Of a stretch of DNA of 49,636 nt, positions 1 through 49,636 are shown in pieces. The stretch covers positions 1 to 49,636 of the forward strand of contig JADFSS010000010.1 of assembly GCA_022560655.1 (NCBI GenBank), read 5' to 3'. How positions within the stretch are numbered: the first letter of the stretch is position 1; each line of letters opens with the position of its first letter. Both the position numbers and the translations under genes were made by a program. Below the pieces are notes generated by a model. That model had not been told where the DNA came from. It searched no databases and was given only the letters and a program-made list of their open reading frames with translations. Origin of the DNA: Candidatus Neomarinimicrobiota bacterium. GTDB taxonomy: Bacteria; Fidelibacterota; Marinisomatia; SCGC-AAA003-L08; TS1B11.

Positions 1-59
1 ACCGCCTGGTTGTCGAGAACCGCGTGATAGGAACACACAAAATGGTCCTGCTGAAATAA
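1..59 (+). CDS. 3' end of a secreted protein with a T9SS-type sorting tail (partial)
   Basis: Reading from base 3, an open frame gives RLVVENRVIGTHKMVLLK and then TAA at 57-59. The pattern of a short beta strand followed by KMVLLK and a stop is the very end of the C-terminal FlgD-like/type IX secretion sorting domain common in FCB bacteria. It closely matches the VTLLK end of the next gene. Only 18 residues lie in the window, so nothing can be said of the rest of the protein except that it was probably exported and surface-attached or secreted. The terminator at 82-116 follows at once. Confidence 0.6.
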   Translation, partial: RLVVENRVIGTHKMVLLK

Positions 60-81
60 TTCAGCAGCTCTGACATGCGAG

Positions 82-116
82 AATGGCCCCGGGGACAGGT
101 CCCCGGGGCCATTTTT
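82..116 (+). terminator. Rho-independent terminator
   Basis: A near-perfect GC-rich inverted repeat (arms about 82-95 and 100-113, loop CAGG) runs directly into five T residues at 112-116. It sits 22 bases after the stop of the partial gene and separates it from the 1260-aa protein gene. Confidence 0.85.
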
Positions 117-184
117 GCTGTCGAAGTGAGACCGCAACCCGTAGATTTAGCGCAGGAGGTATTATCGCGAAACGTTAGCAGTTA

Positions 185-3100
185 GTGCCGAGTTATTGGC
201 ACGTTATTTGTACTGAACCTGTCAGGATGACCAGCAACCGCATGAGATCCTTGCGTTCAATCGAAATGGCGATACTTCTGTGGGCGACGCTTGGCCTCGC
301 GCCCCTGCGAGCACTGGTAGAAGTACATATCCTGCCCGATCAAGGCCAAACCATCCTCGCCATCGGCGATACCGTAACCTTCGAGATCTGGATGGACCCT
401 CATGGGCTCCGGCTTACCGGGTATGACATCTATCTGACCTTTGACCCGGAGGTGTTCAAACCCATATTCACAGATACCACGTTCACGGTGAGCAATGGCG
501 ATACGACCTTCATCTTCCGCCCATTCAGCAGTACGGGGGAACTGATCCTCAGCGGCCCGTTGCAGAACGATACGCGGGGCGACGTGTGGGCCACTCCCTA
601 CCTGGTTGACGTGAACCGGCTGGCCGGTTTTCAGCTGGACTATTCGCAACATACCCCCGCTTGCGGGGGCTGCCGGCAGTCCTTCTCCCACAGCGGCGTG
701 GCGGCGACTTTCAGGCTGACGGTGATCGGCATTCCCCCCGCGGGGCCAGCGACGATTACCTTCGATAACCAGTACATCATACCCACGGGTGGCGCCCGGG
801 AGACCGGCTTTTATCCGCTGACAGGTGATGAAGCCAAGAGAGACTTTGACATCCTGGGAAACCTGAACATCCTAGTTGCCGGACTCAAAATATTGCCGGC
901 GCTACCCGATACTACCATCAATCCGGGTGAAACATTGCGTTTGCGGCTAGCGGACTATTTCCTCAGCGGGCTTTATACGCCGGCTCAGGTTACGTGGAGC
1001 CTGACCGTCAATTCCACTCCCGGCGCCACCAGCGCCGTGCTGGACCTGTCGGATACCAGTCTGGTGGTGGCCACAACTGCCCTGGACCAGGGCATCGCCG
1101 ACTTAACGCTTCTGGTCACCTCCAATGATTTCCTCTACAGTGACTCCCAGAATCTACAAGTTATTGTGGATTGGCCTCCGGTCTTCACGCCGCCGTTCCC
1201 TAGCCTGCAATTCGACGAGGATGACAGCCTGGTGGTGGCCGGTTCGGCCATTTTCAGCGACCTGGATGATACGGGACCCGATATTTCCGTCCGGCTGGAG
1301 CCCGCCGCGCCCATCAGGGTACGCTACGACGAGGTGGCCGAAACCATCGCCTTCAGCGCGGACCTCGACTGGTTCGGTTCCGCGCAATCCCGCTTGTTTG
1401 TGGAAGACGCCCTGGGAGTGAGCATCGATACGCTACTGGACTTCACGGTGAACTCCATCAATGACCCGCCGGTGGTGAGTTTTGACAGCGTGAGTGCCCT
1501 GGGGGATACCATTGTGATCCACTACGGGCAGACCGCTACCCTGGACCTGGATTCACTGGTCATCGATGTGGAAAATGCACCCCTCAGCTGGAGCCATGAT
1601 GACCCGGACCCGGCTCATTTGTCTGTAAGCCTGGTGGCGGGGCATATTCTTAGCCTTGAACCAGTGCTGACGGATCCCATTTTCTACGGCGACATCGACC
1701 TCACCATCACAGCCACGGATGACTCGGCCGCCACCGGCAGCGACACACTGGTGGTGAGCATCCGCTCGTGGCCGCCGGAGATCGGTGCGCTGCCGGAAAT
1801 CAAACTGCTGGCCGGGACGCCAGACACGCTGGCGCTGAACCCCCTGGTCTCGGATAACGATACGCCTGATGCCGCTATGACGTGGACCTTTGCCGTGACC
1901 AATTTTCTCACCGGAGCGGCCGATTTTATGGTATCGGTCAATTACGATCAGCCGACACAAACAGTCATCTTCAATGCGCCCGTGAACTACGCCGCTTCCG
2001 ACTGGCTGGAGCTCACGGTGACCGATGATGACAACAACAGCGACATCGATTCCACCCGGCTCACGGTCTTTGCCACCCTCAATCCGGTCATCGATCCCCT
2101 GGATACGGTCGTCGTATTCAGGGACACCAGCACCCAGGTCCTGGACCTGGACGATTTCGTCATTGACCCTATCTACAACGATGCCGACATGAGTTGGAGC
2201 TACCTCGGGGGAGACAGCCTCCAGGCCGTGCTGATTGATCCAGTCACCCACGTGGTAACGCTGGTGACCAACCCAAACTTCTTCGGCTGGGACTCGGTGC
2301 GGTTTATTGCCGCCAATCCCGGCCAGTTCACCGATTCCAGCACGCTGACCGTGCGCGTCATTCCCCGATTCGATCTGTCGCCCCTATGGTCACCGCTGGA
2401 AAGCGCGGAAATAGTGCCCCCTGACACTATCCATCTGTTTAACCTCGCTTCCAAGCTCAAGGATGACTTCACAGCGTTCGACCAGCTGGTCACAAATGGC
2501 TTCGTACTGGACCCTGCTACGGGGGCAGTGGATAACAGCTTGTTAACGTTGACGATCGACCCTGCGACCTCCCTGGCATGGATTGAGGTGCCCAGCGCCC
2601 AGACCATGCCAAACTACACCGTATGGCTGTATTTCTCAGCGCAGGACGATATGGGGCAGGTGTCCAATTCGGACACCATGGTCGTGGCAGTGAGGGACTC
2701 CTATTCTCCTGTGTGGACCCAACCGCCGTCTGTGGCTATGTTGATCAACGAAACCTTCAGCGGCCTCTTCCTGCAGGACTACCTGTCTGACAGGGACACC
2801 CCGCTGGGGAGCCTGACGATAACCTTCGTCAACCCGAATCCGCTCATCACTGTCACCTACAATGCAGCCACCACGGAAGTCACGATTCAGGCCTCCGGGG
2901 TCGCCAGTGAAAGCCGGGTTACTTTCACCGCCACCGATGCGGAGGGCAACAGCACAGCGATCCAGCTGCGCGTCTTCGTCAGGGCGATCACTGATTTTGA
3001 TGCGCCCGAGGGTGGTCTGACCTACCTTTTTAATCCGGTGGCTGATAAGTGGATCAACTTCGTTCTGGTGAGCGACAGCACGACCGACCGCATCAAGACA

Positions 3101-3967
3101 ACCTATATCTACAACTCCCGTGAAGTGCCGCTGTCATTCTCGCAACAGGACAGCCTGCCGGGGGCCATCACCTGGGTTGCCCCCTACCGCTTCGAATTTC
3201 CCGGCGTCTACAATATGTCTGCGGAGCTCATCGATAATGTGAACAACGTTAACCGGCTCTTTATACGGCTCAACGTAGCCTTCGCGAAGGCCCGCGGCCA
3301 GCGCCAAGCCTCCCCTGATCAGCTGCTGACCGTCGCCTATCCCCCACAGCCCGGCGGAAACGGTAAACTGATGATCGTATCTGAACAGCCCGCAAGCGCT
3401 GAACTGATCAAGCGGCTGGAAAGTCAGGGCGCTTTCTCCCGTTCAAACCGGCCATCGCCGAACACGTACATCCTGGACACCAACCTGCCCAAATCAACTG
3501 TTGTGACGCTGACCTTTCAACAATCTGCGGCCGCCGACCCATACTTTTCATTCTATCAGGCAGAAGTGGATCGGCTGGTTAGGATCGATACCTATACCAG
3601 CCGAGAGGGAAAGTTCGAAGCCGTTGTGACACCTGGAACGGAGATCCTGTTCGGGCCCTCGGACACGCCTGCAAGCCGTGACCCTCTGCCGGGCGAGGAG
3701 CTGTATTGCTACCCCAATCCGTTTAACGCAGCGATCCAGGTGCGCTTCATGCTGCGCGGAGAGGACCGTGGCCGCATCCTCATCTATGACCTGTTGGGGA
3801 GGGAGGTCTACGCCACGCCGCACCAGCGCTACCGAGCGGGCATACATTCGTTTACCTGGCACGGTCTTGACAGCCGTGGCTCAGCCGTGCCGTCCGGACT
3901 CTATTTCGTGCGCCTCATGACAGACGGTGGCCGGCTGACAACCCAGAAAGTGACCCTGCTCAAATGA
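185..3967 (+). CDS. Large secreted Ig-repeat protein with N-terminal cohesin-like domain and C-terminal T9SS sorting domain
   Basis: A 1260-residue exported protein. A hydrophobic stretch around residues 28-43 (AILLWATLGLAPLRA) looks like a signal peptide. Residues about 45-230 resemble a cohesin-type beta domain (GDTVTFEIWMD ... YDIYLTFDPEVFKP). Residues about 240-1000 are repeated Ig/cadherin-like units with recurring VTDDDN, ATDDS and ATDAEGN motifs. The last 90 residues form a FlgD-like sorting domain (YCYPNPFNAAIQVRF, IYDLLGREVY, PSGLYFVRLM, QKVTLLK). The frame opens with GTG at 185, but ATG at 227 or 242 would give a more ordinary signal peptide; an AGGAGGT at 154-160 is too far upstream to decide. 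The probable role is a surface or extracellular adhesin or structural protein; no catalytic motif was seen. The stop overlaps the next start by 4 nt. Confidence 0.8.
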   Translation: MPSYWHVICTEPVRMTSNRMRSLRSIEMAILLWATLGLAPLRALVEVHILPDQGQTILAIGDTVTFEIWMDPHGLRLTGYDIYLTFDPEVFKPIFTDTTFTVSNGDTTFIFRPFSSTGELILSGPLQNDTRGDVWATPYLVDVNRLAGFQLDYSQHTPACGGCRQSFSHSGVAATFRLTVIGIPPAGPATITFDNQYIIPTGGARETGFYPLTGDEAKRDFDILGNLNILVAGLKILPALPDTTINPGETLRLRLADYFLSGLYTPAQVTWSLTVNSTPGATSAVLDLSDTSLVVATTALDQGIADLTLLVTSNDFLYSDSQNLQVIVDWPPVFTPPFPSLQFDEDDSLVVAGSAIFSDLDDTGPDISVRLEPAAPIRVRYDEVAETIAFSADLDWFGSAQSRLFVEDALGVSIDTLLDFTVNSINDPPVVSFDSVSALGDTIVIHYGQTATLDLDSLVIDVENAPLSWSHDDPDPAHLSVSLVAGHILSLEPVLTDPIFYGDIDLTITATDDSAATGSDTLVVSIRSWPPEIGALPEIKLLAGTPDTLALNPLVSDNDTPDAAMTWTFAVTNFLTGAADFMVSVNYDQPTQTVIFNAPVNYAASDWLELTVTDDDNNSDIDSTRLTVFATLNPVIDPLDTVVVFRDTSTQVLDLDDFVIDPIYNDADMSWSYLGGDSLQAVLIDPVTHVVTLVTNPNFFGWDSVRFIAANPGQFTDSSTLTVRVIPRFDLSPLWSPLESAEIVPPDTIHLFNLASKLKDDFTAFDQLVTNGFVLDPATGAVDNSLLTLTIDPATSLAWIEVPSAQTMPNYTVWLYFSAQDDMGQVSNSDTMVVAVRDSYSPVWTQPPSVAMLINETFSGLFLQDYLSDRDTPLGSLTITFVNPNPLITVTYNAATTEVTIQASGVASESRVTFTATDAEGNSTAIQLRVFVRAITDFDAPEGGLTYLFNPVADKWINFVLVSDSTTDRIKTTYIYNSREVPLSFSQQDSLPGAITWVAPYRFEFPGVYNMSAELIDNVNNVNRLFIRLNVAFAKARGQRQASPDQLLTVAYPPQPGGNGKLMIVSEQPASAELIKRLESQGAFSRSNRPSPNTYILDTNLPKSTVVTLTFQQSAAADPYFSFYQAEVDRLVRIDTYTSREGKFEAVVTPGTEILFGPSDTPASRDPLPGEELYCYPNPFNAAIQVRFMLRGEDRGRILIYDLLGREVYATPHQRYRAGIHSFTWHGLDSRGSAVPSGLYFVRLMTDGGRLTTQKVTLLK

Positions 3968-4611
3968 GACGGTTCAGTACCCACTTGATCCTGTTACTAC
4001 TCCTGACATGGTCGGCCTGCGGCAAGCCCGGTCCCACCAAGAGTGAGCGCATCGACGCCTTCAATGACAATGGCTGGACTCTATTCGGATTCGATGAGTT
4101 TGACCGCGCACTGGAAAACTTCCTTGATGGGCTGAACCTGGACGGTCAGAACCTCTCGGGCATTATGGGCGAGGGATGGTCACGGCTGATGCTGGGCGAC
4201 GCCGATCTCGACAGTATCGTAGCTTCTCTGGAGAATGGCACCACCAGCGCCGAGTGGCGGCTGGACGCGTGGTGTGGGCTGTCGGCAGTGGCACTCAGCG
4301 ACCAGCGCTACGCGGACGCCGACTCTCTGGCAGCACGGGTTTTTGCGGAGGACTCGAGCTACGTGTTCATTTACCGGCCTCAGGTGACCTGGGAGGACCT
4401 GCTGATTATTCAGGCCCAAGCCCGCTATGTTGCCACCGACTATGCCGGGTCATGGCAGGCGCTTTTGCTCCTGACGGCCGGGACCATCTATGAAACCATT
4501 GATCCCGCCGACAATACTACCTGGATAATCGGAACACAGCTGTTCACTCTGTTCGAAGAGCTGCTGGCAAAGGTAATTTCAGCCCTGGCGGATGAATATC
4601 GTTGGATTTAG
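3964..4611 (+). CDS. Small lipoprotein, TPR-like, unknown function
   Basis: A 215-residue protein with a lipoprotein signal peptide: MRR, a leucine-rich core, then the lipobox WSAC with Cys19 as the likely acylated residue. The remainder is helical with a repeat feel (ALENFLDGLNLDGQN, ADADSLAARVFAEDSS, DYAGSWQALLLLTAG), suggesting degenerate TPR units for protein contacts. The ATG overlaps the stop of the large secreted protein (ATGA at 3964-3967), so translation is probably coupled. It may help assemble or anchor that protein at the envelope; this is inferred from position only. Confidence 0.65.
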   Translation: MRRFSTHLILLLLLTWSACGKPGPTKSERIDAFNDNGWTLFGFDEFDRALENFLDGLNLDGQNLSGIMGEGWSRLMLGDADLDSIVASLENGTTSAEWRLDAWCGLSAVALSDQRYADADSLAARVFAEDSSYVFIYRPQVTWEDLLIIQAQARYVATDYAGSWQALLLLTAGTIYETIDPADNTTWIIGTQLFTLFEELLAKVISALADEYRWI

Positions 4612-6250
4612 GCCTATGAGCACGATTTCAAAAGTTTGTATCCGTTTGAGCCTGGTTGGCCGCTGGCACCCGAGCTTCAAGACGATAATATTTGCCGGCA
4701 TGGCCGGGATCGCGCTGGTGCAGGCTGGCTGCGAGCTGATTAACTCGCGCCCCAGCATTGATATTACCGTGGAAGATCTGACCCCGCTCACCGGATCGAC
4801 CCAGATGTTTACCGCCGTGGTGGAGGACCTGGACGAGGATAATGTCCTGGTGACCTGGTCAGCGACTTCCGGGCAGTTCTCCAAAACACGGGGGCAGGAA
4901 GTAGCGTGGACAGCGCCCTTGGAAATACAGCAAGTGGTGATCATGGCCTTTGCAGATGATCGCAAGGCAGGTGGGACTGATACGGCGCAGGTCACCTTGT
5001 CGGTTGTCAATCAGGCGCCACATATTGTGACCTTTACAGCCAATGAGGACTTCGTCACCCTGGGCAATAGTATTACCTTGACCAGTACCGCCGAGGAACT
5101 GGACGGCGAGGAATTTGTCTTTGAATTTTCCACTTCCCCTACCGGTGTGGGGACCATGATCCACGCCGCCCCGGAGATCAATACCGCTACCTGGATCGCG
5201 CCATCAGACCCCAGCCTTGCGCGGGAGTACGATCTTGTGGTCAAGGTTTCGGACATTCAAGGTTTTTTCTCCTCGGACACCCTGCAAATCTTGGTCTTTT
5301 CCGAGTTCGGGACCATCTGGATCGTGGACAAGTTTGAGCAGCAGGTGACAAAGTACACTTCGCGGGGCGAAAAAATCCTCTCGGCCCGCCAACAGTTCCA
5401 GAACCCGGTGGCGGTAACAAACAACACCAATTTTGATTTCTTTGGATGCTACGTGGCCGATCAGGACGCCGGACAGGTGATCAAGTTGGATGCCAAGGGC
5501 GAAACAATTGCTACTTTCGCCAATCTCCCGGCTGCGTCCGATCTGGCCATCCACTATGGTACAGGCAGTCTGTGGGTGGTCAGTGTCGGTGATGCTGAAC
5601 CCCGCCTCACCGTGATCAACACGTTCACTGAAAACGTGATAGCCAGTGTGCGCGGATTGCGCCACCCCAGCGCCATCACCATTAATCAGAATCGCAACGA
5701 GGTCTGGATAGCCGACATAGGGGAAATGGACCGAATCGTGCAGATAAACATCACCGATTTTATCGCGGCGCCACCCGATACGTTGGACCCGGCTGTCACC
5801 ACAGTATTTGAGGGCAACTACAACAATCCCACCGACATAGCCTTGCTCCAGGAGCAGACAGCCACGGTGTACATCGCCGATATGAATGATGACGAAGTTG
5901 AGCGGCTGCTCTACAACTCCGTGGGCGACAGCTACATTCGTGGCGCACCCGTGGACCTGGGGCTGAACTCCAAACCGGCGAAAGTCGGCGTGGGGCCGAA
6001 TGGACTCGTGTGGGTGTTGGGGCTGGACCGGAGCCTGCAGTTCTTCCCGGAGGACAACACGACCCAGCACACGCCTATTTTTTCATATATGTTCGCCGCC
6101 CCCCACACGCTCGCCATCGATAATGCCACCGGCCACGTCTGGATTGGCGATAACGGCACCCATCAGGTTGTGGAAATCAGCGAGATTGATTCAGTGGGCG
6201 TTACCATCGGAGGCTTCTCCTTCGTGGAAGACATGGTCATCAACAAATAG
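4592..6250 (+). CDS. Lipoprotein with Ig-like N-terminus and NHL/beta-propeller C-terminus
   Basis: A 552-residue predicted lipoprotein. A hydrophobic segment (IIFAGMAGIALVQAGC) ends in a lipobox with Cys at about residue 47. Residues about 55-215 hold two Ig/PKD-like units (VEDLDEDNVLVTWSATSG; FTANEDFVTLGNSITL). From about 220 onward there are recurring propeller-blade strands (GTIWIVDKFEQQVTKY, CYVADQDAGQVIKLD, NEVWIADIGEMDRIVQI, GHVWIGDNGTHQVVEI) typical of NHL or SMP-30-like six-bladed propellers. The ATG at 4592 overlaps the upstream gene by 20 nt; ATG at 4616, just after that stop, is an equally good start and shortens the unusually long signal n-region. It probably acts at the outer envelope with its two upstream neighbours. 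Confidence 0.7.
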   Translation: MNIVGFRPMSTISKVCIRLSLVGRWHPSFKTIIFAGMAGIALVQAGCELINSRPSIDITVEDLTPLTGSTQMFTAVVEDLDEDNVLVTWSATSGQFSKTRGQEVAWTAPLEIQQVVIMAFADDRKAGGTDTAQVTLSVVNQAPHIVTFTANEDFVTLGNSITLTSTAEELDGEEFVFEFSTSPTGVGTMIHAAPEINTATWIAPSDPSLAREYDLVVKVSDIQGFFSSDTLQILVFSEFGTIWIVDKFEQQVTKYTSRGEKILSARQQFQNPVAVTNNTNFDFFGCYVADQDAGQVIKLDAKGETIATFANLPAASDLAIHYGTGSLWVVSVGDAEPRLTVINTFTENVIASVRGLRHPSAITINQNRNEVWIADIGEMDRIVQINITDFIAAPPDTLDPAVTTVFEGNYNNPTDIALLQEQTATVYIADMNDDEVERLLYNSVGDSYIRGAPVDLGLNSKPAKVGVGPNGLVWVLGLDRSLQFFPEDNTTQHTPIFSYMFAAPHTLAIDNATGHVWIGDNGTHQVVEISEIDSVGVTIGGFSFVEDMVINK

Positions 6251-6385
6251 GCGTTGCCGCAACCTTTCAACCCCTCCGCACGCACACACTGGACGCCCCT
6301 GTTTTTTGGCCCTCGCAACGGCGGTCCAAATGCGCCACCCATAATCCATTGAAGCCCTTGCTCCCCATCGGTACATTCCCAGCCG

Positions 6386-7198
6386 ATGCCGATCCCTTTT
6401 AATGCCCGTCTGCTGGCAGCAGTAGAGCAGAAGAAATCGTGTCTCTGCCTGGGTCTGGATCTGGACCCGGACCGGTCCAGCCGACTGCACGGTTCCAACC
6501 TGGAGTCCTTGCGCGCGGCGTCCCTGGCTATCGTGGAGGCCACCTGGAATCAGGTATGGGGCTACAAGCTTAACTTCGCTTTTTTTGAGCGCTACGGATC
6601 GGTGGGTTACGCCTGGCTGGAGACCCTGGTGGCAGCCATCGCTGGACGGGCGCTGGTAGTGGGCGATGGAAAGCGCGGGGACATCGGCAACACGGCGCGG
6701 CATTATGCCCGCGCCATGTTTGGGCAGTTGGGGTTGGATGCGGCCACAGTAAACCCATATATGGGCCGCGACGCGGTCGAACCATTTCTTGCCGACACCA
6801 CACGGGGCGCATTCATTCTGTGTCTCAGCTCCAACCCGGGCGCTGCAGACTTCCAGCAGCGCGGCAATGGCAGCCCGCTCTACCTTGCCGTGGCCCGCTG
6901 GGCTCAGGGCATGAACCATAACCGGAACCTGGGACTGGTGGTGGGCGCCACCCATACCGAGGAGCTGGCTGAGGTTCGACAGGCCGCCCCGGCGCTCCCC
7001 TTTCTGATCCCTGGAATCGGAGCACAGGAGGGTTCGTTAAAGGCTGCGGTTGCCAGCGGTACCGAAAAAGCACCCAGCATCATTGCCATAGCGCGGGCGA
7101 TACTGTACGCTGGTGATGGCAGTTTGGACGCTATTACCGCAGCGGTAGCTGACTACAATCGCCGCATCAATAACCTGGTGGCGAGCGGTGGCGCCTGA
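6386..7198 (+). CDS. pyrF: Orotidine 5'-phosphate decarboxylase, type 2
   Basis: PyrF removes CO2 from orotidine monophosphate to give UMP, the last step of de novo pyrimidine synthesis, in the cytoplasm. The 270-residue protein has the type 2 family blocks: CLGLDLDPDR near the start, the phosphate/active-site segment GDGKRGDIGNTARHYA with the catalytic Lys/Asp pair, VNPYMGRDAVEPFL, CLSSNPGA, and LIPGIGAQEGS near the C-terminus. Length is normal for this subfamily, which is distinct from the shorter E. coli type. Its last codons overlap the GTG start of pyrE by 11 nt, so the two consecutive pathway enzymes form an operon. Confidence 0.95.
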   Translation: MPIPFNARLLAAVEQKKSCLCLGLDLDPDRSSRLHGSNLESLRAASLAIVEATWNQVWGYKLNFAFFERYGSVGYAWLETLVAAIAGRALVVGDGKRGDIGNTARHYARAMFGQLGLDAATVNPYMGRDAVEPFLADTTRGAFILCLSSNPGAADFQQRGNGSPLYLAVARWAQGMNHNRNLGLVVGATHTEELAEVRQAAPALPFLIPGIGAQEGSLKAAVASGTEKAPSIIAIARAILYAGDGSLDAITAAVADYNRRINNLVASGGA

Positions 7199-7775
7199 CC
7201 TGCTGGACCTGCTGAAGGAGAGCGGGGCCCTCCTGGAGGGTCACTTCCTGCTCACCTCCGGCAGGCACAGCGATCGTTACGTGGAGAAATTCAGGCTGCT
7301 GGAACAGCCGGCAGCCTTGGACAGGGTGGCGGCAGCCGCGGTGGCCGGTGTACCCCCGGATGAAATCGACGTGGTCCTGGGTGCGGCGGTGGGCGGCATC
7401 CTGTTGGCAGGTGCCGTGGCGCGACTGCTGGGGCGGCGCATCATGTTTACGGAACGGGTGGACGGGGCCATGACCCTGCGGCGGGGATTTGCCCTTGCGC
7501 CGGGAGAGCGCGTACTGATTGTGGACGATATTGTCACCACTGGTGGGTCCATCAAGGAACTTCTGGATGTAGTAGACCGGGCAGGCGCAGCGGTGCACAG
7601 CGTGGTCTGCATCGTGGACCGTAGCGCGGGTGATATCGATATAGCTGCGACGAAGCGCGCACTGGTGCGGCTGCCGATGACCAGCTGGTCGCCAGAGAAC
7701 TGCCCGTTATGCAAGGCGGGGGTCCCGCTCACGGAGCGGGGACGCTCTGGCAGGGGGGCACCGGCAGGCAAGTGA
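7188..7775 (+). CDS. pyrE: Orotate phosphoribosyltransferase
   Basis: PyrE joins orotate to PRPP to make OMP, the substrate of PyrF encoded just upstream. The 195-residue protein has the PRPP-binding loop VLIVDDIVTTGGS at about residues 107-119, the N-terminal HFLLTSGRHSDRY substrate segment, and the GAAVGGILLA flexible region. The C-terminal CPLCKAGVPL is a known feature of one bacterial PyrE subgroup. The GTG at 7188 lies inside the end of pyrF, consistent with translational coupling. Confidence 0.95.
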   Translation: MAPDLLDLLKESGALLEGHFLLTSGRHSDRYVEKFRLLEQPAALDRVAAAAVAGVPPDEIDVVLGAAVGGILLAGAVARLLGRRIMFTERVDGAMTLRRGFALAPGERVLIVDDIVTTGGSIKELLDVVDRAGAAVHSVVCIVDRSAGDIDIAATKRALVRLPMTSWSPENCPLCKAGVPLTERGRSGRGAPAGK

Positions 7776-7946
7776 GGCAAGTTGGGCGGCAATTTCAGGC
7801 GTGGGTCGAGAACGTGGCAGACAATTTTCTCATATGGCAAATGATTGCGCCAAAGCCTAATTTTATGAAATTCTGACAGGTACGGCGTGGCGGCGGGTCC
7901 GGGCCAGGCGCGGCTGCCGATACCTGCATGGATGAGGCACTTATAC

Positions 7947-7953
7947 AGGAGGT
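7947..7953 (+). promoter_or_regulatory. Ribosome binding site fixing the cyclophilin start
   Basis: AGGAGGT here stands 5 nt before GTG at 7959. It makes that GTG a better start than the upstream in-frame codons at 7887 or 7932, and gives a protein that begins directly with its signal peptide. Confidence 0.75.
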
Positions 7954-7958
7954 CAAGG

Positions 7959-8861
7959 GTGATCGAGATAGGACGCGGGGGGCCTTACCTGGCGCTGCTG
8001 CTGGCGGCGGCCAGTTGGTCCTGTGGACAGGCAGGGCCAGATGAGGACGTTCTCAAGCGTTATCCTGATGGATCGAAGCAGGAGGTGGCCCGCTATGTAA
8101 GCGCAGGCGGCGAGCGACATCTGGTTGCCAAAATCGGGTACAGCCAGAGCGGCGACGTGACCTTCGAGGAGCGGTACGCCGAGCGCAAGACCGTTTCCTA
8201 CCAATCGTGGTGGCCCAACCGCAATCTCAAGGTTGTCCGGACCTACTCTGACGGACAGATGGTGGCAGAAGTGAGCTACGATAGGGACGGTGTTCAGTAC
8301 ATCAGCGGCGAGGAAGTGCAGGCCATCATCGCTGACCTGGCCGACTATCCCGGCGAACCTGCCGCCGCCAGCGATACAGTGGTCATGGAAACCTCGGCGG
8401 GGACGATTACCTTGCGCCTCTTCACCGATGTAGCTCCGGGACACAGCAACAATTTCAAGCGGCTGGCCAATGCCGGCTTTTACGACAGCACGACCTTTCA
8501 CCGGGTCGTCCCCAACTTCGTCATCCAGGGGGGCGATATACTGTCCCGGGACGCGCAGCGGGCTAACGATGGGCAGGGCAATCCCGGCTTTACCGTGCCG
8601 GCCGAATTCAACCCTCGGATCCATGCCAGGGGAACCCTGGCCATGGCCCGATCCAATGACCCCAACAGCGCCGGCAGCCAGTTTTATATCGCCCTGTCAC
8701 GACTCACCCAACTGGACAACCGCTACACGGTCTTCGGGGAAGTGATCTCGGGGCTGGAAGCCGTTGACGCTATCGCTGCCGCTGCCCGGGATTCCAAAGA
8801 CAATCCAATTGATCCCCAGCGCATCTATCGCGTCCGGGTTGGTTCGCAACCGTCACCCTAG
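7959..8861 (+). CDS. Cyclophilin-type peptidyl-prolyl isomerase lipoprotein
   Basis: A 300-residue predicted lipoprotein (lipobox AAASWSC, Cys22). The C-terminal half, from about residue 130, is a cyclophilin domain that would catalyse cis-trans isomerisation of Xaa-Pro bonds: GTITLRLFTDVAPGHSNNF, FYDSTTFHRVVPNFVIQGGD, GTLAMARSNDPNSAGSQFYI and YTVFGEVISGLEAVD are all family-typical. Residues about 28-115 hold short repeats of the type YPDGSKQEVARY and WPNRNLKVVRTYSDGQ, resembling YwqK/MORN-like repeats. The frame is open from 7887, but the Shine-Dalgarno at 7947 and the signal peptide favour GTG 7959. It likely assists folding of exported proteins in the periplasm, in keeping with the nearby dsbD and tlpA genes. 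Confidence 0.88.
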   Translation: MIEIGRGGPYLALLLAAASWSCGQAGPDEDVLKRYPDGSKQEVARYVSAGGERHLVAKIGYSQSGDVTFEERYAERKTVSYQSWWPNRNLKVVRTYSDGQMVAEVSYDRDGVQYISGEEVQAIIADLADYPGEPAAASDTVVMETSAGTITLRLFTDVAPGHSNNFKRLANAGFYDSTTFHRVVPNFVIQGGDILSRDAQRANDGQGNPGFTVPAEFNPRIHARGTLAMARSNDPNSAGSQFYIALSRLTQLDNRYTVFGEVISGLEAVDAIAAAARDSKDNPIDPQRIYRVRVGSQPSP

Positions 8862-9017
8862 AGGGTCGCGGCGACGATAGTTTGGCACCTATGCGAATAC
8901 ACGGGGAAACCAGTCCTGAGGTAGTGAGTTATAGTCTGAGGAGAGCTGGACGGATGAGGGACGGCTCCCGAGGGGGGCCAGGAGCGTCACGCTGGAGACA
9001 GCACGCTGGGCTTCGAT

Positions 9018-10949
9018 ATGGTTAGATTCTGCACAATGGACAAGTTGGTGCCTAAAATATTAATTGTGAGTGGCCTGCTGGCCGTAGCGCCGTTAGGGGG
9101 CCAGTTCCCCTCCGACGTGGTGCAGGCCGAAGTATCTATCGATCGCACGGATGTCCGCCCCGGCGAGCAGATCGTGCTCCAGAGCAATATCACCATCGAG
9201 CCTGGCTGGCACATCTACGCCAGCGACCTCCAGGGCCTGGGCCCCGTGCCAACCCACTACGAATTGGACGACAGTGCCCTGTTTGTCGCGGTGGGCCCCT
9301 TTCAAGAACCCCGGCCAAAGCGGGTTTGGGACGAGGGATTCGAGATGGAAGTAGGCTGGCACAGCGGCGAGCTGCAAGTGAGCCAGGCCGTGGCCATGTC
9401 CGGGGACCTGGCCCCCGGCCCCATGAGCCTGGCGGGGCAGTTTGTTTACATGGCGTGCACCGAAACCATGTGTCTGCCCCCCACCTACCAGCGCTTCAAC
9501 TTTCAGCTGCAGATTGCCGAAGGCCCCATCCGGGAAGCCTACGCCTTCCGTCCCGCCAAACCATCCCTGGCGTCGGTAACCGGACTGGAAGGAACCGATC
9601 TGCAGCGCGCCATCAAGGAGGGGCTCGGCTCTTTCCTCATGCTGGCCATGGGCATGGGGCTTTTGGCACTGCTCACCCCCTGTGTCTTCCCCATGATTCC
9701 CATCACGGTGTCGTACTTCCTGAAGCAGGGAGAGTCCGGCGGGATGCAACCTCTGAAGGCGGCAGGGCTCTATGGAGCCGGTATCGTGGTCATCTATTCG
9801 CTGTTGGGGATCCTGCTGGCATTGACTCTGGGAGCAACCGGCGCCAACCAGATGGCCGCCAACCCGGTCATCAACCTGCTTCTGGGGGGGCTCTTCGTCT
9901 ATTTCGCGCTGAGCCTGCTGGGTATGTACGAAATTCAGCTGCCCGCAAAGCTGCGCCAGTTCAGCGTTGCACAGGAATCTCGTGCTGGACTGCTGGGCAT
10001 CTTTTTCATGGCGTTCACCTTTACCATCACCTCCTTTACCTGCACCGTACAGTTTGTGGGGCTGCTGCTGGTGGCCGCGGCCCAGGGGCATTACCTGTGG
10101 CCCGCCGTCGGTATGGTCGCATTCTCACTCACCTTTGCATTGCCGTTCTTTTTTCTGGCGCTATTCCCCCAATATATGGCCCAGCTACCCAAGAGCGGGA
10201 GTTGGCTCAATTCGGTGAAGGTGGTGATGGGCTTTTTGGAACTGGCGGCAGCATTCAAGTTTGTGAGCAATACCGATCTTGTATGGGGCTGGGATTTCTT
10301 TAACCACCAAATGGTACTGGCCTCCTGGACGGTGATCCTGCTCATGACCGGCTTCTATCTACTGGGAAAGATTCGGCTGCCCCACGACTCGCCCATGGAG
10401 CGGGTAAGCATACCCCGGCTCCTTGCCAGTAGCGGGTTTCTTATCTTCGGCCTCATGCTGGGAGCCGGCCTGGTAGGACAGAAGGTACCCGGATTGGTGG
10501 CGGCCTATCTCCCGCCGCGTATGGATCATGAGACCTCCGGCGTGGTGCTGGGCAGACAGCTCGAGCAGCTGACCTGGTATGGCGAGTACGATCAGGCACT
10601 CGCTCAGGCCCGGCTTACCAATCAACCCATCTTTCTGGATGTAACCGGCTACACCTGCACCAACTGCCGTTGGATGGAGGCCAATATATTTACCAGGCCG
10701 AAGGTAGCGGAACGGTTGGGCGAATTTGTACTGCTGCGCCTGTACACGGACGGTGGCGACAATTTCAAGGCGAAGCAGCGCTTTGTCGTGGAACGCTTTG
10801 GAACCGCGGCCCTGCCCTTCTATGCCATTCTGGCGCCTGACGGCTCCGAGATCGCGCGCTTCCCCGGCATGACCAGAGATGCAGATAAATTTTCAGATTT
10901 CCTGGACAGCGGGCTGCGTGCTCCGCTTCAAATGACCCTGGTGAGGTAA
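9018..10949 (+). CDS. dsbD: Thiol:disulfide interchange protein DsbD
   Basis: DsbD passes electrons from cytoplasmic thioredoxin across the inner membrane to periplasmic reductases. The 643-residue protein has all three classic parts: a signal peptide and an N-terminal immunoglobulin-like domain with the Cys pair in ACTETMC (residues about 150-156); a central eight-helix membrane domain with the two conserved cysteines in LLTPCVFPMIPITV and TSFTCTVQFVGLLL; and a C-terminal thioredoxin domain with GYTCTNCRWME. ATG at 9036 is an alternative start. No clear ribosome site is visible before either codon. A TlpA/ResA-type thioredoxin lies just downstream and could be its periplasmic partner. Confidence 0.94.
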   Translation: MVRFCTMDKLVPKILIVSGLLAVAPLGGQFPSDVVQAEVSIDRTDVRPGEQIVLQSNITIEPGWHIYASDLQGLGPVPTHYELDDSALFVAVGPFQEPRPKRVWDEGFEMEVGWHSGELQVSQAVAMSGDLAPGPMSLAGQFVYMACTETMCLPPTYQRFNFQLQIAEGPIREAYAFRPAKPSLASVTGLEGTDLQRAIKEGLGSFLMLAMGMGLLALLTPCVFPMIPITVSYFLKQGESGGMQPLKAAGLYGAGIVVIYSLLGILLALTLGATGANQMAANPVINLLLGGLFVYFALSLLGMYEIQLPAKLRQFSVAQESRAGLLGIFFMAFTFTITSFTCTVQFVGLLLVAAAQGHYLWPAVGMVAFSLTFALPFFFLALFPQYMAQLPKSGSWLNSVKVVMGFLELAAAFKFVSNTDLVWGWDFFNHQMVLASWTVILLMTGFYLLGKIRLPHDSPMERVSIPRLLASSGFLIFGLMLGAGLVGQKVPGLVAAYLPPRMDHETSGVVLGRQLEQLTWYGEYDQALAQARLTNQPIFLDVTGYTCTNCRWMEANIFTRPKVAERLGEFVLLRLYTDGGDNFKAKQRFVVERFGTAALPFYAILAPDGSEIARFPGMTRDADKFSDFLDSGLRAPLQMTLVR

Positions 10950-11006
10950 TGCTGCAGATTCAGTTAGACACCGCCAGCAAGCTCCCCACCAGAGTTGCAA
11001 GGCATT

Positions 11007-11012
11007 AGGAGA
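11007..11012 (+). promoter_or_regulatory. Ribosome binding site fixing the TlpA-like start
   Basis: AGGAGA 6 nt before ATG 11019 supports that codon over the in-frame TTG at 10995. Confidence 0.7.
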
Positions 11013-11018
11013 GACATC

Positions 11019-11549
11019 ATGACACGACGGACTTGGGCACTGGTATCCATATTGGCCGCTACTCTGGCCATTGGGGGAACGGTGCGTGCGCTGGGCGATC
11101 GTGCGGGCGGTGAGCCTGAACAGCAGCTGGTCCCGGCACCCGATTTTACACTGAGCAGCCTGGAGGGCGAGCGGTATACCCTGAGCGAACTGCGGGGCAA
11201 CGTGGTTATTCTGAATTTCTGGGCGACCTGGTGCGCTCCCTGCCGAAAGGAAATCCCCGATTTGAGCCGCATCTACACAGCCCACAAGGATGCTGGGCTG
11301 GTCATTCTGGGTGTTTCCTGGGATGATCTGGACAAGGACAAGATCAGGAAGTTTGCCGACAACTACAAGGTCACCTATCCGGTACTGCACGGAACTCAAT
11401 CGGAGCTCACTGAAGTGGGCATGGCCTATCAGTGGGAGGGGTATCTGCCGACGAGCTATATCATTGATCGGGGGGGTTTTATCAGGGAAGTACTCGTAGG
11501 CGCCCGGAGTGAAAAGTTTTTCATGAAGATCCTCGAATCGCTGCTATAG
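11019..11549 (+). CDS. TlpA/ResA-family thioredoxin-like protein
   Basis: A 176-residue exported thiol-disulfide reductase. An N-terminal hydrophobic helix (residues about 5-22) anchors or exports it. The fold then follows the AhpC/TSA-TlpA pattern: APDFTLSSLEGERYTLSELRG, NVVILNFWATWCAPCRKE with the active CAPC at residues 72-75, and the cis-proline region YLPTSYIIDRGG. Such proteins reduce apocytochrome c or other periplasmic disulfides and receive electrons from DsbD/CcdA proteins, which fits the dsbD gene 69 nt upstream. No cytochrome biogenesis genes are seen nearby, so the substrate is open. Confidence 0.9.
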   Translation: MTRRTWALVSILAATLAIGGTVRALGDRAGGEPEQQLVPAPDFTLSSLEGERYTLSELRGNVVILNFWATWCAPCRKEIPDLSRIYTAHKDAGLVILGVSWDDLDKDKIRKFADNYKVTYPVLHGTQSELTEVGMAYQWEGYLPTSYIIDRGGFIREVLVGARSEKFFMKILESLL

Positions 11550-11731
11550 ACCCCCCTTCGTGGTAGAGAGCGTAGCGCGCCCTTTACAGCGCTGCGATTC
11601 AGTAGCCGGGAACTCGGCGCCAGCCACCGTATTCATATATTCGTAGCTGCCGACAGGCCGATACTGGGCACGCCTTTTGCATTCTCGAGCCGGGATGTAA
11701 CTTTCCGCATCAGCGGAATTGCAGAGACACG

Positions 11732-14716
11732 ATGACATCTTTCCGGGCATGTGTAGGCCTGCTGCTGCTTTCAGCAGGTACGGCTGGCGGCTCCCAAGCA
11801 TATTGGCAACAGGGTGTGCACTACACCATGCAGGTGCGCCTGGATACGGACGCCCACCAGGTAGCCGGGAGTTCGCACATCGTCTATACCAATAATTCTC
11901 CCGACAGCCTCAGGGTCATTTATCTGCACCTGTACCCCAATGCCTTCAAGGTTGGATCGGTAAGGCACAACGAGGCCCGGCAAGTCTATGGCACGGCCGG
12001 CATAACGGCCGACAACCCCAGCGGCATTAACATCACCAGCCTTGCGCTTACCACCTCCGGTAGCCCTGTCGCCACCGCGTTCAAGGTGGACGACACCATC
12101 CTGGAAGTGGCATTGCCGAGCCCCCTTGCGCCTGGCTCACAGACTACGGTGGTAATGACCTGGGTGCATACTTTGAGAAAACATACGGGTCGCGCCGGCT
12201 GGCGGGGTACCCATTACGATCTGGCGCAGTGGTACCCCAAGGTGGCGGTCTACGATGAAAGCGGCTGGCACATAGAACCATTCCACCGGATCGGCGAGTT
12301 CTACGGAAATTTTGGCACCTTCGATGTAACCGTTGATGTGCCCTACGCGTACATAGTGGCGGCCACTGGCGTCGTCACGGGCGGCGATCCCGGTTGGTCG
12401 CAGGTCGCGGTGGATACCAGCCTGTCGTTTGACACCTGGATAGGTCGTCACCTCATGGAGCGGGACTCCCTTTTGGCCGGCAAAGATGATCAGCGGCGGG
12501 TGGTGACCTTTCACGCCGAGCAGGTCCACGATTTCGCCTGGCTGGCGTCCCCCGAATTTGTCTACGAAGGGGGCGACTGGGGCGGAACAACTGTGCACGT
12601 GCTCTATGACCGGGGCGTCGGCAGGGCCTGGACCAAGAAGGTGCTCCGGCGCAGCAAACTGGCCCTGGAGTGGCTGACGTTGAAAGTCGGGCCCTATGCC
12701 TATCCGCAGATCACGGTTGCCCACGGTCTCCTGAAAGGAGGAATGGAGTATCCCATGCTGGCCATGAACGGTCACGCCTCTGCCGGGGTAATCATTCACG
12801 AGATCGCCCACGTGTGGTTCTATGGTATTCTAGGCAACAACGAACTGGAAGCTGCCTGGCTGGACGAAGGGTTCGCCGAGTTTCAGGAACGTTGGCATCT
12901 TACTGATCGTTACGGCCCTGTGGGCCTGCCCGTCGAGGATCGGGCGGAGGAAGCCTGGCAACGGAATCACCTTCAGACACCCATTCTGGCTCGAGACCAG
13001 TGGCTGGCGGCGGCGTTCCAAACGGGTGGGCATAACGAACCCGTTGCTACCGCTGCATACCGCTCAGAAAGCGAAAATGCGTATAGAGTCAATGCCTATC
13101 GGAAAGCGTCCCTGATGCTGGAAAGCCTCAAATACCTGGTGGGGGAGGCAGATTTTGAGCTGGGGATGCAAAACTATTATCGCCAATGGGCCCTGAAACA
13201 TCCGACGGAGTTCCGGTTCCGCCGCGAAATGGAGCTGGCCACCGGACGGGAGCTGGACTGGTTCTTTGACCAATGGTTGCACACCTCCGGTTATCTGGAC
13301 TACGCGCTCACGAAGTGGCGGCAGCGGCCGTCCAGCAACGGAGGCTATGAGGTAGACGTGACGCTGAAGCGCAAGGGGAACTGGGAGGCACCGGTGGTGG
13401 TGGAGGTGGTCACGCGGTCAGGACAACATGTGCGGGAGACCTGGACGGAGTTCCGGCATCAGACCACCGGCACGCTTACCCTGCACTCACCTGAGAAGGT
13501 CCGCCACGTTATTCTCGACCCCGATGACATGCTCATGGACGTCGACCGCCGCAATAACTACAGCGGGATGTTGCCCACCGTGGTGGCCTTCAAACCACGA
13601 TTGGCAGGCTACCATCCGAGAAACCGCTACACCCTGTCCTATCTGCCGGTGCTGCGCTACAACACTATCGACCAGCTCACACCAGTGATCAGGCTGGAGC
13701 GCCGCTACGGTTTCGGCAGCCTGGCGTCAACCATGCGGCTGGACGTGGGGTATGGGCTGGGATCGGGGCACTGGGACTGGTACTTCCGCCACGCAGCGCC
13801 GGTATTCAAACATGACACACGGACGGCCTATCAACTGGAGGCGTTTCGACGGGATGGCCTGACTGGCGGCGGCGTCACGTTGGAGCGCAACTGGAGCCGG
13901 GTCTACAACGTGAAGCCCATTTACACGATGCGCTTCAATCTTGCCACAGTGAATGCTCATAACACCAATTACGCACCTAGTCTTTTCGATAAGGGTCGGG
14001 TTACATCGGCCACCACCACCCTGGCCGTCCGCCGACAGACCATGGACTGGCATTACGACTACGCCTTTACCGCAGCGGCTGGTGCCCCAACCGTGGGAGA
14101 CTTCGACTTCAGCCGGGCCACGTTCGAGCTGCATGCTGCTCGTGCCCTGTCGGGCTGGCAGATCAAGTTCAGATTTCTCGCCGGCAGCAGCTGGTCCAGT
14201 GGCGACATCCCAAACCAGGAGCGGTTCACCATCGCCGCCGCCGGGAGTATGGACACCTACAACCGCACCTATCTCAGCGCTGAAGGGGCACTGGCCGGCC
14301 TAGGTAGCGACATTCAGGGGCGCTACCACCTGCCTGGCGATGCCAATCTGCGGGGTTATTACGATGCGGGCTATTTTGGGGTTCACAGTCTGCTTACGTC
14401 CACACTGGAAGTGAGCCGCTCGCTGCAGTTCAAGGGCCTGGGTGAGTTTGGCGGCCGCCTGTTTCTGGACGCTGGTCAGTTATGGGGGCACCGGTTCAGC
14501 AGTGCGCCGAGCGATCGCGGATTCGATGGCGACCTGCTGGCGGATGCCGGACTCGGCCTTGACTGGACCCGGCAGTTCCTGGGGCAATCCCTATACTTCC
14601 GCGTGGACTTCCCGTTCGTGAGGCTAGCTGATGCGTCCGGCGAGGTGGCAGATGGGACTTCCCAGCTGGACGTGGACTTCAGCCGCTGGGTGTTCAGCTT
14701 CCAGCGCGGACTCTAA
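11732..14716 (+). CDS. M1-family metallopeptidase with C-terminal beta-barrel-like domain
   Basis: A 994-residue exported protein. After a signal peptide (about residues 1-23) comes an M1 aminopeptidase-like region: the substrate loop GGMEY at 336-340 (the family's GxMEN equivalent) and the zinc site HEIAH at 356-360 with Glu379 in WLDEGFAE, i.e. HEXXH-X18-E. The catalytic half ends near residue 600. The last 380 residues alternate polar and aromatic strands (TLSYLPVLRYN, STMRLDVGYGLG, YQLEAFRRDG, LPGDANLRGYYD, GGRLFLDAGQLWG, YFRVDFPF, WVFSFQRGL) and look like a surface-antigen/Omp85-type outer-membrane barrel. A protease fixed to the outer membrane by its own barrel is the likely reading. 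The 3' end overlaps the convergent hemW gene by 23 nt. Confidence 0.85.
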   Translation: MTSFRACVGLLLLSAGTAGGSQAYWQQGVHYTMQVRLDTDAHQVAGSSHIVYTNNSPDSLRVIYLHLYPNAFKVGSVRHNEARQVYGTAGITADNPSGINITSLALTTSGSPVATAFKVDDTILEVALPSPLAPGSQTTVVMTWVHTLRKHTGRAGWRGTHYDLAQWYPKVAVYDESGWHIEPFHRIGEFYGNFGTFDVTVDVPYAYIVAATGVVTGGDPGWSQVAVDTSLSFDTWIGRHLMERDSLLAGKDDQRRVVTFHAEQVHDFAWLASPEFVYEGGDWGGTTVHVLYDRGVGRAWTKKVLRRSKLALEWLTLKVGPYAYPQITVAHGLLKGGMEYPMLAMNGHASAGVIIHEIAHVWFYGILGNNELEAAWLDEGFAEFQERWHLTDRYGPVGLPVEDRAEEAWQRNHLQTPILARDQWLAAAFQTGGHNEPVATAAYRSESENAYRVNAYRKASLMLESLKYLVGEADFELGMQNYYRQWALKHPTEFRFRREMELATGRELDWFFDQWLHTSGYLDYALTKWRQRPSSNGGYEVDVTLKRKGNWEAPVVVEVVTRSGQHVRETWTEFRHQTTGTLTLHSPEKVRHVILDPDDMLMDVDRRNNYSGMLPTVVAFKPRLAGYHPRNRYTLSYLPVLRYNTIDQLTPVIRLERRYGFGSLASTMRLDVGYGLGSGHWDWYFRHAAPVFKHDTRTAYQLEAFRRDGLTGGGVTLERNWSRVYNVKPIYTMRFNLATVNAHNTNYAPSLFDKGRVTSATTTLAVRRQTMDWHYDYAFTAAAGAPTVGDFDFSRATFELHAARALSGWQIKFRFLAGSSWSSGDIPNQERFTIAAAGSMDTYNRTYLSAEGALAGLGSDIQGRYHLPGDANLRGYYDAGYFGVHSLLTSTLEVSRSLQFKGLGEFGGRLFLDAGQLWGHRFSSAPSDRGFDGDLLADAGLGLDWTRQFLGQSLYFRVDFPFVRLADASGEVADGTSQLDVDFSRWVFSFQRGL

Positions 14717-15944
14717 TCCTCTCAAAACCGAGCTCAGGCACCGGGCCAGCCGCTAACATGAGATCGGCCGCAATTGCATCAGCCAGCATCAGGCCGCGAG
14801 CAGTCAACGCCAGCCGGTCACCGGAGAGCACCAGCTGGCCCTCATAACGCTCCAGCTGGGCCTGAAAGCGGGTGACAAAATCTCGTGGCTCGCTGTAGCC
14901 GAGATCCTCTGTCACCGATAACCCCTCTGACAACCGCAGCCCAAAGGCCAGCCGCTCGTTGTGCAGCTGCCGCTCACTGAGCTGCTCACCTCCGGCCACG
15001 GAAGACCGCCCCGCCTCAACCGCCTCCATATAGCCATCCAGGCTACGGATGTTCCAGGTGCGGCGGCTGCCGTCGAAGCCGTGGGCCGACGGACCCAGGC
15101 CCAGGTAGGGTTCGATGCGCCAGTAGTGCAGATTATGGCGGCAGGTCCGATCGCCCCGGGCGTAATTGCTGACTTCATAGGCCTTGTAGCCCTGCCGCGG
15201 GAGATAATCACGCACCCAACTGAACATGCTCACGTCCGTGTCCTCGGGAGGCATGGTGACCTCACCCGCCGCTACCCAATCATGTAAGGGGGTGCCGGTC
15301 TCAACGGTGAGCGAATAGGCGGAAATGTGCTCCGGTTCCAAGTTTGCCAGGGTTTTTAGATCTGCCTGCCAACGGCTCAGCGATTGGCCGGGGATGTTAA
15401 ACATGAGGTCGGCATTGATGTTCTCAAAACCAGCCCGACGCGCGGCTTCGAAGGTGTCGATGCAGGCCTGGGGACCGTGGAGTCGCCCCAAAAACTGCAA
15501 CAGAGCGGTGTCAAACGACTGAAAGCCCATGGACAGGCGGTTCACGCCCAGACTTCTGAAATCGCGGAGCTTATCCTCAGGTGCCTCGCCGGGGTTCGCC
15601 TCCAGTGTGAACTCCTCAACGTTGTCCAGCCCGATAGCAGTTTGAAGGGCGGTCAATATCTGTTCCAAATGCGCAGGCGACAGCAAACTGGGAGTACCTC
15701 CGCCAATGAACAGGGTGTCAAAGCGCAAGTCCAGCCCCGAACCACGCACGCTCCGAATTTCATTTACGAGACAATTGACCAGGCGATCCATGGCCTCATC
15801 CCGATCGGCGAGGGAGTAAAAATCGCAGTAGGGGCATTTCACCTTGCAAAAGGGTATGTGGATGTAGATACCGGCGCTGGGCACAGGATTCGCAACTGGG
15901 TTGTTGTCCCCCTGCCGGGGTAGGTCAGGGCGTGGTGCAGACAA
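14694..15944 (-). CDS. hemW: Radical SAM heme chaperone HemW (HemN-like)
   Basis: A 416-residue radical SAM protein. YIHIPFCKVKCPYCDFYS carries the CxxxCxxC iron-sulfur motif, and the extra Cys of true HemN is replaced by Phe (CDFYS), which marks HemW. FIGGGTPSLL, LEANPGEAPEDKL and MGFQSFDTALLQFLGR are family blocks, and the C-terminal HemN-type domain is present. HemW binds heme and is thought to deliver it to respiratory enzymes rather than oxidise coproporphyrinogen. The start is TTG at 15944 with a GAGGAG site 7 nt upstream. A genuine hemN is in the heme operon at 41252, so both proteins are present. Confidence 0.9.
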   Translation of the reverse strand: MSAPRPDLPRQGDNNPVANPVPSAGIYIHIPFCKVKCPYCDFYSLADRDEAMDRLVNCLVNEIRSVRGSGLDLRFDTLFIGGGTPSLLSPAHLEQILTALQTAIGLDNVEEFTLEANPGEAPEDKLRDFRSLGVNRLSMGFQSFDTALLQFLGRLHGPQACIDTFEAARRAGFENINADLMFNIPGQSLSRWQADLKTLANLEPEHISAYSLTVETGTPLHDWVAAGEVTMPPEDTDVSMFSWVRDYLPRQGYKAYEVSNYARGDRTCRHNLHYWRIEPYLGLGPSAHGFDGSRRTWNIRSLDGYMEAVEAGRSSVAGGEQLSERQLHNERLAFGLRLSEGLSVTEDLGYSEPRDFVTRFQAQLERYEGQLVLSGDRLALTARGLMLADAIAADLMLAAGPVPELGFERIRVRAGS

Positions 15945-15951
15945 TCAGCCA

Positions 15952-15957
15952 CTCCTC
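15952..15957 (-). promoter_or_regulatory. Ribosome binding site for hemW (TTG start)
   Basis: GAGGAG on the minus strand, 7 nt before the TTG at 15944. It supports the rare start codon over the internal GTG at 15884, which has no such site at the right distance. Confidence 0.6.
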
Positions 15958-16110
15958 GACGTCCAGGACAAATCTCGCCACCCTCCACGAACGCCCTGAG
16001 GCGCGCCCCATAACAGGGGCAGTCATGCTTTCCACTCCGGTACTACCACCGCAGCGGGACACGCAACGGGGCTCCACTGTGCTGTGAGTGCCAGGGCTAA
16101 TGAAAGCTGT

Positions 16111-16138
16111 TTGCCAAGCTCATGAACTGTCATCTAAA
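16111..16138 (+). promoter_or_regulatory. Possible sigma-70-type promoter for the structured RNA region
   Basis: TTGCCA at 16111-16116 and TCTAAA at 16133-16138, spaced by 16 nt, give 5/6 and 4/6 matches to the -35 and -10 consensus. Transcription would begin just before the first hairpin at 16143. This is weak on its own; its place ahead of a hairpin series and a terminator is the reason to list it. Confidence 0.3.
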
Positions 16139-16142
16139 CTGT

Positions 16143-16367
16143 CCGGCCTACGACTGTTGGCCGGCAATTTACGGGAACATTTTCCTGTCGTCGGTCTTTT
16201 AAATCTCAGAGACTGTTTGTTCTTGGAGGGTCTCTGAGAGTTGTGACTTCAGTCTCAAATTCCTCCCAGGATGCTCTTCCGGTAGAGGGAGTGTCCTTCC
16301 TGCACTGGCACAATCTACCGAGGCTGTACGAGGCAGTGATTGCCCAATCGCTGCCTCGTCTTTTTTT
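16143..16367 (+). ncRNA. Candidate structured small RNA in a 504-nt gene-free gap, unclassified
   Basis: No credible gene lies between hemW and the SSS symporter gene (15945-16448). Within it, successive inverted repeats can be read: 16143-16148 with 16159-16164 (6 bp), 16171-16177 with 16182-16188 (7 bp, one G-U), 16204-16213 with 16230-16239 (10 bp, perfect), 16280-16286 with 16314-16320 (7 bp, enclosing an AGTG/CACT stem), and the terminator at 16328-16367. Both neighbouring genes are on the minus strand, so the plus-strand terminator does not serve them. I could not match it to tmRNA, RNase P, SRP or 6S RNA by their signature motifs. It could also be the remnant of a lost gene. Confidence 0.4.
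16328..16367 (+). terminator. Strong Rho-independent terminator, plus strand
   Basis: A 14-bp stem (16328-16341 with 16346-16359, one G-U pair), GCCC loop, then seven T residues at 16361-16367. The T run is only on the plus-strand side, so it ends a rightward transcript even though no rightward gene lies nearby. Confidence 0.85.
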
Positions 16368-16448
16368 CTTCAGGTTTCCATCGTTTCAGGATACGTGGAG
16401 GGGCCCTTCGAAGTGATGACCCGACTGTCCGTGGCCGCCCGCTCCTAC

Positions 16449-17873
16449 CTAACGACTCACTCTCCGCCCCATAACCAGCACCAGGGCCAGGGTCACCAGC
16501 AGCCCGGGAAGCATGGGCTGCAGACCCAGGGGATATGTGTCCCCAGCCCACGCTGCCCCTAGGGTCGGGGTCAGCAACCAGGCGCCTGCGGTGAGCACAC
16601 CAGCCAGGCTGATGGTCAACGTGGCCCCGTCGGACAAAACGAGGCGGGGGTGAAACGTGACCAGCACCGGTAGCAGCAGGCCTGGCACCAACACCATGCC
16701 AAGCGTGTACCACAGCGAGACGACTGAGGGGATGCTCACGGCCAAGGTAAAGCCCAATACAGCGCTGGCTATAATACCCCAGCGAATCCTCTGACGCTCG
16801 TCTGCCAGACCGTTGCCGGTGCGGGGGACAAAGTCGCGTCCCAGGGTGGTGGCGCCGATGAAAGTGAATGAATCGATGGTGCTCATGATAACCGCCAGCA
16901 AGGCAACCATGAATATTCCCAACAGCCCTGGGGGTAGTACGGCGGCGGCCAAGAGCGGGTAGGCAGCCACCGGTCCGCCTGCATCGGCGGCCAGCTCAGG
17001 GAGCAGAACAACGGCATAGAGCCCCGCAGCGGTGGTGAGCAGATCAAAGGCGAACCAGAAACCAACGCTGATGAGGATGCCCCTGGCTGCCGTGCGGCCA
17101 GTGTCAGCGGCCACGCAGCGCTGGTAAATACCGGGGTCCACAAATGTCCAGCTGCCGATGAGAAACCAGACGAGGATCGTCTGCCAGCTGAGCATGCCCG
17201 CTCCGCGCCAGTGCTGGTGGCCCGCCGGGAGCTGCGCCCACATCGCTTCGAGTGGCTGATGTGCTATCAGCACACCCACCAGCACCGCAAAGCCGGTGAA
17301 CATGAGGGCAAACTGGAGTACATCGGTTCGCACCACCGACTGAAAGCCGCCCCGCCAGAGGTAAACCGTGCTAAACACCGTCCCCAGCAGAATGGCCAGC
17401 CAGAGCGGAATCCCCAGCAGCTGGCTGAGCATAACCCCCAGCATCAACAGGTAAGGCGCGGGGGTGGTGAGGGCAAAGACGAGGACTGCACCCAGCCGGG
17501 CCGAGCGCGGGCCGTAATGGACACCGAAGCGTTCCGGGATGGTGAGAGCCGATTCCCTGTGGACGCAGCGTGCCATGAAGAGGGCGTAGAGCACGGCAAA
17601 CAGATAGTAAGGCACACCGAAGATGAGCAGATTCACCAGACCGTAAGCGTAGGTGAACTCCCCCACACCCAATATGCCGCCGTACCAAGTGGTCACCAGC
17701 GTAGCCACGAAGGGCACCAGCGTGAGGCGTCGTCCGCCCAGCAGGTAGCGCCGCAGGCGAACCTCCGGTGACGCGCGGTGGCGCAGTCCCAGGTACAGCA
17801 GCCCAGCCAAATACAGGCCGATAATCCCCACATCAAGGGGAGCTAGTTGAATGGGCGCCCAGGGCGAGGTCAT
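16449..17873 (-). CDS. Sodium:solute symporter (SSS) family transporter
   Basis: A 474-residue integral membrane protein with about 12-13 hydrophobic helices and SSS-family blocks: an N-terminal GLRHRASPEVRLRRYLLGGR segment, TWYGGILGVGEFTYAYG, LWRGGFQSVVRTDVLQF, GSWTFVDPGIYQRCVAA, and VALLAVIMSTIDSFTFIGAT with the serine-rich sodium-site helix. It would import a small solute with sodium. The substrate cannot be read from the sequence. It starts 13 nt after the stop of thiN, so the two are probably co-transcribed and a thiamine-related substrate is worth testing. Confidence 0.88.
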   Translation of the reverse strand: MTSPWAPIQLAPLDVGIIGLYLAGLLYLGLRHRASPEVRLRRYLLGGRRLTLVPFVATLVTTWYGGILGVGEFTYAYGLVNLLIFGVPYYLFAVLYALFMARCVHRESALTIPERFGVHYGPRSARLGAVLVFALTTPAPYLLMLGVMLSQLLGIPLWLAILLGTVFSTVYLWRGGFQSVVRTDVLQFALMFTGFAVLVGVLIAHQPLEAMWAQLPAGHQHWRGAGMLSWQTILVWFLIGSWTFVDPGIYQRCVAADTGRTAARGILISVGFWFAFDLLTTAAGLYAVVLLPELAADAGGPVAAYPLLAAAVLPPGLLGIFMVALLAVIMSTIDSFTFIGATTLGRDFVPRTGNGLADERQRIRWGIIASAVLGFTLAVSIPSVVSLWYTLGMVLVPGLLLPVLVTFHPRLVLSDGATLTISLAGVLTAGAWLLTPTLGAAWAGDTYPLGLQPMLPGLLVTLALVLVMGRRVSR

Positions 17874-17886
17874 GGCCGCGCGCCGG

Positions 17887-18519
17887 TCAGTGCTCCTGGG
17901 CGTATTCCTGGTAGACTACCGCCGCCCCATTCGTGCTCATCACCGAAAATTCGGCTCCGGTGCTGTGATTGGAGGTCCCCCGATGCAGCGCGGGCAACGG
18001 CTCGTGCTGGAGTGCGAACGCCAGTCCGGTGGTGGTCAGCTGCACCAGCGCCGACTCGGGGAACAGTGACACCACCTGACCCGGGAAGCTCGCAAATGAT
18101 CGGCTACCGCGAACCACACTGAATGCGCCCGTGTCGGTGAGCAGACCCACCTCCAGGCCCAGGTCGACAAACAGCATGAGCAGATTGCCCAGACTGTGGT
18201 CGTCCCGCTGGCCCGTGGCGCCAAGAATGGTCACCTGGCTGGCGCCTTCATCGGCGGCCCAACGCAGGGCTTTTTCCAGATCGCTGAATTGCTGCGAGGG
18301 TAAGGGCACCAGCCGGTCGCCGAAGGCATTTTTCGCCTGGGGGCTGAGGGAGTCCAAATCGCCGATCACAACGTGGGGCGTAATCGAGCGCCGCAAGAGT
18401 TGGTCAGCGGCCCCATCACAGCAGATGATGGTCATGGCTTGGTCAAGAGCACTAAGCGGGTAGGCATGGGTGGGAAAAGCGCCGTCGGCCAGAATCACCA
18501 CCGGCGGGACGATGGGCAT
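17887..18519 (-). CDS. thiN: Thiamine pyrophosphokinase
   Basis: A 210-residue protein with the family motifs in order: CCDGAADQLLRR (about residues 33-44), VVIGDLDSLSP (about 50-60), LGATGQRDDHSLGNLLML (about 99-116), and a C-terminal half with the thiamine-binding beta region (GLAFALQHE, GTSNHSTG). It transfers pyrophosphate from ATP to thiamine to give thiamine diphosphate, allowing use of salvaged thiamine. The start lies 6 nt after the stop of the M61 peptidase gene and the SSS transporter follows closely. No other thiamine gene is in the window. Confidence 0.92.
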   Translation of the reverse strand: MPIVPPVVILADGAFPTHAYPLSALDQAMTIICCDGAADQLLRRSITPHVVIGDLDSLSPQAKNAFGDRLVPLPSQQFSDLEKALRWAADEGASQVTILGATGQRDDHSLGNLLMLFVDLGLEVGLLTDTGAFSVVRGSRSFASFPGQVVSLFPESALVQLTTTGLAFALQHEPLPALHRGTSNHSTGAEFSVMSTNGAAVVYQEYAQEH

Positions 18520-18525
18520 GGAGGA

Positions 18526-20409
18526 TTACTCCCAGGGGGCCTGGAGCCAGCCGGTATACAGTCGCTCCTGTTCATCGGTGGGCGGGGCCAGCTTTACGAT
18601 AGAAAGCTGATCATATGGCTGCGCCTCCGGGCGCACGGTCAGCCGCTTGATCTGGCCATTACGATTAACGATGACCTCGACTTCGCGCCCTGTCGTCATG
18701 GAGTTCAATATCTGGTCAGCTGATTTGCCCAGGAGACGATAACCATCGATAGCAATCAATTCATCATGAACGCTAAGCCCGGCCCGGGCTGCAGGTGAGG
18801 CATGATCAACGCGGCTAATTTCCAGCCGGCCACCCGTCATATTGGTCTCAAGCCCATAGAAGGCCTTGGCGGAGTCGGCCGGGCTGCTGTAGCCACGAAT
18901 CAGCATCAGGCCAAACGGCTCAAGAATGGGCGCCCAATCTATTTCCGAGGTGGTTGTGACATACTGGAAGACATCATCAAGGGGACGTCCAGCAATGGAA
19001 TCGCACCAGGCGCGGAAAATTTCATGCGTGTAGCCCGCGCCCGTGTTTTGGAAATCTTGCCAGAGCGCCCGGAAGACATCATCCAGCGTACGCTCTCCCT
19101 CAGTGCTGGACCTGATGGCCAGATCCAACGCCAGCCCCACCAGACTGCCCTTTGTATAATAGGAAATTGCCGTGTTGGGGGTGTTTTCGTCCTGGCGGTA
19201 GTATTCGATCCATGTATCGAAGGAAGCGGCCTGTAGGGACTGTTCGAGGCGCCCAGGCGTGGATTCGATGTCCAGGATGTCTGCGGCAATCAGGTCCAGA
19301 TAGTCGTCGACACTGAGCAGGTTTGCCCGGCGTAGAAACAAGCGGTCATAGTACGAGGTCAGCCCCTCAGCAACCCAGAGCAGGGTGGTGTAATTCTCGC
19401 GATCATAGTCGAACGGCCCCAGGGCTGCGGGTCGGATACGCTTGACGTTGTAGGCGTGGAAGACCTCGTGTGACAGGAGTTCCAGGTATTTGCGATACTC
19501 CTCTTCCGGGCTGAAGGTCCACCTTGAGGCGACCAAGTGGGTGCTGTTGAGATGCTCCAGCCCATTCCGTTTCCCGTGCACGTCCCGCAGATTGAGGAAC
19601 ACCGTATAATCCTGGTACGGTATGGAGCCAAAAAGGGCGTGGATCTCGCTGAAGATTTTCTTGGAATCGGTAACCAGCTGTTCGGCGTCGTAATTTCCTC
19701 GCCCGGATATGGCATAACGGTGTGGCACACCCGATAGGTTGAATTCGAGCACCGTGTGGTTACCCAGAATGATGGGCGAATCGACCAGCATGTCGAAATT
19801 GGCTGCCCGATAGACCGGGCTGCTACTCCCCACCCCTGGCAGCGCCGTATTGACCTTTTTCCAGCTACGCGGCTTATTGATCACCACGACGCTTTCCCTA
19901 TCCTGCATGCCCACCGGGTACATGAAAAGACTCGCGCCATTGAGCATTGCCATGTCGTTGTCTACATAGCTGGTGCGATGGGTTGGCTCAAAGGCGTAGA
20001 GCTTGTAACGCACGAAAATTCGGCGCTGGCCTTTAGTGGTAACGCGCCAGGTGTTCTTATCCACCTTGACCACCGGCAACTCCCGGAAGCCACTACGGGC
20101 GGTGACGCCCACAACATTGCGGGCCAGTTCCCGGATCAGATAGCTGCCGGGAATCCAGGTGGCCATTTTCAAGTCGAGGAACTGCTTCTGCCGCAGACCA
20201 TCCACTTCCAGTTCGACCGAAACATAGTGCTCAGCGCGATCTTCAAAGCTCAGCGTATACGTGATCCGTCCTGACAGGTGCACCTGCAGGCATAAACCCA
20301 CCAGCAGGTAGAACAAGGGTCCCCTGGAGCGACCCCGGCGAGGGACAGGATCGCCCATCACCAACATGTCATCGGCGAATCGATGGTCCGTTTGGACAAT
20401 TTGATCCAC
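18526..20409 (-). CDS. M61-family (glycyl aminopeptidase-like) metallopeptidase with PDZ domain
   Basis: A 627-residue exported peptidase. A hydrophobic stretch at about residues 31-45 is the likely signal segment. The N-terminal beta domain carries ATWIPGSYLIRELARNV, a strong M61 marker. The zinc site is HEVFH at 314-318 with Glu348 in LLWVAEGLTSYYD. A PDZ domain covers about residues 530-600 (HASPAARAGLSVHDELIAIDG). M61 enzymes remove N-terminal glycine or acidic residues from peptides in the periplasm. The frame opens at GTG 20409; ATG at 20367 or 20358 may be the true start, since no ribosome site is clear. Confidence 0.9.
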   Translation of the reverse strand: MDQIVQTDHRFADDMLVMGDPVPRRGRSRGPLFYLLVGLCLQVHLSGRITYTLSFEDRAEHYVSVELEVDGLRQKQFLDLKMATWIPGSYLIRELARNVVGVTARSGFRELPVVKVDKNTWRVTTKGQRRIFVRYKLYAFEPTHRTSYVDNDMAMLNGASLFMYPVGMQDRESVVVINKPRSWKKVNTALPGVGSSSPVYRAANFDMLVDSPIILGNHTVLEFNLSGVPHRYAISGRGNYDAEQLVTDSKKIFSEIHALFGSIPYQDYTVFLNLRDVHGKRNGLEHLNSTHLVASRWTFSPEEEYRKYLELLSHEVFHAYNVKRIRPAALGPFDYDRENYTTLLWVAEGLTSYYDRLFLRRANLLSVDDYLDLIAADILDIESTPGRLEQSLQAASFDTWIEYYRQDENTPNTAISYYTKGSLVGLALDLAIRSSTEGERTLDDVFRALWQDFQNTGAGYTHEIFRAWCDSIAGRPLDDVFQYVTTTSEIDWAPILEPFGLMLIRGYSSPADSAKAFYGLETNMTGGRLEISRVDHASPAARAGLSVHDELIAIDGYRLLGKSADQILNSMTTGREVEVIVNRNGQIKRLTVRPEAQPYDQLSIVKLAPPTDEQERLYTGWLQAPWE

Positions 20410-20505
20410 ATGGAGTGCAAAAATACGCTGAATGCCGGGCCAAATCCAGCGCCAAAAGCTGGCGCAGCGCGACCCGCAAGTTTGAAAATCTTCCGGGCGC
20501 CCACC

Positions 20506-21426
20506 TTAATTCCCTCCATTTACGTACTCCCTGGCCACGGTGCCGTTGGGACGACGCAAGAAGCGCACTCCCTGCCGAATCGTGAAGCTCAGCTTAGGCT
20601 CTGGCGTGGTCGAATCTCGGCGTCGGGCCAACTTGACAGCCGAGTTTAGAGCGCCCGTTAGCGGGAGCACCAGTGTCTCGGGAGTCCAACGATATGGGTG
20701 ACCAGTCCTGGATTCCAGCAGATCTCCCCACCGTTCGGCCCAGGCAATTTCGAGGCGGCCAAAATGACTTGCAGCCTGGTCGAGGGCCGCTAATGCCACC
20801 TGAACCCGTTGCGTCAAGGCCTGATAGCGAGTGGCAAAATAGAGTGCCGCGTGCAGATTGGCCGGTACGGTGACGATGCCGCTTACGCCAATATACCGCG
20901 CCATGCGGGCCATGAGGCTTAAAGCCATGTCTCCCAGAGCCAGCGGGGGATACTCCTGATCGGGCATGGCAGCATGCTCAGCGTCGAAGCTCCGGGTGGG
21001 ATTCTGCAATAGCAGCCATTCCAGGTATAGGCACGGGTGCTGATCCTGCGCCTCTGCAGGTGCAGGCTTCTGCACGGGCGAAAAACTGGTGTAGCGAACC
21101 ACAAACTCCGTAACGAGGCTGTCCTCGCCGATCTCCTGCTGGTACATGCGCAGGATATGCTTGTGGGGATCGCTCAGATCGAGATCAAGTACCGGGCGGT
21201 CGATACCCTGTCGCGCCAGCGCATCCAGCAGCCCAAATGCTCGCAGCAAATCCATGATGGCCACATCGCCATAGACGCCCAGAAACAGGTTGCTGCTGCT
21301 GCCACTGGTAAGATCGGCGGTGACATCCCATCCGCCGCGCTGCGATGAACGCCCGCGAGGGTAGTTTCGCATCCGCCGGGCGACGCGGGCAAACTTACGG
21401 CCATACCACAAATGCTGAAATAGCAT
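20506..21426 (-). CDS. Conserved-looking protein of unknown function
   Basis: A 306-residue soluble protein that I do not recognise. The frame is open from 21546, but residues before Met at 21426 overlap the HIT gene and look like out-of-frame coding; 21426 lies 13 nt after the HIT stop. It has a basic N-terminus (LWYGRKFARVARRMRNYPRG), a mixed alpha/beta middle (DVAIMDLLRAFGLLDAL, VLDLDLSDPHKHIL), a striking block LYLEWLLLQNPTRSF followed by PDQEYPPLALGDMALSLMAR and GVSGIVTVPANLHAALYFA, and a basic C-terminus. No signal peptide or membrane helix is visible. The order and polarity suggest the same operon as the HIT and M61 genes. Confidence 0.65.
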   Translation of the reverse strand: MLFQHLWYGRKFARVARRMRNYPRGRSSQRGGWDVTADLTSGSSSNLFLGVYGDVAIMDLLRAFGLLDALARQGIDRPVLDLDLSDPHKHILRMYQQEIGEDSLVTEFVVRYTSFSPVQKPAPAEAQDQHPCLYLEWLLLQNPTRSFDAEHAAMPDQEYPPLALGDMALSLMARMARYIGVSGIVTVPANLHAALYFATRYQALTQRVQVALAALDQAASHFGRLEIAWAERWGDLLESRTGHPYRWTPETLVLPLTGALNSAVKLARRRDSTTPEPKLSFTIRQGVRFLRRPNGTVAREYVNGGN

Positions 21427-21439
21427 GGAATACGACGGG

Positions 21440-21781
21440 CTAGCCAGGTGGCCATCGCATGGTGCGGCCCCCCAGCACATGGAAATGCAGATGGTAGACA
21501 GACTGACCCGCGGTAGCCCCGGAGTTGACCACGATGCGGTAGCCATCGGCGATGCCCTCCTGCACTACGAGACGGGTTATGACGCCATGCAGGTGACCCA
21601 CCAGCGACTCGTCAGCGGGCGACAGGTCCTGATGCTTGGCGATCGGCTTGCGCGGCACCACCAGAAAATGAACCGGCGCCTGGGGATTGGCATCCCTGAA
21701 CGCAACACAGTGCTGGTCCTCGAATATGATGTCGGCGGGGATTTCTTTGTTGATGATCTTGGCAAAAATTGTGTCGCTCAT
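21440..21781 (-). CDS. HIT-family (histidine triad, HinT-like) nucleotide-binding protein
   Basis: A 113-residue protein. HLHFH at 97-101 in [12 protein letters not shown] is the histidine triad, and [22 protein letters not shown] is a textbook HinT N-terminus. Such proteins hydrolyse purine nucleoside phosphoramidates in the cytoplasm. The frame extends upstream to 21832, but Met at 21781 is preceded by GAGGG and matches the family start, so it is preferred. Confidence 0.93.
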
Positions 21782-21853
21782 GGAACCCTCATCTTTTCCA
21801 CTGTCCCATCCTGAAGTTTCCTCCGCGCACAAGTTCGATGGCCGGAGAGTCGC

Positions 21854-23026
21854 TCACAATAAGTGCTTTAGAGCGCTTAGCAACTGATCAATATCATCTG
21901 CCGTATTATACCCCTGTACGGAAACGCGCAGCAGTGGCTGACCGTTCCAATTCCGCACCGGTGCTTCGATCCGATAATCTTCCCTGAGGCGCTTCCAGAA
22001 ATGGTCCGCGTCCACCCGCTTCGGCAGGCGCGCGGAGACCATCTGAGCCAGCCAGGGTCCGGGTTCGCTGGTCAGGAGGGCTGGCTCCCCGATCAGCTCC
22101 AACAGCCGTGCACGGGCCTGGAGCACCAGCTGATGGCACTCGGCGCGAACCCCAGTCCAGTTGTGTTCGCTTTGAAATTGGATCGCTGCTGCAATGGAGA
22201 GATAGGCCGAAATGTCACGCGTCCCCACCCAGCCCAGGTAGTCCTGAAAGGTCGAGCCGGAGGGGTGCTCGCTCTCGTAACCCCAACTCACCACCAGCGG
22301 CTCAAGCATATCCTGAAGTTCCGGGCGGGCATACAGGAAGGCCGCCCCTTTGGGGGCACAAAGCCACTTGTGGCAGTTGCCGGTATAGAAGTCGGCCCCA
22401 ATGGCCTCCAGATCCAGGTCGATTTGTCCCGGCGCATGGGCTCCATCGATGATGGTGACGATGTCCGCCTCTCGGGCGCGGCGGCAGACTTCCGCCACCG
22501 GAAAGATCAGCGCCGTGGGTGACGTAATATGGGACAAGCTGATGACCCTGGTATCGGCCGTCACCCCGCCCCAAAACTCATCCACAAACGCCTCGTGAGT
22601 CGTGACGGGATCGTGCAGCTCCAGATTACGGTAGCGCAGGCCGCATTTACCCGCCAGAAAGCGCCAGGTGCGATCAATGGCGCCATACTCATGGTTCGTC
22701 GTCAGCACTTCGTCACCGGGCGAGAGATCGAGGCTGCGCGCCACAATATTGACCCCGGTGGTGGCGTTGGGTACAAATACCAAATTCTGGGGATCAGTGT
22801 GGAGCAGCTCGCCCAGGGCCACCCTTGAAGGAGCCAGATGTTCCTCTAGCCGGCGCCAAAGAAACTCTGTTGGCTGGCGCTCCAGTTGGCGCTGCCAGGC
22901 CTGATAGACCTCGAAAACCGGTCGCGGGCAGGCCCCGAAGGAGCCGTGGTTGAGATAAATCACATCGGGATCAAGGAGAAACTGCTGGCGGAGGTGGGTG
23001 TTGCTGGACATTGACGTGCCGATCAC
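21854..23026 (-). CDS. Class V aminotransferase, isopenicillin-N-epimerase-like
   Basis: A 390-residue PLP enzyme of fold type I. Family features are YLNHGSFGACPRPVFE at the N-terminus, FVPNATTGVNIVARSL, the cofactor-binding Asp194/His197 in IIDGAHAPGQIDLDL, and the Schiff-base Lys220 in TGNCHKWLCAPKG. The subgroup includes CefD, cysteine desulfurase-like enzymes and other epimerases, so the substrate is not defined; true cysteine desulfurases have a catalytic Cys loop that I do not see. GTG at 23026 has GAGG 7 nt upstream; ATG 23011 is the alternative. The gene sits between bioY and the HIT gene, and no biotin-synthesis gene is present to tie it to biotin. Confidence 0.85.
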   Translation of the reverse strand: MIGTSMSSNTHLRQQFLLDPDVIYLNHGSFGACPRPVFEVYQAWQRQLERQPTEFLWRRLEEHLAPSRVALGELLHTDPQNLVFVPNATTGVNIVARSLDLSPGDEVLTTNHEYGAIDRTWRFLAGKCGLRYRNLELHDPVTTHEAFVDEFWGGVTADTRVISLSHITSPTALIFPVAEVCRRAREADIVTIIDGAHAPGQIDLDLEAIGADFYTGNCHKWLCAPKGAAFLYARPELQDMLEPLVVSWGYESEHPSGSTFQDYLGWVGTRDISAYLSIAAAIQFQSEHNWTGVRAECHQLVLQARARLLELIGEPALLTSEPGPWLAQMVSARLPKRVDADHFWKRLREDYRIEAPVRNWNGQPLLRVSVQGYNTADDIDQLLSALKHLL

Positions 23027-23113
23027 TAAGCTGCCTCAAGCCAGGTAACAGCGAAGCGGGTGGGTGCCTGATGCGCGAAGGCTACGACGCCTGATTCAGT
23101 GCCGCACTGCTTG

Positions 23114-23692
23114 CTATGAATCCAGCCGCAAAACCCGCCAGCCCAAGGGCAACAACAACGCCGCTGCCACACTCTTGACAACGAGACCGGGAAGAAAGGG
23201 GTACAGCCCAACGGCGAGCACCTGCTCCGTCCCGGTTATCGTTCCCAGCCAGGCCAGGCCAAAAGCGAAGATGGCGGCATTACCCAACAGCATGGCCATG
23301 AGGGTGGTGGCGATATGCCGGTCCCAGCCCTGCTCGGCAAGCCAGCCAACGAGGGTCGCACCAGCCACGAATCCCAGCAGGTAGCCCCCGGTGGGACCCA
23401 GAAAATAGGCCACCCCTGCGCCGCCGGCTGCGAAAACGGGGAAACCCACTAACCCCTGACCCAGGTAAACCAGCATGCTCAGTCCCCCGCGCACGCTGCC
23501 CAGCAGCGCCCCCACCAGGAGTACGGCCAAGGTCTGGGCCGTGATGGGCACGGGACCGAACGGCGAGGGAAATGCGAACTGGGCGCCGAGGGCGACCAGC
23601 AGGGCGCCGCCCAGCACGAGGGTCAAGTCAAAGGCCAGACCCAAGGGCCGGGCCTGAGGACGCAGGGTCGCGGCGTAGGTCGCGTAGGTCAT
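23114..23692 (-). CDS. bioY: Biotin transporter BioY (ECF S component)
   Basis: A 192-residue membrane protein with about six hydrophobic helices and BioY signatures: AQFAFPSPFGPVPITAQTLA near the first loop, GSVRGGLSMLVYLGQGLVGFPVFA, and GPTGGYLLGFVAGATLVGWL. It is the biotin-binding subunit of an energy-coupling-factor importer; no BioM/BioN ATPase or transmembrane genes are in the window, so it works alone or with a shared module. The frame is open from 23821, but ATG 23692 with AGGAGGAA 6 nt upstream gives the family-length protein. It heads the leftward gene series down to 16449. Confidence 0.93.
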   Translation of the reverse strand: MTYATYAATLRPQARPLGLAFDLTLVLGGALLVALGAQFAFPSPFGPVPITAQTLAVLLVGALLGSVRGGLSMLVYLGQGLVGFPVFAAGGAGVAYFLGPTGGYLLGFVAGATLVGWLAEQGWDRHIATTLMAMLLGNAAIFAFGLAWLGTITGTEQVLAVGLYPFLPGLVVKSVAAALLLPLGWRVLRLDS

Positions 23693-23698
23693 GCAATG

Positions 23699-23706
23699 TT
23701 CCTCCT
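23699..23706 (-). promoter_or_regulatory. Ribosome binding site fixing the bioY start
   Basis: AGGAGGAA on the minus strand, 6 nt before ATG 23692. It rules against the longer frame beginning at 23821. Confidence 0.75.
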
Positions 23707-23926
23707 CAAAATGGTAAAACTCCGCTGCACCAAGCCGGTACGATAAATACTTTTGCTGTGCGGCAATGGTGGACCGTCGGGTTGCCGGGCGGAATGTAAC
23801 AAGATTTATCGCCACCGCCATGAATCATCCCCCTGGCAGCCAATCCGGTAACCGAAAGTTTTCGCTGGCTGGATGCACAAGGCGAACCTAAATTGATTTG
23901 CCCGTTAGCTACGGCGGCATATCAAG

Positions 23927-24517
23927 GTGGAGCAACTCACATTTAATATTAGCGAGAAGTCGCGCACTAGGGTCATTGCCTTTTCGCCTGACGAGTTCAG
24001 GATTGAGCTGATGGAATATGTGGGCGTCGAGGATATTCCCGTCTTGATGGAGGTCTCGGAATCACTGGCTAGTGAGTATGGCAGCTCGGCCCGGCTGACC
24101 AAAACAACGATCCGGAAATACTTCAACTACCCCAAGACGCTTCCCTTTGTCGCCCGCTTCCGGGGTGTGATCGTGGGGTACATCATCGGGGTGCCGCTGG
24201 AATATTTTGCACGTGATGCCTGGGCCAAGTTCGACTCGAACCTGGGGCAGGGCAATACCCTCTACACCTACGCCTACGTGATCCTCAGCCGCTATCAGGG
24301 CAACGGATTTGCCCAGACCCTCAAGCGGGTCTATCTCAATTGGGCCAGGAAGCACAACTACCGGTTCGTCTCCGGCCATGTGCTGGAGGGTATCGCTCGC
24401 CAGTTTTCCGCCGAAACGACCATTGTGAAGCGCTTCACCAACTGGCACGGATCAGGCCAGACATTTGAGTACTACCGCCGCCCTCTGGTCTCAGCAGCCA
24501 CGGGCGTAGCGCACTAG
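23927..24517 (+). CDS. GNAT-like acetyltransferase
   Basis: A 196-residue protein starting with GTG at 23927. It shows a GNAT outline: an N-terminal VEDIPVLMEVSESLASEYG segment, a central strand pair VARFRGVIVGYIIGVPLE (motif D/A region), and LYTYAYVILSRYQGNGFAQTLKRVYLNWA, where the Q/R-x-x-G-x-G/A acetyl-CoA loop appears as YQGNGFA. The acceptor is unknown. The gene diverges from bioY across a 234-nt gap with no recognised operator. Confidence 0.65.
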   Translation: MEQLTFNISEKSRTRVIAFSPDEFRIELMEYVGVEDIPVLMEVSESLASEYGSSARLTKTTIRKYFNYPKTLPFVARFRGVIVGYIIGVPLEYFARDAWAKFDSNLGQGNTLYTYAYVILSRYQGNGFAQTLKRVYLNWARKHNYRFVSGHVLEGIARQFSAETTIVKRFTNWHGSGQTFEYYRRPLVSAATGVAH

Positions 24518-24637
24518 CAGGCGAGCCTTCCAGGCTGGCCCGCGGCCGGAATCACCAATCGCTGGCCGTCAGTCGCAATGGCAATTCTGCTAGATCAAAC
24601 ATGATTGTGGGAGTCGACAGTCCTGCTAAAAGGGAAG

Positions 24638-25072
24638 CTAGGTAAGCAGTCGAATCATCACCGGCAACAGCTCAAGAAATCCTTCCAGTGCCCGCATATT
24701 TTCCAGATTCGCTTCAATCCTGACATTCTGTTGCGTCTGATTGGGCGGGTTCTTCTGAAGAACGGCTAAGGCGTCAGGGGTGATCGCCTTGTCCCGGGCC
24801 ACCAGCTTATAGTTATCTGTGCTCAGAATGAGATGAGCATAAAAAAAATCGATGCCCCAATATATGCTGAACAGAGATTTCTTGCTCCGTTGGAACGCGA
24901 GGTACCAGAGCTGGTCCTGAACATGCCATTCCATTTTCGGCACCAGCCCCAGCTCGATCAGCTCTTTATAGATAAGATCAAAGCGGCGGAAGCGACTAAC
25001 GCCCAGGTATTCCTCTATGTCCTCCTTCGCAGGAATTCGCTTAGGGTTGGCCATGCTGTTGCGAGCTACCAT
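24638..25072 (-). CDS. Small hypothetical protein, weakly DUF3788-like
   Basis: A 144-residue soluble protein of unknown function. GAGGAGG lies 10 nt before ATG 25072; ATG 25054 is an alternative. The middle part EWHVQDQLWYLAFQRSKKS then SLFSIYWGIDFFYAHLIL resembles the arrangement in DUF3788 proteins (Trp/Tyr strands followed by a hydrophobic strand), but this is a loose match by eye. It lies alone between the GNAT gene and a 374-nt gap. Confidence 0.5.
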   Translation of the reverse strand: MVARNSMANPKRIPAKEDIEEYLGVSRFRRFDLIYKELIELGLVPKMEWHVQDQLWYLAFQRSKKSLFSIYWGIDFFYAHLILSTDNYKLVARDKAITPDALAVLQKNPPNQTQQNVRIEANLENMRALEGFLELLPVMIRLLT

Positions 25073-25446
25073 CGGATCGGCGCCTCCTCATGGTAAATCA
25101 GGTAACGAGGTTCCCAACAAGGTATCGCTACCGGCCGGAGCAATGGCGCGAGCACTATGCGCGTAGGTGTTATCGGCGGCGATAGGTGGCCGGAGCACCA
25201 GCCGCCCGCACGGTACAGTCTTGGCTGTCCGCTGGGGACGCCACTACTGACGGGCCAACCCTAAATCTGAAGCCTGCTGAGGTAATCACAAGTCTCCGTC
25301 CCTGGACCATCCTTCTCGCAAACCAAATCAGTTGAACACAAGCCAATTGCCCGCGCACCTGACCAAGACCGTAACCGGCCTCGCGCCTGGCCCCGAGGGC
25401 AGGTTTCATATGAGAATCAATATGCGGAGTCTAAAACGAGGGGGAC
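25073..25446. other. Gene-free stretch, 374 nt
   Basis: Between the end of the flagellar series and the small hypothetical gene. One 79-codon minus-strand frame (25170-25409) is present, but it is Arg/Gly-rich, lacks a ribosome site and resembles no family I know. I see no terminator hairpin with a T run, no tRNA and no long repeat. It probably contains the promoter of the gene ending at 24638. Confidence 0.5.
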
Positions 25447-25941
25447 CTAGGCGGTGCCTATGTCCCTGAGAATATTGATGGCAACCTTATCAAGAACTTC
25501 ATCGGAATTGTAATCTCCAGAACGAATGCGCCGGGCAATGGCTCCCAAAATCCCTCTGCTGTCAGGTGATGCCGCAGGGCTGGCGGCCAGATTTCTGAAG
25601 CTCGGCAAATTGCTGATCGATTCGGCAACGCTTTCCAACACTTCTGGCCGGTTGAAATCCCCTTGGTCGATGCGAGCTCTGATGCTCCGGGTCTTTTCGC
25701 CATTTGCCTCTAGATTCGCCAATAGCTCCTGATATCGGGCCGTATCACTGGTCCGCGTCTCTGCCAACTGTCTCGCGGTAGAGGATATGTCTACCGTATC
25801 CTGGGGGGACCCGGTTTTGGTGCTTTCCTGCGCCTGACCCTGCTTTTGGGCTTTTTCGGAACGCGTCGATGAGAGACGCTCCTGCTGTCTCAATCGCTCC
25901 GAAGCTGCAACGTCGTGGCCGATGTTCTTGATGGGTGCCAT
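25447..25941 (-). CDS. flgM: FlgM-like anti-sigma-28 factor with duplicated C-terminal motif
   Basis: A 164-residue basic, largely disordered protein. VDISSTARQLAE at 50-61 matches the FlgM hallmark (VDIS-x-A), and the following IRARIDQGDFN...EVLESVAESI at 87-109 matches the FlgM sigma-28-binding helices. The unusual point is a second copy at 136-158 (IARRIRSGDYN...EVLDKVAINIL). FlgM binds FliA until it is exported through the finished hook-basal body, then filament genes switch on. It is the last gene of the filament operon, 3 nt after the FlgN-like gene, behind a sigma-28 promoter, so it would be part of a negative feedback loop. At 164 residues it is longer than the usual roughly 100. Confidence 0.7.
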   Translation of the reverse strand: MAPIKNIGHDVAASERLRQQERLSSTRSEKAQKQGQAQESTKTGSPQDTVDISSTARQLAETRTSDTARYQELLANLEANGEKTRSIRARIDQGDFNRPEVLESVAESISNLPSFRNLAASPAASPDSRGILGAIARRIRSGDYNSDEVLDKVAINILRDIGTA

Positions 25942-25944
25942 ACT

Positions 25945-26391
25945 CTACCTCGTCACATTTACCACGCGGCTTTTCGTGTGGTACTCTTCCGTTGCATCTC
26001 CATCCAAGTTAACAAACCTGGGTGTAAATGCCATATTATTTATCAGCTCCAGCTGGGCGTCGAAAATCAGGCTCTGTAGTCTGGAATCCATCCCGGCCAA
26101 GGTCGCCAATGATGCCTGAATATCCCGATAAATAGGGCTCAGGGAGGGGTCCAACATGCTCCGCTTGTCTGCTAGCCGTGAGCGTCTGGATTCAAGCTTT
26201 TTAATACGGTTTACCTGCTGAGCCCGATGAGTCATCAGGTCTTCGAGCCTGTCGAGGAAGACATCGTCGGGGTCATCGAGTAATGCCTGAGAGCGGCGCA
26301 GAATATCTTCGAGCGCAGCGCGCTGATCCAGCAGAATCTGACGGAGATGACTCATCGTATCACCCTGGCCAACATTCTCCGGCAGTAGCAT
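25945..26391 (-). CDS. FlgN-like flagellar export chaperone (tentative)
   Basis: A 148-residue helical, charged protein with heptad-like runs (LRQILLDQRAALEDILRRSQALL, HRAQQVNRIKKLESRRSRLADKR), as in FlgN/FliT-type chaperones of hook-associated proteins. The sequence is too divergent to name with certainty. ATG 26391 follows the flaG stop directly (TAA-ATG) and has AGGAGGT at 26396-26402, within the end of flaG; ATG 26355 is a weaker alternative. The position between flaG and the FlgM-like gene matches the frequent flgM-flgN pairing. Confidence 0.5.
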   Translation of the reverse strand: MLLPENVGQGDTMSHLRQILLDQRAALEDILRRSQALLDDPDDVFLDRLEDLMTHRAQQVNRIKKLESRRSRLADKRSMLDPSLSPIYRDIQASLATLAGMDSRLQSLIFDAQLELINNMAFTPRFVNLDGDATEEYHTKSRVVNVTR

Positions 26392-26784
26392 TTAGACCTC
26401 CTGGTTAAAAATGAGCCCGGACAGCTGTTCCATCCTTGCCACCAGGGTCAGCAGCTCCTCGGTGGGAACCTGCCGAATGATCTCGCCCGTCTCTTTGTCC
26501 ACGACCCGGACGACTGTCCGACCCGTTGCCTCATCCACATCGAAAGAGATCTTGGTCGAGGCGACCTGATGGACTAGGTGATTGATTTCCTTAACGACCT
26601 CGGAGATTTCCCCCGCGCCCCCAAGGATGGGTTGTGGCCCGACCCCTTTAGCGGGGGTGGGGCTTGAATCGTGCCGTACCTTTTCAGCGGCGGGTCCCCG
26701 ACCCCGCTCTGCCTGGCTGGCTCTCGAAGCGGCTGCTACCTGCTCCGACGCTGCGCCTGCTATGTTTTGAACTGCATCAACCAT
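26392..26784 (-). CDS. flaG: FlaG family protein
   Basis: A 130-residue protein. After a variable Ala-rich N-terminus, the last 65 residues match FlaG: STKISFDVDEATGRTVVRVVDKETGEIIRQVPTEELL and a final RMEQLSGLIFNQEV. FlaG is found next to fliD in many bacteria and influences filament length; its exact mechanism is unsettled. It follows fliD by 36 nt and directly abuts the next gene. Confidence 0.88.
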   Translation of the reverse strand: MVDAVQNIAGAASEQVAAASRASQAERGRGPAAEKVRHDSSPTPAKGVGPQPILGGAGEISEVVKEINHLVHQVASTKISFDVDEATGRTVVRVVDKETGEIIRQVPTEELLTLVARMEQLSGLIFNQEV

Positions 26785-26820
26785 GATAACCCTCTACTAA
26801 CCAGAGTACCTGCCCTCATA

Positions 26821-28269
26821 CTAAAAGGAGAAGCTGCCGAAGTTGCTGAGGAACCCTGACTGCGACTGCACTTCCACCATCACAGCCTGCAGCCGTATCA
26901 GATCATTTCTGAACTTCTGTACTCTATTTTCCAACCTGTCATCGAAAGCTTCGAGACGGGTGGTTTGTCGTCTAAGGGATGCTTCAATTGAATCGGTGGA
27001 ACTATTGATTATCCCAGACGATTTTGTGAAATTGATGATAAAATCGTTAAGTGTGACCGTAATTCCGTCGGTACTGGTAAAAATGTCCTTGATGAGCTGC
27101 GGGTTTGTCGAGACGGCACTTTCAAACGCTGACTCGTCATCAAAAAACAGCGTTCCGTCCCGGTTGATGCCGATGCCGATCTCGATCAGCTGATCAAAGG
27201 CCGTGGATTCGGCGCTGGACACCAGCGAGCTGACGAGACTGCGCAGCTTGAACCTCATGGTACTGTAGGTTGTGTCGCCCCTGAACTCCCCCCCGGAGGC
27301 GGATTCCGTCTTGAGGAGTTTCGCGACTTCATTGTACGCGTCAATGAAGGACTGCAGTTCGGCTTTCACCGCCTCGGTATCGGCGGTAATCGTTAAGGAT
27401 TCCGTCGTGGAGGTGGTGTCCAACAACTGTAGACCGACCCCCTCCAGGGCATCCTCAACGAAATTGTTGTCCCGCGTAAATGTCAGTCCGTCCAGTGTGA
27501 ATAGCGCACTCAAGTCGCTGGCTACCGTGATGAATCCACCGCTGGTCCCGGACGACTGGACGTTGGCATTCGTTTCCAGCGTTGCCAGCAGACCATCGGT
27601 GTCGTTGAACGTCAGGGCGTTGGTCTCACCCGACTGCCCGCTTCTGAGCACCAGGCGGCTCTGGCCGCTGGCCTCGGTCACGACCGTGGCCACGGCCGCT
27701 TCGTCTGAGTCGATGGTCTCGGCGGTAGCGGCCACGCTCATGGCCTCGTTGATCGCCGAGGCGACATCCGCCAAGACCTCGCTGTTGGTCTGACTGAAGG
27801 TGGCCGCCGAGATGGTGACGGTGATCTCCACGGTGTTATCGGGATCGGCGTCCGTGGGGTGGGCCACCACAATCCCGAAGGACTGATCGGTGACAATGGC
27901 CCCAAAATCGCTGTCGGTGGACACATACTGTTTGGAGACGCGGGTGTCGATGGACGCCAGCCGGCTCACCGTCAGGCTGTGGGCGCCCAGTTGGGCGTCC
28001 GTCCCGGCGGTCACCGTAAATAGCGCCGAATCGCTGGATTCCGCCGTTTTTGAATTGAATACATTCAATATGATGTCTTCAAACCGCTGGCCCAGAGTGA
28101 ACAGCGTCGAAAGCTTGGAATCCAGGTCGTTCAAGGCCTGCTTGCGGCTCTCCAGGCCGCTCTGCTTGAACTCAATTCTGCTGCGAGGCCCCAATTCGAT
28201 CTGCCTGAACTGATCTACCAGGCTTTCAATGTCCAGCCCGCCAAAAAATGAGTTTGAAATCGCTGCCAC
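26821..28269 (-). CDS. fliD: Flagellar filament cap protein FliD (HAP2)
   Basis: A 482-residue filament cap, exported through the flagellar apparatus to guide flagellin folding at the tip. FFGGLDIESLVDQFRQIE at the start and LNDLDSKLSTLFTLGQRFEDI belong to the FliD N-terminal domain; VTVSRLASIDTRVSKQY follows. The central part is Thr/Asp-rich, and the C-terminal domain contains LQSFIDAYNEVAKLLKTES, STMRFKLRSLVSSLVSS and DRLENRVQKFRNDLIRLQAVM. Start is GTG 28269, 10 nt after the fliS stop. Confidence 0.93.
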   Translation of the reverse strand: MAAISNSFFGGLDIESLVDQFRQIELGPRSRIEFKQSGLESRKQALNDLDSKLSTLFTLGQRFEDIILNVFNSKTAESSDSALFTVTAGTDAQLGAHSLTVSRLASIDTRVSKQYVSTDSDFGAIVTDQSFGIVVAHPTDADPDNTVEITVTISAATFSQTNSEVLADVASAINEAMSVAATAETIDSDEAAVATVVTEASGQSRLVLRSGQSGETNALTFNDTDGLLATLETNANVQSSGTSGGFITVASDLSALFTLDGLTFTRDNNFVEDALEGVGLQLLDTTSTTESLTITADTEAVKAELQSFIDAYNEVAKLLKTESASGGEFRGDTTYSTMRFKLRSLVSSLVSSAESTAFDQLIEIGIGINRDGTLFFDDESAFESAVSTNPQLIKDIFTSTDGITVTLNDFIINFTKSSGIINSSTDSIEASLRRQTTRLEAFDDRLENRVQKFRNDLIRLQAVMVEVQSQSGFLSNFGSFSF

Positions 28270-28279
28270 GTTGAGCCTC

Positions 28280-28606
28280 TCAGTTGACCTTCATCGCTTC
28301 AACCCAGGCCATCTTCAGACCCCGGATAAGGGACTCGACCTCGTCGAACTCTTTATTGCGGGCCTTTTCCACACAGTACTGGTACAGTTGGTACATGGGT
28401 ACGGCAATGTCCTTGTAATCAAAATTTAGTGCCCGGATCAGTCCCGATAGTCCGCGGAGCGCCCGTTCCTGGTCCTTGCGCTCACAGGCCACCAGAACAA
28501 CGTCATAGATGTAAGAAACGAGCTGTTCCGGACTGGCAGAGAGCACTTTTTGCTTCAGATAAGGATCCTTTTCAGGACCATGCTTCGAAACTAGGGATTG
28601 AAACAA
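28280..28606 (-). CDS. fliS: Flagellin export chaperone FliS
   Basis: A 108-residue chaperone that binds the disordered C-terminus of flagellin in the cytoplasm and prevents early polymerisation. It has the FliS pattern: YLKQKVLSASPEQLVSYIYDVVLVACER, a helix with RALRGLSGLIRALNFDY, and MYQLYQYCVEKARNKEFDEV. The start is TTG at 28606 with AAGGAG 8 nt upstream (28615-28620). It is the first gene behind the sigma-28 promoter at 28674-28700. Confidence 0.9.
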   Translation of the reverse strand: MFQSLVSKHGPEKDPYLKQKVLSASPEQLVSYIYDVVLVACERKDQERALRGLSGLIRALNFDYKDIAVPMYQLYQYCVEKARNKEFDEVESLIRGLKMAWVEAMKVN

Positions 28607-28673
28607 AACCGTTACTCCTTAAATATCAACTATTTACAATCTCTACCGCTGAGTGCTCTCAGCCCTATACTCT

Positions 28674-28700
28674 TTATCGGGTGAAGGGCTCATTTCTTTA
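28674..28700 (-). promoter_or_regulatory. Sigma-28 (FliA) promoter for fliS-fliD-flaG-FlgN-like-FlgM-like
   Basis: On the minus strand, TAAA (28697-28700), 15 nt, then CCCGATAA (28674-28681). Only the first base differs from the sigma-28 consensus TAAA-N15-GCCGATAA. It lies 68 nt before the fliS start and downstream of the flagellin terminator. Confidence 0.85.
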
Positions 28701-28737
28701 ATCAATTCCCTTGGTAAAACTGGGCACGATCAGCGCC

Positions 28738-28769
28738 AAAAAAAGAGCCCGGGTCAAACCCGGGCTCTT
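28738..28769 (-). terminator. Rho-independent terminator after flagellin
   Basis: On the minus strand an 11-bp stem (28759-28769 with 28743-28753) and short loop end in a run of seven T residues (28738-28744 as A on the plus strand). It lies 31 nt past the flagellin stop and isolates flagellin from fliS. Confidence 0.9.
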
Positions 28770-28799
28770 GCTTGCGAAAGCCCAACTGGCTGCGCTGGT

Positions 28800-29621
28800 T
28801 TACCGGAAGAGCGATAAGACCAGCTGGGGTGCCGCATTAGCCTGGGCGAATGAGGCGAACGCCGTTTGCTGGACAATCTGAGCGCGGATCAAATCCATCT
28901 GCTCCTGCGCGAAGTCCGCATCTTCGATCCGGCTTCGCGTCGCTTCGTTGTTGGTTATCGCTACACCCAAGGTAGTCTCCTTGGAGTCCAGTCGGATCAT
29001 GAACTCGCCAACGTCCTGTGCCACGCCGTTAAGCGTATCGATGGCAGCATCAATAAGACTGATAGCCGTTGAAGCGGCAGCTGCATCCGACACCGCCAGT
29101 GCGTTAATCGACAGCGCGGCCGAATCGGCATCTTCGAGGGCGACATTAAACACGTCACCCGCCGAAGGGCCCGTCTGGAAGACGGCGGAGCTGAAGGATC
29201 CATCCACCAGTTTGGTGCCCTGGAACTCGGTTTCGCCGACGATGTCGTCGATTTCTGCGATCAAGGCATCAATCTGCTGCTGAATGGCGGATTTTTGGGT
29301 GGCGTTGAAGCTATCGTCAGCTGCCTGCACCGCCTTCTCCTTGATGATCTGGAGCAGGTCGGCGATGGCCAGGTAGGCGCCCTCCGCGATGGAGAGTACA
29401 CTCTTGGCAGTACCCACGTTCGCTAGCGCTTGCGTAAGTCCCCGTACGCGCGACTCGATGGAACGAGCCAGCGAGAAACCGGCCGGATCGTCGCCCACGC
29501 TGTTGATGCGCTTGCCTGTCGACAGGCGCAGCAAACCTTGTGCAACGCGCTTGTTGACAGAAAGCAACGCATTGAATGAATTCAACGCGGCTATGTTAGC
29601 GTTAATTCGGGTGAAACTCAT
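28800..29621 (-). CDS. fliC: Flagellin
   Basis: The filament subunit, 273 residues, so essentially the D0/D1 core with only a short variable middle (about residues 140-195). The N-terminus (RINANIAALNSFNALLSVNK, GLLRLSTGKRINSVGDDPAG) and C-terminus (ATRSRIEDADFAQEQMDLIR, QTAFASFAQANAAPQLVLSLF) are typical. It is a monocistronic unit with its own sigma-28 promoter at 29735-29761, a strong AAGGAGG ribosome site and a terminator at 28738-28769. The divergent neighbours on the plus strand are two glycosyltransferase-like genes, so the filament may be glycosylated; the core is rich in Ser and Thr. Confidence 0.97.
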   Translation of the reverse strand: MSFTRINANIAALNSFNALLSVNKRVAQGLLRLSTGKRINSVGDDPAGFSLARSIESRVRGLTQALANVGTAKSVLSIAEGAYLAIADLLQIIKEKAVQAADDSFNATQKSAIQQQIDALIAEIDDIVGETEFQGTKLVDGSFSSAVFQTGPSAGDVFNVALEDADSAALSINALAVSDAAAASTAISLIDAAIDTLNGVAQDVGEFMIRLDSKETTLGVAITNNEATRSRIEDADFAQEQMDLIRAQIVQQTAFASFAQANAAPQLVLSLFR

Positions 29622-29734
29622 TATTACCTCCTTGTGCTCATTGAATGTGGGCTTCCTTGCCCACCAGCGACTATCCGTTCGGTAACCAGCAGCATCGCCT
29701 GACTGGCGGTACCATTGAACTGCTCTCCCCTACC

Positions 29735-29761
29735 CTATCGGCGCAGTGGTGGGAAACTTTA
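29735..29761 (-). promoter_or_regulatory. Sigma-28 (FliA) promoter for flagellin
   Basis: On the minus strand, TAAA (29758-29761), exactly 15 nt, then GCCGATAG (29735-29742), against the consensus TAAA-N15-GCCGATAA. It leaves a 5' leader of about 110 nt before the flagellin start at 29621. Confidence 0.92.
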
Positions 29762-29878
29762 GAAAAATCGTGGCCAACCCATGCTCACAGGTGAGCTGCG
29801 CCCTGCACGGGCTTGGGCCCGGGAGGCGGCCATTTCTCTGGTTGACAATGGGCCTGCGGCGGTGGTATCCTTCCGCCG

Positions 29879-31075
29879 GTGCAGGCAGATCAACTCCATG
29901 TGAGGCAGCGGCTCGGCTACCGCAAATTTGCGTCCCCACCCTTTCGGTTCCTGTTCTTGAAGTACGACTACTTCGGGCAGGTCCACCTGGTGAATGCGCT
30001 GCGCCGCCAGGGGCACGGCGTGACCGAGCTGCCGCCACCCCATCCAGCCACCGCAGAGGCAAGCCTTGACCAGATTCTCAAGCAAGCGGCTGAACATCAG
30101 GCCGATGCGCTGATCACGATGAACAATATGGGCTTGGACGATCTCGGGGTGATGACCACGGAACTGTCCCGGCTTGGCCTGCCCACCATCCAATGGTTTG
30201 TGGATAACTACCGGTTCACTGGGCCCCACTTCGCGGGTGATACCCCTGAGCTGGTGCTGGCGCTGTCCACTGACCGGCGCCTGGTGCCCGTGCTGGGTGC
30301 TGCGGGTTTCCCCCATGTAGACTACCTGCCGCTGGCTGCTGATATCGGCTTCACAGCCATACGCTTCGATGAGCGCTACACCTTTCTGCGGGACAGGGTT
30401 TCCTACGTGGGCGGGACCTTCAGCAAGATGGTGGCCAATTTTCACAGTGCGGACCACGACCGCCTTTACCGGCAGTGGCGGCCCGATTTTGCGGCCGAGA
30501 AAGCGGCCCGGGGCAGCCTTGATTTGGAGGCCACCTTCGCCCCCTACCGCCAGCGATTCCCTGACCGGGACGCATACCACAGCTTCATGGCATACGTAGT
30601 TTTTCAGGAGACCCGACGCTACCGCGCCGGGCGGCTGAAAGGCCTGCTGGAGGAGCCCCTCACGGTATTCGGTACGGATGACTGGCTCGAATTCCTTCCT
30701 GAGGACGTTGTGCACAAACCGGTGGCTTACCACTTGGAAACGCCCAATGTCTATCGGAACAGCGCGGTGAATCTCAGCCTGACGACCTTTCAGCAGGAGG
30801 CGGCCCTGAACCAGCGGCTGTTTGACGTGCCGCTCTGTAACGGGTTCATACTCTCGGACTGGCAGGAATCGCTGGCAGAGCACTTCGAGCCCGGCGAAGA
30901 GCTGATCGTTTTTCACGATGATGATGAGTTACGGGACAAAGTACGTTACTATCTGGGGCACCCGGAAGCCCGGGAGCGGGTAGTCCAGAAGGCGCGGGAC
31001 CGGATACTACGGGAGCACCTCATGGAGCACCGGGTGACGACCATGCTTGATCTGGCGGCCGGAATCTTTGCATAG
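29879..31075 (+). CDS. CgeB/DUF3880-like glycosyltransferase, copy 1
   Basis: A 398-residue cytoplasmic protein resembling the DUF3880 plus Glyco_trans_1_2 glycosyltransferases (CgeB/YkvP type). The N-terminal half has a Rossmann-like series (RFLFLKYDYFGQVHLVNALRRQG, ADALITMNNMGLDDLG, LPTIQWFVDNYRF). The C-terminal half has NSAVNLSLTTFQQEAALNQRLFDVPLCNGF and a final EELIVFHDDDELRDKVRYYL, the usual nucleotide-sugar side. The start is GTG 29879. It is divergent from flagellin and is followed by a clear paralogue. Modification of flagellin is the favoured role, by analogy with DUF3880 genes beside flagellin elsewhere; capsule or O-glycan synthesis is the alternative. Confidence 0.75.
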   Translation: MQADQLHVRQRLGYRKFASPPFRFLFLKYDYFGQVHLVNALRRQGHGVTELPPPHPATAEASLDQILKQAAEHQADALITMNNMGLDDLGVMTTELSRLGLPTIQWFVDNYRFTGPHFAGDTPELVLALSTDRRLVPVLGAAGFPHVDYLPLAADIGFTAIRFDERYTFLRDRVSYVGGTFSKMVANFHSADHDRLYRQWRPDFAAEKAARGSLDLEATFAPYRQRFPDRDAYHSFMAYVVFQETRRYRAGRLKGLLEEPLTVFGTDDWLEFLPEDVVHKPVAYHLETPNVYRNSAVNLSLTTFQQEAALNQRLFDVPLCNGFILSDWQESLAEHFEPGEELIVFHDDDELRDKVRYYLGHPEARERVVQKARDRILREHLMEHRVTTMLDLAAGIFA

Positions 31076-31132
31076 CTTGCGACACATGCAATCGGCCGTG
31101 CCGTTCGCAATTTATTTGGCGCCGCAGCCCTG

Positions 31133-32338
31133 ATGCCACCCCCACCGAACCTGAAAGCGCACTTCGGTTACCCGAAATTCGCCTCCCCGCCGTACCGCAT
31201 CCTGTTCCCCCATATTCCGGACAATGAGCTCAATGTTCAGCGCATGCTGCTGGCAGAGCTGCGCCGCAGGGGGCACGAGGTTGTGGAGCAGCCGTTTCAG
31301 CATGGCTTGGCTCCGGAGGAAGCGCTGAGTGCCATGCTGCGGGCGGCGGCAGAGGTACGCCCCGATGGCGTGCTGACGCTGAATGATTTGGGTCTGGATA
31401 ATCAGGGGCGAACGACCACGGTGTTGTCGGAGCTGGGCCTGCCGGTCATCACCTGGTACCTGGACAACCACCTGTTCACGGGAGCCACATTTGAGGATTC
31501 GCCGCCGGAGTGGGCCATTGCCTTCACCTACGAGCGCCAGCTTGAGGTCAGCCTGCGGGCGGCAGGGTTCCGGCACGTGTTCTATCTTCCGCTGGCCAGC
31601 GACCCGGCCCTGGCTGCTGCCCATGATCAAGGACGCTTCCACGCCCTCAACGACAAGGTCTCATACGTAGGTGATACCTTTGCCCGTGCCGCTGGGGAGT
31701 TCCATGAAGACCGCTTCGAAGCCCAATATGCCGACTGGAGACCAGATTTCGGCGCTCAGAAGGAGGCGTTGGGCCGCATCGACCTGGCCGGACTGTTTGC
31801 GCCTTTCCGGGAGCGGTTCACGACGCGGGAGTCGTTCCATCGTTTCATGGCCTATGTGGTAGCGAAGGAGACCCTCCACTACCGTGCCGCACAGCTGAGC
31901 AGCCTGGCGGAAGACGATCTTGTGGTCTTCGGTCCGGCCGACTGGAAAGAGCACCTTCCAGAAGAAATTGTGCGGCCCGCGGCCGGGTATTGGAATGAGA
32001 CACCCCTCATCTACCGCCACAGCGCCGTCAACCTGAGCCTCACGACGCTGCAGCACGAAACGGCCCTCAACCAGCGCTACTACGATGTACCGCTATGCGG
32101 TGGCTTTCTACTGGGCGAGTGGCAGACATCACTGCCGGAACAGTTCGAACCGGGGGTGGAGGCGGTCAGCTTTCGCGATCGGGATGAGCTGGTGGATAAG
32201 GCGCGGTACTATCGTAACCACCCTGACGAGCGGCAGGCCATCGCTTTGCGGGGCCGTGAGCGTGTCCTGAAAGACCACCTCATCGAGCACCGGGTAGCGG
32301 CCCTGCTGACGGAGGTAGAGCGCGTATGCAGGGGTTGA
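31133..32338 (+). CDS. CgeB/DUF3880-like glycosyltransferase, copy 2
   Basis: A 401-residue paralogue of the preceding gene. The same blocks recur in the same order: FGYPKFASPPYRILFP, DGVLTLNDLGLDNQG, LPVITWYLDNHLFTG, VSYVGDTFARAAGEFH, NSAVNLSLTTLQHETALNQR and YDVPLCGGFLLGEWQ, with a C-terminal RDRELVDKARYY-like helix. The copies have diverged enough that different sugars or acceptors are likely. The gap to copy 1 is 57 nt and to the sulfotransferase gene 23 nt, pointing to one transcript. The start is ATG 31133. Confidence 0.75.
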   Translation: MPPPPNLKAHFGYPKFASPPYRILFPHIPDNELNVQRMLLAELRRRGHEVVEQPFQHGLAPEEALSAMLRAAAEVRPDGVLTLNDLGLDNQGRTTTVLSELGLPVITWYLDNHLFTGATFEDSPPEWAIAFTYERQLEVSLRAAGFRHVFYLPLASDPALAAAHDQGRFHALNDKVSYVGDTFARAAGEFHEDRFEAQYADWRPDFGAQKEALGRIDLAGLFAPFRERFTTRESFHRFMAYVVAKETLHYRAAQLSSLAEDDLVVFGPADWKEHLPEEIVRPAAGYWNETPLIYRHSAVNLSLTTLQHETALNQRYYDVPLCGGFLLGEWQTSLPEQFEPGVEAVSFRDRDELVDKARYYRNHPDERQAIALRGRERVLKDHLIEHRVAALLTEVERVCRG

Positions 32339-32361
32339 TCGTCAGCACGGGATCGGCCTAG

Positions 32362-33651
32362 ATGGCGGTATGCATAACTGGAATGCACCGGTCCGGTACC
32401 TCCATGGTGGCCCGACTCCTGAATATCTGCGGCCTGAACCTGGGACCGGATGAGCGCCTCATGCCGGCCGACGAGGGCAATCCTGCCGGGTACTGGCAGA
32501 ACCTGGACATGGACCAGCTTACGGAAGACGTTCTGGCCCACCTGGCAGGTGGCTGGGACTTTCTTCTGCCGCCCCTGCCCAAGGGGTGGGAGCAACAAGC
32601 CGATCTGGCGCCGTACCGAAAGCGGGCCAGGGCGCTGCTGGAGGCCAGGTCCATGGCCGAACCGTGGGGCTGGAAAGACCCCCGTTGCAGCCTCACCCTG
32701 CCGTTCTGGAAATCCGAGCTGCCGGGGCTGAAAGTGGTTGTATGCCTGCGCAATCCGGTGGAAGCATCCCGCTCCCTCGCCAAGCAGGTGGGCAGCAGTG
32801 ACGCATTCAACTACAACCTGTGGCTCCATTACCACCAGCAGATCCAGGCCGACACCGATGCGGATGAGCGAATCTTAACGCACTATGATATGTACTTTGC
32901 AGACCCAGCCGGCGAACTGAGGCGAGTCGTAGCATGGCTGGGTTGGCAGGTGTCCGACGAGCAGATTAACCGAGCCTGCCAGACCATCTCAGGGTCCCTG
33001 CGCAAGCACCGCCTCACGAGAACCGATCTGGCAGCTGTCCGGGTGCCGCAGACCGTTGCGGAGACTTATGGAGCCCTTTGCGGCCAGGGGGGGCCGGCGT
33101 TGGAGGAGGCCAGGGATAACGGTCTCATACCGGCTCTCAGCGACAGGATTGCCGCTGAGTTTCGGCTTCCGGATACCGATACGAGCTCCCCAGCGCAGCA
33201 AAAGGAGGCCGAGGCGGCTTTTGAATCAGCGCAGCTGCTTGTCGAACAGGGCCAACCCGAGGAAGCGGCTCGGCTGCTGGCGGCGGCGGTGGCCAGGCAT
33301 CCGTTTCACGCTCGGGCCCAGAACGATCTGGGGGTGCTGCACCTGACCATGGACGACTACGAGCAAGCCGTGAACCACCTGGGAATCGCCGTGCAGCTGG
33401 ACCCCGACAACGCCGATGTCTTAAAAAACCTGGCCGGTGCCTACCAAAAAGTGGGCCGCACCGAGGACGCTATCCAGACCTTCCTGGATATCGTTCACCA
33501 GCACCCCCGTGATGTGGAGGCGCTGTACTGGCTGGGTACAGCCTGCGCGGAATTGGGCCAGACGGAGCAGGCTGCCAAGCTATTTGCACGGGTCCTGGAC
33601 CTGCAGCCGGAGCATAGCGGCGCCCGGGCTGGATTGACGGCGCTGAACTAG
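32362..33651 (+). CDS. Sulfotransferase-family protein with C-terminal TPR repeats
   Basis: A 429-residue two-part protein. Residues about 1-200 resemble a sulfotransferase: CITGMHRSGTSMVARLL at 4-20 is the 5'-phosphosulfate loop for PAPS, GWKDPRCSLTLPFW follows, and VVVCLRNPVEASRSLAKQ is the 3'-phosphate-binding strand and loop. Residues about 265-429 hold at least four TPR units (FHARAQNDLGVLHLTMDDYE, DNADVLKNLAGAYQKVGRTE, DVEALYWLGTACAELGQTE). It would transfer sulfate from PAPS to a glycan or protein, the TPRs presenting the partner. Its place behind two glycosyltransferase genes suggests sulfation of the glycan they make. No PAPS-synthesis genes are in the window. Confidence 0.8.
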   Translation: MAVCITGMHRSGTSMVARLLNICGLNLGPDERLMPADEGNPAGYWQNLDMDQLTEDVLAHLAGGWDFLLPPLPKGWEQQADLAPYRKRARALLEARSMAEPWGWKDPRCSLTLPFWKSELPGLKVVVCLRNPVEASRSLAKQVGSSDAFNYNLWLHYHQQIQADTDADERILTHYDMYFADPAGELRRVVAWLGWQVSDEQINRACQTISGSLRKHRLTRTDLAAVRVPQTVAETYGALCGQGGPALEEARDNGLIPALSDRIAAEFRLPDTDTSSPAQQKEAEAAFESAQLLVEQGQPEEAARLLAAAVARHPFHARAQNDLGVLHLTMDDYEQAVNHLGIAVQLDPDNADVLKNLAGAYQKVGRTEDAIQTFLDIVHQHPRDVEALYWLGTACAELGQTEQAAKLFARVLDLQPEHSGARAGLTALN

Positions 33652-33670
33652 GTAGCCGGAGCCGGGGCGC

Positions 33671-34708
33671 TCAGGCCTGCAGGACTTCCAGGAGCTCGAT
33701 CCAATCCTGCCCCACCACTTTGGTCTCGAGGGTCGCCGCAGCCAGCGGGACGGCCACAATAGCATCACCCTGGAGGGCCGCCATCTGGCCAAACGCCCCA
33801 TCATGGATCATGCGGGCAGCGAAGTTGCCGTAGCGGGTGGAGAGCACCCGGTCGTGAGCCGTGGGAGAACCACCGCGCTGGGTGTGGCCCAATACCACGA
33901 CCCGGGTCTCCCGTCCGGTCTCTCTTTCGATCAGTCTGGCCACCAGCTTGCCGATGCCCCCCAGCCTCACATTACCGAATGCATCCCGGGATTCGTCCTG
34001 GAGTGCGAATTCCTCCATGTTTGCCAGGCGAGCACCTTCTGAAACCACCACCAGCGCATAGTTCTTGCGCCCATCGCCGTATTCACGCTGTATGGCAGCA
34101 CACAACTGGAGCAGATCTGTCTCCCGCTCCGGCAACATGGTATAGTCGGCGCCACCGGCAATGCCTGAGTGGAGTGCAATCCAGCCGGCATGGCGGCCCA
34201 TGACCTCTACCACAAAGACACGATGGTGACTGTCCGCGGTGGTGCGTAGCGCGTCAATGGCCGCGGTTGCGTTGGCCACGGCAGTGTCGAACCCGAAGGT
34301 GTAATCGGTGGCGCTCAGGTCGTTGTCGATGGTTTTGGGCACACCGATGATATGAATGCCAGCTTCAACCAGCTTGGCCGCCACACCCAATGTGTCGTCG
34401 CCACCAATAGCCACAAGGACGTCTACGCCGTTGACATCCAGGTTGGCCCTGATTTTATCGATTGCGCCGGCTTCTTTAAGAGGATTGGTGCGGCTGGTGC
34501 CCAGCATGGTGCCACCCGCCGCGTGGCCTCCACGCACAGCATCCCGGGATAGGGGCAGGGTGAGATTCTTGACCGGGCCGGCCCAGCCGTCGCGAAAGCC
34601 GATAAATTCGTAGCCGTACTGCTTCACCCCGGTGAGAACCAGCCCGCGGATGACTGCATTCAGGCCGGGGCCATCGCCCCCGCCCGTGAGAATCCCAATG
34701 CGCATCAT
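33671..34708 (-). CDS. pfkA: 6-phosphofructokinase with pyrophosphate-type active site
   Basis: A 345-residue phosphofructokinase that phosphorylates fructose 6-phosphate to the 1,6-bisphosphate. The family is clear from ILTGGGDGPGLNAVIRG, TMLGTSRTNP, VEVMGRHAGWIAL and VVVLGHTQRGGSP. At the two positions that separate donors, it has GGDDT (102-106) instead of GGDGS and PKTIDND (124-130) instead of PGTIDND. Asp and Lys there are the hallmark of PPi-dependent enzymes, so pyrophosphate is the likely donor and the reaction would be reversible. Start is one of two adjacent ATG codons at 34708/34705. It is convergent with the sulfotransferase gene. Confidence 0.92.
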   Translation of the reverse strand: MMRIGILTGGGDGPGLNAVIRGLVLTGVKQYGYEFIGFRDGWAGPVKNLTLPLSRDAVRGGHAAGGTMLGTSRTNPLKEAGAIDKIRANLDVNGVDVLVAIGGDDTLGVAAKLVEAGIHIIGVPKTIDNDLSATDYTFGFDTAVANATAAIDALRTTADSHHRVFVVEVMGRHAGWIALHSGIAGGADYTMLPERETDLLQLCAAIQREYGDGRKNYALVVVSEGARLANMEEFALQDESRDAFGNVRLGGIGKLVARLIERETGRETRVVVLGHTQRGGSPTAHDRVLSTRYGNFAARMIHDGAFGQMAALQGDAIVAVPLAAATLETKVVGQDWIELLEVLQA

Positions 34709-34723
34709 ATGATTCCTATCTCG

Positions 34724-34752
34724 TTGACAGCCAACTGGTGACGGCGGCTAAT
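34724..34752 (+). promoter_or_regulatory. Possible sigma-70-type promoter for the TfoX_C-DDAH pair
   Basis: A perfect TTGACA at 34724-34729 is followed after 17 nt by GCTAAT (34747-34752), 4/6 to TATAAT. The predicted leader to the GTG at 34844 is about 85 nt. Confidence 0.4.
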
Positions 34753-34843
34753 TTAGCCACATTTTGCTGCGGGGATCATAGCTGCGCTCAACCTGGATGT
34801 GCGAGTCGTAAATCTATTGTCCCTGCAACTGTAAATTAGCTCT

Positions 34844-35143
34844 GTGACCCAGCGCTCCAGCACCGTGCCAGCCGAGGGACTCAGCCGCCTGATAAACCTG
34901 GGTCCCGCCTCAGCGGGTTGGCTTAAAGCCGTTGGCATCTCGAACCTCGATGACCTTAAATCGCACGATCCAGTGGAACTGTATGCCACTTTGAAGCAGA
35001 GGGGCTACCCCGCCAGTCTGAATCTGGTTCATGCCATCCGTGCCGCCAGCATGGGTATCCACTGGACGGCCTTTGCGGTTGAGATAAAGAATGTACTCAA
35101 AGTTTCCGTTAGATTGACAAACTTGGGGCTCGATCAACTTTGA
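34844..35143 (+). CDS. TfoX C-terminal domain protein
   Basis: A 99-residue protein consisting of a TfoX C-terminal domain only: GLSRLINLGPASAGWLKAVGI, then DDLKSHDPVELYATLKQRGYP and SLNLVHAIRAASMGIHW. The helix-hairpin-helix-like fold may contact nucleic acid or protein, but stand-alone copies have no agreed function and the N-terminal TfoX domain of the competence regulator is absent. The start is GTG 34844. Its stop overlaps the TTG start of the next gene (TTGA at 35140-35143), implying coupled translation. Confidence 0.8.
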   Translation: MTQRSSTVPAEGLSRLINLGPASAGWLKAVGISNLDDLKSHDPVELYATLKQRGYPASLNLVHAIRAASMGIHWTAFAVEIKNVLKVSVRLTNLGLDQL

Positions 35144-35916
35144 CGCTTGCCCTCACCCATAGCGTCCCTGCCGATATCAATGCATGCGAACTGACTTATA
35201 TTGAGCGGCGTCCAATCGATGTGGCGCTGGCGGAGCAGCAGCATCTGAACTACCGCAAAACTTTATCGGAACTGGGAGTGGAGGTTGTAAACCTAAGCAT
35301 CAACAAGGATTTCCCTGATGCGGTATTTGTTGAGGATGCTGCCGTGGTCGTGGACGAAATGGCCATAATGACGCTGCCGGGTGCCAAATCCCGGCGCGGC
35401 GAACTGGCCGCATGGGAAACAGAGCTGGCGAAGTACCGCAAAATAACTCACCTCCAACCTCCCGCGACGTTGGATGGGGGTGACGTCCTGCGGATCGGCA
35501 AGCGGCTGTTTGTGGGCCGGTCAGCCCGGACCAATGAGGAAGGTATTCGCGGTCTCGGGCAAGTGCTGCACCCCTTGGGGTATCACGTGGTGCCCGTGGA
35601 GATTCACGATGTGCTGCACCTGAAAACCACCTGCACCGCACTGGACAACGAGACGGTCCTGGTGAATCCCATTTGGCTGGATACCCTTCCCCTTGTGGAG
35701 GCGGGTTTTCAAATCGTGGAGGTGGCCCACGGTGAGAACTGGGCCGCGAACGTCCTACCCGTTAACGGCCGGGTGCTGCTGGGCGCGGGCAACCCATACA
35801 CGTCAGAAAAACTGGTGCGTCTGGGCTACGCTGTAGAACCGGTTGACATTCGGGAGTTCGAGAAGGCCGAAGGGTCGCTGAGTTGCTTGAGCATCATCTT
35901 CGAGCAGCAGCCCTGA
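35140..35916 (+). CDS. Dimethylargininase/DDAH-like guanidino hydrolase
   Basis: A 258-residue pentein-fold enzyme related to dimethylarginine dimethylaminohydrolase and arginine deiminase. The likely catalytic set is visible: Cys249 in GSLSCLSIIF near the C-terminus, His160 in DVLHLKTTC, and acidic residues in FPDAVFVED (Asp60, Glu65, Asp66) and LDGGDVL. It would hydrolyse methylated arginine or a similar guanidino compound to citrulline plus an amine. Exact substrate is uncertain. The TTG start at 35140 overlaps the upstream stop. Confidence 0.82.
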   Translation: MTLALTHSVPADINACELTYIERRPIDVALAEQQHLNYRKTLSELGVEVVNLSINKDFPDAVFVEDAAVVVDEMAIMTLPGAKSRRGELAAWETELAKYRKITHLQPPATLDGGDVLRIGKRLFVGRSARTNEEGIRGLGQVLHPLGYHVVPVEIHDVLHLKTTCTALDNETVLVNPIWLDTLPLVEAGFQIVEVAHGENWAANVLPVNGRVLLGAGNPYTSEKLVRLGYAVEPVDIREFEKAEGSLSCLSIIFEQQP

Positions 35917-35954
35917 ACCAACCCACAGGCCGGTCGTCCTCGCGGGGTATGGCC

Positions 35955-36611
35955 CTATAAGATAGTCTTGACACCGCCTGGTGTCCCCACCAGCAGGATG
36001 TCGGCGGGACGGCGGGCAAACAGGCCGTTGCTCACCACACCGGCGATCTGATTGAGCTGGGCTTCCAAGCTGGCGGGATCGTCCAAAACCAGACCCCGCA
36101 CATCGAGAATCTCATTGCCATTGTCGGTGACATAGCCTTCACGTAGGACGGGGTCGCCACCCAACTCCGTGAGCGCTACAACCACGTAAGCCCGGGCAAA
36201 CGGGATAACTTCAACGGGCAGGGGAAAAGCGCCCAGCCGATCCACCAGTTTGGTTTCATCCACAATGCAGACAAACCGGTCACTGGCTGCGGCCAGCACC
36301 TTCTCGCGGGTCAGCGCGCCACCGCCACCCTTAATGAGACGCCGCCGGCCGTCGGCCTCATCGGCGCCGTCCACGTAGACTGAGGGCTGACCTGCAGCGC
36401 CCAAGGCCACGACGGGCAGGCCATGCTCCTTCAGGCGCTGGGCGGTAGCTTCTGAACTGGCGACCGCCCCAGCTATAGGGATTCCGCTGGTGCCCAGCGC
36501 CGCGATGAAATGGTCGCTGGTGGTGCCGCTCCCCACGCCGATAATAGCGCCTGCCCCCAGATAGTCCAGGGCGGCTAGGGCGGCGAGCCGTTTGAGGTCA
36601 TCTTGAGCCAT
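35955..36611 (-). CDS. rpiA: Ribose-5-phosphate isomerase A
   Basis: A 218-residue enzyme interconverting ribose 5-phosphate and ribulose 5-phosphate in the pentose phosphate pathway. Signatures are [15 protein letters not shown], the VDGADEAD active-site segment, [16 protein letters not shown], and [11 protein letters not shown]. The frame opens at 36677, but Met at 36611 ([18 protein letters not shown]) gives the standard RpiA start. It is convergent with the DDAH-like gene and divergent from the lipoprotein at 36725. Confidence 0.94.
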
Positions 36612-36724
36612 GGTTTCAGCCAGACCGCAACTGCACCGCAAATGTCGCGCAGCTACTTGCCGGGAACTCGTCATCATCGTACCTTACTCCCAGCGACCTA
36701 ATTTAGCGCCGCCGTTTCTGCAGG

Positions 36725-37225
36725 ATGAAGACCGTTCTACGCACCTACGCATTATTCGCCACCCTCCTGGCCGCCGCCTGCCAGGCACCCACGGAACCCG
36801 GCATCCAGCCTGTGTCCAACGCCGACCTGGCCATCGAATATGCCGTTGTAGGCGGCCTCCGCCTTTCTGACGGGCCGCTGGCCAATCATCTGCGCATCGC
36901 TTTTGATGGTCGGGCAACCTATGATGAGCGCTTCAGTTCGGGCGAGGTAACCGTGGTAAAGCTGGGCGAGCTGGGCGCGGATGGCATAGCCCGGTTGGAC
37001 AGCCTGTTCAGTGCCCAGCGCTTCCTTACTCTTACCGTTGAGCCGGACAGCTCCTCATTCTGCCTCGTTGATGGCGGCGCAACCGTTATCGCCTACCGCG
37101 CCATGCCGGATACGTCCATGCACAGTCTCACCGATACCGGCTGCTTTCAAAGCGTACCCGTGGGCTTCACCGTGCTGCGCTATACACTGCGCGCGGTGAT
37201 TGAGGACTCCCTGGAGGATATCTAG
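36725..37225 (+). CDS. Small lipoprotein of unknown function
   Basis: A 166-residue predicted lipoprotein with signal peptide MKTVLRTYALFATLLAAAC (lipobox LAAAC, Cys19). The mature part is a small beta-rich domain (LAIEYAVVGGLRLSDG, RIAFDGRATYDERFSSG, FLTLTVEPDSSSFCLVDGG) with a Cys pair, Cys113 and about Cys138, that may form a disulfide. No family was recognised. The heme operon starts about 100 nt downstream on the same strand. Confidence 0.6.
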   Translation: MKTVLRTYALFATLLAAACQAPTEPGIQPVSNADLAIEYAVVGGLRLSDGPLANHLRIAFDGRATYDERFSSGEVTVVKLGELGADGIARLDSLFSAQRFLTLTVEPDSSSFCLVDGGATVIAYRAMPDTSMHSLTDTGCFQSVPVGFTVLRYTLRAVIEDSLEDI

Positions 37226-37261
37226 CAGCCGGCGAAGCCCGGGCAGTGCCCGTCTTATTTC

Positions 37262-37290
37262 TTGCCAAAACTTCACCCTGCCTTCATAAA
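37262..37290 (+). promoter_or_regulatory. Candidate sigma-70-type promoter of the heme operon
   Basis: TTGCCA at 37262-37267 and CATAAA at 37285-37290, spacer 17 nt, match the -35 and -10 consensus at 5/6 and 4/6. The predicted leader is about 35 nt before ATG 37330. A small CGGGC/GCCCG hairpin lies just upstream at 37236-37248 and could weakly end the lipoprotein transcript. Confidence 0.45.
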
Positions 37291-37329
37291 CTAATCACAC
37301 TTTGGGGCCAACTTCGCTCTCAGGAGCCA

Positions 37330-38601
37330 ATGCAGCCCATCCCCACAGATTTGGAACCTACCCCCAGCGGCAAATCGCTGCTCTCAGCGCTACGTTTTCT
37401 GGGGATCAGCCATCGTGAATTCAATGTAGATGTCCGTAGCCGGTATGCTCTCACCGCTGGGCAGATTGAAGAGCTCCACTCCAGCCTGCGAGAGGTAACC
37501 GGGGTGCAAGGCTGCCTGGTCCTCTCTACCTGTAACCGGACCGAGTTCATCCTTGATGGTGGCGACATCGATGGGATCAAGGCGCTGCTGAGCGAGTATT
37601 ATTCGCTGGATCGCGCCGAGCTGGAGCAGCACCTTCGGGTAGCCACCGGATGGAGCGTGGTCAAGCACATCTTCCGGCTGGCCAGCGGGCTGGAATCGTT
37701 GGTCCTGGGCGAAACGCAGATTGTCAGCCAGATCAAATCATCGGTGAAAATCAGCGAAGGTGCCGGCAGCCTCTCACCCCTGCTGGCAAAAGTCTACCAG
37801 GGCGCCTTCAAGGCCGGCAAACGGGTCCGCCGCCAGACCGCTCTGTCTAACGGGTCGGCCTCCGTATCTCACACGGCACTCATCATGGCCCGGGACTATC
37901 TTGGCTCGCTGAGGGAACGCTCGGCGCTGGTGGTGGGCACCGGCAGCATGGGCCGCAGCGTGGTACATAACCTGCGGGAAAAGGGGCTGGCCGATGTGGC
38001 CGTAACCAACCGTACCCGACAGTCCGCAGAGGACTTTGCGCGCGAGGTGAACGGCACGCTGATTCCGTGGGAGCAATTGGGCGCCGCCCTTGCCGGGCGG
38101 GACATCATCATCGCCTGTACGTCGGCAGGAAAGACCATCATCACTGATGCCATGCTGCCGCCTGACTCGACCCGCCAGCAGCTCTACCTTGATCTCTCCG
38201 TCCCGCCCAACATTGAACCAGCGCTGGCCAACCGGCCCGGCGTCCGGCGCATCGACCTGGACTATATCCAGGCGCACATCGATTCCCTCATGGTGACCCG
38301 GGAGGAGGAGGTACCGGTGGCCGAGGCCCTAGTCGCGGAGGAACTGCTGAACTTCCATTACCGGCAGATACTGGACATCGCCTCCCCGGCCATTGCCCAG
38401 CTGCACTCGGAATACGAAACGATCCGGCAGGAGGAGTTGCAGCGCTTCAACCTCAACGGTGAGGAACATCTGCGCGCCATGCTGGAGACCTTTAGCCAGC
38501 GCCTGGTGAAGCGTCTGGCGGTACGGCCGCTGGAAATATTCCGGCAGCAGGTGGAGGCCAGCACCCGGTCGCTTGATGGGGACCCCGAATCCAACGCGTG
38601 A
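37330..38601 (+). CDS. hemA: Glutamyl-tRNA reductase
   Basis: Reduces glutamyl-tRNA to glutamate-1-semialdehyde with NADPH, the committed step of C5 tetrapyrrole synthesis. The 423-residue protein has LGISHREFNVDVRSR, the catalytic Cys68 in LVLSTCNRTEF, GLESLVLGETQIVSQIK, the NADPH-binding ALVVGTGSMGRSV, and a C-terminal dimerisation helix. The frame is open from 37246, but ATG 37330 with AGGAG 3 nt upstream gives the proper N-terminus. It is the first gene of the nine-gene operon and overlaps hemC by about 26 nt. Confidence 0.95.
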   Translation: MQPIPTDLEPTPSGKSLLSALRFLGISHREFNVDVRSRYALTAGQIEELHSSLREVTGVQGCLVLSTCNRTEFILDGGDIDGIKALLSEYYSLDRAELEQHLRVATGWSVVKHIFRLASGLESLVLGETQIVSQIKSSVKISEGAGSLSPLLAKVYQGAFKAGKRVRRQTALSNGSASVSHTALIMARDYLGSLRERSALVVGTGSMGRSVVHNLREKGLADVAVTNRTRQSAEDFAREVNGTLIPWEQLGAALAGRDIIIACTSAGKTIITDAMLPPDSTRQQLYLDLSVPPNIEPALANRPGVRRIDLDYIQAHIDSLMVTREEEVPVAEALVAEELLNFHYRQILDIASPAIAQLHSEYETIRQEELQRFNLNGEEHLRAMLETFSQRLVKRLAVRPLEIFRQQVEASTRSLDGDPESNA

Positions 38602-39520
38602 CCCCTCGCAGGGGGATGTTCGTCTCGGCAGCCGTGGCAGCCCCCTGGCGCTCTGGCAGGCCGGCCAAGCCGCCGACGCCCTGCAGGCGCACTACCCTGA
38701 ACTGAACATAGCCACCGTGGTCGTCAAGACCAGCGGTGACCGCGATCAGTCGACCCCCCTGGACCATTTGCCCCACCCCGGGTACTTTACCAAAGAACTG
38801 GAAGCGAGCCTACTTGCCGGAGCGATCGACGTAGCTGTGCACTCCCTCAAGGACATGGCGGCTAAGGTGGGCGAGCCGTTCCAGGTGGCGGCCATTCTCC
38901 CCCGAGGACCGGCCGGGGACGTGCTGGTATTGCATCCCCGCCACGCCGATGAACAGGCCTTGCCCCCAAAACCTGCGATCCTCACCGGGTCGGTGCGCCG
39001 CGCCCAGCAGTTGAGAACGCTTTACCCCGGCTGCCAGGTGCTCCCGGTAAGGGGCAACATCCACACCCGTCTGCGCAAACTTGGCGAGCAGCAGGTCGAC
39101 GCACTGGTCATGGCCGCTGCGGCCCTGGACCGGCTCGGCATTACTGGTTACACGACGGTAGCCCTGCCCCTGGATAAGATGATTCCCGCGCCGGGTCAAG
39201 GCGCCATCGCCCTGGAGACGTTGGCGGACCGCGTTGATCTGACCGCCCTGCTCAACCCGCTGGAATCGCCCGCTGCCCGCCGCGCAACCGATATGGAGCG
39301 CCATTTCGCTTACCTGCTGGAGGGGGGCTGCTCGCTGCCGCTGGGCGCCCACGCCTGGGTCGATTCCGGCGGGGGCGCTATGGTTTTTCTCGCCTCCCTG
39401 GGCCCGGACAGCGACGCGCTGCCGGTCTACCAACGGATGGAAGTATCCGCTGGCGATGATCCCATCGAGGCGGCGGCGATGATGGCGAACCGCTTCAAGA
39501 ACATAGGAACACGTGCATGA
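38576..39520 (+). CDS. hemC: Hydroxymethylbilane synthase (porphobilinogen deaminase)
   Basis: Joins four porphobilinogen molecules into hydroxymethylbilane. The 314-residue protein has VRLGSRGSPLALWQA, KTSGDRDQSTPLDHL, IDVAVHSLKDM, GSVRRAQQLRTLYPGCQV, RGNIHTRLRKL and MIPAPGQGAIALE. Cys252 in LLEGGCSLPLGAHA carries the dipyrromethane cofactor. The start lies within the end of hemA (ATG 38576; TTG 38573 is also in frame), so translation is coupled. Its stop overlaps the hemD start (ATGA). Confidence 0.95.
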   Translation: MGTPNPTRDPSQGDVRLGSRGSPLALWQAGQAADALQAHYPELNIATVVVKTSGDRDQSTPLDHLPHPGYFTKELEASLLAGAIDVAVHSLKDMAAKVGEPFQVAAILPRGPAGDVLVLHPRHADEQALPPKPAILTGSVRRAQQLRTLYPGCQVLPVRGNIHTRLRKLGEQQVDALVMAAAALDRLGITGYTTVALPLDKMIPAPGQGAIALETLADRVDLTALLNPLESPAARRATDMERHFAYLLEGGCSLPLGAHAWVDSGGGAMVFLASLGPDSDALPVYQRMEVSAGDDPIEAAAMMANRFKNIGTRA

Positions 39521-40227
39521 CGCACCCGCCCACAATTCTGTGGACCCTCAGCTCGCCGCCACCCGAGCTACCCCATCCAGGGCTCCGCCTTGTGCACGTC
39601 CCTTTTCTGCGCATCGAGCACCTGCGGAACGCAGTGGACCCGGGGCGGCTGGAACGCTGCGGCAGCGTGATCGTCACCAGCGCGAACGCTATCCCCGGGC
39701 TGGCGCCTCACATTCAGCGTCTTGCCCGCCTGCCGTTTTATGCGGTTGGCGCGGCTGCGGCCACGGCGCTGCGCACGGTGGGTGCCGCGTCCGTCACGAC
39801 ACCACCGGAAGCTACTGGGCGGTCGCTGGTACAGCTGCTACGCGCCGAGCCCCCGGCCCCCGACGTACTATTCCCCCGCGGCACCCGTGGCGGCGAGCCC
39901 GTACTCGACTATTTGGACGGAGCCGGGCTGTCGTACTACAGCCCGGTCGTATATCGCAGTGAACCGCGCTCTGCAGGCGAAATCACCGCCGAACTGCCGC
40001 ATAACAACCTTTCCGCGGTGGTGCTGGGCAGCCCCTCGGCGGCAGATGTGTGGCGCGAGGTTGCACCGCAGGTGTCGGAGATGCGCCTCTGTACCATTGG
40101 ACCCACAACTTCTGCGGCCTGCTATGAGCACGGGCTCCAGGTCTGGCTGCAGGCCGAGAGCGGCTCCGTACACGACTTGATACGCCGGTTGACCCACCAC
40201 TTCCAGCCGGCAGGCCGGGCGGCGTGA
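39517..40227 (+). CDS. hemD: Uroporphyrinogen-III synthase
   Basis: Cyclises hydroxymethylbilane with inversion of ring D to uroporphyrinogen III. As usual for HemD the sequence is poorly conserved, but the pattern is right over 236 residues: VIVTSANAIPGLAP, PFYAVGAAAATALRTVGA, VLFPRGTRGGEPVLDYLDGAG, YSPVVYRSEP, SAVVLGSPSAADVWRE and RLCTIGPTTSAACYEHG. Its place between hemC and hemE, with 4-nt overlaps on both sides, supports the call. Confidence 0.88.
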   Translation: MTHPPTILWTLSSPPPELPHPGLRLVHVPFLRIEHLRNAVDPGRLERCGSVIVTSANAIPGLAPHIQRLARLPFYAVGAAAATALRTVGAASVTTPPEATGRSLVQLLRAEPPAPDVLFPRGTRGGEPVLDYLDGAGLSYYSPVVYRSEPRSAGEITAELPHNNLSAVVLGSPSAADVWREVAPQVSEMRLCTIGPTTSAACYEHGLQVWLQAESGSVHDLIRRLTHHFQPAGRAA

Positions 40228-41255
40228 ACCTCTTCCTGCAGACGTGTGACCTACAGCCGACGCCGCGCAGACCGGTCTGGATCATGCGGCAGGCGGGACG
40301 CTATCTGCCTGAATACCAAGCAGTTAGACAGCGACATTCCTTCAAGGAAATGGTGACCAATCCCGAGCTCTGCGTGGAGCTGAGTCTGCAACCCATCCGG
40401 CGCTACGGCCTGGACGCGGCGATTGTTTTCTCCGATATCCTGGTCGTGCTGGAAGCGCTGGGGGTGAGCTACAAGATTGTGGAGGGCCACGGCCCGGTGC
40501 TTGAGCGGGCCGTAGGCTCAGCGACGGAGCTGGAGCGGCTTTCCTCGGCCGCGGTCCCCGACCGGCTGGATTACGTTTATGCTGCACTTGGCCTGCTGCG
40601 CCGGGAACTGTCTCCCGAGGTTGCGCTGTTGGGCTTTGCCGGCGCCCCCTGGACACTGGCCTGTTATCTGGTGGCGGGGGGCAGCTCAAGCAATGGCTTT
40701 GCCGCCATCAAGTCCCTGCTGGAGACAGACCCCGCCCTGCTGCACACCATGTTGGAGCGTTTGACGGCCGCCGCCCTTGAGCACCTGCAAGCCCAGTTGG
40801 CCGCCGGTGCGGATGCGGTCCAAATATTCGACTCGTGGGCCGGGAACCTCACTGAGCAACAGTTCCGCGAGTTTAGCCTCCCCTACCTGCACCGCATGGC
40901 CGCGGAATTGCAGGGTCAGCGGGCCATTTTCTATCTGAAAGGGGCCGCCCAGTGGCTCACGGCGGACGAGGCTGCGCCCTTCCGGATACTCAGCGTGGAT
41001 TGGCAGCAGCCGTTGGCCCGCTATCGCCAGGTGCTGGGTGACCAGGTCGTGCTCCAGGGCAATCTGGCACCGGGCATACTCACTACCGACGCCGTCACAA
41101 TTCAACGCGCCACCCGGGCTGTGCTGGAGAGCCACGGACCGGGAGCCGGACACATTTTCAACCTCGGCCACGGCATCACGCCCGACGTCCCGCCAAGGCA
41201 TGTACAGGTCATGCTGGACAGCGTCCGGGACTACGATCTGGTGCCAGTCACATGA
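40224..41255 (+). CDS. hemE: Uroporphyrinogen decarboxylase
   Basis: Removes four carboxyl groups from uroporphyrinogen III to give coproporphyrinogen III. The 343-residue protein has PVWIMRQAGRYLPEY at residues about 17-31 with the substrate-binding Arg/Gly, ALDAAIVFSDILVVLEALG, GFAGAPWTLACYLVAGGSS, ADAVQIFDSWAGNL, and FNLGHGITPDVPPRHV near the end. The start is GTG 40224 in a GTGA overlap with hemD, and the stop overlaps hemN (ATGA). Confidence 0.96.
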   Translation: MNLFLQTCDLQPTPRRPVWIMRQAGRYLPEYQAVRQRHSFKEMVTNPELCVELSLQPIRRYGLDAAIVFSDILVVLEALGVSYKIVEGHGPVLERAVGSATELERLSSAAVPDRLDYVYAALGLLRRELSPEVALLGFAGAPWTLACYLVAGGSSSNGFAAIKSLLETDPALLHTMLERLTAAALEHLQAQLAAGADAVQIFDSWAGNLTEQQFREFSLPYLHRMAAELQGQRAIFYLKGAAQWLTADEAAPFRILSVDWQQPLARYRQVLGDQVVLQGNLAPGILTTDAVTIQRATRAVLESHGPGAGHIFNLGHGITPDVPPRHVQVMLDSVRDYDLVPVT

Positions 41256-42649
41256 AATTGGACCTGGACCTGGCGCGCAAATACAGCCGTCCGGGGCCGC
41301 GCTACACCAGTTACCCCACGGCGCCGCAATTCAGCGAAGCAGTGGGCGCGGATCACTACCGGCAGGAGCTCACCGATCCCGATGTGCCTGTAACCCCTGA
41401 GCTATCGCTCTACTTCCATCTGCCCTTCTGCCCCTCGCTGTGCACGTTCTGCGCCTGTAGCGTGATCATCACCAGCCGGCGGGATTCCATAGCCGATTAT
41501 TTGCGCGTGCTAAAACTGGAGGTCGATTTGCTGGCCTCCTACTTGGGCTCGGAAAGAAGGGTTGGCCAGCTCCACTGGGGCGGTGGCACCCCTACCTATC
41601 TCACGGCCGATGAGATTCGATCCCTCATGGCACACATTCGACGGCGCTTCGAGTTCAGTCCCGAGGCCGAGGTGTCGGTCGAAATCGATCCCCGTGAAAT
41701 GACGGAGGACCGGGCCATGGCGCTGGCCGACGCCGGTTTCAACCGGGTGAGCTGCGGCCTGCAGGACTTCGACGAGCGCGTGCAGCAGACCATCAACCGC
41801 ATACAGCCCTACCAGCTCACCAGCGACGTTCTGGACATGCTACGCCAGGTCGGATTCGATGATATCAATCTTGACCTGATCTACGGGCTGCCCCATCAGA
41901 GCCTGGCTAGCTTTGCCCACACTCTGGAGCAGGTCCTGACCCTGAACCCCAGGCGCCTGGCAGTCTATAATTATGCCCATGTGCCGTGGCTCAAGAAGCA
42001 CCAGAAACTCATTAAGGATGAATGGCTGCCGGGACCGGATTTGAAACTGGAACTGCTGGCCCACATCATCGACTATCTGACCACGGATGGCAACATGGTG
42101 TTCATTGGCATGGACCATTTCGCCCAGCCTGGTGATGAGCTGGCAGTGGCGCTGGAAAATGGCAGCCTACACCGGAATTTTCAGGGCTACAGCACTCAGG
42201 CGGGGCTGGATATGTATGCCCTGGGAATCACGGGTATCGGCAAAACGCACAACTACTATCTGCAGAATCACAAGCAGCTCAGTACGTACAAGAAACTGGT
42301 TGAAGACAGCCGGTTGCCCACCCAGCGGGGCCTCCTGCTTACTTCCGACGACCACTTGCGGCAACGGGTCATACAGGATATCATGTGCCGTTTCGAGCTG
42401 GATGTACCCGCCATTGAGGCGGAGTTCAACATCGAGTTTGGGCGCTATTTCGACGCTGAGCTGGCGGCACTCAAGCCCTTTGAGGATGACCGTCTGCTCC
42501 AAGCCGGGGCCCACCGGCTCAGCATAACGGAGAAGGGCCGCATGTTTATCCGTAACATCGCCATGGTGTTCGATGCCTACCTGCCCAGCAACGGGGACGC
42601 CGTCCCTGCCGACGAAGCCGCTGCCCCCCGCTACTCCAATACCGTATGA
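41252..42649 (+). CDS. hemN: Oxygen-independent coproporphyrinogen III oxidase
   Basis: A radical SAM enzyme that decarboxylates coproporphyrinogen III to protoporphyrinogen IX without oxygen. The 465-residue protein has YFHLPFCPSLCTFCAC with Cys60, Cys64 and Cys67 for the cluster and the extra Cys69 of true HemN, then HWGGGTPTYLTADEI, SVEIDPREMTEDRAMALADA, NRVSCGLQDFDERVQQTINR and DDINLDLIYGLPHQ. The distinct C-terminal HemN domain is complete. Both ends overlap neighbours by 4 nt. Confidence 0.95.
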   Translation: MKLDLDLARKYSRPGPRYTSYPTAPQFSEAVGADHYRQELTDPDVPVTPELSLYFHLPFCPSLCTFCACSVIITSRRDSIADYLRVLKLEVDLLASYLGSERRVGQLHWGGGTPTYLTADEIRSLMAHIRRRFEFSPEAEVSVEIDPREMTEDRAMALADAGFNRVSCGLQDFDERVQQTINRIQPYQLTSDVLDMLRQVGFDDINLDLIYGLPHQSLASFAHTLEQVLTLNPRRLAVYNYAHVPWLKKHQKLIKDEWLPGPDLKLELLAHIIDYLTTDGNMVFIGMDHFAQPGDELAVALENGSLHRNFQGYSTQAGLDMYALGITGIGKTHNYYLQNHKQLSTYKKLVEDSRLPTQRGLLLTSDDHLRQRVIQDIMCRFELDVPAIEAEFNIEFGRYFDAELAALKPFEDDRLLQAGAHRLSITEKGRMFIRNIAMVFDAYLPSNGDAVPADEAAAPRYSNTV

Positions 42650-43596
42650 GCCGCACCGCCGTCGTGCTGATGAACTTGGGCGGACCTGCCTCCCAGGCGG
42701 AGGTGGAACCGTTTCTGGCCAACCTGTTCAGCGACGTGATCCGGTTTCCCTGGGGCTCGCTGGGCACCGGCATTCTGGGACGCTTTATCGCCCGCAGACG
42801 CCGGGAGCACGCCCAGGGGCTGTATCGTCAGATTGGTGGCGGCTCCCCTATACTCAAGGAGACGGAAGCCCAGGCCGGCGCTCTACAGAAGGTGCTGGGG
42901 TCGGACTACACGGTCACCGTCGCCATGCGTTATAGTCCACCCTCCATTCAGTCCGTTCGACTGACGCTGGAGGCGGAACCGGACGCGTGGGATCGCCTGG
43001 TGGCGCTACCGTTGTTTCCGCAGTACAGTTTTGCCACGATCCGCACCTGCTGGTTGGACTGGAAGTCGGCCACGCCAGGCGGACGGTCCACTTTTGTGGG
43101 CGCCTTCCACCGACACCCGGACTATATTGCCGCCCAACAGGAACTTTTGAGGCAAACTCTGACCGCAAGCGATCTACCCAATGCTGTCCACGTTGTTTTC
43201 AGTGCCCACAGCATACCCCTGAGCTACGTTCGCCATGGCGACCCCTATCGCGACCACATAGAGGAAACGGTGGCCCTTGTCATGGCTGGCCTGCCCAATC
43301 CCAGCAGCATCGCTTATCAAAGCAAGGTGGGACCGGTAAAGTGGTTGGCTCCCGCCACCCTCGACCACGTGCAGCAGCTGGGCGCGCAGGGCGTCGCCAG
43401 CATTGCCATCGTGCCCATCGCCTTTGTCTGCGAGCACCTGGAGACACTCTACGAACTGGATATCCTGGTTAAGGGCGTTGCGGAAGCAGCGGGCATCACG
43501 GAATACCTGCGGGTTCCGGCGCCTGGCGTGCATCCCCGGTTCATCGCTGCCCTGGCTGACATCGTGGTCAACGCAGAGAACTACCGTTTGGCATGA
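42646..43596 (+). CDS. hemH: Ferrochelatase
   Basis: Inserts Fe2+ into the porphyrin ring. The 316-residue protein has the family order AVVLMNLGGPASQAEVEPFL, RQIGGGSPILKET, VTVAMRYSPPSI, VALPLFPQYS, the catalytic His in VFSAHSIPLSYV, YQSKVGPVKWLAP, and IAFVCEHLETLYELD. HemN feeds protoporphyrinogen and HemY the oxidised ring, so protoporphyrin IX is the expected substrate. The gene sits between hemN and hemY with ATGA overlaps at both ends. Confidence 0.96.
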   Translation: MSRTAVVLMNLGGPASQAEVEPFLANLFSDVIRFPWGSLGTGILGRFIARRRREHAQGLYRQIGGGSPILKETEAQAGALQKVLGSDYTVTVAMRYSPPSIQSVRLTLEAEPDAWDRLVALPLFPQYSFATIRTCWLDWKSATPGGRSTFVGAFHRHPDYIAAQQELLRQTLTASDLPNAVHVVFSAHSIPLSYVRHGDPYRDHIEETVALVMAGLPNPSSIAYQSKVGPVKWLAPATLDHVQQLGAQGVASIAIVPIAFVCEHLETLYELDILVKGVAEAAGITEYLRVPAPGVHPRFIAALADIVVNAENYRLA

Positions 43597-44966
43597 AGGT
43601 CGCCGTCCTGGGCGCCGGGATTGCGGGTCTGGCTGCCGGCTGGACCCTGCAGCGGCTCGGTCAGGGGGTGACCGTGTTCGACCCTTCCGACCGTGTCGGC
43701 GGCAAGATCCAGTCGCTGCGGGTGGACGGCTACCTGCTGGAACTGGGACCCCACTCGCTTCAGGCCTCCCATACAGCGCTATATGAAGCCATTGGCGATC
43801 TGGGGCTGAAATCCACGCTGTTGGAAGCAGGACCCGAGGCGCAGAATCGGTTCGTTTACCAGCGGGGCAACCTGGAACCCATTCCACTGGGTCCGGCAGC
43901 GCTAATCCGAACGCCGCTGCTGTCGGGCCGTGCCAAGTGGCGGCTGCTGAAGGAACCGTTCATCGCCGGGCGCGCGGAGGACGAGAGCGTGGCGGATTTC
44001 TTCACGCGCCGGTTGGGACCGGAGGTGGTCACCCGCCTTGTCGATCCCTTCATTTCAGGGGTCTATGCAGGCGACCCCGGGCAGCTGTCCATCGCGGCCG
44101 CTTTGCCCCGCCTCAAAGAGTTGGAGCGGCTGGGCGGCAGCATTGTCCGTGGTGCGTTGATCAGCCGGAGGCAGGCCCGCAAGGAGCAGACCGGCAAACG
44201 GGTCCCACGCAGGCGCGGCATGTATGCCTTCCGGGACGGCCTGCAGGAAATCCCGGACGCGCTGGCCGGCGCGCTGGAAGGCCTGCTGCGTCTCGGTGCA
44301 CCGGTGGACGACGTGGTCCAAAGCCATGACGCCTGGCGGATCAATGGCGAGCGTTTCGACGCTGTCATAGCCACCAGCCCCGCCCATGCCTGGACGGCGT
44401 TGCCCGGCAATCTGCGGCCTGCTTCGCCGCCGGTGTACACACCGGTGGCCGTGGCGCACCTCAGCTACCCGCAGACAGACGTGGGCAGCCGCACCGACGG
44501 CTTTGGGCTGCTGATCCCTGCCGTGGAGCAGCGCCGGATATTGGGCATTCTTTTCGACAGCTCGCTGTTTCCTTATCGCGCTCCCGATGGAGAGCACCTG
44601 TTTACCGTCTTTTTGGGCGGCGAGCGTAACCGGTGGATCAGCAGGGAGAGTAGAGCAGATCTGTTGCGTATTGCCTGCGAAGAGGTTGGCGACATCATGC
44701 AGATCAAGACAGCTACCGCCCCCTTGTTCAGCCACCTGCACCTGTGGGCTGCGGCCATCCCGCAATACGGTTTCGGGCATGGCGCTTTTGTCCGTAACCT
44801 GGACCGGGTTGAGCGCGCCCATCCCACGTGGGCCTTTGCGGGCAACTATCGTCAGGGGATATCGGTGGGGCAGTCCTTTGAATCAGGGGTTGATGCCGCC
44901 CGGCGGCTCGTGCATCGGCTGAAGGAAGACGTCCAACATCATCAGGAGGTGAGCCATGCCGAATGA
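43593..44966 (+). CDS. hemY: Protoporphyrinogen oxidase, HemY-type flavoprotein (also named HemG)
   Basis: A 457-residue FAD protein that oxidises protoporphyrinogen IX to protoporphyrin IX, classically with O2. The N-terminal dinucleotide motif VAVLGAGIAGLAAGWTL and FDPSDRVGGKIQSLRVDGYLLELGPHS are typical of this amine-oxidase-like family. SVADFFTRRLGPEVVTRLVDPFISGVYAGDP and the C-terminal FAD segment TWAFAGNYRQGISVGQS complete it. In coproporphyrin-dependent bacteria the same family oxidises coproporphyrinogen, but with HemN present the classical route is the simpler reading. It overlaps hemB by 11 nt. Confidence 0.93.
   Translation: MKVAVLGAGIAGLAAGWTLQRLGQGVTVFDPSDRVGGKIQSLRVDGYLLELGPHSLQASHTALYEAIGDLGLKSTLLEAGPEAQNRFVYQRGNLEPIPLGPAALIRTPLLSGRAKWRLLKEPFIAGRAEDESVADFFTRRLGPEVVTRLVDPFISGVYAGDPGQLSIAAALPRLKELERLGGSIVRGALISRRQARKEQTGKRVPRRRGMYAFRDGLQEIPDALAGALEGLLRLGAPVDDVVQSHDAWRINGERFDAVIATSPAHAWTALPGNLRPASPPVYTPVAVAHLSYPQTDVGSRTDGFGLLIPAVEQRRILGILFDSSLFPYRAPDGEHLFTVFLGGERNRWISRESRADLLRIACEEVGDIMQIKTATAPLFSHLHLWAAAIPQYGFGHGAFVRNLDRVERAHPTWAFAGNYRQGISVGQSFESGVDAARRLVHRLKEDVQHHQEVSHAE
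44944..44950 (+). promoter_or_regulatory. Internal ribosome binding site for hemB
   Basis: AGGAGGT within the end of hemY, 5 nt before ATG 44956. Most other starts in the operon lack a strong site and rely on stop/start overlap; hemB has its own. Confidence 0.8.
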
Positions 44967-45957
44967 CCCGGCACTGACTGTCCCCGTCCAGCGACCCCGC
45001 CGCAACCGCCGTACAGCGGTCATTCGTAATCTGGTAGCCGAAACGCGCTACACCACCGAGCAGCTCATCATGCCTTTGTTTCTGGTGCCTGGCAAGAAAG
45101 TGCGGCGGGAAGTGAGCTCCATGCCGGGCGTTTTCCAGCTCAGCGTTGACGAAGCCGAGCAGGAGCTGTCCGACTGTGCAAAAGTGGGCCTCGTCAATTT
45201 CATGTTGTTCGGCATTCCCGATTACAAGGACTCGGAAGGCTCAGCCGCCTGGCAGGATGACGGCATCATTCAGCGTGGCCTCAATACTCTGCTGGCAGCC
45301 TATCCCGAGGCCCATTTCATCGCTGACTTGTGCTTCTGCGAATATACCGATCACGGCCACTGTGGCCCCTTGCGCGACGGCGAGGTGGATAACGATGCCA
45401 CACTGGTCAACCTGCAGAAGCAGGCCCTGGCTCTGGCGCGGGCCGGTGTTCATACCGTCGCCCCTTCCGGTATGATCGACGGCATGGTGGGCGCCGTACG
45501 CGAGGCGCTGGACGAGGACGGCTACAGCGAGGTTGGTATCCTCAGCTATGCGGTCAAGTACGCCTCGGCCCTTTATGGCCCTTTTCGGGAGGCGGCGGAG
45601 GCAACCCCGTCCCTGGGCGACCGCCACGGCTACCAGATGGACGTGCGCAATGCCACCGAGGCGCTTTTAGAGGCCGAGTTGGACTCGGCCGAGGGCGCCG
45701 ATATGCTCATGGTCAAACCGGCGGGGATGTACCTGGATGTCATCGCCCAGCTGAAGGCTGCGCTGCCGCTGCCGCTGGTTGGCTACCAGGTGAGCGGTGA
45801 GTACGCCATGCTCAAGGCCGCCAGCGCCAACGGGTGGATCGACGGGGAGCGGGCCATGGTCGAGAGCATCATCGCGATCTTCCGGGCTGGCGCCAACGCT
45901 GTTATTACCTATTTTGCCAAGGACCTGGCCCGGCTGCTTAAAAGCCCAGCGAATTGA
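44956..45957 (+). CDS. hemB: Delta-aminolevulinic acid dehydratase (porphobilinogen synthase)
   Basis: Condenses two 5-aminolevulinate molecules to porphobilinogen. The 333-residue protein has [33 protein letters not shown] and the metal site [14 protein letters not shown], whose three cysteines (126, 128, 136) indicate a zinc enzyme rather than the Mg/K type. [17 protein letters not shown], the Lys pair in [15 protein letters not shown] and [12 protein letters not shown], and [10 protein letters not shown] follow. The stop is 2 nt before the preferred hemL ATG. Confidence 0.96.
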
Positions 45958-45959
45958 GC

Positions 45960-47237
<1,278 letters not shown>

Positions 47238-47283
47238 GCCTGACCATCGGGGAGACCCTACCATTGGGTAGCTGGGCCCAGCC

Positions 47284-47985
47284 TTATCCTAGCCACAGCT
47301 GCCTATCCAGGCTCCGGTACTGGATCGCCTCCGCCAGGTGGGACGTCTGGATGCCGTCGCTCCCGGCCAGGTCGGCGATGGTGCGCGAGACCTTGATGAT
47401 GCGGTCGTAGGCCCGGGCCGAAAGGCCCAGCCGGGTTATGGCCGACGTAAGGAGTTCCTCGCCCTCGGTCGGCAGGGGGCAGAATCGGCGCAGGGCCTTG
47501 CTGCCCATGTGGGCGTTGGCAAATATGCGGCTTTCGCCCTCGAAGCGGCGGCGTTGACGTTCCCGGGCCGCCTCCACCCGCTCACGGATCGCCTCCGACT
47601 GCTCCCCATCCTGCTTCTGGGCCAGTTCCTCCACCTTCACCGCGGGCACCTCAATGTGAATGTCGATGCGGTCCAGCAGGGGGCCGGAGATGCGGCTCAT
47701 GTAGCGCTGGATGGCGGTCTGTGAGCAGCTGCAGGTATTGCGGGGGTCGGTGGCATAGCCGCAGGGACAGGGGTTCATGGCCGCCACCAGCATGACGTTG
47801 GCTGGATAGGTAACCGATACCCTGGCCCGGGCGATGGTCACCTCGCCCGCCTCCAGCGGCTGCCTGAGCACCTCCAGTACGCTCTTGCTGAACTCGGGCA
47901 GCTCGTCCAGGAACAGCACGCCGTGGTGGGCCAGACTCACCTCTCCGGGCCGGGGCACGGAACCGCCGCCGATGAGTCCCGCGTC
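47284..47985 (-). pseudogene. comM: C-terminal remnant of ComM/YifB AAA+ ATPase, disrupted by an inserted element
   Basis: About 233 residues equal to the second half of ComM (Mg-chelatase-like, helicase activity in natural transformation). It starts at [19 protein letters not shown] and keeps the Walker B segment [11 protein letters not shown], the sensor/MNPCPCG region, [14 protein letters not shown] and the C-terminal Mg_chelatase_C domain ([21 protein letters not shown]). The N-terminal half, with the Lon-like domain and the Walker A P-loop, is missing; upstream of Asp (47985) the frame continues as serine recombinase instead. A full ComM is around 500 residues, so this piece cannot bind ATP alone. 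The missing half should lie beyond the inserted element, outside the window. Confidence 0.9.
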
Positions 47986-48003
47986 TACGGCTCTGTTGTA
48001 ATT
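47977..48003. other. Probable attachment-site junction of the inserted element in comM
   Basis: On the minus strand, ComM identity begins at GAC-GCG-GGA-CTC-ATC (47985 downward), while the codons just before it (SNYNRAV) have no counterpart in ComM, where HHTIS would be expected. Base composition changes here: by hand count, 48421-48480 has 21 G/C of 60 against 38 of 60 at 47041-47100. The exact crossover cannot be set without the other end. Confidence 0.6.
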
Positions 48004-49636
48004 GGACACTTCAATGCCTGTATATTTTTGCTTGGAGCCTTCCTGCTCGAAGAGAGGTATCGCGCCTCTTACCTCGATGGAGTGACCCTTACCTTCATGG
48101 TAATCAACAATGATTTTGTCAATCACAAGATGCAAGAGCTCATACTTCTCCTGATCCGACAGATGGTCAATCCTCTCACTAAGCTGGCGTGACCATGACT
48201 CAATCTCCGAAAGATTCTCCTCTATGTTGACTCTTTGCTGTTGTTTCTGTTCAAGCTTTGCAGTCTCACCCTCTATCACATGGATTTCATCTTTTACCTT
48301 TCTAACCTGCTTATCCAACTCCTGAACAGAAAGAATCTGTGATTTCCCATACAGATCTAAGATCCGATATAATTCCCTTTCTCTCTCTGCTTTGAGACTA
48401 GTGAGTCTTTCAATCTCATCTTCCAATATTATCTCATCAGCAAAGTATTCAGATTGCTGTTGAATAATTGCCTGCTTGAGTTTTTCTGAGTTTGATAAGA
48501 GTTCGCGAACAATATTCCAGACCAGAAGATTCAAACGATCAAGGTGGATATTCTTCAGCCCACAGAACCTGGGTTCAGGATCGGGCCTTTTGCTCAAGCA
48601 ACAATATACTCTCATACCTCTTGATGGTCTAATCCACCCATACAGCCTCCTACCGCAACTTCGGCAAAAAAGCAAGCCTCTCAGTAGGTAGAAATGTTTG
48701 ATGTTTCTCGTCGAACTATTATAGTTTGAGCGCAGTTGTTTTTGTACAGTCTCCCATTTTTCTCTTCCAATTAGGTGCGGAACTCTAATTGTGTGGTCCA
48801 AATATCTCATCTCACCCTTGTAGATTGGATTCTTAAGTATTCCGTACACGGTACCTGGTTTCCATTTCAGGTCCTTCGTTTTCCTCATCACAAATTCACT
48901 TCTACCCTTAACAGCAACCTTAATCTCCTTCTTGTATATCTTCGATCCTTTTGTTGGTATTCCGAGGGCATTTAACCTGAGTGCTATATCCCTCGTACTA
49001 AGTCCTTGCAGGCACCATTCGACCATCTGCTCGAATACCTTGGCTTCATCTTCATCAGGGACAAGGATCTTGTCCCTTGCCCTGTCATCGGGATCTCTAA
49101 TCGCAGCGTAACCATATGGTAGAATGCCACCTCTCCATTTCCCTTTGAGAACACCCTCTAAACGAGCTCGCTTGCTCCTCCTCACCCTAATCCGATTCTC
49201 TCTCTTTGCCAACAGTCCAAGCAGGTCAGAGATAAAGTCATCCTCATCGTCTTCAAAATCAAAAACCTGATTTTGAGTGACAACCTTAACTTGGTTATCT
49301 TGTAATACCTTTTTAATAAATGATAATGTTGCCGGGTTTCGTGCTAATCTGTCGATCTCTGTAACGAAGACTCTTTGAATATTTCCTTCCTCTATTGAAT
49401 CGAGCATTCGAACAAGAGCCGGCCTGTGGGCTATCCCTTCAGGCTCAGCAGATATACCAGCATCCTCAAAGACCTCATGGGTCCAACCCTTACTCTGCGT
49501 CAACTCCATGCCAGTCTTCTTCTGTGCTTCCAGGGAGAGGCCTTTATTTACCTGCTTCTCCGACGAGACACGGACCTAAATTGCGCAGCGCATGAATCCC
49601 TCCTATGAGTCTTCCAGAACAACCGGGAACACGGGA
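47986..49636 (-). mobile_element. One end of an integrated element carrying a serine recombinase (extends past the window)
   Basis: Everything from the comM junction to the right edge is AT-richer than the rest of the window and holds only the recombinase and its 5' flank. Large serine recombinases are usually coded at the edge of the phage, ICE or cassette element they mobilise, so the cargo should lie to the right. No terminal inverted repeats are visible at this end, as expected for serine-integrase elements. Confidence 0.75.
49598..49604 (-). promoter_or_regulatory. Ribosome binding site of the recombinase
   Basis: AGGAGGG on the minus strand, 4 nt before ATG 49593. This strong site shows that 49593, upstream of the in-frame TAG, was the original start, and not Met 49509. 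Confidence 0.75.

Follow-up and report, generated by a model that had tools for sequence, protein, structure and literature searches.

A 106-nt element located between hemW and a sodium:solute symporter (SSS) gene in an uncultured bacterium of the phylum Fidelibacterota, formerly Marinimicrobia, almost certainly represents a real, new and family-specific RNA gene on the + strand. The window, i.e. the whole stretch of 49,636 nt that was analysed, is one contig of a 2.33-Mb genome (95% complete). The element covers positions 16261–16366 and was found in 11/11 genomes of the window's family with 66–120 bits. Comparison among homologues establishes the RNA element together with its strand, the stem S1, the terminator hairpin and a conserved upstream box (Table 1). 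This well-supported RNA gene, which no RNA library contains, is shared by an entire family of an uncultured phylum; a literature search found no small-RNA study for Fidelibacterota. Its locus, fold, strand and promoter box are defined well enough to be put to the test.

Table 1 Features of the RNA locus, in window coordinates
Feature	Positions	Strand	Observation
−35-like box GGGAACATTTT, ECF/sigma-E-like	16173–16183	+	[GA]GGAAC in 12/12 homologues
−10-like box CTTTTAA	16196–16202	+	AT-rich, ~17 nt after GGGAAC
Variable 5′ leader, holds part of the 10-bp stem	16209–16261	+	mean pairwise identity 0.27
CCTCCC, anti-Shine–Dalgarno-like, single-stranded, candidate seed	16262–16267	+	CCUCC in 11/12 homologues
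Stem S1, 9 bp	16269–16277 with 16288–16296	+	both-side changes in 8/9 pairs; 99.1% of cells paired
GGTAGA in the S1 loop, putative 5′ arm of pseudoknot stem S2	16281–16286	+	invariant 12/12
Loop L3, crosses S1, ends in conserved TGGCACAA	16297–16313	+	GGCACA invariant 12/12
TCTACC, putative 3′ arm of S2	16314–16319	+	invariant 12/12; complementary to 16281–16286
Intrinsic terminator: 14-bp hairpin (16328–16359), C, seven T (16361–16367)	16328–16367	+	terminator scan

Distribution and genomic setting

A covariance model (R1) was built from 12 homologues, and a second model, R2, describes the core only; of the 11 family genomes, one (G010) holds two copies and each of the others a single locus. 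R1 scored 90–120 bits in 11/11 family genomes and gave no convincing match in 160 other genomes of the class, nor in 234 others of the phylum. Since R1 was built from genomes that are themselves among these 11, the informative observations are the absence elsewhere and the result of blastn. When the whole gap was compared with 100 relatives, the significant blastn matches lay in genomes of the same family, and almost all were confined to the last quarter (about 16250–16373); the tenth family genome came up with E = 0.2 and was confirmed at a later stage. Within the family R2 never scored below 66 bits, versus at most 22.5 bits outside (order and phylum searched), which leaves a clean gap. Within the intergenic stretch, conservation is restricted to 16261–16367 and the short upstream box at 16173–16202. 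In line with the preliminary description, which had recognised no known RNA family, the Rfam covariance search gave no match at cut-off for the element; up to E = 10, chance-level matches and a weak match to Aar were the only hits. Viral contigs contained no match to the element. An occurrence in other phyla was considered and rejected, as the seven pattern matches all lack S1 and are as many as chance would give.

The gap between hemW (start at 15944) and SSS (stop at 16449) measures 504 nt, and both genes run leftward, as had been described. SSS is convergent with the RNA, and the rightward terminator thus serves no gene there. In 12/12 loci the RNA adjoins hemW in divergent orientation, with a methyltransferase gene between them in some relatives; on its other side lies SSS or a different gene, varying among genomes. 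On the − strand of the window, positions 15935–16081 hold a broken methyltransferase remnant, i.e. a truncated N-terminal part with an internal stop. In the relatives L009 and L062 an intact copy of this gene separates hemW from the RNA. The earlier picture of a 504-nt gene-free gap is therefore correct in length, but because of the methyltransferase remnant the gap is not wholly gene-free by origin. On a single contig of G010 the hemW–RNA–SSS block is present twice, as diverged copies each with its own hemW and SSS (L062 and L065), reflecting either a duplication or a chimeric assembly. Elsewhere in the window (47284–49509, − strand) a 741-aa open frame combines a serine-recombinase-like N-terminal half with a ComM/Mg-chelatase-like C-terminal half, both identified by eye; it is possibly a recombinase inserted in comM.

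Fold, strand and coding capacity

The + strand of 16140–16370 folds with −92.7 kcal/mol (z = −5.4 versus dinucleotide shuffles, 0/200 as good), compared with z = −3.5 for the − strand. In the terminator hairpin both sides have changed in 9/14 pairs, and 96.4% of cells are paired. For S1 and the terminator hairpin taken together, alignment A2 reveals both-side changes in 17 of 23 pairs with 97.1% of cells paired overall, and these compensatory changes, a search for which in relatives had been proposed as a check, exceed those in every one of 500 shuffles and in every slid control. RNAalifold independently returned the same two helices. The five successive stems seen in the single sequence are only partly retained among the homologues: the terminator hairpin is conserved whereas conservation is lacking in the first two (before 16190), and the conserved fold appears to consist of a pseudoknot and the terminator. 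The 10-bp perfect stem noted earlier is present (16204–16213 with 16230–16239), as are the 14-bp terminator hairpin and its seven T; several homologues have only a weak U tail.

The compensatory changes also bear on a mainly local role, according to which a conserved + strand RNA would matter through the effect of its transcription on the divergent hemW or methyltransferase gene or on the convergent SSS. The fixed neighbourhood in all genomes speaks for such a role. However, local transcription effects need no compensatory change of internal stems, and the genes between the RNA and SSS vary among genomes; we regard this explanation as improbable.

In the homologue alignment, the paired cells contain 35 G–U versus 2 A–C combinations; counted by pair position, the ratio is 15 to 2 (binomial P ≈ 0.001). 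An RNA made from the − strand would give the reverse, and the + strand is thus the functional RNA. This result weighs against placing a hemW leader RNA or regulatory element on the − strand, a reading for which the position of hemW beside the element in 12/12 loci may be adduced. Together with the + orientation of the terminator and T run, and with the methyltransferase gene that intervenes before hemW in some relatives, it renders such a leader scarcely credible. A protein-coding reading was rejected, too: each of the six frames is interrupted by stops in three or more homologues, and these stops and 1-nt indels indicate that no conserved protein is encoded. In summary, the preliminary proposal, according to which a structured non-coding RNA runs rightward and stops at the terminator, is supported by the compensatory changes, the G–U test, family-wide conservation and the absence from Rfam.

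GGUAGA in the loop of S1 and UCUACC, 27 nt after it, are both invariant (12/12). Their complementarity and invariance, rather than covariation, imply a putative H-type pseudoknot across S1 with the loops L1 (UCC), L2 (G) and L3 (17 nt, in the window ending in UGGCACAA). As S2 never varies, covariation is silent on this stem. Small riboswitches of the pseudoknot type are exemplified by preQ1 and SAM-II, and a pseudoknot with an invariant L3 right before a terminator resembles such elements. The RNA could accordingly be viewed as a ligand aptamer in which the pseudoknot binds a metabolite and controls terminator read-through. We consider this very unlikely, as no + strand gene follows downstream (SSS being convergent), no Rfam riboswitch was matched, and the alignment-based fold gave no conserved pairing shared by terminator hairpin and core.

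The main rival to a small RNA acting by base pairing is a stand-alone structured RNA that binds a protein, be it a sigma factor, RNA polymerase or a ribosomal or other RNA-binding protein, in the manner of 6S or CsrB; the invariant GGUAGAG/GGCACAAUCUACC would then be the protein site. It would agree with the location of the most conserved letters, which are found in the pseudoknot and L3 and not in an extended free seed, and with the single locus carried by each genome except G010, which has two. Conversely, alignment A2 contains no repeated GGA loop motifs of the CsrA-binding kind, and a separate 6S-like RNA exists in the genome (40 bits, below cut-off). Taken together, protein binding as the main function seems rather unlikely. 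The 6S-like element (L026, G000:C3:42012–42194) scores 40.1 bits, just under the Rfam cut-off of 46.4, and is probably a divergent 6S RNA of Fidelibacterota; it is the genome's only 6S-like match, and the window itself gave no match to 6S RNA (RF00013).

Upstream box and predicted transcript

The sequence 5′ of the core is unalignable (identity 0.22–0.27) except for an island, [GA]GGAAC, that is found 63–89 nt upstream of CCUCC in 12/12 homologues. It is usually followed by W-TTT(T) and, about 17 nt on, by an AT-rich box. A GGAAC-type −35 element with an AT-rich −10 element is a form of ECF-sigma promoter (sigma-E consensus), and we infer that the upstream box resembles the promoters used by ECF (stress-type) sigma factors. 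The genome encodes at least six ECF sigma factors. The joint pattern GGGAACWTTTN13-15TTTAA has six occurrences in the 11 genomes, all in front of the RNA. The shorter GGGAACWTTTT shows no genome-wide enrichment (32 versus 42 for the control), and the ECF genes themselves display no clear matching promoter; thus, no regulon backs the sigma assignment.

Transcription would start around 16209, ~6–8 nt after the −10 box, and the predicted transcript probably spans about 16209–16367. The preliminary description had located promoter-like sequence at 16111–16140 and anticipated a transcript of ~220 nt. A sigma-70-like site with 9/12 matches does exist at this position (by chance, 0.3 such sites would be expected in 1.3 kb), but it is not conserved. 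Conservation points instead to the ECF-type box at 16173–16202 as the promoter-like signal, and the transcript is therefore probably ~160 nt long rather than ~220 nt.

Candidate seed and comparison with known small RNAs

CCUCC(C) is strictly placed just 5′ of S1; the homologue L014 has CCCCA instead of CCUCC. The match with (A)CCUCC(C), the anti-Shine–Dalgarno sequence of 16S rRNA, suggests pairing with ribosome binding sites. On this basis we tentatively propose a stand-alone small RNA of ~160 nt with an ECF-type promoter, a pseudoknot and a CCUCC seed that would repress mRNAs. Stress sensed by an ECF sigma factor would lead to rightward transcription from the ECF-sigma-type promoter (−35 GGGAAC at 16173, −10 at 16196) up to the hairpin at 16328–16367. 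The H-type pseudoknot would stabilise the RNA and keep CCUCC(C) single-stranded and presented, and the seed would pair in trans with the Shine–Dalgarno regions of selected mRNAs and thereby repress their translation. Predicted without the pseudoknot, the accessibility of CCUCC ranges from 0.14 (window) to 0.98 among the homologues.

With starts chosen mechanically, Shine–Dalgarno sequences were seen in only 10/36 window genes. A seed-duplex scan of 35 window start regions had flagellin (AAGGAGGUAAUAAUG) as its strongest hit at −12.1 kcal/mol, a lead only, as the scan comes without statistics. The flagellin gene (28800–29621, − strand) carries an unusually strong Shine–Dalgarno sequence, most window genes having none at the mechanically chosen starts. 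A search with PF17209 found no Hfq in the 95% complete genome, and control genomes gave matches; the locus offers an example of a candidate regulatory RNA with a putative pseudoknot in a genome that yielded no Hfq. A bolder version, which we judge doubtful at best, has the RNA mimicking the 3′ tail of 16S rRNA (ACCUCC) and, under a stress sigma factor and without Hfq, repressing, as a class, the minority of genes that depend on a strong Shine–Dalgarno sequence, e.g. flagellin.

Among known systems, MicA and RybB are sigma-E-dependent small RNAs with a GGAAC-type −35 box before the gene. A −35-like box of this type precedes the present RNA, which has no sequence relation to them. The weak match to Aar (RF02375; 29.6 bits versus a 60-bit cut-off) concerns chiefly the terminator hairpin. 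The aligned part begins within the promoter box, and a 59-nt stretch that holds much of the conserved core stays unaligned; identity with Aar was rejected.

RydC of Escherichia and Salmonella combines an H-type pseudoknot with an exposed 5′ seed and a 3′ terminator (PMC4337610). The RNA described here has a candidate seed beside a putative pseudoknot of S1, backed by covariation, and S2, complementary and invariant, with a terminator at the 3′ end. Its leader is longer, however, and Rfam searches gave no RydC match; moreover, RydC needs Hfq in vivo whereas no Hfq was found in the present genome. With alpha-r14 and NfeR1 of Rhizobiales it has in common a conserved C-rich CCUCC anti-Shine–Dalgarno motif outside stems. 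In the alpha-r14 RNAs, each of the three hairpins exposes an unpaired CCUCCUCCC (PMC10746234); here a single CCUCCC segment lies outside the stems beside a putative pseudoknot, a different fold that sets the RNA apart from this family. By analogy, it would work like RydC or the alpha-r14 RNAs, yet it belongs to neither.
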